Shown here piece by piece: positions 1-64,000 of a DNA stretch of 64,000 bases (position 1 is its first letter; every line of letters begins with the position of its first letter). The translations under genes were made by a program, and so were the position numbers. The notes under the pieces were generated by a model, which was given only the letters and a program-made list of their open reading frames with translations, was not told the origin of the DNA and searched no databases. The DNA is from Watersipora subatra. Its lineage: Eukaryota; Bryozoa; Gymnolaemata; Cheilostomatida; Watersiporidae. Where the stretch lies: positions 10,844,869-10,908,868 of the forward strand of contig NC_088711.1 of NCBI RefSeq assembly GCF_963576615.1. Reading direction: 5' to 3'.

Positions 1-1092
1 ACCTGTAGATAAGATTTAAAATGTGCTTAATACATTATTCAATCAGATTTTTGAAAAAGGTCTGTTAGCTGCAGGTTAGCCTGACTTGGAATGTAAGGAC
101 TCGGTAAAGATTAGGGCCTATATTATTCTTCACGAGCAAATGTTCTAGCTAATGATTTAACAACGACTTTGAACACTTTCACTTACATATGACACTTGTC
201 TTGATAACACCTACTGTAATCACTTAATACTTACCTTTATAATATCTATTGTAATCATTTAATACTTACCTACTTAATACTTAACTTTATCAAAAAAAAT
301 GTAAGCATAAGAGCAAAAGTGGTTCTCTTTTATAGCTATACATACTTTGAAAAACTATCAAATAGTTTTATTATTCTACACTACTTTACAGTGTTAGTTA
401 TAATATGCATTAGTTATGAGGCGTGTATGTTAGTAATGAAATTTTTATGAAAACTGTTTCAAACTTTTGAATATTGAATATAGTGTTTATCAGCACTCAT
501 AAGCTCCACTAGCTGTAATGTTAGAGCAGTATTAAAATATCACAGAGCTCTGCAGCTGAAGCTTTAAGATACTCACTATCTTGTTTGATGTACTAGATAA
601 TAAATGTTGAATGATGCCTTCACCAACGTCAGCTCTTTTTATACTTTTTAGACCTGCTTCCATCTCCGCTGCCATCTGACATCAGGAAGCCATACCTCTT
701 ACAATTTCCTTTTTTTGGCGATAACAATCCACACTTGTCTTATTTTAGGTTCAGCCAGTTGTCTGGCAATATATTTAATGCTTTAATGTTACTTCCATAA
801 AATTCTTTTGATTTAGAACTTTTGAGATATGCTTTGTCATTGGCTGCCTTATCTTTTTTGCAGCATCAGTTTGTTTGTTGCTGATAAAAATCACTCATTA
901 ACTAACCAGTCATGCAAGTAGCTTGATGCTTTATCTTGAGATTTGGTATTATGGGTAGAGGTTATCTCTCATATGACTGCTTTAGCATGACAGGCAAGGT
1001 GAGCTCTTGATACACCATTGCAAGTTAGAATAAGTTCACATATTCGTGTCATCTGGTATATCCCATATACTATGAAATTTTTAAAGAACAAG

Positions 1093-1144
1093 TAATAATG
1101 GATGCTCTCTTAACTACAGGAAGTCAAGAGAGCATCCATTATTA
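1093..1144. other. Perfect-arm hairpin conserved in both duplicated blocks
   Basis: Two 23-nt arms (1093-1115 and 1122-1144) around a 6-nt loop form an almost perfect inverted repeat centred on GGATGCTCTCTT / AAGAGAGCATCC. The block B counterpart is at 15235-15286. One arm position is C-G here and T-A there, a compensatory change. Function unknown; it could be a small palindromic element or a structured RNA. Confidence 0.7.
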
Positions 1145-3939
1145 AATTGCTTCTGTGCTCAGCAAAACACAGAGTTGGAGCCTCAATAAAGCGCTGTACT
1201 CTTGCATGGTAGATTTCTTCGGCAGTTCCTGCATCTAGAATTCACCTCAGATGTATTGGCTGGGACATTCCTACGATTCAGCAAATTTTGAGGTGAAGAA
1301 AGCTCTTGGTCAGTGCTAAGACCATCCAAGCAGCTTAATCAGTCCTGGTGGTCCCTTTCAAGGATGTGAAACAATCCAAGCTTTGTTAATTAGTACAGAA
1401 ACATGTCGTACTTTTAACTAACTCACAGGTGCTTATTAATTAAAGCAAAAACACTTTTTAAAAATCTTTAAACACTTCCACACAATGGGTAAATATTAAA
1501 CAGAAATTGAAATAATATTCTGAAGAAGGCAAGAAGTTGATAGACAGTGTTTCAAAGACTACTCTTAGTTCACTAGACATAGAGATCTTATCTCACTTAA
1601 CTTACTGCTTACTAAGGCTAATCAGCTGACAAAAGAAGTCTACGACTTAGTGTCAGTTTATGCTGCTCTTTACAAAGAGTCAGGTGAAAAATGTTTTAAA
1701 AACTAGCTAAACATCTTCACAAATCCATGGCTGCTCATAATCTTTTAATGTTTAGAAAATTACGTAAGAGATCAGAGTCTCACACTAGCAATGTACATGT
1801 ATAAACATGAATAACACAAAGATCGAAAACTTCGTTTTTCAAAAAGTTTGTAATTTACTGTGATTAATTTTTAATGACATATTTTAACTGGTTCTTTAAT
1901 TTAGAACACTGTTGTACTTGAGTAGCTTAGGAAGTTGTGTTCCTGCTGTAAAAAGCTGTTTTATTATGTTCTTCAGGACAAAGTTATCACATTACCACAG
2001 TTATGAGTTACGCAAAGCATAGCAAGGACTACCACTACAAATCTAAGTCTATCACATGTAAACCCCTTATGAGAAAGGTATCTAATATACACATAAATGT
2101 CTACAAAATGACTGACAGAGATCTAATACAATTGAAGTCTATAAATCATGAAAGAGAAAAATATCTATCATAATACATGTCTATGAATTAGTTGACTGAT
2201 AGATGTACGCATTAGCACATAAGTGTTCAATATGGCCGACACAGAGAAATATCTATAACAAACAGAGTTCTATAAAATAGCTGACAAATAATAATGTTGT
2301 GGAGAAATGCTGTAACTGTGGGATATAAAAATTTTTGTTCACCATATCATATGTAATCGACCCTGGATAATCATAGATTGGCTCATTGATCTGCGTAATT
2401 CTATGTCAATTTTGCTACTGATCCAGTCTATAACCTATCGACACCAAAATGGCGTATTTCATTATATGTATAGACTGTAGATAGACAGATATTTTAGTTG
2501 GCTTATCTTAATACAGTATACAATCAGCTGTAGCTGTATTACAGTCAACTGTAACTTGTACTAATTAGAGCTTGTTATTGTACTTGCTCAACATTTGGCA
2601 CCTTCGTACAGTAAACTTTGTTATACTAGACCATAAATCTGAGAAAAAACTTGTGCACTCATAAGCAATAGAAACAAAATCTAGTTTATTGCTTGCTTTG
2701 GCCAGCTGTAACTGAGGCTATTCCCATTGTTTGTAAAGTTGTTGTAAGCAGTTGTCAAGCAATTGGAGGTTCATTAGCCAAGCTGGATTACTAGCTTGGC
2801 ATGAACATTGATTGCTAAGTTAGTACACTGCTCAAGGGCAAGGCTATAGTTCAGCTAGCTGTAGCAGAAAATCTTGCCTTGTAGGTAGCGCAAGGATTGC
2901 GACAAGAACATAAAAGAAAGAGTCATCTGCTCTCGTCTATTTGGCTAAAATTGAGCAGACAACTCAAACTATTTACTTGAACTGTTTTCAAGAGGTTCAA
3001 GGCTGGTTTAGTGCATGAATAGGCTGAAGTGAAAAAAAGCTGTAGTCAATCTTGTGTAATTTCATTAAATCAAATTAACTCAAAGCCTGGCTGATAAGGA
3101 ATGTTTTGGTAATAATTTCTAGGTGTACCCATATCTAGTATGTTCTCTATTACAAATATAAGTCTATGAAATGGTTGATAGAGAGAGGGGTCAGCTGCAG
3201 ACACAATACTAACAAAGTCAGGTCAAATTTCACAAAAATCAATAATAGTTGACTTTCCAGAAATCCAGGTTAGTGCTTTTCTGTTATCAAAAGGATTTTG
3301 GATTAACAACGCCTTTGCTTCACTATTTACCATTCTTTGTAATAATTCAATCTAAAAGCTCCCTTTGTTTGCTACAAAAAAGCTTGATACTTGAAAAGTT
3401 AAGGAAACCCTTATAGTAAAAACAGAAATGGGAGACAGACAAACATAAAATGTTTGATTTAAAATATCATTTTAAATCCTCTTTGTTCGATCGTATGTAG
3501 ACCATCAGACTCACCCTCCAATCTATTCCATGACAAAGCACATCTGGCTTTATGCATAAAACATCACAATTTTATTTAAATGATTTTTAACAGTTCAATG
3601 ATTTTGTATTTACATGAATAAAAATCTATAAAATCAGGAAAGAGATATGAAAGAACCGGGTATAGAACATGACAGCTAATTTCTAACTGCTAGATTTCTA
3701 TTGAGAGCCACAGTGGACTCGCTCACAGCCAGCTCTTGTCTCTCAAGAACTCCGACCCATTATATGTCTTTTATGAACTGTCATTGACTTTTATAGACTT
3801 TTACATGTTTGGATGATGACAATAAACCATTGAGACTCTCATTCATTTCCTTACGGTTGATTACACTTAAATAATAAAATCAATCATATTATATTATATT
3901 GCTCTCATGTGTTTTGTTGAATATACAAAACAATGAACA

Positions 3940-4135
3940 CTGACAAAGGCTGCTTGCAACTTCAGTATCAGTATAAATACTTATAGTCGTCCATATCTAC
4001 TTCTCTATCAACAATATCTGCCTCTGTCTGAATATATTTTTCAGACAGATGCACATTCTCACAACACAAAACCGTACATTAATTTTTGTGTACTTACACG
4101 ATAGCTCATTTTTATCATAACTCATTATACCTGAA
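3940..4135 (-). repeat. Thrice-repeated segment with a conserved - strand reading-frame tail (copy 1)
   Basis: This segment recurs at about 18570-18765 (block B) and 12671-12870 (outside the duplication). On the - strand all three read through an acidic, Tyr-rich tail of the type YIQTEADIVD..DMD.Y.Y; in blocks A and B it ends in TGA (3968-3970 here). A 2-bp difference upstream shifts the frame of A and B relative to the third copy. It may be a decayed terminal exon. I do not recognise the peptide. Confidence 0.4.
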
Positions 4136-4260
4136 TGTTGCAAAGAGTACAAAGTAAATATTGTCTCTCAAGAACTGTGATTCTATATGTTATGTATAAA
4201 CTGCAGTGAGAACTTCAAAAGAGTACAAATCATCATAACGAATGCTTTAAGATAAACAAG

Positions 4261-4359
4261 ACAGATTGCTAATCTATATATATATATATATGGATCTCAG
4301 TGTTTTGTTGTTATTCCGTCATCCATATGTCCAGTTATGGTGATAAAAAAAACAGATTG
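4261..4359. mobile_element. Short block-A-specific insertion with 8-bp direct repeats
   Basis: ACAGATTG occurs at 4261-4268 and again at 4352-4359. The 83 bp between contain a (TA)n run and end in GATAAAAAAA. Block B has a single such site and lacks the insert. This looks like a small retroposed fragment with a target-site duplication that arrived after the block duplication. Confidence 0.5.
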
Positions 4360-4869
4360 AATATATTTGATACGATCACCAAGGATTGAGTAAAGTTAAA
4401 TATATAGAAAGCATCTATGGTTGCTGATATATAAACACACTCTTATTAATGATAAAAGAATGTTTAGGAGTTTATCTAGTGAGAATCATAAGTTTCCTGT
4501 AACAACAAACATACCTTTTGGAAAGGGTACAAAGAAAGGCTACTTTAAATAGACGCGTAAAGGAAGTTGGTTGTTAGGGTCCGGTTCACTATTTGTAACA
4601 TCGATAAAATATTTTAAAACTTTAAATATTTAGGTAAAAATAGCGTGTTAATGAGAATTGTGAGAATTCATCCAAATAAGTCATTACATGAGACGACCAA
4701 AAGTGTCACTTTATGTAAATTATTGGTAAAAGAACAGATTAGTGGAGTACTCCAGTGAATATAGGAGTAGGCTGGCAGTCAGCCAGACTTGAAAGACTAC
4801 AAATCGAACAAATGACAAGAGAGGAAGGTGCCAATTATTAAAGCTTGGCAGAAACAAGACAGCCAGATG

Positions 4870-4877
4870 TATATAAA
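4870..4877 (+). promoter_or_regulatory. TATA box of the first Gly/Tyr-rich gene
   Basis: TATATAAA lies about 30 bp upstream of a conserved CTTCACACCTTT stretch (start site near 4900). The inferred non-coding first exon runs to 4955, with donor CAG|GTGTCT. The same arrangement is found at 19420-19427 in block B. Confidence 0.7.
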
Positions 4878-5171
4878 GAGCCAAATAGCAGTAAAGACTT
4901 CACACCTTTCCCAACAGCCGAAGTAACCAGTCGGGTCTTTGACAACATAAGGCAGGTGTCTAGTGTAAACTGCTAAATGGTTTATTTATTGCTGGAGAAT
5001 GCAATGACTTGAGACTGTTTTATCAGCTCACATTCAGAGCCTTGATTTTAGAAGTTTACTGTTTATAAAGACTTTGAAGTAGTGAGTGCACGCAGTCACT
5101 GACAGTCACAACTCTCATATTTGCCTGTTGTATATGTTTTTGGTATAAATTTTACAGACTCCAAACTAAAA

Positions 5172-5420
5172 ATGAAGGTCCTTGCACTCTTCTTGGCTCT
5201 CTGCCTCGCTCTTGCGGCCGGATATGGAGGTGGCGGCTATGGAGGTGGAGGGTACGGTAGGCGTGGTGGCTATGGTGGATATGGACGTAGATACAACAGG
5301 TATGGCGGTGGATACAGAAACAGATACAGGGGTGGATATGGTGGTGGATACGGCGGTGGATACGGCGGTGGATACGGCGGTGGATATGGCGGTGGATATG
5401 GTGGATATGGACGATACTAA
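5172..5420 (+). CDS. Secreted Gly/Tyr-rich repeat protein, 82 aa (block A copy)
   Basis: The chosen ATG (AAAATGAAGGTC) starts a clear signal peptide, MKVLALFLALCLALAA. An upstream in-frame start at 5121 lies inside an intron. The mature part is Gly, Tyr and Arg only with a little Asn: GGGGYGRR-type units, then a linker with YNRYGGGYRNRYRG, then five GYGG(G) repeats ending in GYGRY. No catalytic domain. The inferred mRNA has a non-coding exon (about 4900-4955), an intron 4956-5157 (acceptor TTTTACAG), the coding exon, a 113-bp intron 5433-5545 starting 12 nt after the stop, and AATAAA at 5693. Composition resembles glycine-rich cuticle, shell-matrix (shematrin-like) and YGGYG antimicrobial peptides, but such compositions converge easily. 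Role inferred: extracellular structural or defence protein. Nearest relative: 19720-19962. Confidence 0.85.
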   Translation: MKVLALFLALCLALAAGYGGGGYGGGGYGRRGGYGGYGRRYNRYGGGYRNRYRGGYGGGYGGGYGGGYGGGYGGGYGGYGRY

Positions 5421-5692
5421 AAACCTAAACAGGTGATAAGCTAAGTCTGTATTAAAATATGCATAATTTTTAGAAAGATTCAGTTTTTATGTGTACCATA
5501 TACTTGCATGATATGGGAAGTTTATAACTCTTCTATATATTTTAGCAACAGGAGAAAACATATCGTATTGACCTTGAGTAAAACGCTCAATTATGAAGAC
5601 TTGCATTTTCGATTTATATTTTTGTTTTATATTTTTGTTGGTAATAATATTTATGGGAATTAATATTACAATATACTTTTTTGTTATTGCAT

Positions 5693-5698
5693 AATAAA
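5693..5698 (+). terminator. Polyadenylation signal of the first Gly/Tyr-rich gene
   Basis: AATAAA follows the 3'-UTR exon (from 5546). The block B equivalent is at 20229-20234. Confidence 0.6.
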
Positions 5699-6214
5699 CT
5701 GGTTATTGAAACTAATCTGCTTTCTTTCATTGCACCATTATATAACATTGTATAATCCTTATAACGAAAATATTAAATTTGTGAAATATTGAAGTGTAGA
5801 AGGAATATGGTCTATTATTATTTTTATTATTATTACTATTGTTATTGTTGTTATAGCAAACACTTAGAAATGAAACATGCCACTCATCAAGGTATAAAGA
5901 GCTACTAAAACTATACAAATAACAAATTACCGAATGAGTAAATTTTGTGAAAATATCAGTCATTATTTTCAAAAAATAACTCTCACAAACACCAAAGACT
6001 CTAGATTCAAATACTCCATTATTAACCTGCACCAGTTATTATTTTATGTTCTGCTTTGAATAAATAAAAAATTTCATGCATTAAATATTTTTAGAAGAGA
6101 GGTTCAAAATTTATAAATGAAAAAAATATATACTGAAGTTGTCAAAGTAGTGTATTTATTGTTAGAGAATGCAATGATTTATTTATATCCGTTTATGCTA
6201 CTGTTTACACTCAA

Positions 6215-7535
6215 AACTTCACACCTTTCCCTACAGCAGAAGTAACCAGTCGAGTCTTTGACAACATAAGGCAGGTGTCTAGTGTAAACTGTTAAATGGT
6301 TTATTTATTGCTGGAGAATGCAATGACTTGAGACTGTTTTATTAGCTCACATTCAGAGCCTTGATTTTAGAAGTTTACTGTTTATGAAGACTTTGAAGTA
6401 GTGAGTGCACGCAGTCACTGACAGTCACAACTCTCATATTTGCCTGTTGTATATGTTTTTGGTATACATTTTACAGTCTTCAAACTAAAAATGAAGGTCC
6501 TTGCAGTCTTTTTGGCTTTCTGCCTCGCTCTTGTGGCCGGATACGGAGGTGGTGGCTGCGGAGGTGGTGGCTACAGCGATTGTGGCTACGGAGGTGGCGG
6601 CTACTGAGGTGGCGGCTATGGAGGTGGTGGTTATAGTGATCGTGGCAGATATGGTGGCTACAGCTGTAGAGGGTAAACGAGCTACGGACATAAGAGTGGA
6701 TACAGCAGGGGATACAGTCGTGGATATGGCGGTGGTGGATATGCTGGATATGGCGATGGATACGTTGGATATGGGGTGAGATATTGGTGGCGGCTACGGA
6801 GGTGGCGGCTACTGAGGTGGCGGCTATGGAGGTGGTGGTTATAGTGATCGTGGCAGATATGGTGGCTACAGCTGTAGAGGGTAAACGAGCTACGGACATA
6901 AGAGTGGATACAGCAGGGGATACAGTCGTGGATATGGCGGTGGTGGATATGCTGGATATGGCGATGGATACGTTGGATATGGGGTGAGATATTGGTGGCG
7001 GCTACGGAGGTGGCGGATACAGAGGTGGCGGCTATGGAGGTGGTGGTTATAGTGATCGTGGCAGATATGGCGGCTACAGCTGTAGAGGGTAAACGAGTTA
7101 CGGACATAAGAGTGGATACAGCAGGGGATACAGTCGTGGATATAGCGGTGGTGGATATGCTGGATATGGCGATGGATACGTTGGATATGGGGTGGTGGAT
7201 ATGGTGGATTGGATATAGGGGTGGTGGATATCATAGATATAAAGGCGGTGGATATGGTGAACGTGGTGGATATGAATGCTACTAAACACCTAAACAGGTA
7301 TCAAACTGTGTCTTTATTAGAGTTTACATACCTTCTATGAAAGTCTAGTGTTTAACACATGCTTTTATGATTTGGGAAACTTTTAACTTTTCTGTACATT
7401 TCAGGTACTTGAACAAGTACAGCCAATCACAACAAACTGAGAGCACATTGGAGATTATTGGTTGATTTTTTGTTTTATTCTTTGTTGTTTTGATTACAGT
7501 ATTATGATAATATTTGGCTATTGAAATAATAAAAC
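6215..7535 (+). pseudogene. Broken third copy of the Gly/Tyr-rich gene
   Basis: The first exon (to 6274), intron (6275-6476), signal peptide (ATG at 6491), stop-proximal intron (7298-7404) and AATAAA (7528) match the intact copies. The frame hits TGA at 6605-6607 after 38 codons, TAA at each GAGGGTAAACG (near 6670, 6878, 7086), and shifts at each 208-bp repeat junction because 208 is not a multiple of three. Homology to the intact genes begins just upstream of the transcription start, so their TATATAAA box is absent. A piece of intron-1-like sequence lies at about 6150-6185, suggesting an untidy tandem duplication. Introns are retained, so it is not a processed copy. A 38-residue secreted peptide could still be made, but pseudogene is the better call. 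Confidence 0.8.
6580..7205 (+). repeat. 208-bp tandem array inside the broken gene
   Basis: Three successive units: the same landmark falls at 6605, 6813 and 7021, exactly 208 bp apart. Units 1 and 2 have TGA at that position and unit 3 has AGA. All share the TAA in GGGTAAACG, so at least that stop predates the amplification, or was homogenised. Confidence 0.85.
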
Positions 7536-7539
7536 GGTT

Positions 7540-8135
7540 AGTAAAATAAAACTTCCTTTTTCATAATGTCAGTATAACATACAATATGTTACGTTGTGTA
7601 ATAACATGTATATTGAACTGGTGAATGCACATAATGTAGAGCAAATAGGGTATAATTATTAAAATGAAAACAAACTGAGTCGACCCTCTGAGAATAACTG
7701 AAAATTTAGCCAACTATTACTATCAATGTTTAAGAGAATATAAGTCACAATTTTCTTTCTTCAACAACAAAAATTATAGCCTGTAAATACTTCCTTTTCA
7801 TTCTCTGCAATTTTTTATTGCTAGGTACATTTCAACTAAAAAAACAAAACAATTTCAGGTATTAAACATTTATTTCAACAAAAAGTTCAAGCGTTCATAT
7901 ATGTTGAAAGAAATTAAACTGAAACATTTATCAATAAGTGTAAAGAGTAAAAGTAAACATATTATTAACTATTATCATTATTATTAACTGACTGAGATTA
8001 AAGTTTATTAACTGACTTAAATTAAGTGACTAAAAATTATTGCATTATAATATTGTTTCGTATGGTTTACAAGCAAACTACACTAGTCAGGTGCTAAAAC
8101 CATACTCTATGGTTATGGTTATCGCCGCTGGTTAA
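7540..8135. other. Non-coding spacer after the broken gene
   Basis: AT-rich, with no supported gene. Around 7905-7945 a short stretch resembles the sequence after block B (20641-20685), suggesting that the broken gene was inserted between block A and this flank. Confidence 0.5.
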
Positions 8136-8137
8136 AA

Positions 8138-8287
8138 GAACTCGGCCTGGATTTTTGATGAACTCGAGTTGTACAACTCGAGTTGTACAACTCGAGTTGT
8201 ACAACTCGAGTTATATTTACAAACTCGAGTTTGTACATATAACTCGAGTTGTACAACTCGAGTTCATCAGAAACCCAAGCCGAGTTC
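8138..8287. mobile_element. Palindromic foldback element
   Basis: The outer arms (GAACTCGGCCTGG... and its reverse complement ending CCGAGTTC) enclose tandem copies of a 14-bp unit, AACTCGAGTTGTAC, which is itself made of palindromes. The whole can fold into one long hairpin. A solo part of the right arm recurs at about 8718-8762 and another fragment near 8300-8325, so this is a local family. Confidence 0.7.
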
Positions 8288-8717
8288 TTTCAACAGCAAT
8301 TCGAGTTCAACAACTCGGCTTGAGAACATCTCATCATTTCATTTTCTCTAGCTACGGTATATTTTTATATGGAATTTTTTTTGGTGCATCATTAAACGTC
8401 GTTGACATAATTTCTATGTTCATTTTCGGTGTTCATTCAGTTTCTTGTCAGGTTCTAGAGAGATAACTCTTTTTCATTTGAAAAAGAAGTGGCTCGGCTC
8501 CACATAGATTGTTTTTTAGTTTGGTTTTTACATTCTACAATTGTTTTTGTCTTGTTATATTTATAAAAATAAATATGCCCAAATATCGCCACTATATATA
8601 ATTTAAATGTGTCTATATATTCAAACTATTATTGTTAAATTTCTGTAAATGTTCTGTAAATGAGACACTCCAATTACTCACTTTGCTTTTTTACAAACTC
8701 GTGTTAGTTTTGCGTAA

Positions 8718-8765
8718 CACAACTCGAGTTCATCAAAAACCCAGGCCGAGTTGTACAACTCAGCA
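8718..8765. repeat. Fragment of the 8.1-kb foldback repeat
   Basis: AACTCGAGTTCATCA followed by AACCCAGGCCGAGTTG matches the right arm of the 8138-8287 element, then GTACAACTC. No ORF of interest. Confidence 0.6.
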
Positions 8766-9813
8766 ACTCTGTGTAAAGTAGAGAGAAGAAGGCCCCATTG
8801 AAAGTCACATAGGTCCCGAAGTAGTGCAGTTAGATTTGTTCTGTGATGGATACGCTGGACAGAACAAAGACTACACATTCATTCACTATTTTTATTGGCT
8901 TGTGCATGAGAAAACCTTTTTTAACAAGATCACAATAAGCTATTTAATGTGTGAACTTTTTTACATAGAATGTGATTGAGACATGATGGCAGTGAGTTGC
9001 AAGTCAGATGTACATCTACCGTCTAATTGAGTAAAGTTGTTTTGAAATCCTCGCAAACATCTTAAACCCTTTGATAAAATTTATCTTAACAGCTCAAAGC
9101 TCTTTAATAACACAGAATATCTTAAACAAATGTACCAGACAACTTGCCCAATGAAAACTAGGCCTATACGTCAAGTGAAAGCTGCGAATACGGAAAGCAA
9201 GCTCATGACGTTTTATAGAGAATCGTTAAATGGCAGTTATATCAAGAGTGCTATTAAAAAAACTGTCTAAGCTTCCTCATTGAACTCAATCAACTATCAT
9301 TACCATCAGTCGATTGCCAGTCAGCAAAGCAAAATGCCAAGATTGGCAGGTCTATAAACAACTTTGCAAACTAGACAATCAACCATATTTTGATAATCTT
9401 ACAACCAGTGATGTTGTGACAGCAGATATTGATGAAATTTAGACATTGTAGTGCAACTTTAAACTATTATTAATTACTGATTGTGTTACAGTACTTATAT
9501 TATAGTTAAATATAGTTTGAAGTGGAAAAAATATAATGTTTAATTGAGCAAAACCGTTTTAGTGCATTCAAATGAAAAAATAGGTGGTGTCCGTTGCCAA
9601 CATGCATGTTTATTTTTGACCACTGAATTACAAAAAAACCAATATTCTGAATTAAAAATGTTATTTTATAAGCACCAAATTATGTATCTGTCAATAAACC
9701 TAGATATATTTGTCACAAGCTGTATTTTCAGTGCGTGATCCAGTCTCAAATCTTAAAAATTGATTTTCTCAAAACTCCAAAAGTGTGACATCACTGGTTT
9801 TTCCATTGTGGTC

Positions 9814-11073
9814 TTCATATATTTCTCAAAGTTTGTGTATATGTGTGTGTCTGTGTATGTATAGCTATAGCTATTAAAATCTTGGGATTAAAACTTTACA
9901 TTCCAATAAATTTGAACTCTTGGAGATTGCAACCACAGGTGTGGAATCCACACCCTCTACTAATGAGCTATACAAGGCGCATTGATCAATGGCACTATCA
10001 TATACGGTATAGCCTACACACACGCTAAATGATGTATTATTTGAGCATTGCGTATACACGCTTTCATGACCCTGTCATAAAATATTTTTGCTTAAATCGA
10101 GGAAATACGATGCTTTTTCGATATTTTTTCACTGTCGCGAATTTTTTCTGCCGAACGATATCAACAATATTTTCTCCCGAAATTAATATTTGGAGATTTG
10201 TGAACTGATTATATACATTATTAAGAGATCTACGTCGCTCGCTATGGCGAATTCAGCGCTATCTGTTATGGTGAAAAGGGATTTGCAAACGAATAAATGA
10301 TAAAATTTTAGTCGAAAGTTTGAAGTTTACTAAAATACATACTAAAACTTCCTTAAGTATGTGTTTAATAAGCTAAATTCGTTTAGGTTTGATTCAGGGT
10401 TTATGTTTTATGTTACACGTCTGTCTGGAAGGTAAAAATTCTTTACGTAGTACATCGTAATGTTATATTATCTTGCAGCTCATAACCACAAAATGCACTA
10501 AAGGCATTGTAGGTACCTATAGTTACTAAGGTTAACATATAGTTTTGTTACTATTTTTAATGACGATGATTTTTAGTGTGAATGCATTAGATAATTACTA
10601 TGGGTTTCTATATCACTCTATGTACGTCTATAGCCTACGATATTTTCGCATGTCAACATTGGCATGCGAAAATTGGCATGCCAACTTTTGCATGCCAACA
10701 CTGAAACAAACTAAAATCATATAATTGTATACCAAATAATCTTTCATTGTAATTGTAGCAAAACAACTTATATTTAGCCATTCCTTTTAATGATTTCACA
10801 TTTACATTTAAACACCTTTACATTTTTATTTTTTCTCTTAATTTATTTCAACGAAATACTTCTTTCAAGGTAAAAAATTTAAAACCTACAGTTGTTTGAA
10901 AACCTTTAGAGTTGTTTTATTTTTTCTCAATTCATTTGAACTGCACAAAAATACTTTTCTCATAATATGAAGATTAAAAGTTAGAATGGTAAATGTTGTA
11001 TACGTTAAATAAAAACAAATTTTCTGTCTAAAGACTTTTTTATTACCCGGGCAATGCCGGGTAGTACAGCTAG
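9814..11073 (+). mobile_element. Helitron-like non-autonomous element E1
   Basis: The left end is ATATATTTCTCAAAG followed by a GT-rich run and GCTATAGCTATTAAAATCTTGG. The right end has a hairpin ACCCGG-GCAATG-CCGGGT, then seven bases and a terminal CTAG followed by T. Related termini recur at 33.5, 34.5, 35.9-36.3 and 57.5 kb. A 3' hairpin about 11 nt before a terminal CTRR, with T as the next host base, is the hallmark of Helitrons. The 5' end is less clear because of TA-rich flanks. No Rep/helicase ORF, so non-autonomous. Confidence 0.6.
9905..9980 (-). repeat. tRNA-like module inside element E1
   Basis: On the - strand, GCCTTGTATAGCTCATTAG with TAGAG resembles a tRNA 5' half with an A box, and GAGTTCAAATT resembles a B box, about 76 nt overall. 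The same module is in E3 (35351-35424). It is degenerate, so a tRNA-derived SINE-type promoter rather than a working tRNA gene. Confidence 0.55.
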
Positions 11074-11351
11074 TATATATATGTGATTTTACGTTATAAA
11101 AACAGTAAAATAAACGTAAACTAACTAATTTGTTCCAAGATCTTTATAAAACTCATTCTTTTGGCCATACAAAAAAGAGCTTGACTTAACTTTTTTAATT
11201 TGTGGGCTTTATCGTAACTTTAGTATTATTGGTTTGCATCGACAACTTTTTTCCTCTTTCTGATTTATCTCATTGGTTTTATAGACCATGATTGCAGTAA
11301 TTTTACAATAAGTTGATGGGGGTGCACATATTTGACTAATATTTGTATATA

Positions 11352-11426
11352 CGATATATATATATATCGTATATATATCGTATATATATATATGATATAT
11401 ATATATCGTATATATATATATATAAA
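11352..11426. repeat. TATATCGTATA-type AT microsatellite
   Basis: Alternating TA with CGTATA interruptions, next to the Penelope-like remnant. Confidence 0.8.
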
Positions 11427-11453
11427 TTTGGTAAGAAATTTATTAAAATTTGA

Positions 11454-11524
11454 CTAAGCAAAAAATTACTAAAAGTTTCATATTACACAAAAGGTGTGTA
11501 ACACTCATCAGATAAAATGCTTAG
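11454..11524 (-). ncRNA. Hammerhead ribozyme (type I), Penelope-associated
   Basis: On the - strand the complete conserved core is present: CTGATGA, then a 10-bp stem II (two G-U pairs) capped by CCTTT, then GAAA, a two-pair stem III closed by TTT, and the cleavage triplet GTA (predicted cut between 11467 and 11466). Helix I is formed by CTAAGCA (11524-11518) with TGCTTAG (11460-11454), plus an inner T-rich internal loop and two pairs next to the core, as in type I ribozymes that need loop contacts. It lies 83 bp downstream of a Penelope-like endonuclease frame on the same strand. Penelope-like retroelements are known to carry short-helix-III hammerheads in their terminal repeats. Confidence 0.85.
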
Positions 11525-11606
11525 TGAGGACCATACACAAGATTCTGCATTAGCTGGTAAGCTGAAATAAAAGCTCAGGTATTAAAAGCTAGATGGATAA
11601 GATCTA

Positions 11607-12060
11607 TTATGTAATGCTATTTCGTAAAAGGTGTTTCTTAGCATGTCTACATGTAGATATTAGTTCACTACGTTTGTTAAGAGTTGCCTTCTCAGGTCTG
11701 TAAATGATGAAATATTTTTCTAATGTACATAATCTGCAATTTCCGCTGCTTTTAGAGTATGGCTTGGCGTGTGATAAAATCTTCCAGGCTATGTTGTAGT
11801 CAGTGCCGCTTTCTTTGAGTTCCCATATGTGGCTGCTTAGCTCGGTAGAGTAGCGTTTAGAAATGTCCTTGAATGTGGATTTGTGAAGGTTATATCTAGT
11901 TTTGAAGCTGTTTTCGGTTAGCCCTATATATGTGGCTGCAGGTTTATTGTTATCGGTGGTTGTTAAGCTTGCCTGGTATATCACTGAGTTTGCTAGGCAA
12001 TTGTCTGGTATATATACAGTCTTATAACGTATACTATCAATAAAGTAAATTCCACAAAAC
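11607..12060 (-). pseudogene. Penelope-like retroelement remnant, GIY-YIG endonuclease end
   Basis: The - strand frame is open from about 12060 to a stop at 11607-11609. It contains YIGLTENSFKTRY, STELSSHIWELKESG, IAWKIL, CRLCTLEKY and LNKRSELISTCRH, the signature blocks of the C-terminal GIY-YIG endonuclease of Penelope-like elements. The reverse transcriptase is missing, so the element is 5'-truncated. The frame between 11984 and about 12060 has no ATG but continues in register (PDNCLANSVIYQ). The ribozyme follows at 11454-11524. The host sequence beyond both ends is AT-rich. Confidence 0.85.
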
Positions 12061-12670
12061 GTAAAAATTTGATAGAAAGTTTTTGCTTTGTCCTACATGA
12101 AAAATTCTATATAACGTAGTATCAAATCAGGGCAAGTTCTCAAATTTGATTTAATACAGATTTAGATACAGATAGGCGACGGAGAAGTGCGCACAGCTCT
12201 TGTTATAGTAAAACAATATTGTTGTGTTACTTTATTGTATGTGTATAAATATTTGTTATTAGTTTTCATTTACAGTATAGACTTCGCTGTCTACAAAAAT
12301 TAAACAAATTATATATTATACTTCATATTAAACATTATACTATAATTCACTCTCCACAAAGTGTCTTGAGTGCTTTTTCTTTATTATTCTTTACGAAACT
12401 AGCATTTTTAGCAATAATGTATAATTTTTTATATATATGTATACATATAGTAACATTGGAACATCAAATATGAACAATAACATCTGCAAGTCAAGTGTGG
12501 GTTTGCCTAAATAGAAGTCAGCAGTAGACAAGCTCGCTATTGAGAATGTCTAAGATATTCAGGTTAATGTTCAAAGTACTTTTAGTAAACACATAATTAG
12601 TTTTTATGAAATGATGATCTCTTGTCTCATATTGACTAACTGTATTTCTCACCTATCAATAGTAAATATT

Positions 12671-12892
12671 GGCTAACTAAACATTGACAAAGGCTGCTTG
12701 TCACTTCAGTATCAGAAAAAAATACCTATAACTGTCCATATCTATTCCTCCATCCACAATATCCGCCTCTGTCTGAATATATTCTTCAGACAGAGACCCA
12801 GATTCTTTTAGTACGGAATCGTACGTTAGTTTATTGTTTATGCATAGATGATAGCTCAGATGCTTGGATGAGCTATAATGATATATTATCAT
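12671..12892 (-). repeat. Third copy of the duplicated segment, with its own - strand ORF
   Basis: Matches 3940-4135 and 18570-18765. Here the - strand frame is open for 63 codons (12701-12892), with a tail EEYIQTEADIVDGGIDMDS and then YRYFF. Changes between copies are a mix of silent and replacement, so selection is uncertain. It lies beyond the polyadenylation signal of the 13241-13507 gene. Function unknown. Confidence 0.4.
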
Positions 12893-13011
12893 ACTATTAA
12901 ATGCCCTCTAAATTGTGGGTGAGTGCCTGTGATTATACATGTTATTACACACAGTGCAATATTTCACAATATACTTACGTTATGAAACAGCAGATATATT
13001 TTGCTAGCCAA

Positions 13012-13017
13012 TTTATT
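13012..13017 (-). terminator. Polyadenylation signal of the Tyr/Arg-rich gene
   Basis: TTTATT on the + strand is AATAAA in the sense of the gene at 13241-13507, in the 3'-UTR exon that starts at 13129. Confidence 0.55.
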
Positions 13018-13240
13018 ATATTAGTAACAACCAAACTTATTATAATATTGTTTTCAAAATACAACAAAAATTAGACAAAAAGGTCAACGAATCTCTTCAG
13101 ATATGTGTTCTGTTCCATTGTTCCCATACCTAAAATATTTAAAGAAAGCTATAAAGTTCATACAAACAAATGCTAAATACTGAACTTTTCTAAAAATTAT
13201 GTTAATTTTAAAAGACATAATTTATTACCTGTTTCAGTTT

Positions 13241-13507
13241 TTAGTACTGCCCATATGCATTCCTGGAGCCTCTATTGTACCAATCATATCCATCCCTGTA
13301 GTCGCTCCTGTATCCATCTCTGTTCCTAAGATATCCTCCATTTCTGCTTCTGTACCCACTGTATCTGCCCTGCGCATCATATCCATCATGGCTGTCGTAT
13401 ACATTACTTCTATAGCCCGGATTATAGTTGAAGTTGCGATAGCTTCCTGAATAGCCAGCGGCAGCAAGAGCAAGGCAGACAGCCAGGATGCATGCAATGA
13501 CCTTCAT
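13241..13507 (-). CDS. Secreted Tyr/Arg/Gly-rich protein, 88 aa
   Basis: The ATG at 13507 opens MKVIACILAVCLALAAAG, a signal peptide closely like those of the Gly/Tyr-rich genes on the other strand. The mature part is rich in Tyr, Arg, Gly, Asn, Asp and Ser (GYRSRNGGYLRNRDGYRSDY near the middle, ending NAYGQY) rather than pure GGY repeats. The in-frame codons upstream to 13597 are probably intronic: CTTACAG (acceptor at 13522-13523) lies 14 nt before the ATG. Twelve nt after the stop there is a donor CAG|GTAATAAA (intron 13130-13228, acceptor TATTTTAG), the same stop-proximal intron as in the relatives. I infer a diverged, inverted member of the same family. Role inferred as extracellular matrix or defence; no known domain seen. 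Confidence 0.8.
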   Translation of the reverse strand: MKVIACILAVCLALAAAGYSGSYRNFNYNPGYRSNVYDSHDGYDAQGRYSGYRSRNGGYLRNRDGYRSDYRDGYDWYNRGSRNAYGQY

Positions 13508-14215
13508 TCTCCAACTGAAATCTGTAAGCCCACAGGCTGAAGGATATATTTTTACTGAAAGTAGTACATAATATATTTCTTTAACACATAATATCACTGA
13601 ATGTAATTTTTATTAAAAATATAGTTTTTAGACATGAATTTATTTTGTAAAATATAAAAATCACACTCTAAATAATTTTAACACAGCACTGTATTATAGT
13701 AGCTGGCACATGTTTTAATAAAATATCACATATCAAAATATGAACTACAAACAATATTTTACGCTTTTTTAATGCATTAATTAAAAATCAGAACAGTTTT
13801 ATGAGTATACATGTATCTATGGTAAGTTTATAAAAGTATATTACCTAGAGATGACATCATTCTATGAGAGACATTAAACAAGTAGATTTTTGTTAGTTAC
13901 AAAGTTGCCTCGGGATGGTAGCTATTTTAAAACCAAAAATGTACATGTAGACTTTAAGCTCTGAAGTCAAGCTCAGTTTGATATGACAGACCATCAGATC
14001 ATATCTTGAATAAACCCACCAAACAGAGTAAATCATCTGTAGATAATATGTAAAATGTGCTAAATACATTATTCTATCAGGTTTTTGAAAAAGGTCTGTT
14101 AGCTGCAGGTTAGCCTGACTTGGAATGTAAGGACTCGGTAAAGATTATATTATTCTTCACGAGCAAATGTTCTAGCTAATGATTTAACAACAACCTTAAA
14201 CACTTTCACTTACAT

Positions 14216-14412
14216 ATGACACTTATCTTGATAACACCTACTGTAATCACTTAATACTTACCTTTATAATATCTACTGTAATCACTTAATACTTACCTTG
14301 ATAACACCTACTGTAATCACTTAATACTTACCTTCATGACACCTACGGTAATCACTTAATACTTACCTTGATAACACCTACTGTAATCACTTAATACTTA
14401 TCTACTTAATAC
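14216..14412. repeat. 36-bp minisatellite
   Basis: About five copies of a unit containing ACACCTACTGTAATCACTTA and ATACTTACC. Block A has about two copies at 205-290. Confidence 0.8.
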
Positions 14413-15234
14413 TTAACTTTATCAAAAAATTGTAACCAAAAGAGCAAAGGTTCTCTTTTATAGCTATACATACTTACGTAGATAAACTATCAAATAGTTT
14501 TATTATTCTACACTCCTTTACAATGTTAGTTATAATATGCATTAGTTATGAGGAGTGTATGTTAGTAATAAAATTTTTATAAAAACCGCTTCAAATTTTT
14601 GAACATTGAACATACTGTTTATCAGCACTCATAAACTCCACTAGCTGTAATGTTAGAGCAGTATTAAAATATCACAGAGCTCTGCAGCTGAAGCTTTAAG
14701 ATACTCACTATCTTGATGTCTGATATGCTAGATAATAAATGTTGAATGATGCCTTCACCAGCGTCAGCTCTTTTTATACTTTCGAGAGTTGCTTCCATCT
14801 CCGCTGCCATCTGACATCAGGAAGCCATACCTCTTACGTTTTCCTATTTTTGGACAATAACAATCCACACTTGTCTTATTTTAGGTTCAGCCAGTAACTG
14901 TTGTCTGGCAATATATTTAATGCTTTAATGTTACTTCCATAAAATTCTTTTGATTTAGAACTCTTGAGATGTGCTTTGTCATTGGCTGCCTTATCTTTTT
15001 TGCAGCATCAGTTTGTTTGTTGCTGATAAAAATCACTTATTAACTAACCAGTCATGCAAGTAGCTTGATGCTTTATCTTGAGATTTGGTATTATGGGTAG
15101 AGGTTACCTCTCATATGACTGCTTTAGCATGACAGGCAAGGTGAGCTCTTGATACACCGTTGCAAGTTAGGATAACTTCACATATTCGTGTCATCTGGTA
15201 TATCCTATATACTATGAAATTTTTAAGGAACATG

Positions 15235-15286
15235 TAATAATGGATGCTCTCTTGATTACTGGAAATCAAGAGAGCATTCATTATCA
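15235..15286. other. Block B copy of the conserved hairpin
   Basis: Arms 15235-15257 and 15264-15286 pair along all 23 positions apart from a G-T wobble and one mismatch near the base. Compared with block A, one pair is T-A instead of C-G, and an A-C mismatch there is G-C here. Confidence 0.7.
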
Positions 15287-15589
15287 AATAACTCCTATGT
15301 CTCAGCATAACACGGAGTTGGAACCTCTTGCATAGTACTCTTGCTGTACTCTAGCATGGTAGATTTCTTCGGCAGTTCCTGCACCTAGAATTCTCCTCAG
15401 ATATATTGGCTGGAAGATTTCTCTGATTCAGCCAATTTTGAGGAGAAGAAAGCTCTTGATCAGTGCTAGGACCACCCAAGCATCTTAATCAGTTTTGGTG
15501 GTCCCTTTCAAGGATGTGGGACAATCCAAGCTTTGTTAATTAGGACAGAAACATGTCGTACTTTTAACGGTCTCACAGGTGCTTATTAA

Positions 15590-16170
15590 TTAAAGCAAAA
15601 AAAATAGTTAAAAATCTTTAAACAATTCCACACAATGGGTAAATATTAAACAGAAGTAAAAATAATATTCTCAAGGAAACAAGAAGTTAATAGACAGTGT
15701 TCCAAAGTCAATTCTTAATTCACTAGACATAGAGATCTTATCTCACTTAACTTACTGCTTATTAAGGCTAATCAGCTGACAAGAGAAGTGTACGACTTAA
15801 TGTCAGTTTATGCTGCTCTTTACAGAGAAGAAGTGTACTAGCTATACTGTACTAGCTATTACTAGCTACTACTAATTTACTACTATTAATAGTCTATATT
15901 ATATTATACTAATAGTCTATAATTACTACTACTACTACTAGTTGAAATCTCTTAAAAATTCCACACAATGGGTAAATATTAAACAGAAATTGAAATAATA
16001 TTCTCAAGGAGACAAGAAGTTGACAGGCAGTGTTCCAAAGACAACTCTTAGTTCACTAGACATAGAGATCTTATCTCACTTAACTTACTGCTTACTAAGG
16101 CTAATCAGCTGACAAAAGAAGTCTACGACTTAGTGTCAGTTTATGCTGCTCTTTGCAGTGAGTCAGGTGA
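15590..16170. repeat. Internal tandem duplication of about 250 bp with a simple-repeat spacer
   Basis: The stretch starting TTCCACACAATGGGTAAATA is present at about 15607 and again at 15959, each followed by the same GTCAGTTTATGCTGCTCTTT end. Between them is an ACTAGCT/ACTACT-rich spacer (15830-15945). Block A has one copy, at about 1475-1680. Confidence 0.8.
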
Positions 16171-17679
16171 AAAATGTTTTAAAAACTAGCTAAACATCTT
16201 CACAAATCCATGGCTGTTCATAATCTTTTAATGTTTAGAAAATTACGTAAGAGATCAGTGTCTCACACTAGCAATGCACATGTATAAACATGAATAACAC
16301 AAAGATTGAAAACTTTGTTTTTTAAAAAGTTTGTAATTTACTGTTATTAATTCTAACAAAAAAAGTCAGATAAAATTGTGACATATTTAAACTGGTTCTT
16401 TAATTTAGAACACTGTTGTACTTGAGTAGCTTAGGAAGTTGTGTTCCTGTTGTTAAAAGCTGTTTTATTATGTTCTTCAGGACAAAGTTATCACATTACC
16501 ACAGTTATGAGTTATGCAAAGCATAGCAAGGACTACCACTACAAATCTAAGTCTATCACATGTAAATCGCAATGGAGAATACTATCTATTACACCTATAA
16601 GTCTACAAATTGACTGACATAGAGATTTAACACAATAGAAGTCTATAAATCATGAGAGAAAAATTATTTATCATAATACATGTCTATGAATTAGTTGAGA
16701 GATAGAGGTACATATTACTACGGGAGTATTCAATATGGCGGACACAGAGAGATATCTATAACAAATAGAGTTCTATACAACAGCTGACAAATAAGAATGT
16801 TGTGGAGAAATGCTGTAACTGCGGGTTATAAAAATTTCTGTTCACCATATCATATGCAATCGACTCTGGATAGTCGTAGATTGGTTTATTGATCTGTGTA
16901 ATTCTCTGTCAATTTTGCTACTCAGTCTACAACCTATCGACACCAAAGACACCAAAATGGCGTATTTCATCATATGTATAGACTGTCAACAGACAAATAT
17001 CATAGTTGGTTTATTTTAACATCGTATCCAACCAGCTGTAACTGTATTACAGTCAACTGTAACTTTTACTAATTAGAGCTAGTTATTGTACTTGCTCAAC
17101 ATTTGGCCCCTTCGTACAGTAAACTTTGTTATGCTAGACCGTAAATCTGACCAAAAAACTTGTGCAGTCATAAGCAATAGAAACAAAATTTAGTTTATCG
17201 CTTGCTTTGGCCAGCTGTAACTGAGACTATTTCCATTGTTTGTAAAGTTGTGGGTAAGCAGTTGTCAAGCAATTGGAGGTTCATTAGCCAAGCTGGATTG
17301 CTATCTTGGCTCATGAGCATTGATTGCTAAGTTAGTACAATGCTCAAGGGCAAGGCTATAGTTCAGCTAGCTGTAGCAAAATATCCTGCCTTGTAGGTAG
17401 CGCAAGGATTGCAACAGAAACATAAAAGAAAGAGTCATCTGCTCTCGTTTATATGGCTAAAATTGAGCAGACAATTCCCACTATTTACTTGAAACGTTTC
17501 CAAGAGGTTCAAGGCTGGTTTATTGCATGAATAGGCTGAAGTGAAAGGAAGCTGTAGTCAATCTTGCGTAATTTCATTAAATCAAATTAACTCAAAGCCT
17601 GGCTGATAAGGAATGCTTTGGTAATACTTTCTAGGTGTAGCCATATCTAGTACGTTGTCTATTAAAAATATAACTCTAT

Positions 17680-17795
<116 letters not shown>

Positions 17796-18569
17796 TCAAC
17801 TACAAACACAATACTAAAAAAGTCAGGTCAAGGTCACTAACCTGGAAATGCAGGTTAGTGCTTTTCTGTTATCAAAAGGATTTTGGATTAACAGCACCTT
17901 TGCTTCACCATATGATTACCCTTCTGCGTAGAAATTCAACCTAAAAACTCCCCTTGTTTGCTACAAATAAACTTAATATTTGAAAAGTTAAAGAAAATCT
18001 TATAGTAAAAACAGAGATGTGAGGCAGGCAAGCATAACTTAAATATCCTTTGTTCTACAGCATAGTGTATGTAGGCCATCAGACTATCCCCCTATATCAT
18101 GACAAAGCAAATTTTCCCCATGCATAAAACATCACAATTTTATGTAAACAATCTCTAACAGTTCAATAATTTTGCATTTACATAAATAAAAATCTATAAA
18201 ATTCAGGAAAAAATATGAAAACACCAGAACCAGATAAAAAAGGACAGCTAATTCTTAACTGCTGGTGTTCAATTGAGAGCCACAGTAGACGCTTAGTAAC
18301 ACTTGTCTCTCCAAAACTGCAAACCATTATGTCTTTTATGAACTGTCATTGATTTTTATAGATTTTTACATGTTTGGATGATGGCAATAAACCATTGAGA
18401 CTCCCTATCATCTCCTTGCATATGGCAAATTGTCATTTAAGTATTTCCTATAGAGATGGTGGTGAGCCATTGAGACCCGCCATCATCTCCTTACAGTTGA
18501 CTATGCTTAAATAATAAAATAAATCATATTATATTGTTTTGTAGTGTTTTATTGAATATACAGAATACT

Positions 18570-18765
18570 GAACATTGACAAAGGCTGTTTGTCATTTCAG
18601 TATCAATATAAATACTTATAGTCGTCCATATCTACTCCTCTATCAACAATATCTGCCTCATTCTTCTGAATATATTTTTCAGACAGATTCACATTCTCAC
18701 AACACACAATCATACACTAATTTTTGTGTACACACATGATTGCTCATTTTTATTATAGCTCATTA
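18570..18765 (-). repeat. Thrice-repeated segment, block B copy
   Basis: The - strand tail reads EADIVDRGVDMDDYKYLY and stops at 18603-18605. See 3940-4135 and 12671-12892. Confidence 0.4.
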
Positions 18766-19419
18766 TACCTGAATGTTGCAATCAGTACAAAGTAACTCTT
18801 GTCTCACAAGAACTGGGATTCTATATGTTATGTTTATACAGCAGTAAGAATTTCAAAAGGGCACGAATCATCATAATGGATGCTTTAGGATAAACAAAAT
18901 AGATTGCATGTATTTGATACAATCACCAAGGATTGACTGAAGCCAAATAATATAAAAGGCTTCTATGGTTGCTGAGATATAAATACACTCTTGTTAATGA
19001 TAAAAGAACTTTTAGGAGTCTATTTAGTGAGAATCATAAGTCTGTTGCAACAACAAACATACCTTTTGGATAGGATACAAAAAGGATACTTTAAATAAAC
19101 TCATGAAGGAAATTGGTTGTTAGGGTCCGGTTCACTATTTGTAATATCAGTAAAATATTTTATAACTTTAAATATTTAGATAAAAATAGCGTATTAATGA
19201 GAAGTGTGAGAATTCAGCCAAATAAGTCATTACATGAGACGACCAAAAGTGTCATTATATGTAAATTATTGGTAAAAGAACAGATTAATTAATGGAGTAC
19301 TCCAGGGAATATAGCAGCAGTCTGGCAGTCAGCCAGACTTGAAAAACAACAAATCAAACAAATGACAAGAGGGAAAGGTGCCAGTTATTAAAGCTTGGCA
19401 GAGACAAGACAGCCAGAGG

Positions 19420-19427
19420 TATATAAA
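19420..19427 (+). promoter_or_regulatory. TATA box of the block B Gly/Tyr-rich gene
   Basis: TATATAAA, followed by a non-coding exon of about 19450-19504 with donor CAG|GTGTCT and an intron to 19705. Conserved with block A. Confidence 0.7.
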
Positions 19428-19719
19428 GGGCCAAATAGCAGTTAAGACTTTACACCTTCCCTACAGCAGAAGTAATCAGTGGGCTCTTTGACAACACAAG
19501 GCAGGTGTCTAGTGTAAACTGTTAATTGCTTTATTTATTGCTAGAGTATGCAATGATTTGATACTGTTTTATTAGCTCACACTCAGAGCCCTGATTTTAG
19601 AAGTTTACTGTTTATGAAGACTTTGAAGTAGTGAGGGCACATAGTCACTGACAGTTTCATCTTAATGTTTACCTGTTTTATATGTTTTTGATATAAATTT
19701 TACAGACTCCAAACTAAAA

Positions 19720-19962
19720 ATGAAGGTCCTTGCATTTATCTTGGTTCTCTGCCTCGCTCTTGCTACCATGGGTTATGCTAGCCGCTACTATGGAGGTGGA
19801 GGGTACGGTAGGCGTGGAGGCTATGGACGTAGATACAACAGGTATGGTGGTGGATACAGAAACAGATACAGAGGTGGACGTGGTGGTGGATACGGCGGTG
19901 GATACGGCGGTGGATACGGCGGTGGATACGGCGGTGGATATGGTGGATATGGACGATACTAA
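19720..19962 (+). CDS. Secreted Gly/Tyr-rich repeat protein, 80 aa (block B copy)
   Basis: The signal peptide MKVLAFILVLCLALATMGYA probably ends before SRYYGG. The mature part has GGGGYGRRGGYGRRYNRYGG, then GYRNRYRGGR, then four GGGY-type repeats and the same GYGGYGRY end as the block A gene. Flanking introns are 19505-19705 (5' UTR, acceptor TTTTACAG) and 19975-20087 (12 nt after the stop); AATAAA is at 20229. Most differences from the block A protein are in the signal peptide and early mature region; the C-terminal repeats are nearly identical in codons, suggesting recent duplication or gene conversion. Role as for the block A gene, inferred. Confidence 0.85.
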   Translation: MKVLAFILVLCLALATMGYASRYYGGGGYGRRGGYGRRYNRYGGGYRNRYRGGRGGGYGGGYGGGYGGGYGGGYGGYGRY

Positions 19963-20228
19963 AAACCTAAACAGGTAATAAGCTAAGTCTGTATTAGAAT
20001 ATGCATAATTTTTAGAAAGATTCAGTATTTATGTTTACCATATGCTTGCATGATATGGGAAGTTTATAACTCTCCTATATATTTTAGGAACTGGAGAAAA
20101 TCTATCATATTGACCCTGAACAGAACGCTCAATTCAAAAGACTTGCAATTTCATTTTATATTGTTGTTATACCTTGGTAATAATATTAATGGGAATTAAT
20201 ATTATAAAATACTTTTTTGTTGTTACAT

Positions 20229-20234
20229 AATAAA
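20229..20234 (+). terminator. Polyadenylation signal of the block B Gly/Tyr-rich gene
   Basis: AATAAA in ACATAATAAACTGATTATTG, as in block A (5693). Confidence 0.6.
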
Positions 20235-20699
20235 CTGATTATTGAAACTAATCTGCTTTCTTCCATTGCATCGTTATATAACATTGTATAATCCTTATAA
20301 CGTGTATATTCAGTTTGCGAAATCTTGAAGTGTAGAAAGAATAAGGTTTATTATTATTACCACTATTATTATAACAAACACTTAGAGATGAAACATGCCA
20401 CTCATCCAGGTATAAAGAACTACTAAAACTGTACCAATAACAAATTAACAAATGATTAAATCTTGTGAGAATATAAGTCATAAATTTTTAAAAATAACTT
20501 TCATCAACACCAAAGACTCTAGCTTGCAAATACATTTTTATTAACTTGCACTAGTTGTTATTTTAAGTTCTGCTTTAAATAAAAAAAACAATTTTATGCA
20601 TTCAATATTTTTCAGAGCAGAAGTTAAGAATTTATAAATGAAAAAAAAATTAAACTGAAACATTTATTAATGAGTGCCAAAAGTGCAAGTTGACTTTGC

Positions 20700-22435
20700 A
20701 CATACATATCATTGACTTGTATAAGCAAAAACAGACACACTATTTGGAAAGGACAAAAAGCTATCTTATACATACGTATAAGCATAATATTATAAAACAG
20801 TATATAATATATAATAAATAAAATATAATATATATTGTTATATTGTATTATATATTATACATATGTACTTTAATCGCTGTTATGGTTTGTGTAATATAAA
20901 CAGACAGCTTTGATTAATGACCTTAGCAAGAAACCTGAAACTCATAGTACCACAGCTTTTGAAAGCTAAGGGATGAGTGTCAGCTGAAGGTGTAAAGGCT
21001 GAGTTTGTGAGGTTTGTTAATGTTTATAAAAGAAACTGATAGCATGACAATGGTAACTGGAAATATTTACTAGTAATAAGGTCCCAACTATTGATTAACT
21101 GGCTATAATATATTCAACAACTAGTACAAATGCTCTGCAGAATATCATTCCATCTCATCTTAAATATCTGAAACTATATTCAAAGTTGAAAGCAATGTTC
21201 ATATTCCTTTATCAGGACTTTTCACTTTTAATATGCTGAAAACTAGTAAATTTGGAGTTGTCTATTCTGTCATGTTTCTTTGATGTAGGTACCAAGAAGC
21301 CTGGCAAAATTAATAGCTTTAGTATCATTGCAATAGCTAATGATCACGAGGTCTGTTTTAACATATATATATTCCGCTTCATCATTATCTAAATAGTAGC
21401 CTGACTGTCTAATGTACCGTGGGAGACCATCAGGTGGGCTGATAAAGCAGAAAAAAACTATTGGCGCAATTATTATAAAAACTGGAAGGTGGGCAATTGA
21501 CACAGTTCTTCAAGCATGTTTCTTTGATGTAGGCACCAACCTGAGTTCTAACCTTTACCTCGGGCTTTGAACAGATAGACAAACGTATGGACAGGCATGA
21601 CTTTTATTATAACAAAAATTATTTAAGCCTAAGATTGGCTATTGCAAGATCACAAAAGGTGCTACACTGGGTATTCAAGTTAGTTTATTTCTAACAAAAT
21701 GACAATGTGGAGTTTTATCTGCTCAAAATAGCTAAAGATAAACCTTACCAAGAATCATACATATCTTTCTTTGATTGCATGTAAGGCCTGGAGTAGGCCC
21801 TGTTAGTCAAACCTGTATATGAGGGTTTATATAGGCGTTTCAATGGCGAAGACTACACAAAGTTTTTGAAGCGGTGTTTTTAAGACACATCAAATTGCTT
21901 TGGAGTTATGAATTTTTCTGATGTTAGTCATTCTAAAGCTCATTGTTCAGCTTCCGGGAGCAATTATTATTCATTATAATCATTATATATATACATTATA
22001 TATTATTATATATATTTTATATAATCATTATTATTTTATAAGGCAGCATTTTTTGAGAAACATACAACTCTGATCTTGTTGGTAGTTTGCCTAAATCTTC
22101 TGATTCAAACTGTCCGTTTTCTTTTCGGTTGCACCGCCTTTTGCTGACTAAAATAAATAATGTGACTCATTTTTTATAAATAAGCGCTATGTCATAGCAT
22201 TTGATTCAATCACATATCACTGTTGCACTGCATACATAAAGTTAAATAACCTAGTTGGAAACAATGCATAAACACAACTCAGCTACGGTTATCGTTAGGA
22301 TGAAACTTTATGCATTTTTTCCTTGCTGTGCATTTGTATCTACAGTAATACTATGAATTACTCGCATAGCTTAGTTAACTCTATACTATAAGCTATACTA
22401 TAATAAGACCAAAGTCTATCAGTCTATCTTAACTC
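20700..22435. other. Non-coding AT-rich spacer with a short direct repeat
   Basis: AT-rich runs at 20800-20865 and 21975-22035. A 25-bp segment (CATGTTTCTTTGATGTAGG) occurs at 21270 and 21517 as direct repeats. A 77-codon - strand frame between them (21270-21503) has no ATG start and is not supported. Confidence 0.5.
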
Positions 22436-22444
22436 ACCCTTGGA

Positions 22445-22540
22445 GCCTTAAGAAAAAAACCTTTCCTCACTTGGGAATGGAACCTGGAGCATCAGATTCA
22501 TAAGCTGCCACGACACCATAATACCACTTAGTGCGTAGTT
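22445..22540 (-). repeat. tRNA-like (SINE-type) fragment
   Basis: On the - strand, TGGTGTCGTGGCAGC followed about 35 nt later by GGTTCCATTCCC resembles A-box and B-box spacing of a tRNA-derived element. Degenerate; not a functional tRNA. Confidence 0.4.
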
Positions 22541-22559
22541 TCAAAGCTACCCTATTGTA

Positions 22560-24390
22560 TTTATACTGAACCAAAAGGAAATAAATATATCAAGATATAC
22601 TGAATCAGTGTGCTGATAAAGTTGGTACTCAAAGAGGCAGAGTCCCATAGTTTGTTCATATTTTGCAGCAGCAAACCTCAGACTGCTCGAAGTTCTTGTT
22701 TTCTGCAAAATTTGATGTTTTACTTAGATGCCTTGGCGGACGGTTTGCTAAGGTCAAAGTATGCTTTCTGCAGAGTTTTGAATTACCAAGCTAGTATGGA
22801 AGTTGAAGTTGTTAAAACAATTCTTTGGCAGCTTGTAGAGATGGATGATAGTTCAGGCAGATGCTAGTGAGAACTCTTAGCAGTGGTATTTGGACGTGCC
22901 AAAACTTTGTGCATGTGGTGACCACCTTGCTAGAAGGTTTCGATCATTTTTTCCCAGCGTATAAAATGTTCTTAACTGTGTGAAATGTCTTTTGTTGATT
23001 TTTTAAATATTTGTTGCTAGTGTTTATTGCAACTGTATGTAAAAGTTGACTTTTTAACATGAAGTCGGCTATTTTGGTTTTCTTTAAACAAGGAGGGACT
23101 TTGTTTATCTTCCTAACAAACATTACTATATTTTTGTTAGCCATTTGTAGTTGAAGTTTTGGAAACTGCAAAGTTTAGGAATTTTTTGGTTTGGCATAAT
23201 AATCTCAAAATGCATAATTTCAAAATTGATAATAAAATTAAATTGCTATATATTACAAAAAATATAGTGTCATGCTCAACAATTAAATTTCTCTTGATTC
23301 TTTTATAAAAATTGGCAGATTTATTAACATGATCTGTGAGAGCAAAATATAGTATAATCTGTTCATTTCATATATATATATATATATATATTTTTTTTTT
23401 TTCATTTTTTTTTTTATATTATATATATATGTATATGTATTATATATAGTATACATAAAATATATTATATTGTAATGTATAAGTATATGTAATATAAAAG
23501 TATATTATAATATATATATATATATTATATAACATACATATAATTAGCTAATATATATATAATCGATATGTGAGATAAGATATATATTACTTTATTGACA
23601 ATAACTTTATTTCCACCAGAAATATTATGCTATTCAAGAATCATAAAAGAAAATAGAGCAACAGTTACTCAAGCAAATCAATTAAATGGTTTGGCGTATA
23701 GCGTTTAAAATAGGATATTTTGAACAGCAATGATATTTTCAACATAATTCTTAGCGATTGTAGACCATATGCAATTTGTTCATATCACGTAATTTGAAAT
23801 GAGTTAAAAACCTGTAACTGTTATGCAAAAAAACAAAGACACAAACCATGAAAGATTTTGAAATCTATAGTTGAGGTAAAATAAACATATAACATATCCA
23901 GAGTGAGAAGATGCAAAAGTTTGGAAAGATCATTCATTAAAATACAATATGATGGAATATGATGTAACTTTGCAATGAGTTAGAATGCTCCTTTTTGCCC
24001 CAAAAATTCATCATTAGTGACATATCTTGGAGCTAGGTTATAATAAATTTGTATACCGTAAATAACAAGGCAAAAGATAAATTGATAACAAAATGCAATT
24101 GCAGTAGCTCGTTTAAAATTTCATTTTTGTAAAATCCTGGATACTAACATTACTCTTTGTAAAAAACCTATAAAGAAATAATCAAAATAAGGAATCGCCT
24201 CAGGGGCCTAAGCCAAGGCAAACATTGATGGCATCGGATATAGATACTTTCTGCTTCATTTTTGTAAAGTTACTGGAAATGATAAACCTGTCACTGCTAG
24301 CGATGTTTTCCCAAAAATAAGAATATACATGTATACATGTACAAAAAGAATGAATAAATAGCCATGAACAATATTCAACCAGTGAAGATG
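22560..24390. other. Non-coding stretch
   Basis: Contains an extended AT microsatellite region (23365-23545). Short open frames at 22610-22867 (+) and 22944-23171 (-) have no recognisable domain or splice context, and I do not call them. Confidence 0.5.
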
Positions 24391-24395
24391 TTACT

Positions 24396-24815
24396 TGGCT
24401 TGTGCTCCAATTGATAAAAAACATCAACATATTTCCTGGCCTGTGCTCCGATTGATAAAAACATCAACATATTTCCTGGCCTGTGCTCCAATTGATAAAA
24501 AACATCAACATATTTCCTCGGCCTGTGCTCCGATTGATAAAAACATCAACATATTTCCTGGCCTGTGCTCCGATTGATAAAAACATCAACATATTTCCTG
24601 GCCTGTGCTCTGATTGATAAAAACATCAACATATTTCCTGGCCTGTGCTCCGATTGATAAAAACATCAACATATTTCCTGGCCTGTGCTCCGATTGATAA
24701 AAACATCAAGATATTTCCTGGCCTGTGCTCCAATTGATAAAAAACATCAACATATTTCCTGGCCTGTGCTCCAATTAATAAAAAACATCAACATATTTCC
24801 TTGGCCTGTTCACCA
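24396..24815. repeat. 40-bp minisatellite, about 10 copies
   Basis: Repeats of CCTGTGCTCCGATTGATAAA plus AACATCAACATATTTCCTGG with 1-2 bp insertions. Short apparent ORFs here are by-products of the repeat. Confidence 0.9.
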
Positions 24816-26635
24816 ATTGATGTTCTGTCACATGCTCCTTACTGAGTATTGGCTGGCTACACAGTCCAATACATCAGTCTGTGGAGCCAGCCCTTTAAGT
24901 TGTAGCGTATTAATAGATACTGTAAGATTAACTATCTCATTGCTAAACACAATGCAGTCACTCAGCATCAAGATCTTAATTCAACAGTTTTAATTTAAAT
25001 GCAACGGGAACAAAAAGTTTTTAAATCTTTTTTTGTTTTGCTTTTTTGTGCTGTTATATTTATTAATATAGTGATACTGATTTAGTGATATTTGTACTAG
25101 ATTTTAATACCTAAGGAGTGTAGCAGTGAGTAGTACATCTGCCAAAATTAAATATTGCAAATTAACTTTAGACTTTCTAATAATCACATTTGAAGTTTCT
25201 AGAAGACAAAGTTTCATCACAAAAGCTTTTTTCTACATTGATCGCAGGAAGTTACAATACAAGTAACAAAGTATTTCACAATATTAATACATCCATCACA
25301 CTTGAAACCTGCGCCCAACTGATTCATGGGAGGGTGTGTATTTGTTGAATGGCTGTTAGGCCATTCAGTAGCCGTAAAGATAAAAACTCAACAACTTTAG
25401 TTGATTAACTGCCTGATTATATCTCAATTTTAAAGGGTGGCTAATGACCAGTTGATGATTAGTTAATGATCATAATAGACAGCTATAATGATGTATTAGC
25501 GTGTTGTTTTGATTCCCTTCTGTGGGTCGAGGAAATGCTATTCACTCCTCCACATATTTATGTCAAGAGACTTTGTGAGCATTTTGATTGGCTCAAAGTG
25601 TTTCCAACAAAAAATTGAACAGCAATTTATTTACTGATTGCTTCTGTAATAATGCCTAGTAAGTCATAAACACCAGCTTAGAGTGATTGGTCACTGCTGA
25701 AGTAAGCAATTGTTTTTAATTTATTTCATATCTATCGTTTGTTAGAAATACTACATGAGCACTTTACTGGAGTTTGTTTTGGTTTAATCATAATTGATTT
25801 TTAACAAAATCGGATATATCAATTACTTCTCTGTAATGATGTTAAAAAAATTCTATTAGTCAATCCTTAAAGTGAGCAAATTATCTATTACAACTTATTG
25901 ATGCCAGTAACAGCTGCATGAAAAGTTTAACAGCTATGTCTCAGAAATTTGGACACTCATCCAAAAAACCCTCACCTCTTTCTGTGAACAACTGTTAGAT
26001 GTGGTTCATCTAGTGCTTTTAATAAATTATTCAGTTTTCACCAGTGTTTAAACAAAGTGAATGTTACTTGAAGAGTTCACACGCAGCCATTGATTGACTA
26101 TCTAGCTCAAAGTGTTGAGAGGAGTTTTTTGCAACTTTGTTTGAACTATGTTTGTATGCAGCTACTAGACATTGTCTACTTTTAAGATACCAACTATATT
26201 TACACCAATCAATGCTGTTTAAAGCAAATTAGAGACAAAAAATAATAAATTAAATTATGGGTATTGAAAGGAAAAAATTTATAAAATGCTGCTCTATAAT
26301 GTAAATTGGCAAGGTATTGGTGTCTGGTATCAGGTGTAAATGTTTTTAGGAGAAGTAAGAATGTAATGGATTGATGGTCAGGCAGATTGGAGATACAATT
26401 AAAGTACCTACTTTAAACAGCAACTATCTGATAGTACATTTAGCTCACCAGCATTAAAGGCATTTAGACACTGATCATAACTGTTCATATCAGGTAGCAT
26501 ATTCCTAAAGCATAAATTTTTTATTTTTTTATTTTTCTAAATAAAAAAACATTCTAATTTGTCTTTATCAGTTTTTGATACAAAGAATACCAGCTTGTAG
26601 CAGCAAAGCAGCGTAAGAACTATTATTGCAGTAAG

Positions 26636-27424
26636 ATTGCGATGAAAAATTTGTCAATAAACTCGCTCAAGCAGTACACTTGACCAAGTTATGGAAAGAG
26701 CTACAACTCTTCAGATCAGAAATACCAAAGAGGTAAGCAAGACTGTGACAAGTGTTGGAAGTTAATAAATGGCTTCCACTTTGCTATAATTAATATAGTT
26801 TTGCTTCAAGCTTCTGCCAATAGATTGATAAGCCAAGATACTATGATTATACCGTAGCGCAGCCTCATCATCTGAGACAGCCTGCCAAGAGTAATGACCA
26901 AGCATCTTTTAATCACTAACATCATTATATTTTGTCAATTCTTGAAAATCATTTTGGCTGATAAAACTAAATATTATTGTTTGATATTTGTTGTTGCCAA
27001 ATTGCTATTAAAAGGTTTGGTTGTTATGACAACAGTTCAATGATCTCTCTCTCTAAAATCCTTCCGTTGTCTCAGGCTATTTATATATTTAGCTAGACAA
27101 TAGATCCCACATGTTTAGTAGATAAAGATTTGTTTGCAGAAGTTAGAAAAATAATACAGCAATTGATGCAGTAGACACAAACACCATCAAGACTGTGCAA
27201 TGTACCGTAAGGGTATCAACCTGAGTAGTTGATTGTCCGCAGCAATATCTCTTTGTAGAAGTATTGGCTATAACACTGACCAGGTGTAAAAGTTGGTTCT
27301 TACCTGAATTTCTTTTAATTTGCGAAAGTTAGAAAATATGGCACACATTGTATCAACGTCACTTTTAAATCTTTTTAGGGTGTGGAGTCATCTCTCCAAG
27401 ATAGCAAGGGAGTTACACAAGTAG
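26636..27424 (+). CDS. Possible 3' end of an unrecognised gene (two exons)
   Basis: A 92-nt open stretch (26641-26732) reads DEKFVNKLAQAVHLTKLWKE then LQLFRSEIPK and ends at donor AGAG|GTAAGC. After an intron, acceptor CTTTTTAG at 27377-27378 starts an exon that continues in phase as RVWSHLSKIARELHK and stops at TAG 27422-27424, directly before another donor-like GTAATA. The joined tail looks like a charged helix. The weak point is upstream: the nearest good acceptor (TTGCAG before 26631) puts a TAA in this frame, so only a poorer AAG acceptor (26634-26635) works. No upstream exon was found. It could be a gene tail, a decayed gene or chance. Confidence 0.3.
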
Positions 27425-27429
27425 GTAAT

Positions 27430-29990
27430 AACTAAACCACCGAAGTTTCAGGTTTATGAGTCAAAGTTACGTTAAGAACATTATAATCTAATACAATGTT
27501 GCTACATAGCTAATGTTGGTACATATCTCATGTTGCTACATATCTCATGTTGCTACGTAGCTAATTAGCTAAAAAAAGATTAGATGTCTACTAACAAAAG
27601 ATGCTTAGCATTCTAAATGTAATTATCCAAGAAACTTGCTAGTGTCTAGAATTCACCTAGTGTCTAACCAGATGCCATAGATGAAAGTGCAGATGGGTAG
27701 ATCAATAGTGGTGATTCTACTGAGTACACAGTACTATAATACTGTCATGTATCTGTACATATGTATGAGTTATCTGTCCATAATAATCATGTTTCATATA
27801 CCTTACAGGATAACACAGGTATATATAATAGCATTATTATAATGTTTTTCATATTCGCATAATGCTTTGAGCATTTCTGCTTTGATTACATTGAGGAAAC
27901 AAAGCTAAACTGTCGATCCCATTTTCATTTCAGCAAGTCATTTTCTGCCTTTTTCATTAAAGCTTCAGAAGTATGCTAGCAAATACAATGTTTGCACTTG
28001 ATAAATTGGAAGAAGATAACTCCGAACGGCTTACTTAGCATGGCTCAAACTATTATGTATTGTCCTTGGAAAAGCTTTAATTAATAGTTATCAGAAGAGA
28101 GGTTTGCTCTCCTCCCTCACTTGTTTTCTTTAACTTGATGTTGGCTAATATTGACCACGAGATAACTTTATATTATTATTTGGATTTGATTATCATTATT
28201 ATTATTTGGTTGAGCGAAACTCTTACTAACTAATCTGTAAAAAATATCTTTCGCAGGCGTGTTAATAAATAAGGTGGTTGTCCAGTACCGCAGCGAGCAA
28301 GCTAGGCTGGAAACACACAAAATCCCATAGGAGTTGTCTACTCTTACAGCAGCTAAAAAAGTTGAAGCACAACTCCTATACTAGCACTACGTCGTAAATT
28401 GATGACCAGCTTGCCTATTCACCACTATAGGCAAAAAGCTATACTCGTTTATGAAGTACAGTTTATGGCTGCAGTCAGCAGAGAGGCTTCCCTCTCGAGT
28501 AGCGATCAAGTGGTGGCTTGTAGCTTAATCAGCTGCAACTCCGTTGGTTTCATTTCCATAAAATAGTTGGGGCGACTAAAAGAAGGTAACCAGTAGTGAT
28601 AGTACTGATATAGCTTAGTAATATATTCATAGCAAGATTATACTAAATAATAATTAAATAAATAACATAAAGTGTTCAATAGATATTTGTTCAGTAATCA
28701 GTGCTTTGTATAACAGCACACGTGCACATCTACATTATAATTAATTGTATAAAATTTAGATAGCAAATATAAAAACTGGCAAAGCATTTGAACTTTTGCA
28801 CTATTTTTAATAAGATGAATATGGCAATCTGTACCATCAGCTTCAGCTAAAAGAAGTAGAAACTAGCGAGTGTAATTTCATGTACACTTCTTTATCTTAC
28901 ATTATCAAAGTACATCCGTAAATTATAAGCTTGTCTGCTCATAACACATGGATCAAGTGACTACTAAGGCAGCAAAGAAGTCTTATACAGAGTCAGATTG
29001 ATCAGTTATGATGAATGTGAGTCATCAAAGTAGTTAGTGAGTTAGTAAGTTGACTTGCTGTACTCATCGCTCACTATATTATTAAACTTTGTAAGACCAA
29101 CAAAAGTAACTCAATGCTCATTCATCAGCCGCTGTTGATTTAGTGATTCTAGTTGACTTTTTGTTTCATTGTTACTATTATTGTATTTCTTGTGTGTTTC
29201 GTCAGCGCTGACTCGTCATAATTATCTAATTTATGTTGCCTTCCATTGCTTTCGTTTCGTTTTCTGAGGTTTTCATAACTCCTCATTCTTGTAATTTACA
29301 TTTTCAAATTGCTGAAATCTTTGTTAATAAAGCCAAACTTTTGACACATAATGTAAGTGTCAAGAGCAAAACTTCTTTTGGAGTTGTTTGTCCTTGTAAA
29401 AACAACTTGCATTAATACAATCATGCTATGACAACCTACTAAAATACTATAATCAAGTAATAATTCAAGCTAGGCAGCTCTGGTAGAGTTTACATTTTAA
29501 GGTTATTTTGGCCACAATTGTAACAGCTATGGTTGTTTTGTTTTTCTTCAGCACGACAGTTAAGTTGTCAGATGAAAACAAATAAGATTTATTTCATATA
29601 TAAAATTATTTTCTAACCGGGTATTTTCTCTGTAAGAACTAAAGCCTGATTGTGCACTAGCTTCAATTATCCAGCTCAACATTGTGCTCACTTTAAAATG
29701 CAAGATAAGACAACTTTTAAATGTAGTATTGTTGTTATTGCTCTTCACCAATATGACTAGCTCTTTAAAAAACATAAAAATAGAAATTAAAGGTTTTATT
29801 TGTTTAATTGAGAGTATATAAAATCAAAGTAATCTGTGTCAATAAGCTTATGGAATAGATGTATTCAATAGATGTATTCGATAGCACTATTGTAATCCGT
29901 AGCGATGTATGCAAAGGAGTCTGTTGTGAAGATCTAGGGTCCATTGTACTGGTATGTATTTATAATATTTGTGTATTGTATTAATTGGAA
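27430..29990. other. Non-coding stretch
   Basis: No supported gene. An acceptor-like TTTCGCAG followed by AATAAA at about 28257-28271 could belong to a 3' UTR of the 26.6-27.4 kb candidate. The open frame at 29233-29415 shows no domain or splice context. Confidence 0.4.
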
Positions 29991-30009
29991 TCAGTGAAAT
30001 TTGAAAAAT

Positions 30010-30015
30010 TTTATT
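30010..30015 (-). terminator. Polyadenylation signal of the first PDPFE-type gene
   Basis: AATAAA in gene sense, in the 3'-UTR exon that starts at 30202 after an intron 30203-30478. Confidence 0.5.
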
Positions 30016-30501
30016 GGTAATTTAGTAATAATTACAGAAAAACAGATTAAAGCGAGGTGACATCCAAAGGCAGGTATAACATAATATAATTACTATAACA
30101 ATATAATATTACAATAATATTCAGAAATAATGCTGTTAGCCGCTAGAAGTCTTTCACTTGTTTTTTGTCAGTCTTTTCATTTCCTGTGCTTAGCTTGGGA
30201 ACCTAAAGTAATAAAAAATCAATCAATATTCATAATGAAAAACTAATTAGCATGAACTTCCTTTACACACATGTAAGCAGGTGTTGTTCATTCATTAGAA
30301 ACCAGGTTTAATTTTTATAATCAGAATTATGCAGTTGAACACAAAGGAGAAGACAACAATGGTGATAAACTTATAGCTCATATTGTTTCAGCTTTAGGTA
30401 AAAGGTCAGATGGTAAGTTGGCAAAAATAAGTCATCTAGTTATCTTCTATAACAATAACCACTTCAAGTGTGACATACCTTGTCAAGTTATAACCAAGTT
30501 T

Positions 30502-31963
30502 CTAGTGAACTCCATTGGTTTTGCGCGGCCCTGGTGCCGGTTTTACTGGAACTGGGTTAATTTTCACTGGTGCAGGGAGTTGTCTTGTTTGTGCAGAGAG
30601 TTGTCTTACTGGTGCTGGGAGTTGTCTTACTGGCATAGGGAGTTGTCCTCTCGGGGCTGTGGAAGGAAGCTGTCTTGTTTGTGCAGGCAGTTGTCTTACT
30701 GTTGCTGGCGCAGTCCTGATTGGTGTGTTTGCTTGTGGCATAAACTGCTGCTGATATCTGCTGACTTTGACGTCATACGCAGCTCTATGGGCTCTCCTGT
30801 AGTTGTCTATAGCTTGATGTGCTCCAGGGTCATTTCTGATTGCAGACAGAAGGAGTGCATCTGGTATCTCAGGCGCTTCATAGGCATCTGGTCGTTCAAG
30901 TATCTCAAATGGGTCAGGTTGTTCTATGAAGTTGTATAGAGGAACTTGAGCTCTATGGGACAAGACTCTTTGGGTTGGAACTGGAACAGCAGTGACTGTG
31001 TTTGGTGCAGAGCGAACTGGAGTCTGTACTGGTGCTGCCTGTACTGGTGCTGCTTGTACTGGTGCTGCCTGTACTGGTGCTGCTTGCACTGGTACTGCCT
31101 GCACTGGTACCATCTGAACTGGTACTCTGGCAGAAGCGACTGATGGTATTGGGGCAGCACCAACTCGCCTTTGTGCAGTGTTGCTGAACTGCTGTTGATA
31201 TCTGCTGACTTTAGCATCATAGGCAGCTCTATGGGCTATCCTGTAGTTGTCTATAGCTTGGTGTGCTCCAGGATCATTTCTGATTGCAGACAGAAGGAGT
31301 GCATCCGGTATTTCAGGTGCTTCATATGCATCTGGTCTCTCAATCATCTCAAATGGGTCTGGTTGTTCTGTAGCAATAAAATGATAGCTTGTCAAAGTTG
31401 AAAATTGGTCGAAACTATAGAACACTCTCAAAAAAAGCTGTGAATGTTTTCAAACACAAAAATCATGGTTCAGATTTTAGGGACTTGAGAAAAAACTCAC
31501 CTATGAACCAGGTTGGATCTATTCTACAAATAAAAAAGAACATGTTTACTCAGAATGAGAATATAAAAACAAGGATGAAAACCATATTTGTAGAGCTTTT
31601 ATAACAAGAGAGCAAACACATTTACTTTCTGTTGATCTGCGCCACATGCTCTACTGTTATTCCACACTTAAAGTTTATTCTTATCATTATGCTGGTGTGA
31701 TAATTATTTTTAACCACCATTAATCAATTTTGAATCAAAACTGTTATAATAATACTACTGTTATAGTTTTGCCTTTCCACATTCTAAATCAAAGTTGAAA
31801 GCTTTTGTCATGAATACGAATATAATACCGAATTCTTGCAAAATTAAAAGTGCTACTAATTAAATGTATAAAATAAATACCTTGGAGCAGCCCTGTTTGC
31901 TGCCCACTGTCCATGTGACAGTCCAGACAAAGCAGCTATCAGCAGTACATTGGTTATCTGCAT
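30502..31963 (-). CDS. Secreted two-domain PDPFE-repeat protein, 323 aa
   Basis: Exons in gene order: 31963-31881 (ATG, signal peptide MQITNVLLIAALSGLSHGQ), 31523-31501 (a 23-nt microexon encoding IDPTWFI), 31367-30502. The 972 nt sum to 324 codons and every junction has GT..AG (AAG|GTATTT, TTTGTAG|, ATAG|GTGAGT, TGCTACAG|). Residues 36-96 and 184-244 are two near-identical domains beginning EQPDPFE and containing RPDAYEAPEIPDALLLSA and DPGAHQAIDNYR.AHRAAYD. They are separated by a linker of VPVQA/APVQA pentads and followed by a Pro/Arg/Gln tail of RQLPA-type repeats. No Cys in the mature part. I do not recognise the domain. A non-coding exon (ending 32531) and TATA box lie upstream, and the first 3'-UTR intron starts 22 nt after the stop. 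Its paralogue is at 41478-42710. Confidence 0.85.
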
Positions 31964-32595
31964 GTTGATAGATTGGCACCAAAACCTGCAAATGGCGGAT
32001 GAAGAGAATATGATATACTACTTAGTAATAAATACTCTCACAGTGTCAGACACTCTTTTTAACTTTTAGACTGAAAACTTGTGTTCTATAATAGATGTCA
32101 AATAACTATTTATATACAGTCAACATTAAAATATTTAGTTTTTGAAATTAATTTTTTTTACAAGTTTGTAGTGAAAATTATAAAAAAAATGTACGATATA
32201 TTAAATTTACTAGAAGTTTATAAAAATTTGATGACAAGAGACAGTTATTTTATTCAAAGCCATAAGTAAAGTACAGCTTAAAAAATATGAAAACTATTCA
32301 TAAAAATAAGATAAAGCAAAACCTGAATTTTTTAAATAAACTTAACCAGGAGCTTATTGCTCATGTTAAAAGACTCCAGATCTCTAAAAATTCTAGAATT
32401 TCAGATTCGCAGACTCGAGACTCTGAAAACTTTAAACACCAGAAATAAAGCAGCGAGTAGAGAACAAAGCTAAGCAAACTCGTAAGTGTAAACTTCATTA
32501 GCAGCCTTCCGAGGCAATATATAAACTCACCCTGGCTCTAGATGCTAGTGTTAGAACAGCCTGTGGATGACTGGTGAACTTCACCTGAGCATCTC

Positions 32596-32603
32596 TATTT
32601 ATA
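32596..32603 (-). promoter_or_regulatory. TATA box of the first PDPFE-type gene
   Basis: TATAAATA in gene sense, followed by an inferred non-coding exon of about 32567-32531 ending CCAGG|GTGAGT. The first intron runs to acceptor TTTGCAG at 31986. The paralogue has the same TATAAATAGAG at 43475-43482. Confidence 0.65.
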
Positions 32604-32699
32604 TTGTTTTTGCTCGAGATGAATTGATGCCAAATCTGTCCCACCCCTAATTATTGATTCCTATTGACGACGACGGACACTTGAAGTTATGCATAATGA

Positions 32700-33530
32700 T
32701 GTCTATTTATACAATGGCTAATGGTAATTTGATTAACCTGGCTAAAGGTTTTTACAAATAGAAACTTTTTATTCTAGTTAAAAATATATCAATTAGGGAG
32801 GTTTTAGCAAAGGTAACGCTGCAATATTGTGACGTCCTCAGTAGGGCCTACCCATTGACTTACGCAATGCGTACACCACAAATTTGATAAAAACCACAAA
32901 ATTTCAACTGTACAATGTGCCTAGTTTTTCCACATAAATGATTGATCAAAAATGTTTTGCGTCTCCTTGTTATAGCATTACGTATTCGTGTCAAATTTGG
33001 GTGGGCATTGTTTCTATGAATAGATCTTTCTGCTATCATCTTGTGCAGTTACTGAATACGGAATAAAACTTAAAAAATTCGAAAGAGTTTATAGGATGTT
33101 TATAAAATGAGAGGAAATGCAAAAAAGGAGGTTGTCTACAAGCGGTATATAAATAAGATAGTAAATGAAAATTTGTTGATACAGCTGGTAGACAATAATA
33201 AAAGTTCTAGGGTGTGTTAATTTTTATGAATCGGCCTTTCCTTGTACATCTGTTACTATTATGCAGTGAAATATTGACTCTTATTTCTCCAATGATAATC
33301 CACTTCTTAGGCAAGAGGTTTAACACTTAGCAGCCTGGTGAACAATCAGATGATAAACGTCTCATTTGTAAAACAGGAAATGACAGGTCTTAAAGTTATA
33401 CCAACTGCGCTTGTGTTGTCAGCTATTGGTGAAGGGTAGAAGCAAGTTGTTACAGTCAAAGGATCTACACGGAACATCCTTGTTTATTGGTGATTTCATC
33501 GTGATAAGTGATTCAGCTAGTATATATGTA
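32700..33530. other. Upstream intergenic spacer
   Basis: No gene or clear repeat seen before the Helitron-like cluster begins near 33.53 kb. Confidence 0.4.
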
Positions 33531-33532
33531 AA

Positions 33533-34535
33533 CTAATGAATGCCCGGCTTTGCCCGAGTAATAAAAAAGTCTTTGGACAGAAAGTTTATTTTTATTTTAC
33601 ATATACAGCATTTACCAATCTAACTTTTAACCTTCATATCATGAGAAAAACGTTTTTGCGCAGTTCAATTGAATTAAAAAAAATATAAACCATGAGTTTA
33701 TGGTAGTGTGTATGAAAAAGGTTATTGTTACAGCAGAAGCTCGTTGTATTCAAAGTTTTAATGGACGATACTCGTACAAACGTATAAGTGAGATATTGGA
33801 GTGTGTTTGTCTGGTATTTTGTCTGATCAAACGGAAAGAGAATGTAGAGGCTACTCCTACTCAAGATACAATTGTCCACATGAAAAGTATTTAACCTATA
33901 CAGATTTAGCGATCGAACCTTTGAAAAAATTTGAAATAGGAGTATAACGACACATTTGAAACTGAAACGACACATTAGCAAATTACAATTAAAAAAATAG
34001 GTAATGGTAAAAAATATTAGCTTTTAAAAAATTTCATAAAAATAACAAGCGCAAAAGGTATAAATAATACCTTTTGCGTATACCTTGAACCTTCGCATTA
34101 CACTTTTAATTTGTTCCAGTGTTGGCACCGTAAAGTGAAAATGTTGTATACAAACTGGTATAGAAACTCATCGTAATCATTTAATGCAAACACCCCCTGA
34201 TAAAAATCATCAAAATTTTATATACACTGTATCTTCTGTTTTTATTACTGATGCAATACCAGGTGTGCAGCATGAGGCCAGATGGTAATTGTTACGTCAG
34301 ATGCAACGCCATTATGCGCATTTTAACCGGTAGTGAATACCTTCACTATTACCATATTAAACACTATACTCTGTTGAACACGTAGTCTAATGGTTAAGCT
34401 CGACAGCTCCAGAACTGTAGGCTCCAAGATCAAATTCTTTGTGAAATGGGTCTTTCGTTCCTAAAACTTTACCGCCACGCCTGGACAGAAAAATGACAAA
34501 CGACAAACTGACAAATGCTGAGATTTATATATACA
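33533..34535 (-). mobile_element. Helitron-like element E2 (diverged)
   Basis: In reverse orientation the 3' end has a decayed CCCGG/CCGGG hairpin and ends TTAG before T. AATAAAAAAGTCTTTGGACA follows inside. The other end contains GGACAGAAAAATGACAAACG. A tRNA-like stretch is near 34374-34450, and a segment near 34097-34237 recurs at 63.11-63.26 kb. Confidence 0.45.
34374..34450 (+). repeat. tRNA-like module in E2
   Basis: GTAGTCTAATGGTTAAG resembles an A box and AGATCAAATTC a B box, about 50 nt apart. It differs from the E1/E3 module, as if derived from another tRNA. Confidence 0.5.
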
Positions 34536-34537
34536 TA

Positions 34538-35525
34538 CTAGCTGTACTACCTGGTGTTGCCCGGGTAATAAAAAATTCTTTGTACAGAAATTTTATTTGT
34601 ATTTAACATATAACAACATTTGCCATTCTAACTTTCAAACTTCACAACATGAGAAAGTGTTTTGTGTAGTCGAAATAAATTAAGATAGAAAATAAAAACA
34701 ACTGTAAAGGTTTTCAAACTTTGTCAAACAACTATAACTTTAAAACTTCATATCGTGAGAAAAATGTTTTGTGCAGGTCAAATAAATTTTAAAAAATAAA
34801 ATAACTATAAAAGTGTTTAAATGTAAGTGTGAAATAATTAGCAAGTAATCGCTAAATTAAGTCTGTTTTGATACGATTACAATAAAACATGATTTGGTAA
34901 TGAAACAATTAATACAAACTGAAAAAAAAAAACTAAAATCCTGAATATGTTGAATTAATAATAACAATTCTTGCATAGAATTGTGTATGTATAAAAAAGG
35001 TTACTGTTCCACCGGAAGTTATCTATCAAAACTCTGAATACGGCGATACTGGTACAGATGTGAAAATGAGATATCGTACGGTCTCTGTCTGACCGATTGG
35101 AGAGAGAATCTAGAGGCTCTTCCTACGGAGATAATACAAATGCCCGCGTGAAAATAATTTGCCTCGACCGCAGATATAGCAATTGAACCTTACAAAAAAC
35201 TGAAAACAGAAGTTCAATAAAACAGGAAAAAAGCATCGTGCTTCATAGAATAGAATTCATAGAGTTAATAGAATTCATCGAGCCTCAAATAATATGTCAT
35301 TTAGCATGTGCATACGCTATTTGGTATATGATAATGTCTTGGATCAATACGCCTTGTATAGCTCAGTTATGTAGAATAGATTTAAAACTTTCAGTTGCAA
35401 TCTTCGTGAGTTAAAATCCATCGGAATACGGAATTTCAATTCCAAGATTTTAATAGCTATAGCTGGACAGACACAGACACAGACACACAGACACACAAAC
35501 TTTGAGAAATACATATATAGACAAG
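34538..35525 (-). mobile_element. Helitron-like element E3
   Basis: Starts (reverse 3' end) with CTAGCTGTACTACCTGG and GTTGCCCGGGTAATAAAAAA; ends with AAACTTTGAGAAATACATAT and AGACAAG. It holds GACACAGACACACAGACAC and a tRNA-like module at 35351-35424. Same termini as E1, E4 and E5. Confidence 0.6.
35351..35424 (+). repeat. tRNA-like module in E3
   Basis: GCCTTGTATAGCTCAGTTAT and GTGAGTTAAAATCC match the E1 module at 9905-9980 in the same relative place and orientation. Confidence 0.55.
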
Positions 35526-35529
35526 TATC

Positions 35530-35886
35530 AGTGTTTGTTGTTTGTTGACCAGATGCCCTTTTGGAGCGATTAAGTTTTAGGAACAAAAAATCCACTTGGT
35601 GCTGGTTTTATTTTCGGAACCTCCAGTTCTCCAGGCAGGCGAGCCAACGGACTAAGCCACACGACCTACTTGCAATACAATGGAGTAGTTGTGCACACAG
35701 TTATTACATCAATCAAAATACTCGTGTTGAAAGTACTTTGGAAAATACTATTGCTTACTATTAGCTTAGGGTATGTGCTATTAGATGCGTTAGAAAGCAT
35801 TATGCATAACATAGAGATAATCAAACTGGCTTCAGACACGACTCTTATTATACTATAGTAAAGATTAAGACTAGCTTAAGTTACTC
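35530..35886 (-). repeat. Second dispersed repeat with a tRNA-like module
   Basis: On the - strand it starts TCTTAATCTTTACTATAGTA with TAATAAGAGTCGTGTCTGAAG, like 48785-48862. It has a tRNA-like GTGGCTTAGTCCGTTGGC and GGTTCCGAAAAT near 35668-35590, and ends GTTCCTAAAACTTAATCGC. Confidence 0.45.
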
Positions 35887-35897
35887 AAATTCAGCTA

Positions 35898-36340
35898 GTA
35901 TATATATTTCTCAAAGTATGTCATCATATATCTGTCAGTTTTCCGGCTATAGATCTTAAAATCTTGGAATAAATATTCCGTAACGAAGAAAATTCGATCT
36001 CCGACCCTGCCGTTTTCCAGTCTGACACCTTGCCCACTAGACTACAAAAATCTAAGTGCTAGCTTGCAAATATAAGTCAATTACATGAGAGCAAATAGCT
36101 AACTGCTTTGCGTATGACGCGGGTCATAGCATAAAGCCACGAGAAGCTGTTTGCTCACATTATTAAACTGGCTAATAGCAAAAACTCTCACTGCTTCTCA
36201 TTGTTTATAAGACAAAAAACTTTTTCCATGATATGTAGTTTGAAAGTTGGAATGGCAAATGTTGTTATATGTTAAATACAAATCAATTTTTTGTCCGAAG
36301 ACTTTTCTATTACACGGGCAACGCCGGGTGGCACAGCTAG
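35898..36340 (+). mobile_element. Helitron-like element E4
   Basis: Left end TATATATTTCTCAAAGTATG; right end hairpin CGGGCAACGCCGGGTGGCACAG then CTAG followed by T. A tRNA-like stretch on the - strand at about 36058-35988 contains TAGTCTAGTGGGCAAGGTG and GAGATCGAATTTTC, a third isotype-like module. Confidence 0.55.
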
Positions 36341-36555
36341 TATATATATAGTATATGTGGTTTACATTGTAAAGTAAAGTGCTCAATAATCGAGTCAATT
36401 AGAGCTGTGTATGAAGTTTATTAAAAACTACAGGTTAAAATCATTACTACTATTAGTTTCATGCAATCGCGTTGCAATCTTCAGGTAGAATGACTAAAAT
36501 GTATAACATACAAGCTATAAAATTACTTTATAAAGCTGAGGGCTCAATACTATTA

Positions 36556-36643
36556 TAGTATTGATATATATAGTGAATATATATATATATATAGTGAATA
36601 TATATATATATATATATATAGTGAATATATATATATATAGTGA

Positions 36644-36674
<31 letters not shown>

Positions 36675-36708
36675 ATATATATATATATATATATATATCT
36701 ATATATAA
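36556..36708. repeat. TA microsatellite with GTGAATATA interruptions (3' side of the LINE)
   Basis: Long alternating TA with regularly spaced AGTGAATA; borders the 3' end of the LINE directly. Confidence 0.9.
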
Positions 36709-36768
36709 ATTGTTTCCTCACCCCGGATACCCCGTATGGGTGGTAAATTCTGCTCTAACTCGGGTCTC

Positions 36769-37170
36769 CTACCAGAGACCTGGGAGTTTGAGCACTCGCC
36801 TCAAGATCTTAGCTGTTCCCAATAGCGCACTTTTCTGCAACTCACCTGAGTTGATTGTTGTTGGTATTTGGGCAAGCCACATTTTATGCGCCGGTGTTAT
36901 TGCGCCCAGTGCCCCAATGACTACTGGGATTACAGTTGTTCTTACATTCCAGCATTTTTCAATTTCTTCTCCAAGAGGGAGATATTTCTCTACCTTTTCT
37001 TTTTCTTTGCTGGCTATATTGTAGTCATTGGGTACTGCTATATCTATTATAGTAGCTCTCTTGTTCTCCTTGTCTACCACCACTATATCTGGTTGGTTTG
37101 CTAGGACATGCTTGTCAGTTTGGATGTAGAAGTCCCAGAGGATCTTAGCGCGGTCATTTTCATTGACCAT
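36769..37170 (-). pseudogene. LINE restriction-like endonuclease domain (separate frame)
   Basis: The first residues are VNENDRAKILWDFYIQTDKH. Then QPDIVVVD and ATIIDIAVP give the PD...D pattern of the PD-(D/E)XK-type nuclease found at the C end of R2/R4-like LINEs, followed by a Lys/Glu-rich helix (KEKEKVEKY). It overlaps the end of the reverse-transcriptase frame in a different frame; the protein continuity around 37165-37172 indicates a one-base indel in this copy. Confidence 0.8.
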
Positions 37171-39627
37171 TTATTAAGGCCATACTCATCACATAGACTT
37201 CTATACACAACACCTGCGACATGATTATGTCGCTTAGTGTATGCGTTCCCTGCTAGCTTCTTGCATCCACTGATGATGTGTTGGATGGTCTCAAGTGCAT
37301 CTTTGCACAGTCTGCATCTAGGATCGTCTCTAGTGTGATAGATTTTCGTTTGGAGTTGCCTTGTTGGGAGCACTTGCTCCTGGGCTGCCATGATTAGTGA
37401 CTCTGTATTGGCCGTTAGGTTTCCTTTGTTCAGCCACATATATGTCTGGTGAAGATCGCCAACCTTAGATATTTGTTGGTGGTAAGCACCATGAAAAGGT
37501 TTCGTGTGCCAGTCAATTTCCTCATCATCAGGGCGTAGGTCCGTTGTAAGAGCAGCCGATTGAAATTCACCTAGCAACTTATCTGAGATGGCCATGGAGG
37601 CTGCATATGCTTTGATGCTTTGCTCCTCCTCTTTCACTGTCTGCTGTACACTTTTGAGTCCCCTACCGCCATCTTTCCTATCAAGATACAATCTAGTAGT
37701 ATCAGATTTTGGGTGAAGTGCTCCATGCATGTTCAGCAGTTTACGAGTTGCTATATCTGTTTCTTTGATGGCTTCCTCAGTCCACTTTATTATGCCTGCT
37801 GGATATCTTATTACTGGCAGTGCATAGGTATTTATTGCCATGACTTGATTCTTGGCATTGAGCTGGCTCCGTAAGACCTGCCGGAGGCGTTTCTTGTATT
37901 CAGTAATGGCTTTGTGACGGACCTCGGCTTCGTGGTTGATGTTGCTTTGCATAATCCCCAAGTACTTGTACCCTTCTTCTATATCTTCGATGGTACCATT
38001 TGGCATTCTTAGGCCATCTGTGAGCATAGAATGGCCTTTCTTAAGAATTAGCCTTCCACATTTCTCAATACCGAAGGTCATTCCAATGTCCTTGCTGTAT
38101 GCCTGAGTGAGGTGTATTAGCAAATCAATGTCCCTTTCTTTGTTAGCGTACAGCTTGATGTCATCCATGTAGAAGAGGTGGTTTACCTTGGTGCCACTCT
38201 TAAACTGGTACCCATATTGAGTCTCCTCCAGCATATTACTTAGAGGGTTTAGGCATATGCAGAAGAGCAGCGGTGATAAGGAGTCACCTTGATAGATGCC
38301 TCGCTTAATTTTTACACTCGCCAGCTTTTTGCCGTTAACCTCCAGTTCCGTCTTCCATTTGGTCATTGACATCTTGATGAATGCCACAAGAGCAGGATGA
38401 ACATTGTACATACTGAGGCACTCAAGTATCCAACTATGGGGAATTGAGTCATAGGCCTTTTTGTAGTCAATCCAAGCCATGGCAAGATTGGTTTGCCTTC
38501 TCCTGCTGTCTTGACAGACCGTCCGATCCACCAGTAACTGATGTTTAGTTCCTCGGGTGTTGCGCCCAATTCCTTTCTGAGCACTGGTCATATAGTGACT
38601 CATGTGCTCTTCTAGTTTGTCTGCAACTATTCCTGAGAGCAGTTTCCAGGTGGTGGGCAAGCACGTTATTGGTCGATAGTTTTTGGGAATCGGCCCCTGC
38701 TTTGGATCTTTTATCAGAAGTACAGTTCGTCCTTTGGTCAGCCATTCTGGATGGTCACCTTGTTCTATTAGGCATTCCATCTGCTTAGCCATTCTAGTGT
38801 GAAGTGATGTCAATTTCTTTAACCAGAAGGCTTGAATCATGTCATGGCCAGGTGCTGCCCAGTTCTTCATACGCTGCACTCTGCACTTGATGTCCTCTTT
38901 GCTGATGGTGAGTCCTTGCTGAGCCACAGTGTGTTGATGGCTCTCTTTAAGCCTCTTCAGCCAATTTGCAGTGGTGTTATGAGTAGTCTCTTTCTCCCAG
39001 ATGTCCTTCCAGAACTTTTAAGTGCTAGATCGGGGAGGCTCAGACATTGGCCTCTGCAGTTCACCTTTGAACTGGAAATACATTCTAGATGGATTATTGA
39101 TGAACAGTTTGTTCACTCTCTTGTTATCTCGCTCTTTGGTGTACCGCTTCAGTCGTGCCGAGAGTGCTACTAGCTTCTGTTTGGCAGATTCTAGAGGTTC
39201 TATTGTGGCTTCCCTTTTTGGACGCTCCAAACTGTGGTTAGATCTCTCACTGAGCCTACTAACTTTCTTGCGCAAGTCCTTGATCTTATTTTGTAGCCTC
39301 AGCTGCCAGGATGGAATGGCTTGAAGCCTTGTTGGCAGTGGCTTAATATCCATCTCCTCCAAGATGACGGTTGCTGTACTGTAGATTAAGGCATTAGTCT
39401 CACTGATTGATCCAGTTGAGATCGACTCCAGTGCCAAGTTAATGTCTTCTAACAGCTTCTTAAGTATGGCCTTGCTAACTCTTCGTAGTGGTACCCTGCT
39501 TCCATAATCATTAGCAGCTGACATCTTGTTCATGATATTTTCCGCAAGCTCTCTCACCCTTGGGTCAAGGTCCAAGTGCATGTCTTCTTCAACCCGTGAG
39601 TCAACACATGATCGTGTATGCGTGACA

Positions 39628-39629
<2 letters not shown>
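37171..39629 (-). pseudogene. LINE reverse transcriptase polyprotein with one in-frame stop
   Basis: The frame starts inside the TA tract and runs to a TAA at 39018-39020 (after SEPPRSST), then continues in the same frame as KFWKDIWEKE. In the 608-codon part after it (from 38927): residues 84-89 YRPITC, motif A AWIDYKKAYD (151-160), motif B GIYQGDSLSPL (210-220), the catalytic YMDD (253-256), YLGI (322-325), and a C-x2-C-x8-H-x4-C finger (C538, C541, H550, C555). These residues are intact. The N-terminal part is Lys/Arg-rich and helical. Apart from the one stop and the terminal frameshift it looks young. Confidence 0.88.
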
Positions 39630-39630
<1 letters not shown>

Positions 39631-39706
<76 letters not shown>

Positions 39707-39816
39707 CACACAAATATATATATATTCACACACAAATATATATATATTCACACACAAATATATATATATTCACACACAAATATATATATATATTCACACA
39801 CAAATATATATTTGTG
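39631..39816. repeat. TA microsatellite plus 20-bp TATATATATTCACACACAAA repeats (5' side of the LINE)
   Basis: About 75 bp of TA, then five copies of a 20-21-bp unit. It shares the GTGAATATA motif (as TATATTCAC) with the tract on the other side of the LINE. Confidence 0.9.
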
Positions 39817-39829
39817 TGTGGATTATATT

Positions 39830-41155
39830 AGACACAATAGAGCCAAATCTTGCCACAATTATGTAGGTTAGGTTGGTATCTCTGCACAGATGATTCTGTG
39901 TAAGCAGCTAGTGGTTCATAGAGTGATGATAAAAAAATTAGATGATGTTCAATGAACTTATAGACATTATAATACGATATTTTACATATAAATCTCATTG
40001 AAAGTTTCATTATTCAAATGGTTTATGCTGTTACAAGTAAGCTAGGATATGTATAACATTGTCTATGGTGAACTCAGCATATCTGTATACCCAAATGTTT
40101 TGTTTTAAACAAATTTTTTACGGATTTATTGTAATTGTTTTGTAAGCATGTAGCCAAAGCATATATAATATTTTAACTGTAGAGCAATGTTTGTCACAGC
40201 AATAATAGACACATACATGATTGGCAACTCTAAATACTTCCTTTACATTATTACAGCCTCTAGTTTAGTGGTAAAAATAATCTTTGACAAAGGTATACAG
40301 ACATTTAAAAATTGCTACGTGTTTATTTTATTATTCTTATTAAAGTTTGTGTAGAGACCATTTTTGGAAACATTTTCAAAGGCATCAATCGTTCAATTTT
40401 TTTTTAGTTCTTTGTATTTGGAAATGTAAGATCTTCTTTTTTCTATGATTATTTATTCTATTTTATTTTATTTGTCTATTTATTTATAACTTTATTTATT
40501 CATTTATTTAAAATCATTGTCATTTATACAATTAGAAAATTCCAACTATTTCAATTATCTCATCTAAAAGATTTCTGCTTTCGTTAAGATGACACATGAG
40601 CAGATCAAGTAGAACATGCTGAGATATTAATGAGCAATTTAAAAGTACAAATTAAGGTCATTACTAAATCAGGTAAAAATGTAATTTAATCCAACTTTCA
40701 CACTGTATAGATGTGAAAAGACTCAGTTTATATTGTCAGTTGCAATACAAACGATTGATTCCATTGATTATTCAATGTCCAACGATGTTCATGGTAGCTT
40801 TTTGATCTAAATATTTTGGAGTCAAAAAGTTTATTCTGAGGCTTTGAGCTACAGGTTTACGAGCAAGCGTTAGACATCCCAGCACCCATGTTAATATTCT
40901 GGTATAATATAAGACAACCTCTGAGTTATTGGTGCAGCTTAATAATGAACTGTTGTGTTTTGTGCTGCTGGTTTACATATATGTTTATATTGCGTTATTG
41001 AATAAAAATACATCAAAGTACTTGAAATAGCAGAGTAGATATTGGATTATACATGTACATATGAGAATATTCATAAGTCACAGCTTGTAGTCGCAATAGT
41101 GGGTCTACATAACAGCTTGTCTTCCACTTTCATGTTCCTTCGAATGGTAACTCAC
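39830..41155. other. Spacer downstream of the second PDPFE-type gene
   Basis: AT-rich. The inferred last 3'-UTR exon of the 41478-42710 gene starts at 41160 and runs into this stretch (intron 41161-41448). A T/TTTA-rich patch lies at 40435-40510. No other gene seen. Confidence 0.4.
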
Positions 41156-41477
41156 TGGTCCTAAAACATCAATCACAGTGACTCAGAGTCTATGAATGAA
41201 TATGGGTTAGTTAAAACATTGTTTTGTCTGTTTTACATAAAAGGAAATGGGTAACATTTGCAATACGGGCACACAGAGTGGATAATAAAGTGACAAGCAT
41301 TGAACTCCCGCTTGTTATGGCTTTTTGAATGAATGCATTAAAATTACCACAGATTGTATGATTCATGACACGGAGTTCTCTCTAGGCTGCTTGCTCTTGT
41401 TCATTAAATACCTTTGGAAAAAGTATGGTTGTACACTTATTTGGTTACCTGAGGAAACTGGAGCTCAGCATCAAATT

Positions 41478-42710
41478 TTAGTAACGTCTCACAGATGTTT
41501 GAGGCACTGGTGCTGGGTAACGTCTAGCAGGTGTAGGTTGTTTCTTTGGTGCAAGTTGTCTCCTTGGTGCAAGTTGTTGTCTTGCAGGTGAGGATCTGGT
41601 TTGAGTGTTTGCTTGAGGTTGAAACTGCTGGTGGTAACTGTTGACTTTAGCGTCATAGGCAGCTCTGTGTGCTCTCCTGTAGTTGTCTATGGCCTGGTGT
41701 GCTCCAGGGTCATTTCTGACAGCAGACAAAAGAAGTGCATCTGGTATTTCAGGTGCTTCATATGCATCTGGCCTTTCAGGAGCCTCAAATGGGTCAGGTT
41801 GTTCTATGAAGCTGTGCAGAGGAACTTGAGCTCTGTGAGACGAGGCTCGTGCTGGAACTGGTCTTGCTCTAGCTGATGCAGAAGCAGTGTGGCCTGGAGA
41901 AACAGGAGCAGAACCAATTCTACCTTGGCTCGGTCTGCTAATATGCTGTCGATAGTTGTTCACTTCCTCATCATAGGCAGCTCTGTGTGCTCTCCTGTAG
42001 TTGTCTACTGCCTGATGTGCTCCAGGCTCATTCCTGACAGCAGAAAGAAGAAGTGCATCTGGTATTTCAGGCGCTTCATAAACATCTGGTCTTTCAGGAG
42101 CCTCATATGGGTCTGGTTGCTCTGTAAGATAATAACGACGTTAACCAAATCGAGAAACAGAATCTTGCAATGTAAGTTCAAGTTTTCTTGTGTACATGTT
42201 ATCAATATAACATTGAATAACTTACCAATAAACCAGGATGGATTTACCCTGCAAATATAAAAGACAATCATTTATTCTTAATATTATAAGCAACTCAAAT
42301 ATTTATGAAGATAAACTCCAAGTTTAAATTGAACCCATCAAGTAATGAATACACATGTGATACAACAACTGAAGTTAAAAAACAACAGATCACCATAATT
42401 GCACAAATAATCATAAAAATTTATTGTTAATTGTAACTAATGACTTATAGTTTGTAACACTAATTCTATATTCATGTTACTCAACATTTTTACCTTATAC
42501 ATAACTCATAGGGCAGCATACCAACACTAGTTGCATGATGATTTATGGTCTAAATCTTTATGATACCAGAAATACTGTTATAATTATCATTCATTAGGCT
42601 GACTCTTGGAATATAATTTACCTTGGAGCAGAATTGCTTCTGTGCTGCTGTGCTAAAGATAGCGTGAACAAGGCTGCCAAAAGTAGGAATTTGAATATTT
42701 GTATCGGCAT
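41478..42710 (-). CDS. Secreted two-domain PDPYE/PDPFE-repeat protein, 251 aa (paralogue)
   Basis: Exons in gene order: 42710-42622 (ATG, signal peptide MPIQIFKFLLLAALFTLSLA), 42248-42226 (23-nt microexon encoding VNPSWFI), 42121-41478. The 756 nt give 252 codons, with donors CCAAG|GTAAAT and ATTG|GTAAGT and acceptors TTTGCAG and TTACAG. Two domains start EQPDPYEAPERP and EQPDPFEAPERP; each continues with YEAPEIPDALLLSAVRN and GAHQA.DNYRRAHRAAYD. The linker is short and Ser/Ala/Arg-rich instead of the PVQ pentads, and the tail is basic (RRQLAPKKQPTPARRYPAP). A stop-proximal intron starts 28 nt after the TAA. Clear paralogue of the 30502-31963 gene, same strand, about 11 kb upstream. Function unknown. 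Confidence 0.85.
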
Positions 42711-43474
42711 TGTGGAGAATACACAGCAACACCTGAAAATTGAACTATACTAAATTAATATTAAAGTACATGCTAGTAACAATACCAATATCTTATATAT
42801 TTGCTTGGCACAGGTGTCCTATAAATACTTATTTGTTACTGCTGAATTTTTTTGCAGAAATACAACAATTTCTAATAATGTTAATATTGTACTAAAATGT
42901 TTACTCGACTGAACGACGAATTTCACTTGAGCCAAGAATTCTCATAAACACTTACACTGTGAATTAACTGAGATCTAGAAAGCCACAGGCAGCAAGTGAA
43001 TATTAACTGGTAAGCAGAATTATTTCACTGAATTACTAGTGCAACAACAAGAACTCCATTTAAAATAAATGTTCAACACATTTAAGTCTACTATGTTATA
43101 ATTTAACCTAACAACTATTTTCATATAATTAAATTAATATAAAGTATAGAACATTAAAAACATCTATTTAACATATTACATCTTAAAATAATAAAATAAG
43201 ATTTGCTTACAAATTATTGATTGAATTGTCATGACTAAAATCACATCTTAAACATCTTTTATATTTTTATGACTTACAACCACATAGTAACTTTAAATAT
43301 ACTTTTATGATATTAAGAGTTAATATATCAAATGTAAATCTCCAGATAAGATTCACAAGCTCGCAATACTTGTTAGTGCACTTACAATGTCTGTCTCAGT
43401 TTTCTTGGCTGTAGATGCTGACTCTACTGAACTCACCAGCTCACAACTGATGCCTACTCCGAAGTCACTCACTC

Positions 43475-43482
43475 TATTTATA
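43475..43482 (-). promoter_or_regulatory. TATA box of the second PDPFE-type gene
   Basis: TATAAATA in gene sense within a longer TATA run. A non-coding exon of about 43447-43437 or slightly longer ends GCTG|GTGAGT, and the intron reaches acceptor TTTTCAG at 42733. Confidence 0.6.
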
Positions 43483-43499
43483 TATATAAAACACTGGAG

Positions 43500-46400
43500 A
43501 ATTTGCGACAAAACTCACTCCACCCATTAATTGGTAATTCCAAATCTAAATGTATTGTTTCCACTTTACCATAAGTCAGAGGTCATTTATTTACGTATAA
43601 AAAACAGTCACACTTTAATTCACTCGACTAAATTTAGAGTCATTTGAAATTTTTGAATTCCGTTTCTAAAAATATGTGTTGGGTTGGGTTCACATCACCA
43701 TTGATGAATAGGAATATAATAGGTTGACGCGAGCAGGTGATTGGGAAAGGAAGACATCGTTCATCATTTATATTCATAACTGATGATTCCATTCATACCA
43801 GTCCAGTTCCCTGCTTAATATGTCTAATTGTGTCACCTAGCTGTTGCCTCGTGTTACATATTTGAATAGGAGTAACTCCTGGCAATCACATTGTTTCTGC
43901 TCTTGATTTATATGTCATTCTGCAATAAAAGTTATAAAAAGTATTTTGATTTCAGTATATTTACATAGACAAGTTTATAAATTCTATTTAGGCTTATATA
44001 TAAAGACTTGATTATTTTGTTCTTATGGTTTTATAGATTTAGTTTTTGTAGCGGCTCTTTGTTGTCACTCAGATGTTCTGCAGCCATGATTATAACAAAC
44101 ATTTTTATATCAAGTTGGCTGCTTGTGAAAGTATTTTCATTTTTATTGCATTAGTCTTATTGCTTTTTAGTTGTTCTATTAAAAACTTTATCATTACTAT
44201 TGCTACTTTATCCCTGTCTTAAAATGTGTGTCTGTCATATTTCATTCATAAGTGAGCTCTCTATTTCATTATTGCATGCACACTCAGGGTGTGAGGAGAG
44301 CTCAATGATAGTATGAATTGTTACAAACTTCGTCAGATAAGCCTTCAATAACAAAGCGACCTACAGCTGAAAAACTTTTTCGGTTGTGAGCCATGAGGAT
44401 TTGAACCACTGGCCTCACGCTCAGATTTTATGTGTACCATTTGGTAGTCTGTGCCAGCTCAGATGCATTATATGGAGGGAAACAACTTTAAAAGCAGTGT
44501 CTAGTTGCCATGGTTTAAGAAACATACCTGGTCATCACGCACAGTTACCAACAATTCTGTTGATGGTGTTCCAATATTTCTACAACTTATTATGAGCAAG
44601 TAAAAAATTTGATGAAATTTATCTTAACCTTGACAAGTTTTTGCCAGCTGATGTGTTACATAGACAAGTCATTGTAGATAGAATAAATAAATAGAATATA
44701 TACTTATATGTAGGTACATGTATGTGCATAGGAGCAGATAGAATGTTTCTGTAATATTGGGCTTCAATGTGTTTGATATAAACAATACAGTGTAATTGTA
44801 ATTAATAACATGTTTAGTAAGTCTTCCCTCGTGTCTTTATATAACTTAATTGACACTTCAACATCATCGTTTGTAGCTACTAGTTAATAACAGTTTAACC
44901 ACAATAATATGGGCGCTACCTGCTATTGCACGCCACTTATCAATCACAAGAGAGGTGGAAGGGCATGCCCTGCCTACGTACAATCTATTACTCCAACACT
45001 CGGCTGTTGCATATGTCACTTCACATGGCAGTGAGAGTGCTTTCAAATGCAAGTTCGCACTCACGTTACACTTCCAAGTTTTTACCAGCAGACGAACTAA
45101 TTACAATAATGATTAAACTGGAAATGAGGTGCTTAGAAGTGCTTCAAGAAATTCCTTTTCCTAATTGAGCGCGCCAATGATCTAAGTCTAAACAGACTGT
45201 TGTCATGGTGTGAACTTCATAGAAAATTATTTCTATTCTTATAGCTGATTGGAGAGGGAATATCTATTGAACTCAGTAATTGGCTGTAGCATTTATTTCA
45301 AAGGTATAACACGTATACAGTAATTATTCATCTCAGTGTTATATATGGCTTATCCACAACACCAGTGGTAACCTTACCTTCTGTATACTCGCAGTTAGTT
45401 ATGCATTCCAAAATCAGCTGTTGTCTCAAGCAATGGTGATTCCATCAAATTTATCAATTAACTCAGCTCCTGGTCTAAAATGTCCCACTGTTCATAGCTG
45501 TCATTTGATCAAAGGTGAACAACTAATGTGGATTGTAAGATTAAGAGGACAACTTTAAATCATAAATATATATACCGGTAATAGCCCTATCACTCTATCT
45601 ACTCTGTCTGCTCATTGACGAGCTACTTACAAACATATAACAACATATTCTTTGGAGCGTCTTCACATTGCAAGACTAAACACAAATCAAGGAGAAGGTA
45701 ACTCGTCACACCATGTTCCTTATGTTACTGGAAGCCAGATATACTGCTTGGAACAGTATCCTGTTTGGAATTAATTTACAATATAGTCTGATGAGCAGAT
45801 CACACGCATAAATATGTACAGTATTTATCAATAACCAGTGTTAGTGTGTTGCGTATGTAAAGTGATCAGACATGCACATATTAACATTTATTTGCAAAAC
45901 ATTTTGAGTATAGCTTCTAATTCTTCATGGAGCTAAAACAAATCGGAGTAAATTAAAATCAATTCAACTTACTGAAAGTTAAGTTAACTTAAATCTTACG
46001 TAATCTCTTTTTAGAGAAAATCCCTCGGATACCCTGTACTGAAATAGAGTAAGAATAGATGTTGATTATCCATAATAACAATCCTTCCTAAGAAATGACA
46101 CACTACTAGCAACCAAGTACTAAATTTTCATTGGCCATTTCAGTTGCTGCAGATAATATTTCTTTTCACAATAAAATATTGATAAATTAAATAGCTTCCA
46201 ATAGTTATGCAACACAGTAAAGAAATTTATGTGCAAGAAAGTAGTGTGTTTTTTTTTTATAATAATAAGTCTTCAGCTCAGATGTTGAATGAAAAAAAAG
46301 TTTATCGGTTTGGCCTTCCAGGAAACCGATGATCATCAGAGGTAAAATAATGACAGTGATATTTGTGGCTGGTGATTTGCTTTATACTCAGCATCATTAA

Positions 46401-46550
46401 TTTTTAATTTTTGTTTAGTTGACATAAATTTGCTAAGCTTCCATTCAATGATAGCATAGCGATGCACCCCCATATGGTCCTGTAATGACATCATAAAAAC
46501 AGCCGTGTCGCTCTCATTCTATCATGATTCAGTGTCGCTGTTCGAAAATA
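43500..46550. other. Non-coding stretch
   Basis: No supported gene. Near 44390-44430 the - strand has a B-box-like GGTTCAAATCC. At 45365-45480 the - strand reads short conserved-looking peptide pieces broken by stops, possibly an old mobile-element fragment. Confidence 0.35.
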
Positions 46551-46553
46551 AAA

Positions 46554-46590
46554 CCCCTCCCCTCCCACCCTCCCCTCCCACTCCCCCTCC
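46554..46590 (-). other. Poly-C/poly-G tract with G-quadruplex potential
   Basis: An almost pure C tract (CCCCTCCCCTCCCACCCTCC and onward) gives eight or so G runs of three to five on the - strand with 1-nt spacers. It stands out sharply from the AT-rich surroundings. Confidence 0.8.
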
Positions 46591-46599
46591 GGGCAATAA

Positions 46600-47280
46600 G
46601 TCATCTTTGTGCCATAAAAACGACCTTAGTGACCAACGGCATTGCAATTGAATTGTCTGCAGGCATCGGTCTTGCATTCCTATTATTTTATATACTGACA
46701 TATGCCGTCAGTGACACAAGGTGTCACACAACCATCGCTCTACTATAGCACCCTAAGGAAACATAATCTGCTTGTCAGCCCAGCATAGCGCTTCTGCACC
46801 GGTGCACCCAAGTCTCTTTACACTACCATTGTATGAAAACTTAGCAATTAACACAAACAGTCACACAATGTTTTGCTACTATTATAAAATACGGTCCATT
46901 ATTACTATACATTAATAGTTACACATGCAATCAGCTGATCAGCTTGTAAGGTTGTACTACCGTACTGAACTAATGGCTAAGGGCTTGTTTCCATAGCGCA
47001 TCTGGTTATTGCCGTCAAATATGTTATGCTGCCATAACAATTATAAAATGTAAAGCTTACAATGTATTTATTACGTTTAATAAATTTGTCATAACGTAAA
47101 AATGAAAAATGTGAAGTTTAACACTTTAGATAACAGTACAATATAAAAACAGCCTTTTGGCTATATAAACTTAGGTACATGTATATGAACTGAATAAAGG
47201 TATGGTTGCTCCTATCTGTACGCACCACCATGCAGGGAGCAGGGCAAGAGTAGCAATCTCCAATTAAAATTATTTTTTCC
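46600..47280. other. Non-coding spacer
   Basis: No gene or notable repeat seen. Confidence 0.4.
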
Positions 47281-47283
47281 ACC

Positions 47284-47372
47284 CTGTGAAGATGGTGTTC
47301 AGCTATAACAGCTCTATGGTGTTTAGCTGTTATAGCTCTATAGTGTTCAGCTATGATAGCTCTATGGATTGT
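47284..47372. repeat. Three 29-30-bp tandem repeats
   Basis: CAGCTATAACAGCTCTATGG-type units with internal AGCTRT/ATAGCT symmetry. Confidence 0.75.
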
Positions 47373-47497
47373 AAGAAGCAGTCTACCTAAGATGGTAAAA
47401 TGTGAAGCAAGTTGTAAATTTGGAATTTGCAGAGTTTCTGTTGTAACAACTATTTATAAGTTGGGCTTAAATTCCAAATGAATAAATAATTCTTTGC

Positions 47498-47735
47498 TGA
47501 CCTTTAGCCTTTGTGACATGACCTTTAGCCTTTGTGAGATGACCTTTAGCCTTTGTGAGATGGCCTATAGCCTTTGTGAGATGACCTATAGTCTTTGTGA
47601 TATGGCCTGTAACTTTTGTGGCAGGACCTTAAGCTTTTATAAGATGCAATTTAAAATCTTTCAATCAAGCTTAAGCTTTTCCGAGTTGACCTTTAGCTTT
47701 TCTGAGTTGACCTTTAGCTTTTGTGAGTTCAACTT
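47498..47735. repeat. 21-bp tandem repeats
   Basis: About ten diverging copies of GACCTTTAGCCTTTGTGAGA. Because 21 is a multiple of three, an open + frame of seven-residue repeats results; there is no start context or splice support for a gene. Confidence 0.8.
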
Positions 47736-47749
47736 ATGTTTTTGAAGAT

Positions 47750-48780
47750 GTTAAATTACTCAATTTCAAATGTGCATGCGTATATAATAGTAGTCTTTTG
47801 TGCTGACTGTGACAATCATATATCAATCTTTTATTTATAAACATATAAATATTTTATTCAATAGCAATAGTTTGTATTTCTATAAAGGAATATTACTCAT
47901 TCAGTTTAATAATATCATATGTAGAGATGGGTAGGGCATCTGTACTCTCACGCAGCTGTGGGATGCAACTAGTTTATCCGTTTCCTGTTATGCCGGTGGT
48001 TCTACCCTGTAGCAAGAGCCAATCGTATATTTTCTGAAGTGTGTATCAAAGTTCATTAGAAAGCACCTTTCATTTTCTCCGCAGTCAGACTCTTCTTTGC
48101 AGAAAGTTCTTTCTAAAAAGAGCAATAAATGATGCAATAAGTTTGTAACAAAGTATGTAGACATTCAAGATACTTTATGTATCATTAGCAACTAAATTTT
48201 TTATGTACGATTAGAAAATACATCCCTTTTATGTATTATTAGCAAATAAGTTTCTTCTTCATACGATTACCAAATGCAAGAAAGGAATTTGTCCTAACCG
48301 CTTCTCTACCAGTTAAAAATTAGTTCAGAGCTTACTAATTGGCTTTAGATAAGCAATGATAACATTTCTGTATGTTTTCTATATAACTGAATGCATGCGG
48401 CAATCAGCTTAAAGAGATTTGACCTGAAAATTAAAAGAACTTTCTGCTATAGCAGATTCTTCAAACTCTGATTTATTCCAAAAACCAATTATAGAGTTGT
48501 CTCTCTTGATTTGCCTTTCGCGGAGGTCTGTTGCGTTCTGATGTCTACGTATTTTAACTGCTGACTGCGCATCAATTAATATAAATGTATAGGAAAAACT
48601 TGAAACATCGTGTTGTTTTCATATTTGTAGTACGACTAAAAATGAAAGATTTCACATGCACTATTTTTGTAATATATCAATAATTTGGAGAAAAATAAAA
48701 AATAAATTAATGTAAAATTAGATTTTGCTAGCTTTTAAGTGGTTGCAGTAGCAATATAATATTGCTCATATTGATAGACA
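47750..48780. other. Non-coding spacer
   Basis: AT-rich; no gene seen. Confidence 0.4.
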
Positions 48781-48784
48781 GTTG

Positions 48785-49060
48785 CATGAAATCTTTACTA
48801 TAATAAGAGCTGTGTCCGTCTGTCTGTCCATCTGTCTGTCTGTCCGTCTGTCCGAAGCCATGGTTAGAGGCTATGAAAAAACATTGCTTTCAACAGGATT
48901 AGAAATCAAAAATTTTGAAGTGGTAGACCAACATTCTAGCACCTGCGCCTATCAACCGACTTGCCACATTTGGGAATAATTGTGCAGTTACTTATTACAC
49001 CAGACGATCTCTCATGGCGCACCGGTCTGTTAGGGTACTAGTAAACATAATACGTCTGCT
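48785..49060 (+). repeat. Dispersed repeat with TCTG run and tRNA-like module
   Basis: AATCTTTACTATAATAAGAG then a (TCTG)-rich run and CCGAAGCCATGG. The start matches 35886-35840 on the other strand. The - strand near 48975-48905 has tRNA-like GTGGCAAGTCGGTTGATAGG. Confidence 0.45.
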
Positions 49061-49975
49061 GTGCGTCAAAACATCATAATCCTTGACAATGTGTATCAGC
49101 AGAATTAGATAGATTGACAATGCATCCATAATTATATCTGTAATAAAAACTGATTTAGAGTCGACTATTTGGACATCTTGAACAAGGTTCTTCCAAGTCA
49201 TCGAAAAACAGGAAGCAGCATGGTATTATCGCATTACTGCAAACATCAATTTTTTTAATTTTATATTAACTAAAAATTTAGCTGACTACACATGTACAAC
49301 AAGCCTTTGCATGTATTATTGGCTTACATGACTGCTTGTGTACAAATGTGTCCAATAATTATAAATTGCTTTGCATGCAAACTACTTTCGATTAACGTAA
49401 ACTTGTCTGCACTATAATGATTTTTGCAAAACACGTAAACTTTGGCGACGTCATTTCTCTTTTAATTATTTGAATGTATTTCGAAAAGGCTTATATCAAC
49501 AAAACAGTCATGAAATTATGCATAGACCTTTACATACGAAATTCATGGTCAAATTTTAGTCAGTGCCTGTTTAAAGTATAGACAACGGTTATTGGAACTT
49601 TGGTTGTAGTATCAAAGACATGTTGTGAAGCTCTGATTATGCTTGTAGAAAATATAAATATTAAAGGCATACATCATTCTAATGTTTGCTATACAATAAC
49701 ATTTCTTTGGTTCCAGATGGTAAAGGTACATCAAAGTACTAAGGCAACATTACTACATACAAAGAGCATTGTAACGATACATTGATTTCTATAGTTTTTA
49801 GGAAAGATTTGTTAAAAACAAAAAGTTCATCAGTGAGCAACTCTTCAAGGAACCAACACATTTTTATACTCCACAGTTGAATCTTTACCCCAACATTAAA
49901 CTTTAGGGAATTATTCGTAACATATTTCTAAAAGTCGTGTACAATATTGCGCGCTGAGACAGTCGGCGGTCTGAG

Positions 49976-50119
49976 TCATTTGCTGTCTCCTGTCCAATAC
50001 TCACTGTTAGTTTCCCACCAATCGTCAATCCATGATGGATCTTTCTCAATAGTGCCAGCCTCTACACAGATTAAGTAGAGAGAAGACACCAAAACTATAG
50101 CTACCAGCCAGCCTTTCAT
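49976..50119 (-). CDS. Possible Trp-rich secreted peptide, 47 aa
   Basis: The ATG at 50119 is followed by MKGWLVAIVLVSSLYLICVEA, a good signal peptide with probable cleavage before GTIEKD. The mature part is only about 25 residues, acidic and unusually aromatic: DPSWIDDWWETN and SEYWTGDSK, four or five Trp/Tyr within 13 residues, then TGA at 49976-49978. Within the frame, ACA|GTGAGT (50004) is a strong donor, so this may instead be the first coding exon of a longer gene; I found no partner exon. It is too short for standard ORF lists. Function unknown; a secreted or neuropeptide-like product is inference. Confidence 0.4.
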   Translation of the reverse strand: MKGWLVAIVLVSSLYLICVEAGTIEKDPSWIDDWWETNSEYWTGDSK

Positions 50120-50693
50120 TTTGCCAAACTAGTTTCTTTAGATAGAGTGGCACAAAATTACCAACTGAATGTTGGAGACAACTTTAAGGTTATTTCGCGT
50201 GAGATCATGTGAACTGGCAGCTGCTGCCTGAGAACTTAATAAGCTGCGTGTTGAGATTAGCACTAAAGTAAATTAGCTGCTGTACAAAGCTGATATAAAA
50301 GTCATTAGCTTATCTCTGTGTTGCAATTCATGGGAATTTTCAATCAGGAATATAAGATAATAAAGAACACAGACAAAATAATAAGCGGTGCAAAGAAGGG
50401 AAGGCTTTGTTTTGACAGGATTTTTGAATGCTAGATACAAATTTTAAAACTTGGTATAGGTTAGTTGAAGCTGTTCAAGCTGCAGACAATATCTAGTGTT
50501 AATTACGGTAAAATCAAATTGTCACTGGAAAAATGCAACTGTGCTGGAGGGATCAATAATAAATTGACAAAACATAGATCTCACATCATATGAACCATGA
50601 TATTAGAGAACATTGGCTATGAAATAGGTGAGATCAATAGGTTTACCTCACACCTATGGTGACCTGCAGCAGATGTCAGGGAAGTAAATTTAA

Positions 50694-51602
50694 AGGTTGA
50701 CTTGCAACAAAATTCACATTACAGTTATTTGGTATCAAAAGATTCACCATGTCTTACTCAGCTGTGTTGTAAGTGCAAAATATGTGGAAATGTGATTACA
50801 AGCTCTTAAAAGGTCAACAACGAATAGTTAATTGCCGCCATCATAAAACCGCCGTAGATCGGAATCAGTTTATTTCTCTGACGAAGTCATTACATTTGGT
50901 TATTGTTTTGTCGCGTGATGTTCTCACGTAAAATGAAAGGCCAATAAAATGCTCAATATAAAACTTCGCGTAGCACTAGTTTATGACAAACACTTCGGGT
51001 TTTACCGAAGACCCGGTATCAATTATAGATGCTCGCTACTTTACAGTTTTGTTTCGGCTTGGTCTAATCATCTAGTCGTTATCTGATCATGTGACCCATA
51101 CTTCCTGCCAAACAGCGCAAATAACTTCTGCAGCATTTTTCGATTATCACAGGTGACCAACAGGCTCGTTATGCTTATCAGACAATGATATATACTCCTT
51201 CGAGCTAAGGTTAAAAAATTAAACGAATTTTCACGGTAGGTTATAAGTTATCAGTGCTGAAAGTGACAGCATTACAATGACCTTAAAATAGACGCGCAAG
51301 AACAATAGACATGGTTTTATTGAATGCGTGAAGTATATTTGTGAAGATATTTCGACAAATGAGCTTGCTTAAAAATGTAAACAGAAGCCATCATGTACAA
51401 CTACGTCCCATTTGAGCCATTTTGGAAAGAGATTCTAATCTACAGCGGTTTTGTGATGGCTGCGATTAACTGTTCGTTTTTGAGCTTTTAAGAGCTTGTA
51501 ATCACATTTCTACATTTTTGCACTTACAACACAGCAGAGTAAGACATAGTGAACCTTTTGATACCGAATAACTGTAATGTGAGTTTTGTTGCAAGTAAAC
51601 CT
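50694..51602. mobile_element. Foldback/MITE-type element with ~190-bp inverted repeats and TTAA flanks
   Basis: The left arm from 50694 (AGGTTGACTTGCAACAAAA...) is matched in reverse complement by the right arm ending 51602 (...TTGCAAGTAAACCT) for about 190 bp, including TCACATTACAGTTATT and GTAAGTGCAAAA. TTAA stands directly outside at 50690-50693 and 51603-51606, as for TTAA-targeting (piggyBac-like) transposons. The interior (50890-51410) has no transposase ORF. Confidence 0.75.
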
Positions 51603-51609
51603 TTAACCA

Positions 51610-54600
51610 ATCAAAATGTCGAATTACTTAACTATAACTTTTGATTGGTTAAATCCGCTTCTTGACTAACATCTCCTGCAAATAATATCTAGTTAGCTAA
51701 CCACTTCTATTTAGCAAAGGTTCTGATAAGTCACATAGAGTTTGCCAAACTTGTTGCTGACAAATATCCAAATGGATAACAGATTCTGATTGATTCTCCT
51801 ATAGTTAATATAATTTTCATGTTACACAGCGTAACTTCATGAGTAGAAAGCATTTTCATTGTGTATTAAGACCTTGCTTGCACTAACAGACTATATTGCA
51901 TAGGATAATAATTTAATAATGTTCTTTGTCTCTCCTACAAGTTACACGCATTTTGTATCTCATTAAGTACAAATACATCATCTTGAGTAACTAGCGTAAT
52001 AGTAAGACGCAAGAGAATCATAGAAAAATGCTAAATACTTCCAAAAATAATCCTTGATTCACTCAGGACCATCACCATTACCATAATGTGTGTAGATAGA
52101 GTGTATGATAGCGTATTATAAAAGGGAAACTGTTGTGGCTGGCTGACCTCATTGCTATTAAATGGATTTTGGTGAATATGTAAATATTCTGGGTGATTAT
52201 TAGGAAGAAATCTCATAGAGGTCAAATTAAGGTTGATGTATAATAATAAACTTACTGGAGCGAGTCAGCCAACAGGCAGGTTGAAATGTCAAATATTAGA
52301 AATTTTTTAAAACCTATTTTTGAAAATGTAACTACAAAGTGCTTGCTTCATGAGACCCAAAAGTGAGACGGATTTGTACACCAAATTACAGATACAAGAA
52401 CAGCTGCAAATAATCTTTACTCATTCATATTGCATTACAGACATTTGAGTTTGAAGCCCCTGTTTGAAATTTGAAGATATTGGAGGAACCGTCTCTATAA
52501 TCTGAGAACATGCTTATGTTGGCTGGCTTAGAGGTCAATATGGTCAATGTGGTCTCACCGTTCAGCTTCATGTTTACTCCATGAGCTGAGGGTTTTTTCC
52601 GTCTCCTATGGTAGACTATATTTACATTGCTTTAGAAAAATCCCGAGCAATACATTTTTCAGGGAAAGTCATATATTAAATACATATTAAACTACAGGAC
52701 ACAGTTGGTCAAGAGAGAAAAACTCACTTGTTTGGTGACCGGATTATATGTAAAAATTGAATGCAAAAGTTTGCGTGGACTTTCACTCTCAGTTAGCATT
52801 CAAACTGTGTATCTCATTAAAATAATGAGTTTTGTGATGTTTATTTTATAATATTCAGCTATTTGCAGCCTACTTTTATACAATATTTAAAATAAACTAC
52901 TTATCCTTTTCTGTAAAGGGTTGCTCAACTGTCTGTTGCTGTCATCTACAAAAGGAATAGCCTAATGCTTTTGCTATTGTTTCTGATATTCCATTTTACC
53001 AAAGTTGATACACTTTGGATATGTTTGAGTGCTAGTAGATGGGCTGAACTGATTTGTGTGCAAGTCGAGGCTATGGGAACAGGTTAACAACTTAACAAAG
53101 AGACTGTTTTGACATGAATTAACTCTCATATCTACACTTATACTCCCTCTCTCTCTCTCTATCTTCCCACGACCAAACACAAGCGAAGCGATTGGTTGGG
53201 AGATTTAGGATAAATGCATATGTGCACACAACTCACGAAAATTATTCATCAACGGCGGTCGCAAACCCTTGTACCGAAATCTCATCAACAAATTTAACCA
53301 TTTTTCAATGGAGTCGTTTAAGTATAATAACGATACAAAACGCATATAAACCTATTTAAATATGTTACCAAGTCTTTATTATTTGTTGAAAATTCCCTAA
53401 ACCTTACCCGTCTGATCGGATTATACATAAATAGGCAGATTAATTTGGCCTAAAATCGTTGTTAAAACTTGACAACCCTATTTTTATCAAAATTAAGACC
53501 GTCGAATGAAACGCCAAGCGACATAGAATAGAACCATTAAGTCGTGCACATTTCACAAAAAAAAAACGTGCACATTTGACCAGTCTATAGCATGGTCCAA
53601 TTGACGAAGGTTTCTGTAATTAACTTAGAAGTACTGAAAAGTTCATTTCTTTTTTGTCAATTTCAAAGTAACTGACATTTTGGACACGTATGAGTACTTT
53701 TGTATTCCAACTGATGTCCATAGCAGTGAAAGTAAAGGAAATGAAGATGATATTTTTTTCTAACGATTCTTATGAGATTATTACAATATTTAATTATAAT
53801 TATTCGATTTTATAAGATTTAATTATAAGAATAAGCATTCGAATTTACAAGATCAAAGTATATAGTGACCGATGTTGGGCAATATGTTACTGTTATTATT
53901 TTTTTTAAATAGTTTTGTTAAATGGATTTTCTAAAAATCTATACAAATATCACAACTTCTTGATATTGTTAACTATGACGTTTTGAAATGTAAACAAAAT
54001 TTTGCATTGGTTTTCTATTATTACTATATTAATAATATTGATTATTCTAATAATATCAGTGCATTTTACTTCTAATATTGCATTTCTCCTATTGCGGGGA
54101 GAGATATAAACATATAATCTTTTCCATTCATTATTGCTGTTTGTTGTATATAATAACACCTACACCCAGTACATTACAGCTACCATTGCAGTTATCCTAT
54201 TGCACTGCAGTGTCATTTGACTGCTAATATTGCATTTCTCCACCATCAGTACCCTTTCTTTTTTCCAATATCACTTTGGTCGTGAGCTTTATGACAGGGA
54301 AATTTCTAGTATATAGATGATTGGCAAAATGTCAAGCATTAATGTTTTTTACCCAGCCACAAGAGTGTATCTATCACGGAACGATTAACCATTGTAATAA
54401 CTTGTCATTGTAAGTTATAAATATCTATAGTACAATAGCGCTACATGGCACAGGATTGTCGTGTCATATATGGATGGCTGACTCTAACCACTGTATCAGA
54501 ATCGTGTGCAAAAACCATGAAGACAGGAAAACACTAGATTCAACTCAGTGTTGTTTTTTCAGTAGATTTTCAATACCACACGTTTCATAAGCAAGAATTC

Positions 54601-57240
54601 TATGTGAAAGTACTGATTACCTGAGTAAAAGGCTTACTGTTGCCAACACAATATTTCACAGCCTATTTTATAAATAACTTTGACAATTATTTTCCTTGTT
54701 CTCGTAGAAATCATTCCTATCAATTTATACTAGTAAGTTCACCAGACGTCTCTGCAAACCCTCAACTATCTTTAGTGTTGAATACTAATAATAATATGTT
54801 TATAGCAAACAGTTGTACAATATATATAATATAATATATAATGGTATAAAGTGGTATAACTAAAATAGTTTATCAACAACTATGACATCGACCTCTACTC
54901 TCTAGCAGAGAAGAAATGTGTTGTCTTTATTGTAGCAAACCCTTCATACTTCTATGCTGAAGCAAGTAAATTAGTGAATGACACTAAAAAGGTTTCAGAG
55001 AGATAGCGATCTGGTGAGTCTGAAGGTCACTAAAATGTCAACTTTAATGATCTCGTGTATAAAGCTTAGTTTAAGTTAGAACCTTTGTAATGGCAGCGTA
55101 AGCCAGTTAATGTCAGTTAGATGCAGCATTGTTTTCTTAATACCAACTCATTGTTTCTGACATCAATGTCATTTTTTATCCATCTATAAACTATGATGCT
55201 TCTATTTTAACAGAGCTATTTTAGCTAAAAAGGTTTTTTATTAAAGTTGCATTGTTCAAAAACCATATTTAAAAAAATCTTTTTAGCTAATTTGTGTTTA
55301 GCAAGAAGAGCATGTTTTACTTGATAATAAATAATTCATACAACAACAATACAAAATATTACAAAGATCAAATATTATATTTACAATTTTAGTACAGAGT
55401 AAACCAAGCAAATTTAAGGTTTATAAGCTTCTTTAGCATTGGTTTGAAAATATGAAGCAGCAGACAAAACTATGTTTAACTAAAATTGGTTTTTAACGAT
55501 TAGAGCTGAATATAACTATAAAATTTAATTATAACCTACCCAACACGAATATTTTACAGTTTAGTATAACTGTATAGTTTATGATATTCGATGTTCAGTT
55601 GGACATTAAAATGATCAAGACAAGCATTAATTCATTCAAGGAAGGTTTATTCTGTCGGCTTTCCAATATTTTTGTGAATCCTAAACCTTGGTTCGACTTA
55701 CCAACCAAATTAATAGTCATAAAATATACCCAGAATCAGTTTCAGTTTGAGTACTCTCTTCTAACTGGACAATGGCTGTAATAAATTTCTTTGAGTTTCA
55801 ACTTAACAATAACAAAGGCAACCTCAGCCTGATTTGTATTACTACATTCGCATCCATTTTCATATTTCACCGAACTTCATAGCTGTTTATTTCATCAAGT
55901 AGTTACACAGATCTTGTTATACAGTTTTATCATTTGTTCCTGCTGCCACAGGCCAATTTGTCGGATCAATAGGAATGGGCTTACTGAGTCGGAATTCCCA
56001 TTGAGTAGGAATAATCTCTTAATTTTAAATTCATGACACAACGTAAGTTTGATATGATACTACCTAAATGTTCTACTGTTGTCATGGAATATTGTTTGGA
56101 TTAAATAGATGCAGATGTCACCAGTCAGTATTTTATTTTGATTTTTTTAGCATTTTGTCATCCTTCTTGAATTATGCTGTTACAAGAGTTGTTTGATTTA
56201 TTTACTGGTTAATATTTTGTGAATTACTGAATTACCTAATTGTCAACTGATTATCAATTTTATTGTCACAGGTTTCAAGGTGTTTAAAGCTAATAAAGAA
56301 TAAATAGGAAATTCTAACCTCACCTATTTGCAACTGTCCTCTCTCTAATCCTTAAAAAAACTGTACAGAATTCTTTAAAACTGTACAAAAACCATTACAC
56401 TTTCATCAGAGCTCCATGAGTTTATGAATTCGTGCAAGTCTGATTAAAACAATCATATACAGTTGCCAAAGTACTATTTATAAGTTGGCTTTATGATACC
56501 TTTCATGTCTCACATACTTGTTTATGGAGTCTGTCATAAGAGAGTGTTACTAGTATCACTTGTGTAATTTTATAACTTCTGCCCATAGAACTAACCAGCT
56601 TCACAAAATACTGTTTTTAATATTTTTATACACTCTTTTTTTCACACACATATCAGTTGTTTTGACATTGACTGTCATATGGTTTAGGTTTTATCACTGA
56701 CTTTCATGAAAGTCTGTTTTCTGCCTTATTTTGTCATCTGCTTGTGTCTCGTTCCCTCAACTTCCTGTTACCCTTAGCTGAATCTTTGTATCTCGGTCTA
56801 AGTTGGCCCCCATTCTTCCTTCCTTCATAGAGTTGTGAACATATTTTTCTAAAGGTGCATGCAAAATTTGTTAAAGAACAGTCAATTTTGCATTACTAGA
56901 GTCCTTTTCTCAGCAGTATAGATGTAATCCAGCGGACAGGAACAGGTTCAGATACAGGTGCATCTTTGGGCTTCTTCAGCAGCTAGCCAGAGTACATGTT
57001 TATCTATCCTCTATCTTTGAGTTTGGCCACATCTAATCAAACTCTTTGTCAGGTATTTTACTTCATTCTAAAACGTTGTTAAATTTATGAGTGGCTCACT
57101 CATCTAAAAGTTTAAGAGAGTGAGTCACCACTCAGCATAATTGTGCAACATTGCTGTACTATGGGTTGATAGCGCTTATGCAACAGAGTCAATCGCTAAG
57201 CAAAGACCATTTGATCTACTTAGTTCAAACCATTGAGCTA
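51610..57240. other. Long non-coding stretch
   Basis: No supported gene, only short open frames without splice context or domains. A small (CT)n run lies at 53145-53160, and an imperfect hairpin GTGGCTCACTC/GAGTGAGTCAC at 57091-57131 just upstream of the next promoter. Confidence 0.45.
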
Positions 57241-57256
57241 GAAACCAACTGCTAGG

Positions 57257-57266
57257 TATATAAATA
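57257..57266 (+). promoter_or_regulatory. TATA box and non-coding first exon of the Cys-rich peptide gene
   Basis: TATATAAATA is about 30 bp before a likely start near 57288. The exon ends at 57324 with donor ACCT|GTAAGT. The first intron would run to TTTTAG at 59556, just before the signal-peptide exon. The layout matches the other secreted-protein genes. Confidence 0.5.
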
Positions 57267-57544
57267 AGTGAGTGAACCATGTGTTGCAGTGTGTTGCTGT
57301 CAGTTAAGAAGTGAAACGCTACCTGTAAGTATTTACTCTAGATAAAAGACTTCATTCAAAGAATCAGAGTCTTTCCCTGCTAAGGGAAGAAAAAGCTTTG
57401 ATTGGAAATGCATCTACTAGTAGTATAATGGTTATTGTCATCATTTATATAGAGTGATGTGATTATGAATTGGTTAGCAACGTTGCCTAGAGGTCCTGTT
57501 GTTAAGTTCATCTCTCCTTGATGCAGGGTCTATTATATATTGAA

Positions 57545-57947
57545 CTAGCTGTGCTACCCGGCGTTGCCCGGGTAATAAAAATGTCTTTGGACAGAAAATT
57601 GATTTGTATTTAACATATAACAACATTTCTCATTCTAACTTACAAACTACATATCATGAGAGAAGTGTTTTGTGTAGTTGAAATAAATTAAGAGAAAAAT
57701 AAAAACAACTGTAAAGGTTTTAAAACTTTGTCAAGCAACTGTAACTTTCAAGCTGTTGGCCAGGCACGTTGCCAATGGAAAATTCTACTAAGCTAGTTAG
57801 TAAGCTTGTAATGCCGGTAGGCAATTACATTGTGTCAGCATTGTTGCCCAGCTACGCTATTCTAATAATTGCTATAGCCGGACAATCAAACCTAGAATAC
57901 ACATACGGACATACTTTGAGAAATATATATATATATATATAGACAAG
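57545..57947 (-). mobile_element. Helitron-like element E5
   Basis: In reverse orientation: 3' hairpin ACCCGG-GCAACG-CCGGGT then AGCACAG and CTAG before T; 5' end ATATTTCTCAAAGTATG preceded by CTTGTCTATATA. About 400 bp, with no ORF. It lies in the inferred first intron of the Cys-rich gene. Confidence 0.6.
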
Positions 57948-58624
57948 TTGGTGCTGCAGTATTTTTACTAACAAATGTATAAATTTGTAGATATTAGCTC
58001 AAAAACTGGTTATACAAATGTATTACAAACAGACTGCAGATGTATATGTATATAAAGTAATAGTAATAAAATCAAGTTTAGCATCTATCTGCTAGATTTA
58101 TGCTAAATATAGACAGATACAAGTTTCATGTATTTGTTGGGTCTTGTAACACTTTTAAGGTGATGAGTGATTCTTCATTTAGATTGTATATACTGTAAAT
58201 ACCATACTAATAGCAGAAAATAGCCAAGTTTTCTCTACTCATGAATACTTCTATTAATAATACTCTGCTGTAATATTTCTGTAGTTCTTAGTCTTTATCT
58301 TCTTTGTTCTCATTTTATGTAGATTCTGTTAACATCAGACTTGAGATGCATCTTGTTGTACTTCGCCATCAAGTACCAACTTTCGGGTTTTTGCTGTTTA
58401 TTTGTCTCAAGTCTTCCTATGCCGATTCTACAATACCTGCTCTACTGTACATGTATATCTATACAGAGATTCAGCCCATGTATTGAAAGGTTCATTAAAT
58501 GCAGCTTTGACTTCAACAACTCTATCAGCCTTCTGGCGTATTCTTCCTTGATCTTCATTGATAGTTTCCGGTATTCCCAAGTACTTATAGTCTTCACCTG
58601 CCTCTAATTGTTGTATCTTTCACC

Positions 58625-58950
58625 CATCTCTCTACTGTTGTGTCTCCTAGTCATCTCTGGACTGTTGTATCTCCCACTCATCTCTGTACTGTTGTATCTC
58701 CCACTCATCTCTGTACTGTTGTGTCTCCTAGTCCTCTCTGTACTGTTGTGTCTCTCAGTCATCTCTGTACTGTTGTGTCTCCCAGTCATCTCTGTACTGT
58801 TGTGTCTCTCAGTCATCTCTGTACTGTTGTGTCTCCCACTCATCTCTGTACTGTTGTGTCTCTCAGTCATCTCTGTACTGTTGTGTCTCCCACTCATCTC
58901 TGTACTGTCGTATCTCACAGTCATCTCTGTACTGTTGTATCTTTTTCCAG
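58625..58950. repeat. 27-bp minisatellite, about 12 copies
   Basis: TCTCTGTACTGTTGTGTCTC plus CCAGTCA repeated. The period is divisible by three, so nine-residue repeats are open on several frames (HNSTEM on the - strand). It lies in the inferred first intron of the Cys-rich gene; no splice support for coding. Confidence 0.85.
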
Positions 58951-59568
58951 TTCAAATTTCATTTCAATAACGTCAATAAATATTCTTACTACGTATAGGA
59001 AAGATGATTTCTATTTCATGTTATGACATTTCATAGGCTTTGAGGTCGTCCATGTATAATAGTTGATTGATCTAGCTTTGTCTCTCATGCTATAACCTGG
59101 TCTTATATTATATAGACCAGAATAGTTGTCAATAGCATCATCGCCACCATAAAACATCAGAGTTGATTTTACTATCATTATTAGTGTTGCAATGTTTAAG
59201 AAAGGCTGTTGTTTATAGGCTACTATCAATTATTGTCAATAGTTTCCCTCATTTAGTCAGCAGTCGCAACATGGCTGATAGTTTTTTAAGGATGCTCTCC
59301 AACTCCATCATACGTGTCTTTACTATCTCTCCGCAGACTCTGCTAGTATCACTTGGTTTGTGGACTTTCTCCACTTGCTTCTTCTAAGTGTTTATTATTA
59401 TTATTATTACTATCATCATCATTATTATTAATATTATTCTCCTCCACAGTCATGTTGGATAAGCTAGTTTTAGTAGTGTTTTAGATAGTCCATAATTTCC
59501 TAACTATCTTTTTACAATTTACAATCATATAGGCTACAATTCTATATGTGTTTTAGCCTCCGATCCAT

Positions 59569-60990
59569 ATGATGAGATTCCTCGCAGTTGTCTTGCTACT
59601 AGTAATGGTTTCAGCCATCAGTCTGAGCTATGGTAAGTAAAGAGTGACAGATTAAAATATCCTCTTGTAGATTATCACAAAAAACAGTCACAACACTTCT
59701 ACATAGTTTAAAAAACACCGAGTCAAAAAACGTTAGATATGCTGGTTTCATAACGATAATAAATAACAAAGCTGGCACAATTTGCAAACAGCTTCATTCA
59801 ATTATTTATCTAATTTTGGTCAGTACAAGCATTCATCACTTTTTATAATCTCGTAGCTACTAGATTGACCCTTTAGTAATCATGTTTAGGACTATTACCA
59901 CCTAAAGATCAGTGTCAACCACCTAAAGATCAGTGTCAACCACCTAAAGATCAGTGTCAACCACCTAAAGATCAATGTCAACCACCTAAAGATCAGTGTT
60001 AATTACCTATGTTATGCTTGCTTACTATAGTAATTAACACTGATCTTTAGGTGGTTGACATTGATCTTTAGGTGGTTGACACTGATCTTTAGGTGGTTGA
60101 CATTGATCTTTAGGTAATTGACACTGATCTTTAGGTGGTTGACACTGATCTTTAGGTGGTTGACACTGATCTTTAGGTGGTTGACACCGATCTTCAAGTG
60201 TTTGACATTGTACAGTCAATCAATATTTAAGACATAAACCTTATTTTTATATTCTGCTATCCCTTAGGTGTCTCAACTACCACTTGCTAGTATTGCAAGT
60301 AACATAGAGTAATATGTACTCTCTAGAATGACTTAGCATTCCATAGTCTAACTAATGTAATGACATGAAACTGAAAATATCGGACATGGTAGGGGCAGAT
60401 TCTAATTTCGATGTATTACATTGTGTTTTTATTAGCCATTTGCACAATGAGAAGGGCTTTGTCTATAGCTGAAATAACAGCAAGAATTTTCTTGTTTGTG
60501 CTGTAAGATTTATGAATCCTGTTTTGTTAAATCATGATAGTTTATGTTTATTTGTATTTTTTGTTGTTATTATAATAAACTGAGCATATCTATTTATTGA
60601 TAGGTATACTTAAAAATATCATGCCATAACTGACTGTTGAAGTCTCCCATACCACTTAGCCTCAGCTCCAATATTTGGGAACTGCTGCGCTCTTTTTATT
60701 TTTATTAAGTTTTTGACAGCTATACTCACTCTATTCCTAGTTTGGTGCACTGATTTATTCACCCTCTTTATTTGGTTTATCTAGCGATAATTTGTTTGGT
60801 ACTTCGTCAGTATGTTTTCACTTTAATAAATGACACTTGTCATTTGTCTATTGACAAATAAATGTTTGTTTCAGCTCTAGAAGTCTGTAACGAAGCGGAT
60901 TGCATGAGGAGGTGTAAAAAAATGTTCTGCCTTTATGGACAATGTATTGGTCAATATTCCTGCAGCTGTAATATTTGCGCTGCTGAATAA
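59569..60990 (+). CDS. Small secreted eight-cysteine peptide (CS-alpha-beta-like), 59 aa
   Basis: Exon 59569-59632 encodes a 21-residue signal peptide starting MMRFLAVVLLLVMVSAISLS and ends with donor ATG|GTAAGT. Exon 60875-60990 (acceptor TTGTTTCAG) completes it; 180 nt, 60 codons including TAA. In the precursor, cysteines are at 26, 31, 35, 40, 45, 51, 53 and 56, with C-x3-C (31-35), G-x-C (43-45) and C-x-C (51-53), the signature of the cysteine-stabilised alpha-beta fold of defensins and related channel-blocking peptides, plus one extra pair. The helix segment is basic (RRCKK). An antimicrobial or other defence role is inferred. A possible AATAAA is at 61224. The intron contains a phase-compatible alternative last exon (59890-60002). 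Confidence 0.7.
59890..60002 (+). CDS. Possible alternative terminal exon: five PPKDQC repeats
   Basis: After acceptor ATGTTTAG (59888-59889) the phase left by the signal-peptide exon gives YGLL then PPKDQC five times joined by Gln, ending in TAA at 60000-60002. The 64 + 113 nt make exactly 59 codons. The product would be a 58-residue precursor with one Cys per heptad. No upstream polypyrimidine tract is obvious. It may be a real alternative exon, or a repeat that happens to be in phase. Confidence 0.35.
59898..60200. repeat. Inverted arrays of a 21-bp unit (large hairpin)
   Basis: The left array (five units, 59898-60000) and right array (about eight units, 60033-60200) are reverse complements around a 25-nt spacer; the innermost GATCAGTGTTAATTAC / GTAATTAACACTGATC is perfectly paired. 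Both arrays encode QPPKDQC heptads on their own sense strand (+ for the left, - for the right) and both reach the same TAA. Confidence 0.85.
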
Positions 60991-61254
60991 TACATGTACT
61001 GTGCAACGAACTACCATTAGCAGACAACTCTTAATAAGACATTGTTTCAGCTTTCAGATACTTGGTCTGTTTTCCTATCAGACACATTTTACCACTTTGA
61101 TCTCCTTCATATTATATATTATTATATTCTAACTTTATGTTTCTTTTCTGCATGCAAAGTTTTCATAAAAAGACATGAGATATTAAAACACAGAACTAAC
61201 CTGGTAAAAGGTATTCAACACGCAATAAACCTTTTCTCGTGATAACAAAAAACG

Positions 61255-61392
61255 CTGCGGACAATATTGTACATATGTGCACTGAAGGTATTGTTGTACA
61301 TATGTACACTGAAGGCACTATTGTACATATGTACACAGTAGGTACTACTGTACAGTACATATGTACACTGAAAACATTATTGTACATATGTC
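61255..61392. repeat. 27-bp repeats centred on GTACATATGTAC
   Basis: Five copies of TTGTACATATGTACACTGAA-like units, each with a palindromic core. Confidence 0.8.
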
Positions 61393-61399
61393 AGAAGTT

Positions 61400-63105
61400 G
61401 TTACTCTTCACAGCATTTACAACCAAATAAGCCATTTTTTCAGCTATGAATAGCATATCCTACATACTGTATACTATGCTTTGCTATAATGGCAGCCATA
61501 TTTAGGAAGAGAACACAAGCTAGAGTATACTATAAAAACTGATATAGCAAAAGTCTCAACATATTAAACTAGTACTAGGATTAGTATAAAGTCAGATTTA
61601 GTCAGAAGTCTATCAATTTCTGGAGACAGACGACATACATATCTTCATAATCCATTATCTGTAAGGAAAAGTTGACATTTATGTCAGTAAAGGCTAAAAT
61701 ATATAGGTTACATTCTTGACAAAATTTCTGGTAAGTATTCAAATTTCATCTATGATAACAACACTTTATTTCTTACTGACTCAAATTTTATTAGTTTAAA
61801 TTATTGGATAAGGAAATGAATGTCAATAATAGAGTATAAATAATAAGCTGTCACTATAATTATAATAATCTTATTACTATGCATAATGGATGCTGTGATG
61901 TCATATACAGTACAAGGCAAGGCTTGTGGTGGTCTCAATTCTGGGGTGTCAAGTGAGAAGTGTAAAACCTCACGAATATGTTACTCAATGTTACTCACGC
62001 CAGGTTGGGCTATGATCACACAGGCCTTCCTCTGGCTTAATTACAATTTCATTGACTCTATTTATATACAAGTCTATAGTAGAAAGGGCGGTGGTGAATT
62101 ATAGGAGTATTTTTAGATGTGTTTAACAACAGGTTCTGGTAAGTTGAATGTTGTTTGATAAGTCTGATGCCATAGGCATCTCAGTGCATCTTGATTCATT
62201 GGATAGAATCAGGTCATCAGGAAAATAAAAACTGATATATACTAATATTTTTAAACAAGACTTATACAGGTCTATGTTATTTGTAACTTTGACTCAACCT
62301 TGACTCAATAGTCAAATGTGTATTGAAGTATATTGAAACACTAGACTGCTCCGGACTGTTAGGCTAATATCTAGTGAAGTAATTCTTGTATTACTATTAT
62401 TTGGCTTTTTCTTTTCCTCGAGTTATATAGTAGTTTGAATTACAGCCATAAGAATGTCTCCGCTAAAACTCTAGCTTTTATAACAAAATTGGAGTCTGTG
62501 AAAAAATAAAACATTGGTTGACGAGAAAGTTAGTCTAACAGCAAATCTATAAATAAATATATACCAACCAAACTTTCATAGCAGTTTATACAACAATTTG
62601 AGGGCTTCTGTAGCTTACACTTAAAGGTCTCAAGACAAAAGTTATCAATACACAATTCATAAAATGACAAAGTTTCAAAAATAATAGAAATACCCACATA
62701 TCTATTTACATACCCTTAACAGTATTACAAGGTTAGAATACCAGAATGCCAACCAAGTCAGATGAATTCATCTCTTATTATTAATTCAATTAGCCAAAAG
62801 AGGTGGTTATCACACATCCTACACCTCTTTTTTTTCTATTTGAAAATATATAGTGTATATAAGCAGAATCATTGTGGTAACAAGATTACAAAAGAAATTA
62901 TTATAATTAATCTAAACTATATAATATAAAACTGTTTTAAATAATTAACATTAAGACTGTCTGTACGGATCTTTTTAACAAGATCAATCAATAGCAAGCG
63001 AACTAGGGCAAAAAGCAACAATTAAAATAAATTTAAAAGTAATTACTAGCTATAAAACTGACAGAAAATGATATTGACCAATTGGAAACCTAACACTCAC
63101 CAAAT
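61400..63105. other. Non-coding stretch
   Basis: An open + frame at 61886-62104 (72 codons from ATG) has no recognisable domain; a donor-like CTG|GTAAGT lies at 62140. I do not call a gene here. Confidence 0.35.
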
Positions 63106-63110
63106 CAGAG

Positions 63111-63260
63111 TACAGTAGACACTCGCCATACGACATTAATTTGATCTGGTGTTGGCATCGAAAGGCAAAAATGTCATATAGAGGTTATAAAAACCCATAG
63201 TAATCATCTAATGCAAACACTCCCTTGTAAAAAACATTAAAATTTTATATACATACTGTA
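63111..63260 (+). repeat. Dispersed repeat shared with 34.1 kb
   Basis: GGTGTTGGCATCGAAAGG, AGTAATCATCTAATGCAAAC and AAAATTTTATATACATACTG match 34097-34237 (within E2) in the same order, so this is a second fragment of that repeat. Confidence 0.6.
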
Positions 63261-63269
63261 CATATTGAA

Positions 63270-64000
63270 AATTAATAACAAAATAGTATATTAACCTTAG
63301 TAATTATAGTTACAGTAACTTTGGTGTATTTAGTGGCTATGATCTGCAATTAATTGTAACATTGTTATGTACGGTACATAGTGTATAGCACTCTTACCTT
63401 TGAGACATAACGTGAACTTTGAATTTAATTTAAATAATTTCAGCACATTAAACAAACATAAAGCAAATTTTTAGTATGTATTTTATTAAACTAGACTTTG
63501 ATATTTGCATCGTCTTAATCTTTATTACCTGTTTCCTGTGTCATTTTCACTATACATGTACAGTATGTTATTTCAGTTCTAAAAGTCATTTTAGCTCGGT
63601 GCTTGGCTGTGATGATTGATTGTTAGTAGCTACCTTTTAAAAGCCTAAACTGAATTATTTCATATGAAAATAACGCAATTAAATAAACTCTAAAATACAG
63701 TAATTAATCATAATAAAAATCAATGCTTTGCATAAAACTTTTTAAACTAAAAGGTTTCAGCAGAAATGTTGGGAACAAGGAATTTTTTGCGCTTGTTGTG
63801 CTGTTTTGTAACATTTCTCTCTAAGTTTCACCTATCCTATATACAAGAACTTCTTGAATATGCATAAGATTATTGTTGGGTGTCTAGGAATAGACATCAA
63901 TGTACAATATGGAGCTTAAGAAATGAAGAAATGAATGTGTACTATTCAAGTATATTAACATCTTTTTTTAGTCAGTTTGTTTAGCAGTGATCTGTTTCTG
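63270..64000. other. Non-coding right edge
   Basis: AT-rich; nothing recognisable. Confidence 0.4.

Follow-up and report, generated by a model that had tools for sequence, protein, structure and literature searches.

A hammerhead motif on the minus strand

The window, by which we mean the whole 64-kb stretch of DNA analysed here, carries on its minus strand a short motif (11453-11525) that lies downstream of an open reading frame on the same strand. Direct reading, together with a descriptor, defines this element as a minimal type I hammerhead ribozyme motif running from one arm of the distal stem I to the other. Every conserved base of the hammerhead core is found in order: CTGATGA (11505-11511), GAAA (11476-11479) and a GTA triplet (11469-11467; GUA in the transcript), after which cleavage is predicted to fall between 11467 and 11466, the triplet and cut together occupying 11466-11469. 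Three helices can be drawn around this core and stem I forms the open end, which is the type I topology. An earlier note had claimed this anatomy, the topology and the order of the core elements on the minus strand, as well as the GTA triplet and the position of the cut, and direct reading bears it out on each of these points. The motif is thus confirmed as a real hammerhead motif, with a complete type I skeleton at this place.

The helices that surround the core are of unequal length. Stem II (11480-11504) comprises ten pairs (11504-11495 with 11489-11480) and a five-nucleotide loop; all ten pairs are standard, G.U pairs occupying positions one and three counted from the core, and these two could be accounted for by C-to-T changes that followed insertion. 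Helix III (11468-11476) consists of A-U, C-G and U-A pairs around a UUU loop, takes in the final A of GAAA, and is near-palindromic (ACU-UUU-AGU). The earlier note had given this helix two pairs; the helix is present, and has three when the core-adjacent A-U pair is counted. In stem I, an eight-nucleotide 5' arm (11518-11525) pairs with a 3' arm (11453-11460) to form a distal helix, seen both in the fold and by direct reading, and an internal loop and two proximal pairs lie between this distal arm and the core; the distal helix had likewise been described correctly, except that it holds eight pairs and not seven. The motif had also been called structurally intact, a description that applies to the core letters, all of which are kept, but not to the structure as a whole: stem II has a G.U pair where it meets the core, the predicted probability of helix III is only ~0.003, and the Rfam score falls below threshold.

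The motif adjoins a truncated Penelope-like endonuclease

The open frame upstream of the motif spans 11607-12092 on the minus strand. Between it and the first paired base of the motif (11525) lie 81 bases, and the hammerhead core begins 95 nt after the endonuclease stop codon. That an endonuclease on the same strand adjoins the motif had been noted before and holds; the spacing of 83 given with it is the coordinate difference 11607-11524 and not the number of intervening bases.

A homolog of this frame was found on a contig (JAAEPJ010000379.1, hereafter L003) that is titled a bacterial MAG and was the one match to a codon pattern among prokaryote genome contigs; a protein pattern gave 50 pattern matches in the same kind of contig, with no relative among them. 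Viral contigs yielded 7 and 56 matches to endonuclease patterns, again with no relative, and none to the codon pattern, while tblastn returned four phage records (best E 5) and no plasmid. L003 is probably animal DNA contaminating a bacterial MAG bin. Over 91-3659 it contains two inverted Penelope-like copies, with 93% and 95% complementarity in their two longest arm pairs. Its upstream frame bears a YRDD motif, from which we take it to be a reverse transcriptase (Pfam gives this frame no match), and is followed by a C-terminal endonuclease.

In a single comparison, the window endonuclease and the endonuclease part of L003 share 47% identity over 132 residues (E 9e-38), which supports the earlier description of the neighboring frame as Penelope-like. 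Columns that are invariant across three aligned rows, two of which are the L003 copies, comprise NCL, YIGLTE, FK-x-R, HK, STELS, IWELK, EK, LNKRSE and CRH. The names GIY-YIG and Penelope are our assignment from characteristic motifs, for Penelope together with the single homologous contig and the literature, and find no match in the profile libraries: Pfam gave none for the frame 11607-12092 and NCBIfam none for 11610-12023, PHROGs returned only weak matches (E 0.05 and 0.31), and a comparison of the endonuclease with solved structures found nothing significant (best E 0.028, a chain named T32-15-1). A structure model built from the three-row alignment has a poor mean pLDDT of 50; its elements follow the order E-E-H-H-E-H-H, as expected of a GIY-YIG core.

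Homology to L003 extends over 12011-11610, and the RT-like frame of L003 finds nothing significant in the window by tblastn (best E 0.55, at 49 kb). We therefore conclude that this copy is truncated near 12011 and retains its C-terminus and stop codon, as the earlier note had held in calling the element truncated. The frame accordingly divides into a C-terminal endonuclease remnant with its stop codon (11607-12011) and an upstream part that lacks L003 homology (12012-12092). The remnant lacks the telomerase-like reverse transcriptase that would precede the endonuclease within the ORF, a lack that describes this truncated copy rather than its source family. Searches of the window by tblastn with the window endonuclease and the L003 frames revealed no other significant Penelope pieces, and no pseudo-LTR repeats were seen at this truncated single copy.

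L003 also bears a hammerhead core (CTGACGA-stem II-GAAAC, 3762-3787), which lies at the end of the contig and is cut off before helix III and the cleavage site. In both loci a hammerhead core comes after the homologous endonuclease, and its spacing from the stop codon is similar (95 nt in the window, 124 nt in L003). They differ in stem II, which in L003 has four pairs, a GUAA loop and G-C as its core-adjacent pair, and in that L003 retains an upstream RT-like frame. The hammerhead stretch of L003 folds no better than shuffled sequences (z -0.05).

Just 3' of the window element lies a TA-rich low-complexity tract (11346-11424, from repeat analysis), possibly an AT-rich target site. This location is compatible with a preference for AT-rich targets that one report describes for a Penelope-like protein (PMC11167929). 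Since both flanks are TA-rich, no target-site duplication was called.

Covariance models do not match the motif, and the Rfam threshold is insensitive

At the Rfam gathering threshold, no family, hammerhead included, matches the window, and at E <= 10 the interval 11350-11650 gives 23 weak matches of which none is to a hammerhead. On the covariance-model check put forward in the earlier note, then, the motif region scores below the Rfam threshold and has no hammerhead match. Nine viral loci (L004-L012), picked by a hammerhead-core pattern and read as hammerheads by eye, served as controls; in one of them, L010, a GTA was likewise seen by eye where the triplet is expected. Two other matches to the hammerhead pattern in viral contigs (L001 and L002) showed no matching stems by eye and were taken as chance. 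Because none of the nine controls reached the gathering threshold for the hammerhead family, we regard this threshold as insensitive and give it little weight as a refuter. For the sole control run in E-value mode, the score to Hammerhead_3 was 23.5 bits, vs a threshold of 48.5, and the window motif does worse than this control. Rfam at curated thresholds thus missed the window motif along with every control, and annotations that rely on thresholds alone may therefore undercount such ribozymes.

We also built a covariance model, R1, from the six viral loci first read as type I, leaving out L004, L005 and L010. Applied to the left-out loci, R1 scores L005 at 49.3 bits, with the type I model fitted over the whole length, so that this locus had been misread when it was excluded, L010 at 30.3 and L004 at 26.9; the L003 core, truncated by the contig end, is matched weakly (11.3 bits, E 0.3). 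Run with filters off and E <= 10, R1 reports nine other weak matches (best 11.7 bits), and the window motif is absent from these. The GC-rich training set of R1, with its 5-bp stem II, may explain the poor fit of a 10-bp, AT-rich stem II.

The motif as part of a probable Penelope-like relic

We interpret the locus, with high confidence, as the 3' end of a Penelope-like retroelement that is truncated on its 5' side and carries a minimal type I hammerhead, an isolated relic whose ribozyme is most likely a leftover; the genome is that of an animal, probably a bivalve mollusc. The remnant would consist of the last ~130 codons of a GIY-YIG endonuclease, a short 3' UTR or pseudo-LTR, and the hammerhead. 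In an intact tandem element, the ribozyme would be expected to cut a long transcript between units at its GUA site, and cleavage would probably be most efficient in a dimer, with helix III common to two copies, or in the presence of the element's own protein. In an isolated, truncated copy such as this one, the ribozyme would most likely be a leftover, silent or weak by itself.

Minimal type I hammerheads of Penelope-like elements were reportedly treated by Cervera and De la Pena in 2014 and by Lunse et al. in 2017. Two sources describe such minimal type I hammerheads as conserved in Penelope-like elements, some of them mapped to pseudo-LTRs, and so uphold the earlier statement that these ribozymes are established in this group; the same sources hold that they may cleave as dimers, with their role unsettled (PMC7761336, PMC6155905). 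A palindromic helix III that permits dimers is noted for Aedes and others in a further report (PMC3088659). The window motif resembles the minimal Penelope-like hammerheads in being of type I, in its invariant core, in its very weak helix III, and in its position beside an endonuclease frame on the same strand; it may be unlike them in its GUA site and in its AT-rich stem II of 10 bp, in which two pairs are G.U, and it is a single motif in a truncated element.

The Poseidon element PAc of Anolis offers a second comparison (PMC11167929). Like the window element it is Penelope-like and combines a GIY-YIG endonuclease with a hammerhead, the latter at its pLTR. There, cleavage depended on addition of the element's protein, and hammerhead mutants left insertion in vitro unaffected (PMC11167929). 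The PAc hammerhead also begins in the pLTR and extends into the first part of the ORF that follows, whereas no frame of at least 80 codons starts at the window ribozyme.

Among molluscs, the giant squid genome is reported to hold 235 'hammerhead 1' motifs (PMC6962438), and for a mussel the count of type I copies is about 5000 (PMC7229834). Within the parts of the literature at hand, nothing was found on GUA cleavage sites in Penelope-type hammerheads, nor, for Penelope-like hammerheads in oysters, on the present element. The association of hammerheads with Penelope-like elements is already in print, and the window copy is one more copy of a known sort; its value is that of a further sequence variant among the minimal hammerheads of Penelope-like elements, of small import beyond annotation.

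Folding of the window copy and its possible activity

The identity just proposed is compatible with a ribozyme that is still catalytically active and that cuts at GUA either alone or when paired with transcripts of other copies, a state of the window copy that we consider conceivable but rather unlikely. All core letters are kept, and GUA satisfies the NUH rule (PMC2238771). Across four transcript contexts of 79-371 nt, the distal stem I is predicted to form with a probability of 0.97-0.98 and stem II with one of 0.92, which favors an active copy. Against activity, helix III reaches only the ~0.003 mentioned above in these same contexts (the proximal stem I ~0.07), and a competing pairing occupies the core: in the minimum-energy fold, of the hammerhead helices only stem II and the distal stem I survive and the core is mispaired, CUGA with UUAG, such that the monomer hammerhead fold, at -14.4 kcal/mol, lies 5.1 above the minimum of -19.5. 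The segment 11448-11526 folds with a z of -3.46 relative to 200 shuffles, but this value belongs to the minimum-energy fold with its mispaired core. The core-adjacent stem II pair is moreover G.U where L003 has G-C, and the window holds one copy alone. Energy models leave the non-canonical pairs of the core unscored, and the low fold probabilities are therefore grounds for caution rather than disproof.

Dimerization improves the energetics of the hammerhead fold. A dimeric hammerhead is predicted at -34.3 kcal/mol, vs -28.8 for two monomers (2 x -14.4), which again speaks for an active copy; the unconstrained minimum of the dimer, at -42.1, is lower still than the dimeric hammerhead. A more specific proposal, which we hold to be very improbable, is that this Penelope-derived hammerhead, with its long stem II, U-rich stem I internal loop and GUA site, has kept its cleavage activity, perhaps solely in dimers formed by transcripts from separate genomic copies, and thereby processes read-through RNAs from a region of shell-matrix-like genes.

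Alternative origins

Two further readings would detach the motif from the Penelope-like relic that we favor, and we consider both highly improbable. In the first, the motif would be a type I hammerhead repeat of the retrozyme kind, non-autonomous and circular-RNA-forming, and would not belong to a Penelope-like element. According to one study, type I hammerheads abound in the genomes of mussels and other metazoans, where they sit in tandem repeats of 150-450 bp (PMC7229834), and the window motif shares with these metazoan retrozymes its type I form and its setting in low-GC animal DNA. It differs from them, however, in lacking such a short tandem repeat and in having an endonuclease frame next to it. 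The arrays over 11346-11424 are AT-rich with periods of up to 26, and none of retrozyme size lies at the motif; the only array in the window with such a period (208 bp x 2.9, 6584-7194) is without a hammerhead by descriptor; and the motif stands, on the same strand, just past the stop codon of a Penelope-like endonuclease. With hammerhead tandem repeats of 150-450 bp absent at the motif and an endonuclease frame adjoining it, we rejected this reading.

The second reading is chance resemblance, an AT-rich stem-loop with an accidental CTGATGA and GAAA. The failure of both Rfam and R1 to match the motif, and a minimum-energy fold that is not a hammerhead, would fit such an accident. When both strands of the window are scanned with the descriptor, however, this motif is the sole match, and the descriptor, a loose one, gives 40 matches in 1500 simulated first-order Markov windows of equal length (0.027 per window; an earlier run of 60 simulated windows had given one match, or 0.017 per window). 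Among these 40, stem II has at least 8 bp in two and the distal helix at least 7 bp in nine, and none combines the two, so that the full anatomy occurs in none of the 1500 windows. From the 0.027 rate we calculate a probability of ~3e-5 that a match would fall by chance, on one strand, in the 150 nt that follow a given frame. These rates, and the agreement of position and strand with the literature and with L003, led us to reject a chance origin.

Other features of the window

The window contains several repeats and repetitive frames besides the Penelope-like remnant. A second, unrelated retroelement at 37104-39017 (minus strand) is marked by a reverse transcriptase frame that matches Pfam RVT_1 (E 4e-29) and, weakly, zf-RVT. 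A dispersed repeat occupies 10730-11082, with pieces of 77-87% identity at 34529-34899, 57534-57726, 33543-33692 and 36212-36349. Two related repetitive frames on the minus strand (30502-31449 and 41478-42140) share YEAPEIPDALLLSA..RN.PGAHQA.DNYR and have no Pfam match at E <= 0.01. Glycine/tyrosine-rich frames and repeats are found at 5219-7256, 13241-13609 (minus strand) and 19865-19940; we take the frames to be shematrin-like, which would suggest a pearl-oyster shell-matrix gene cluster and, for the host, a pearl-oyster-like bivalve. One 35-nt tandem repeat unit is present at two places 14 kb apart, 200-279 and 14221-14400.
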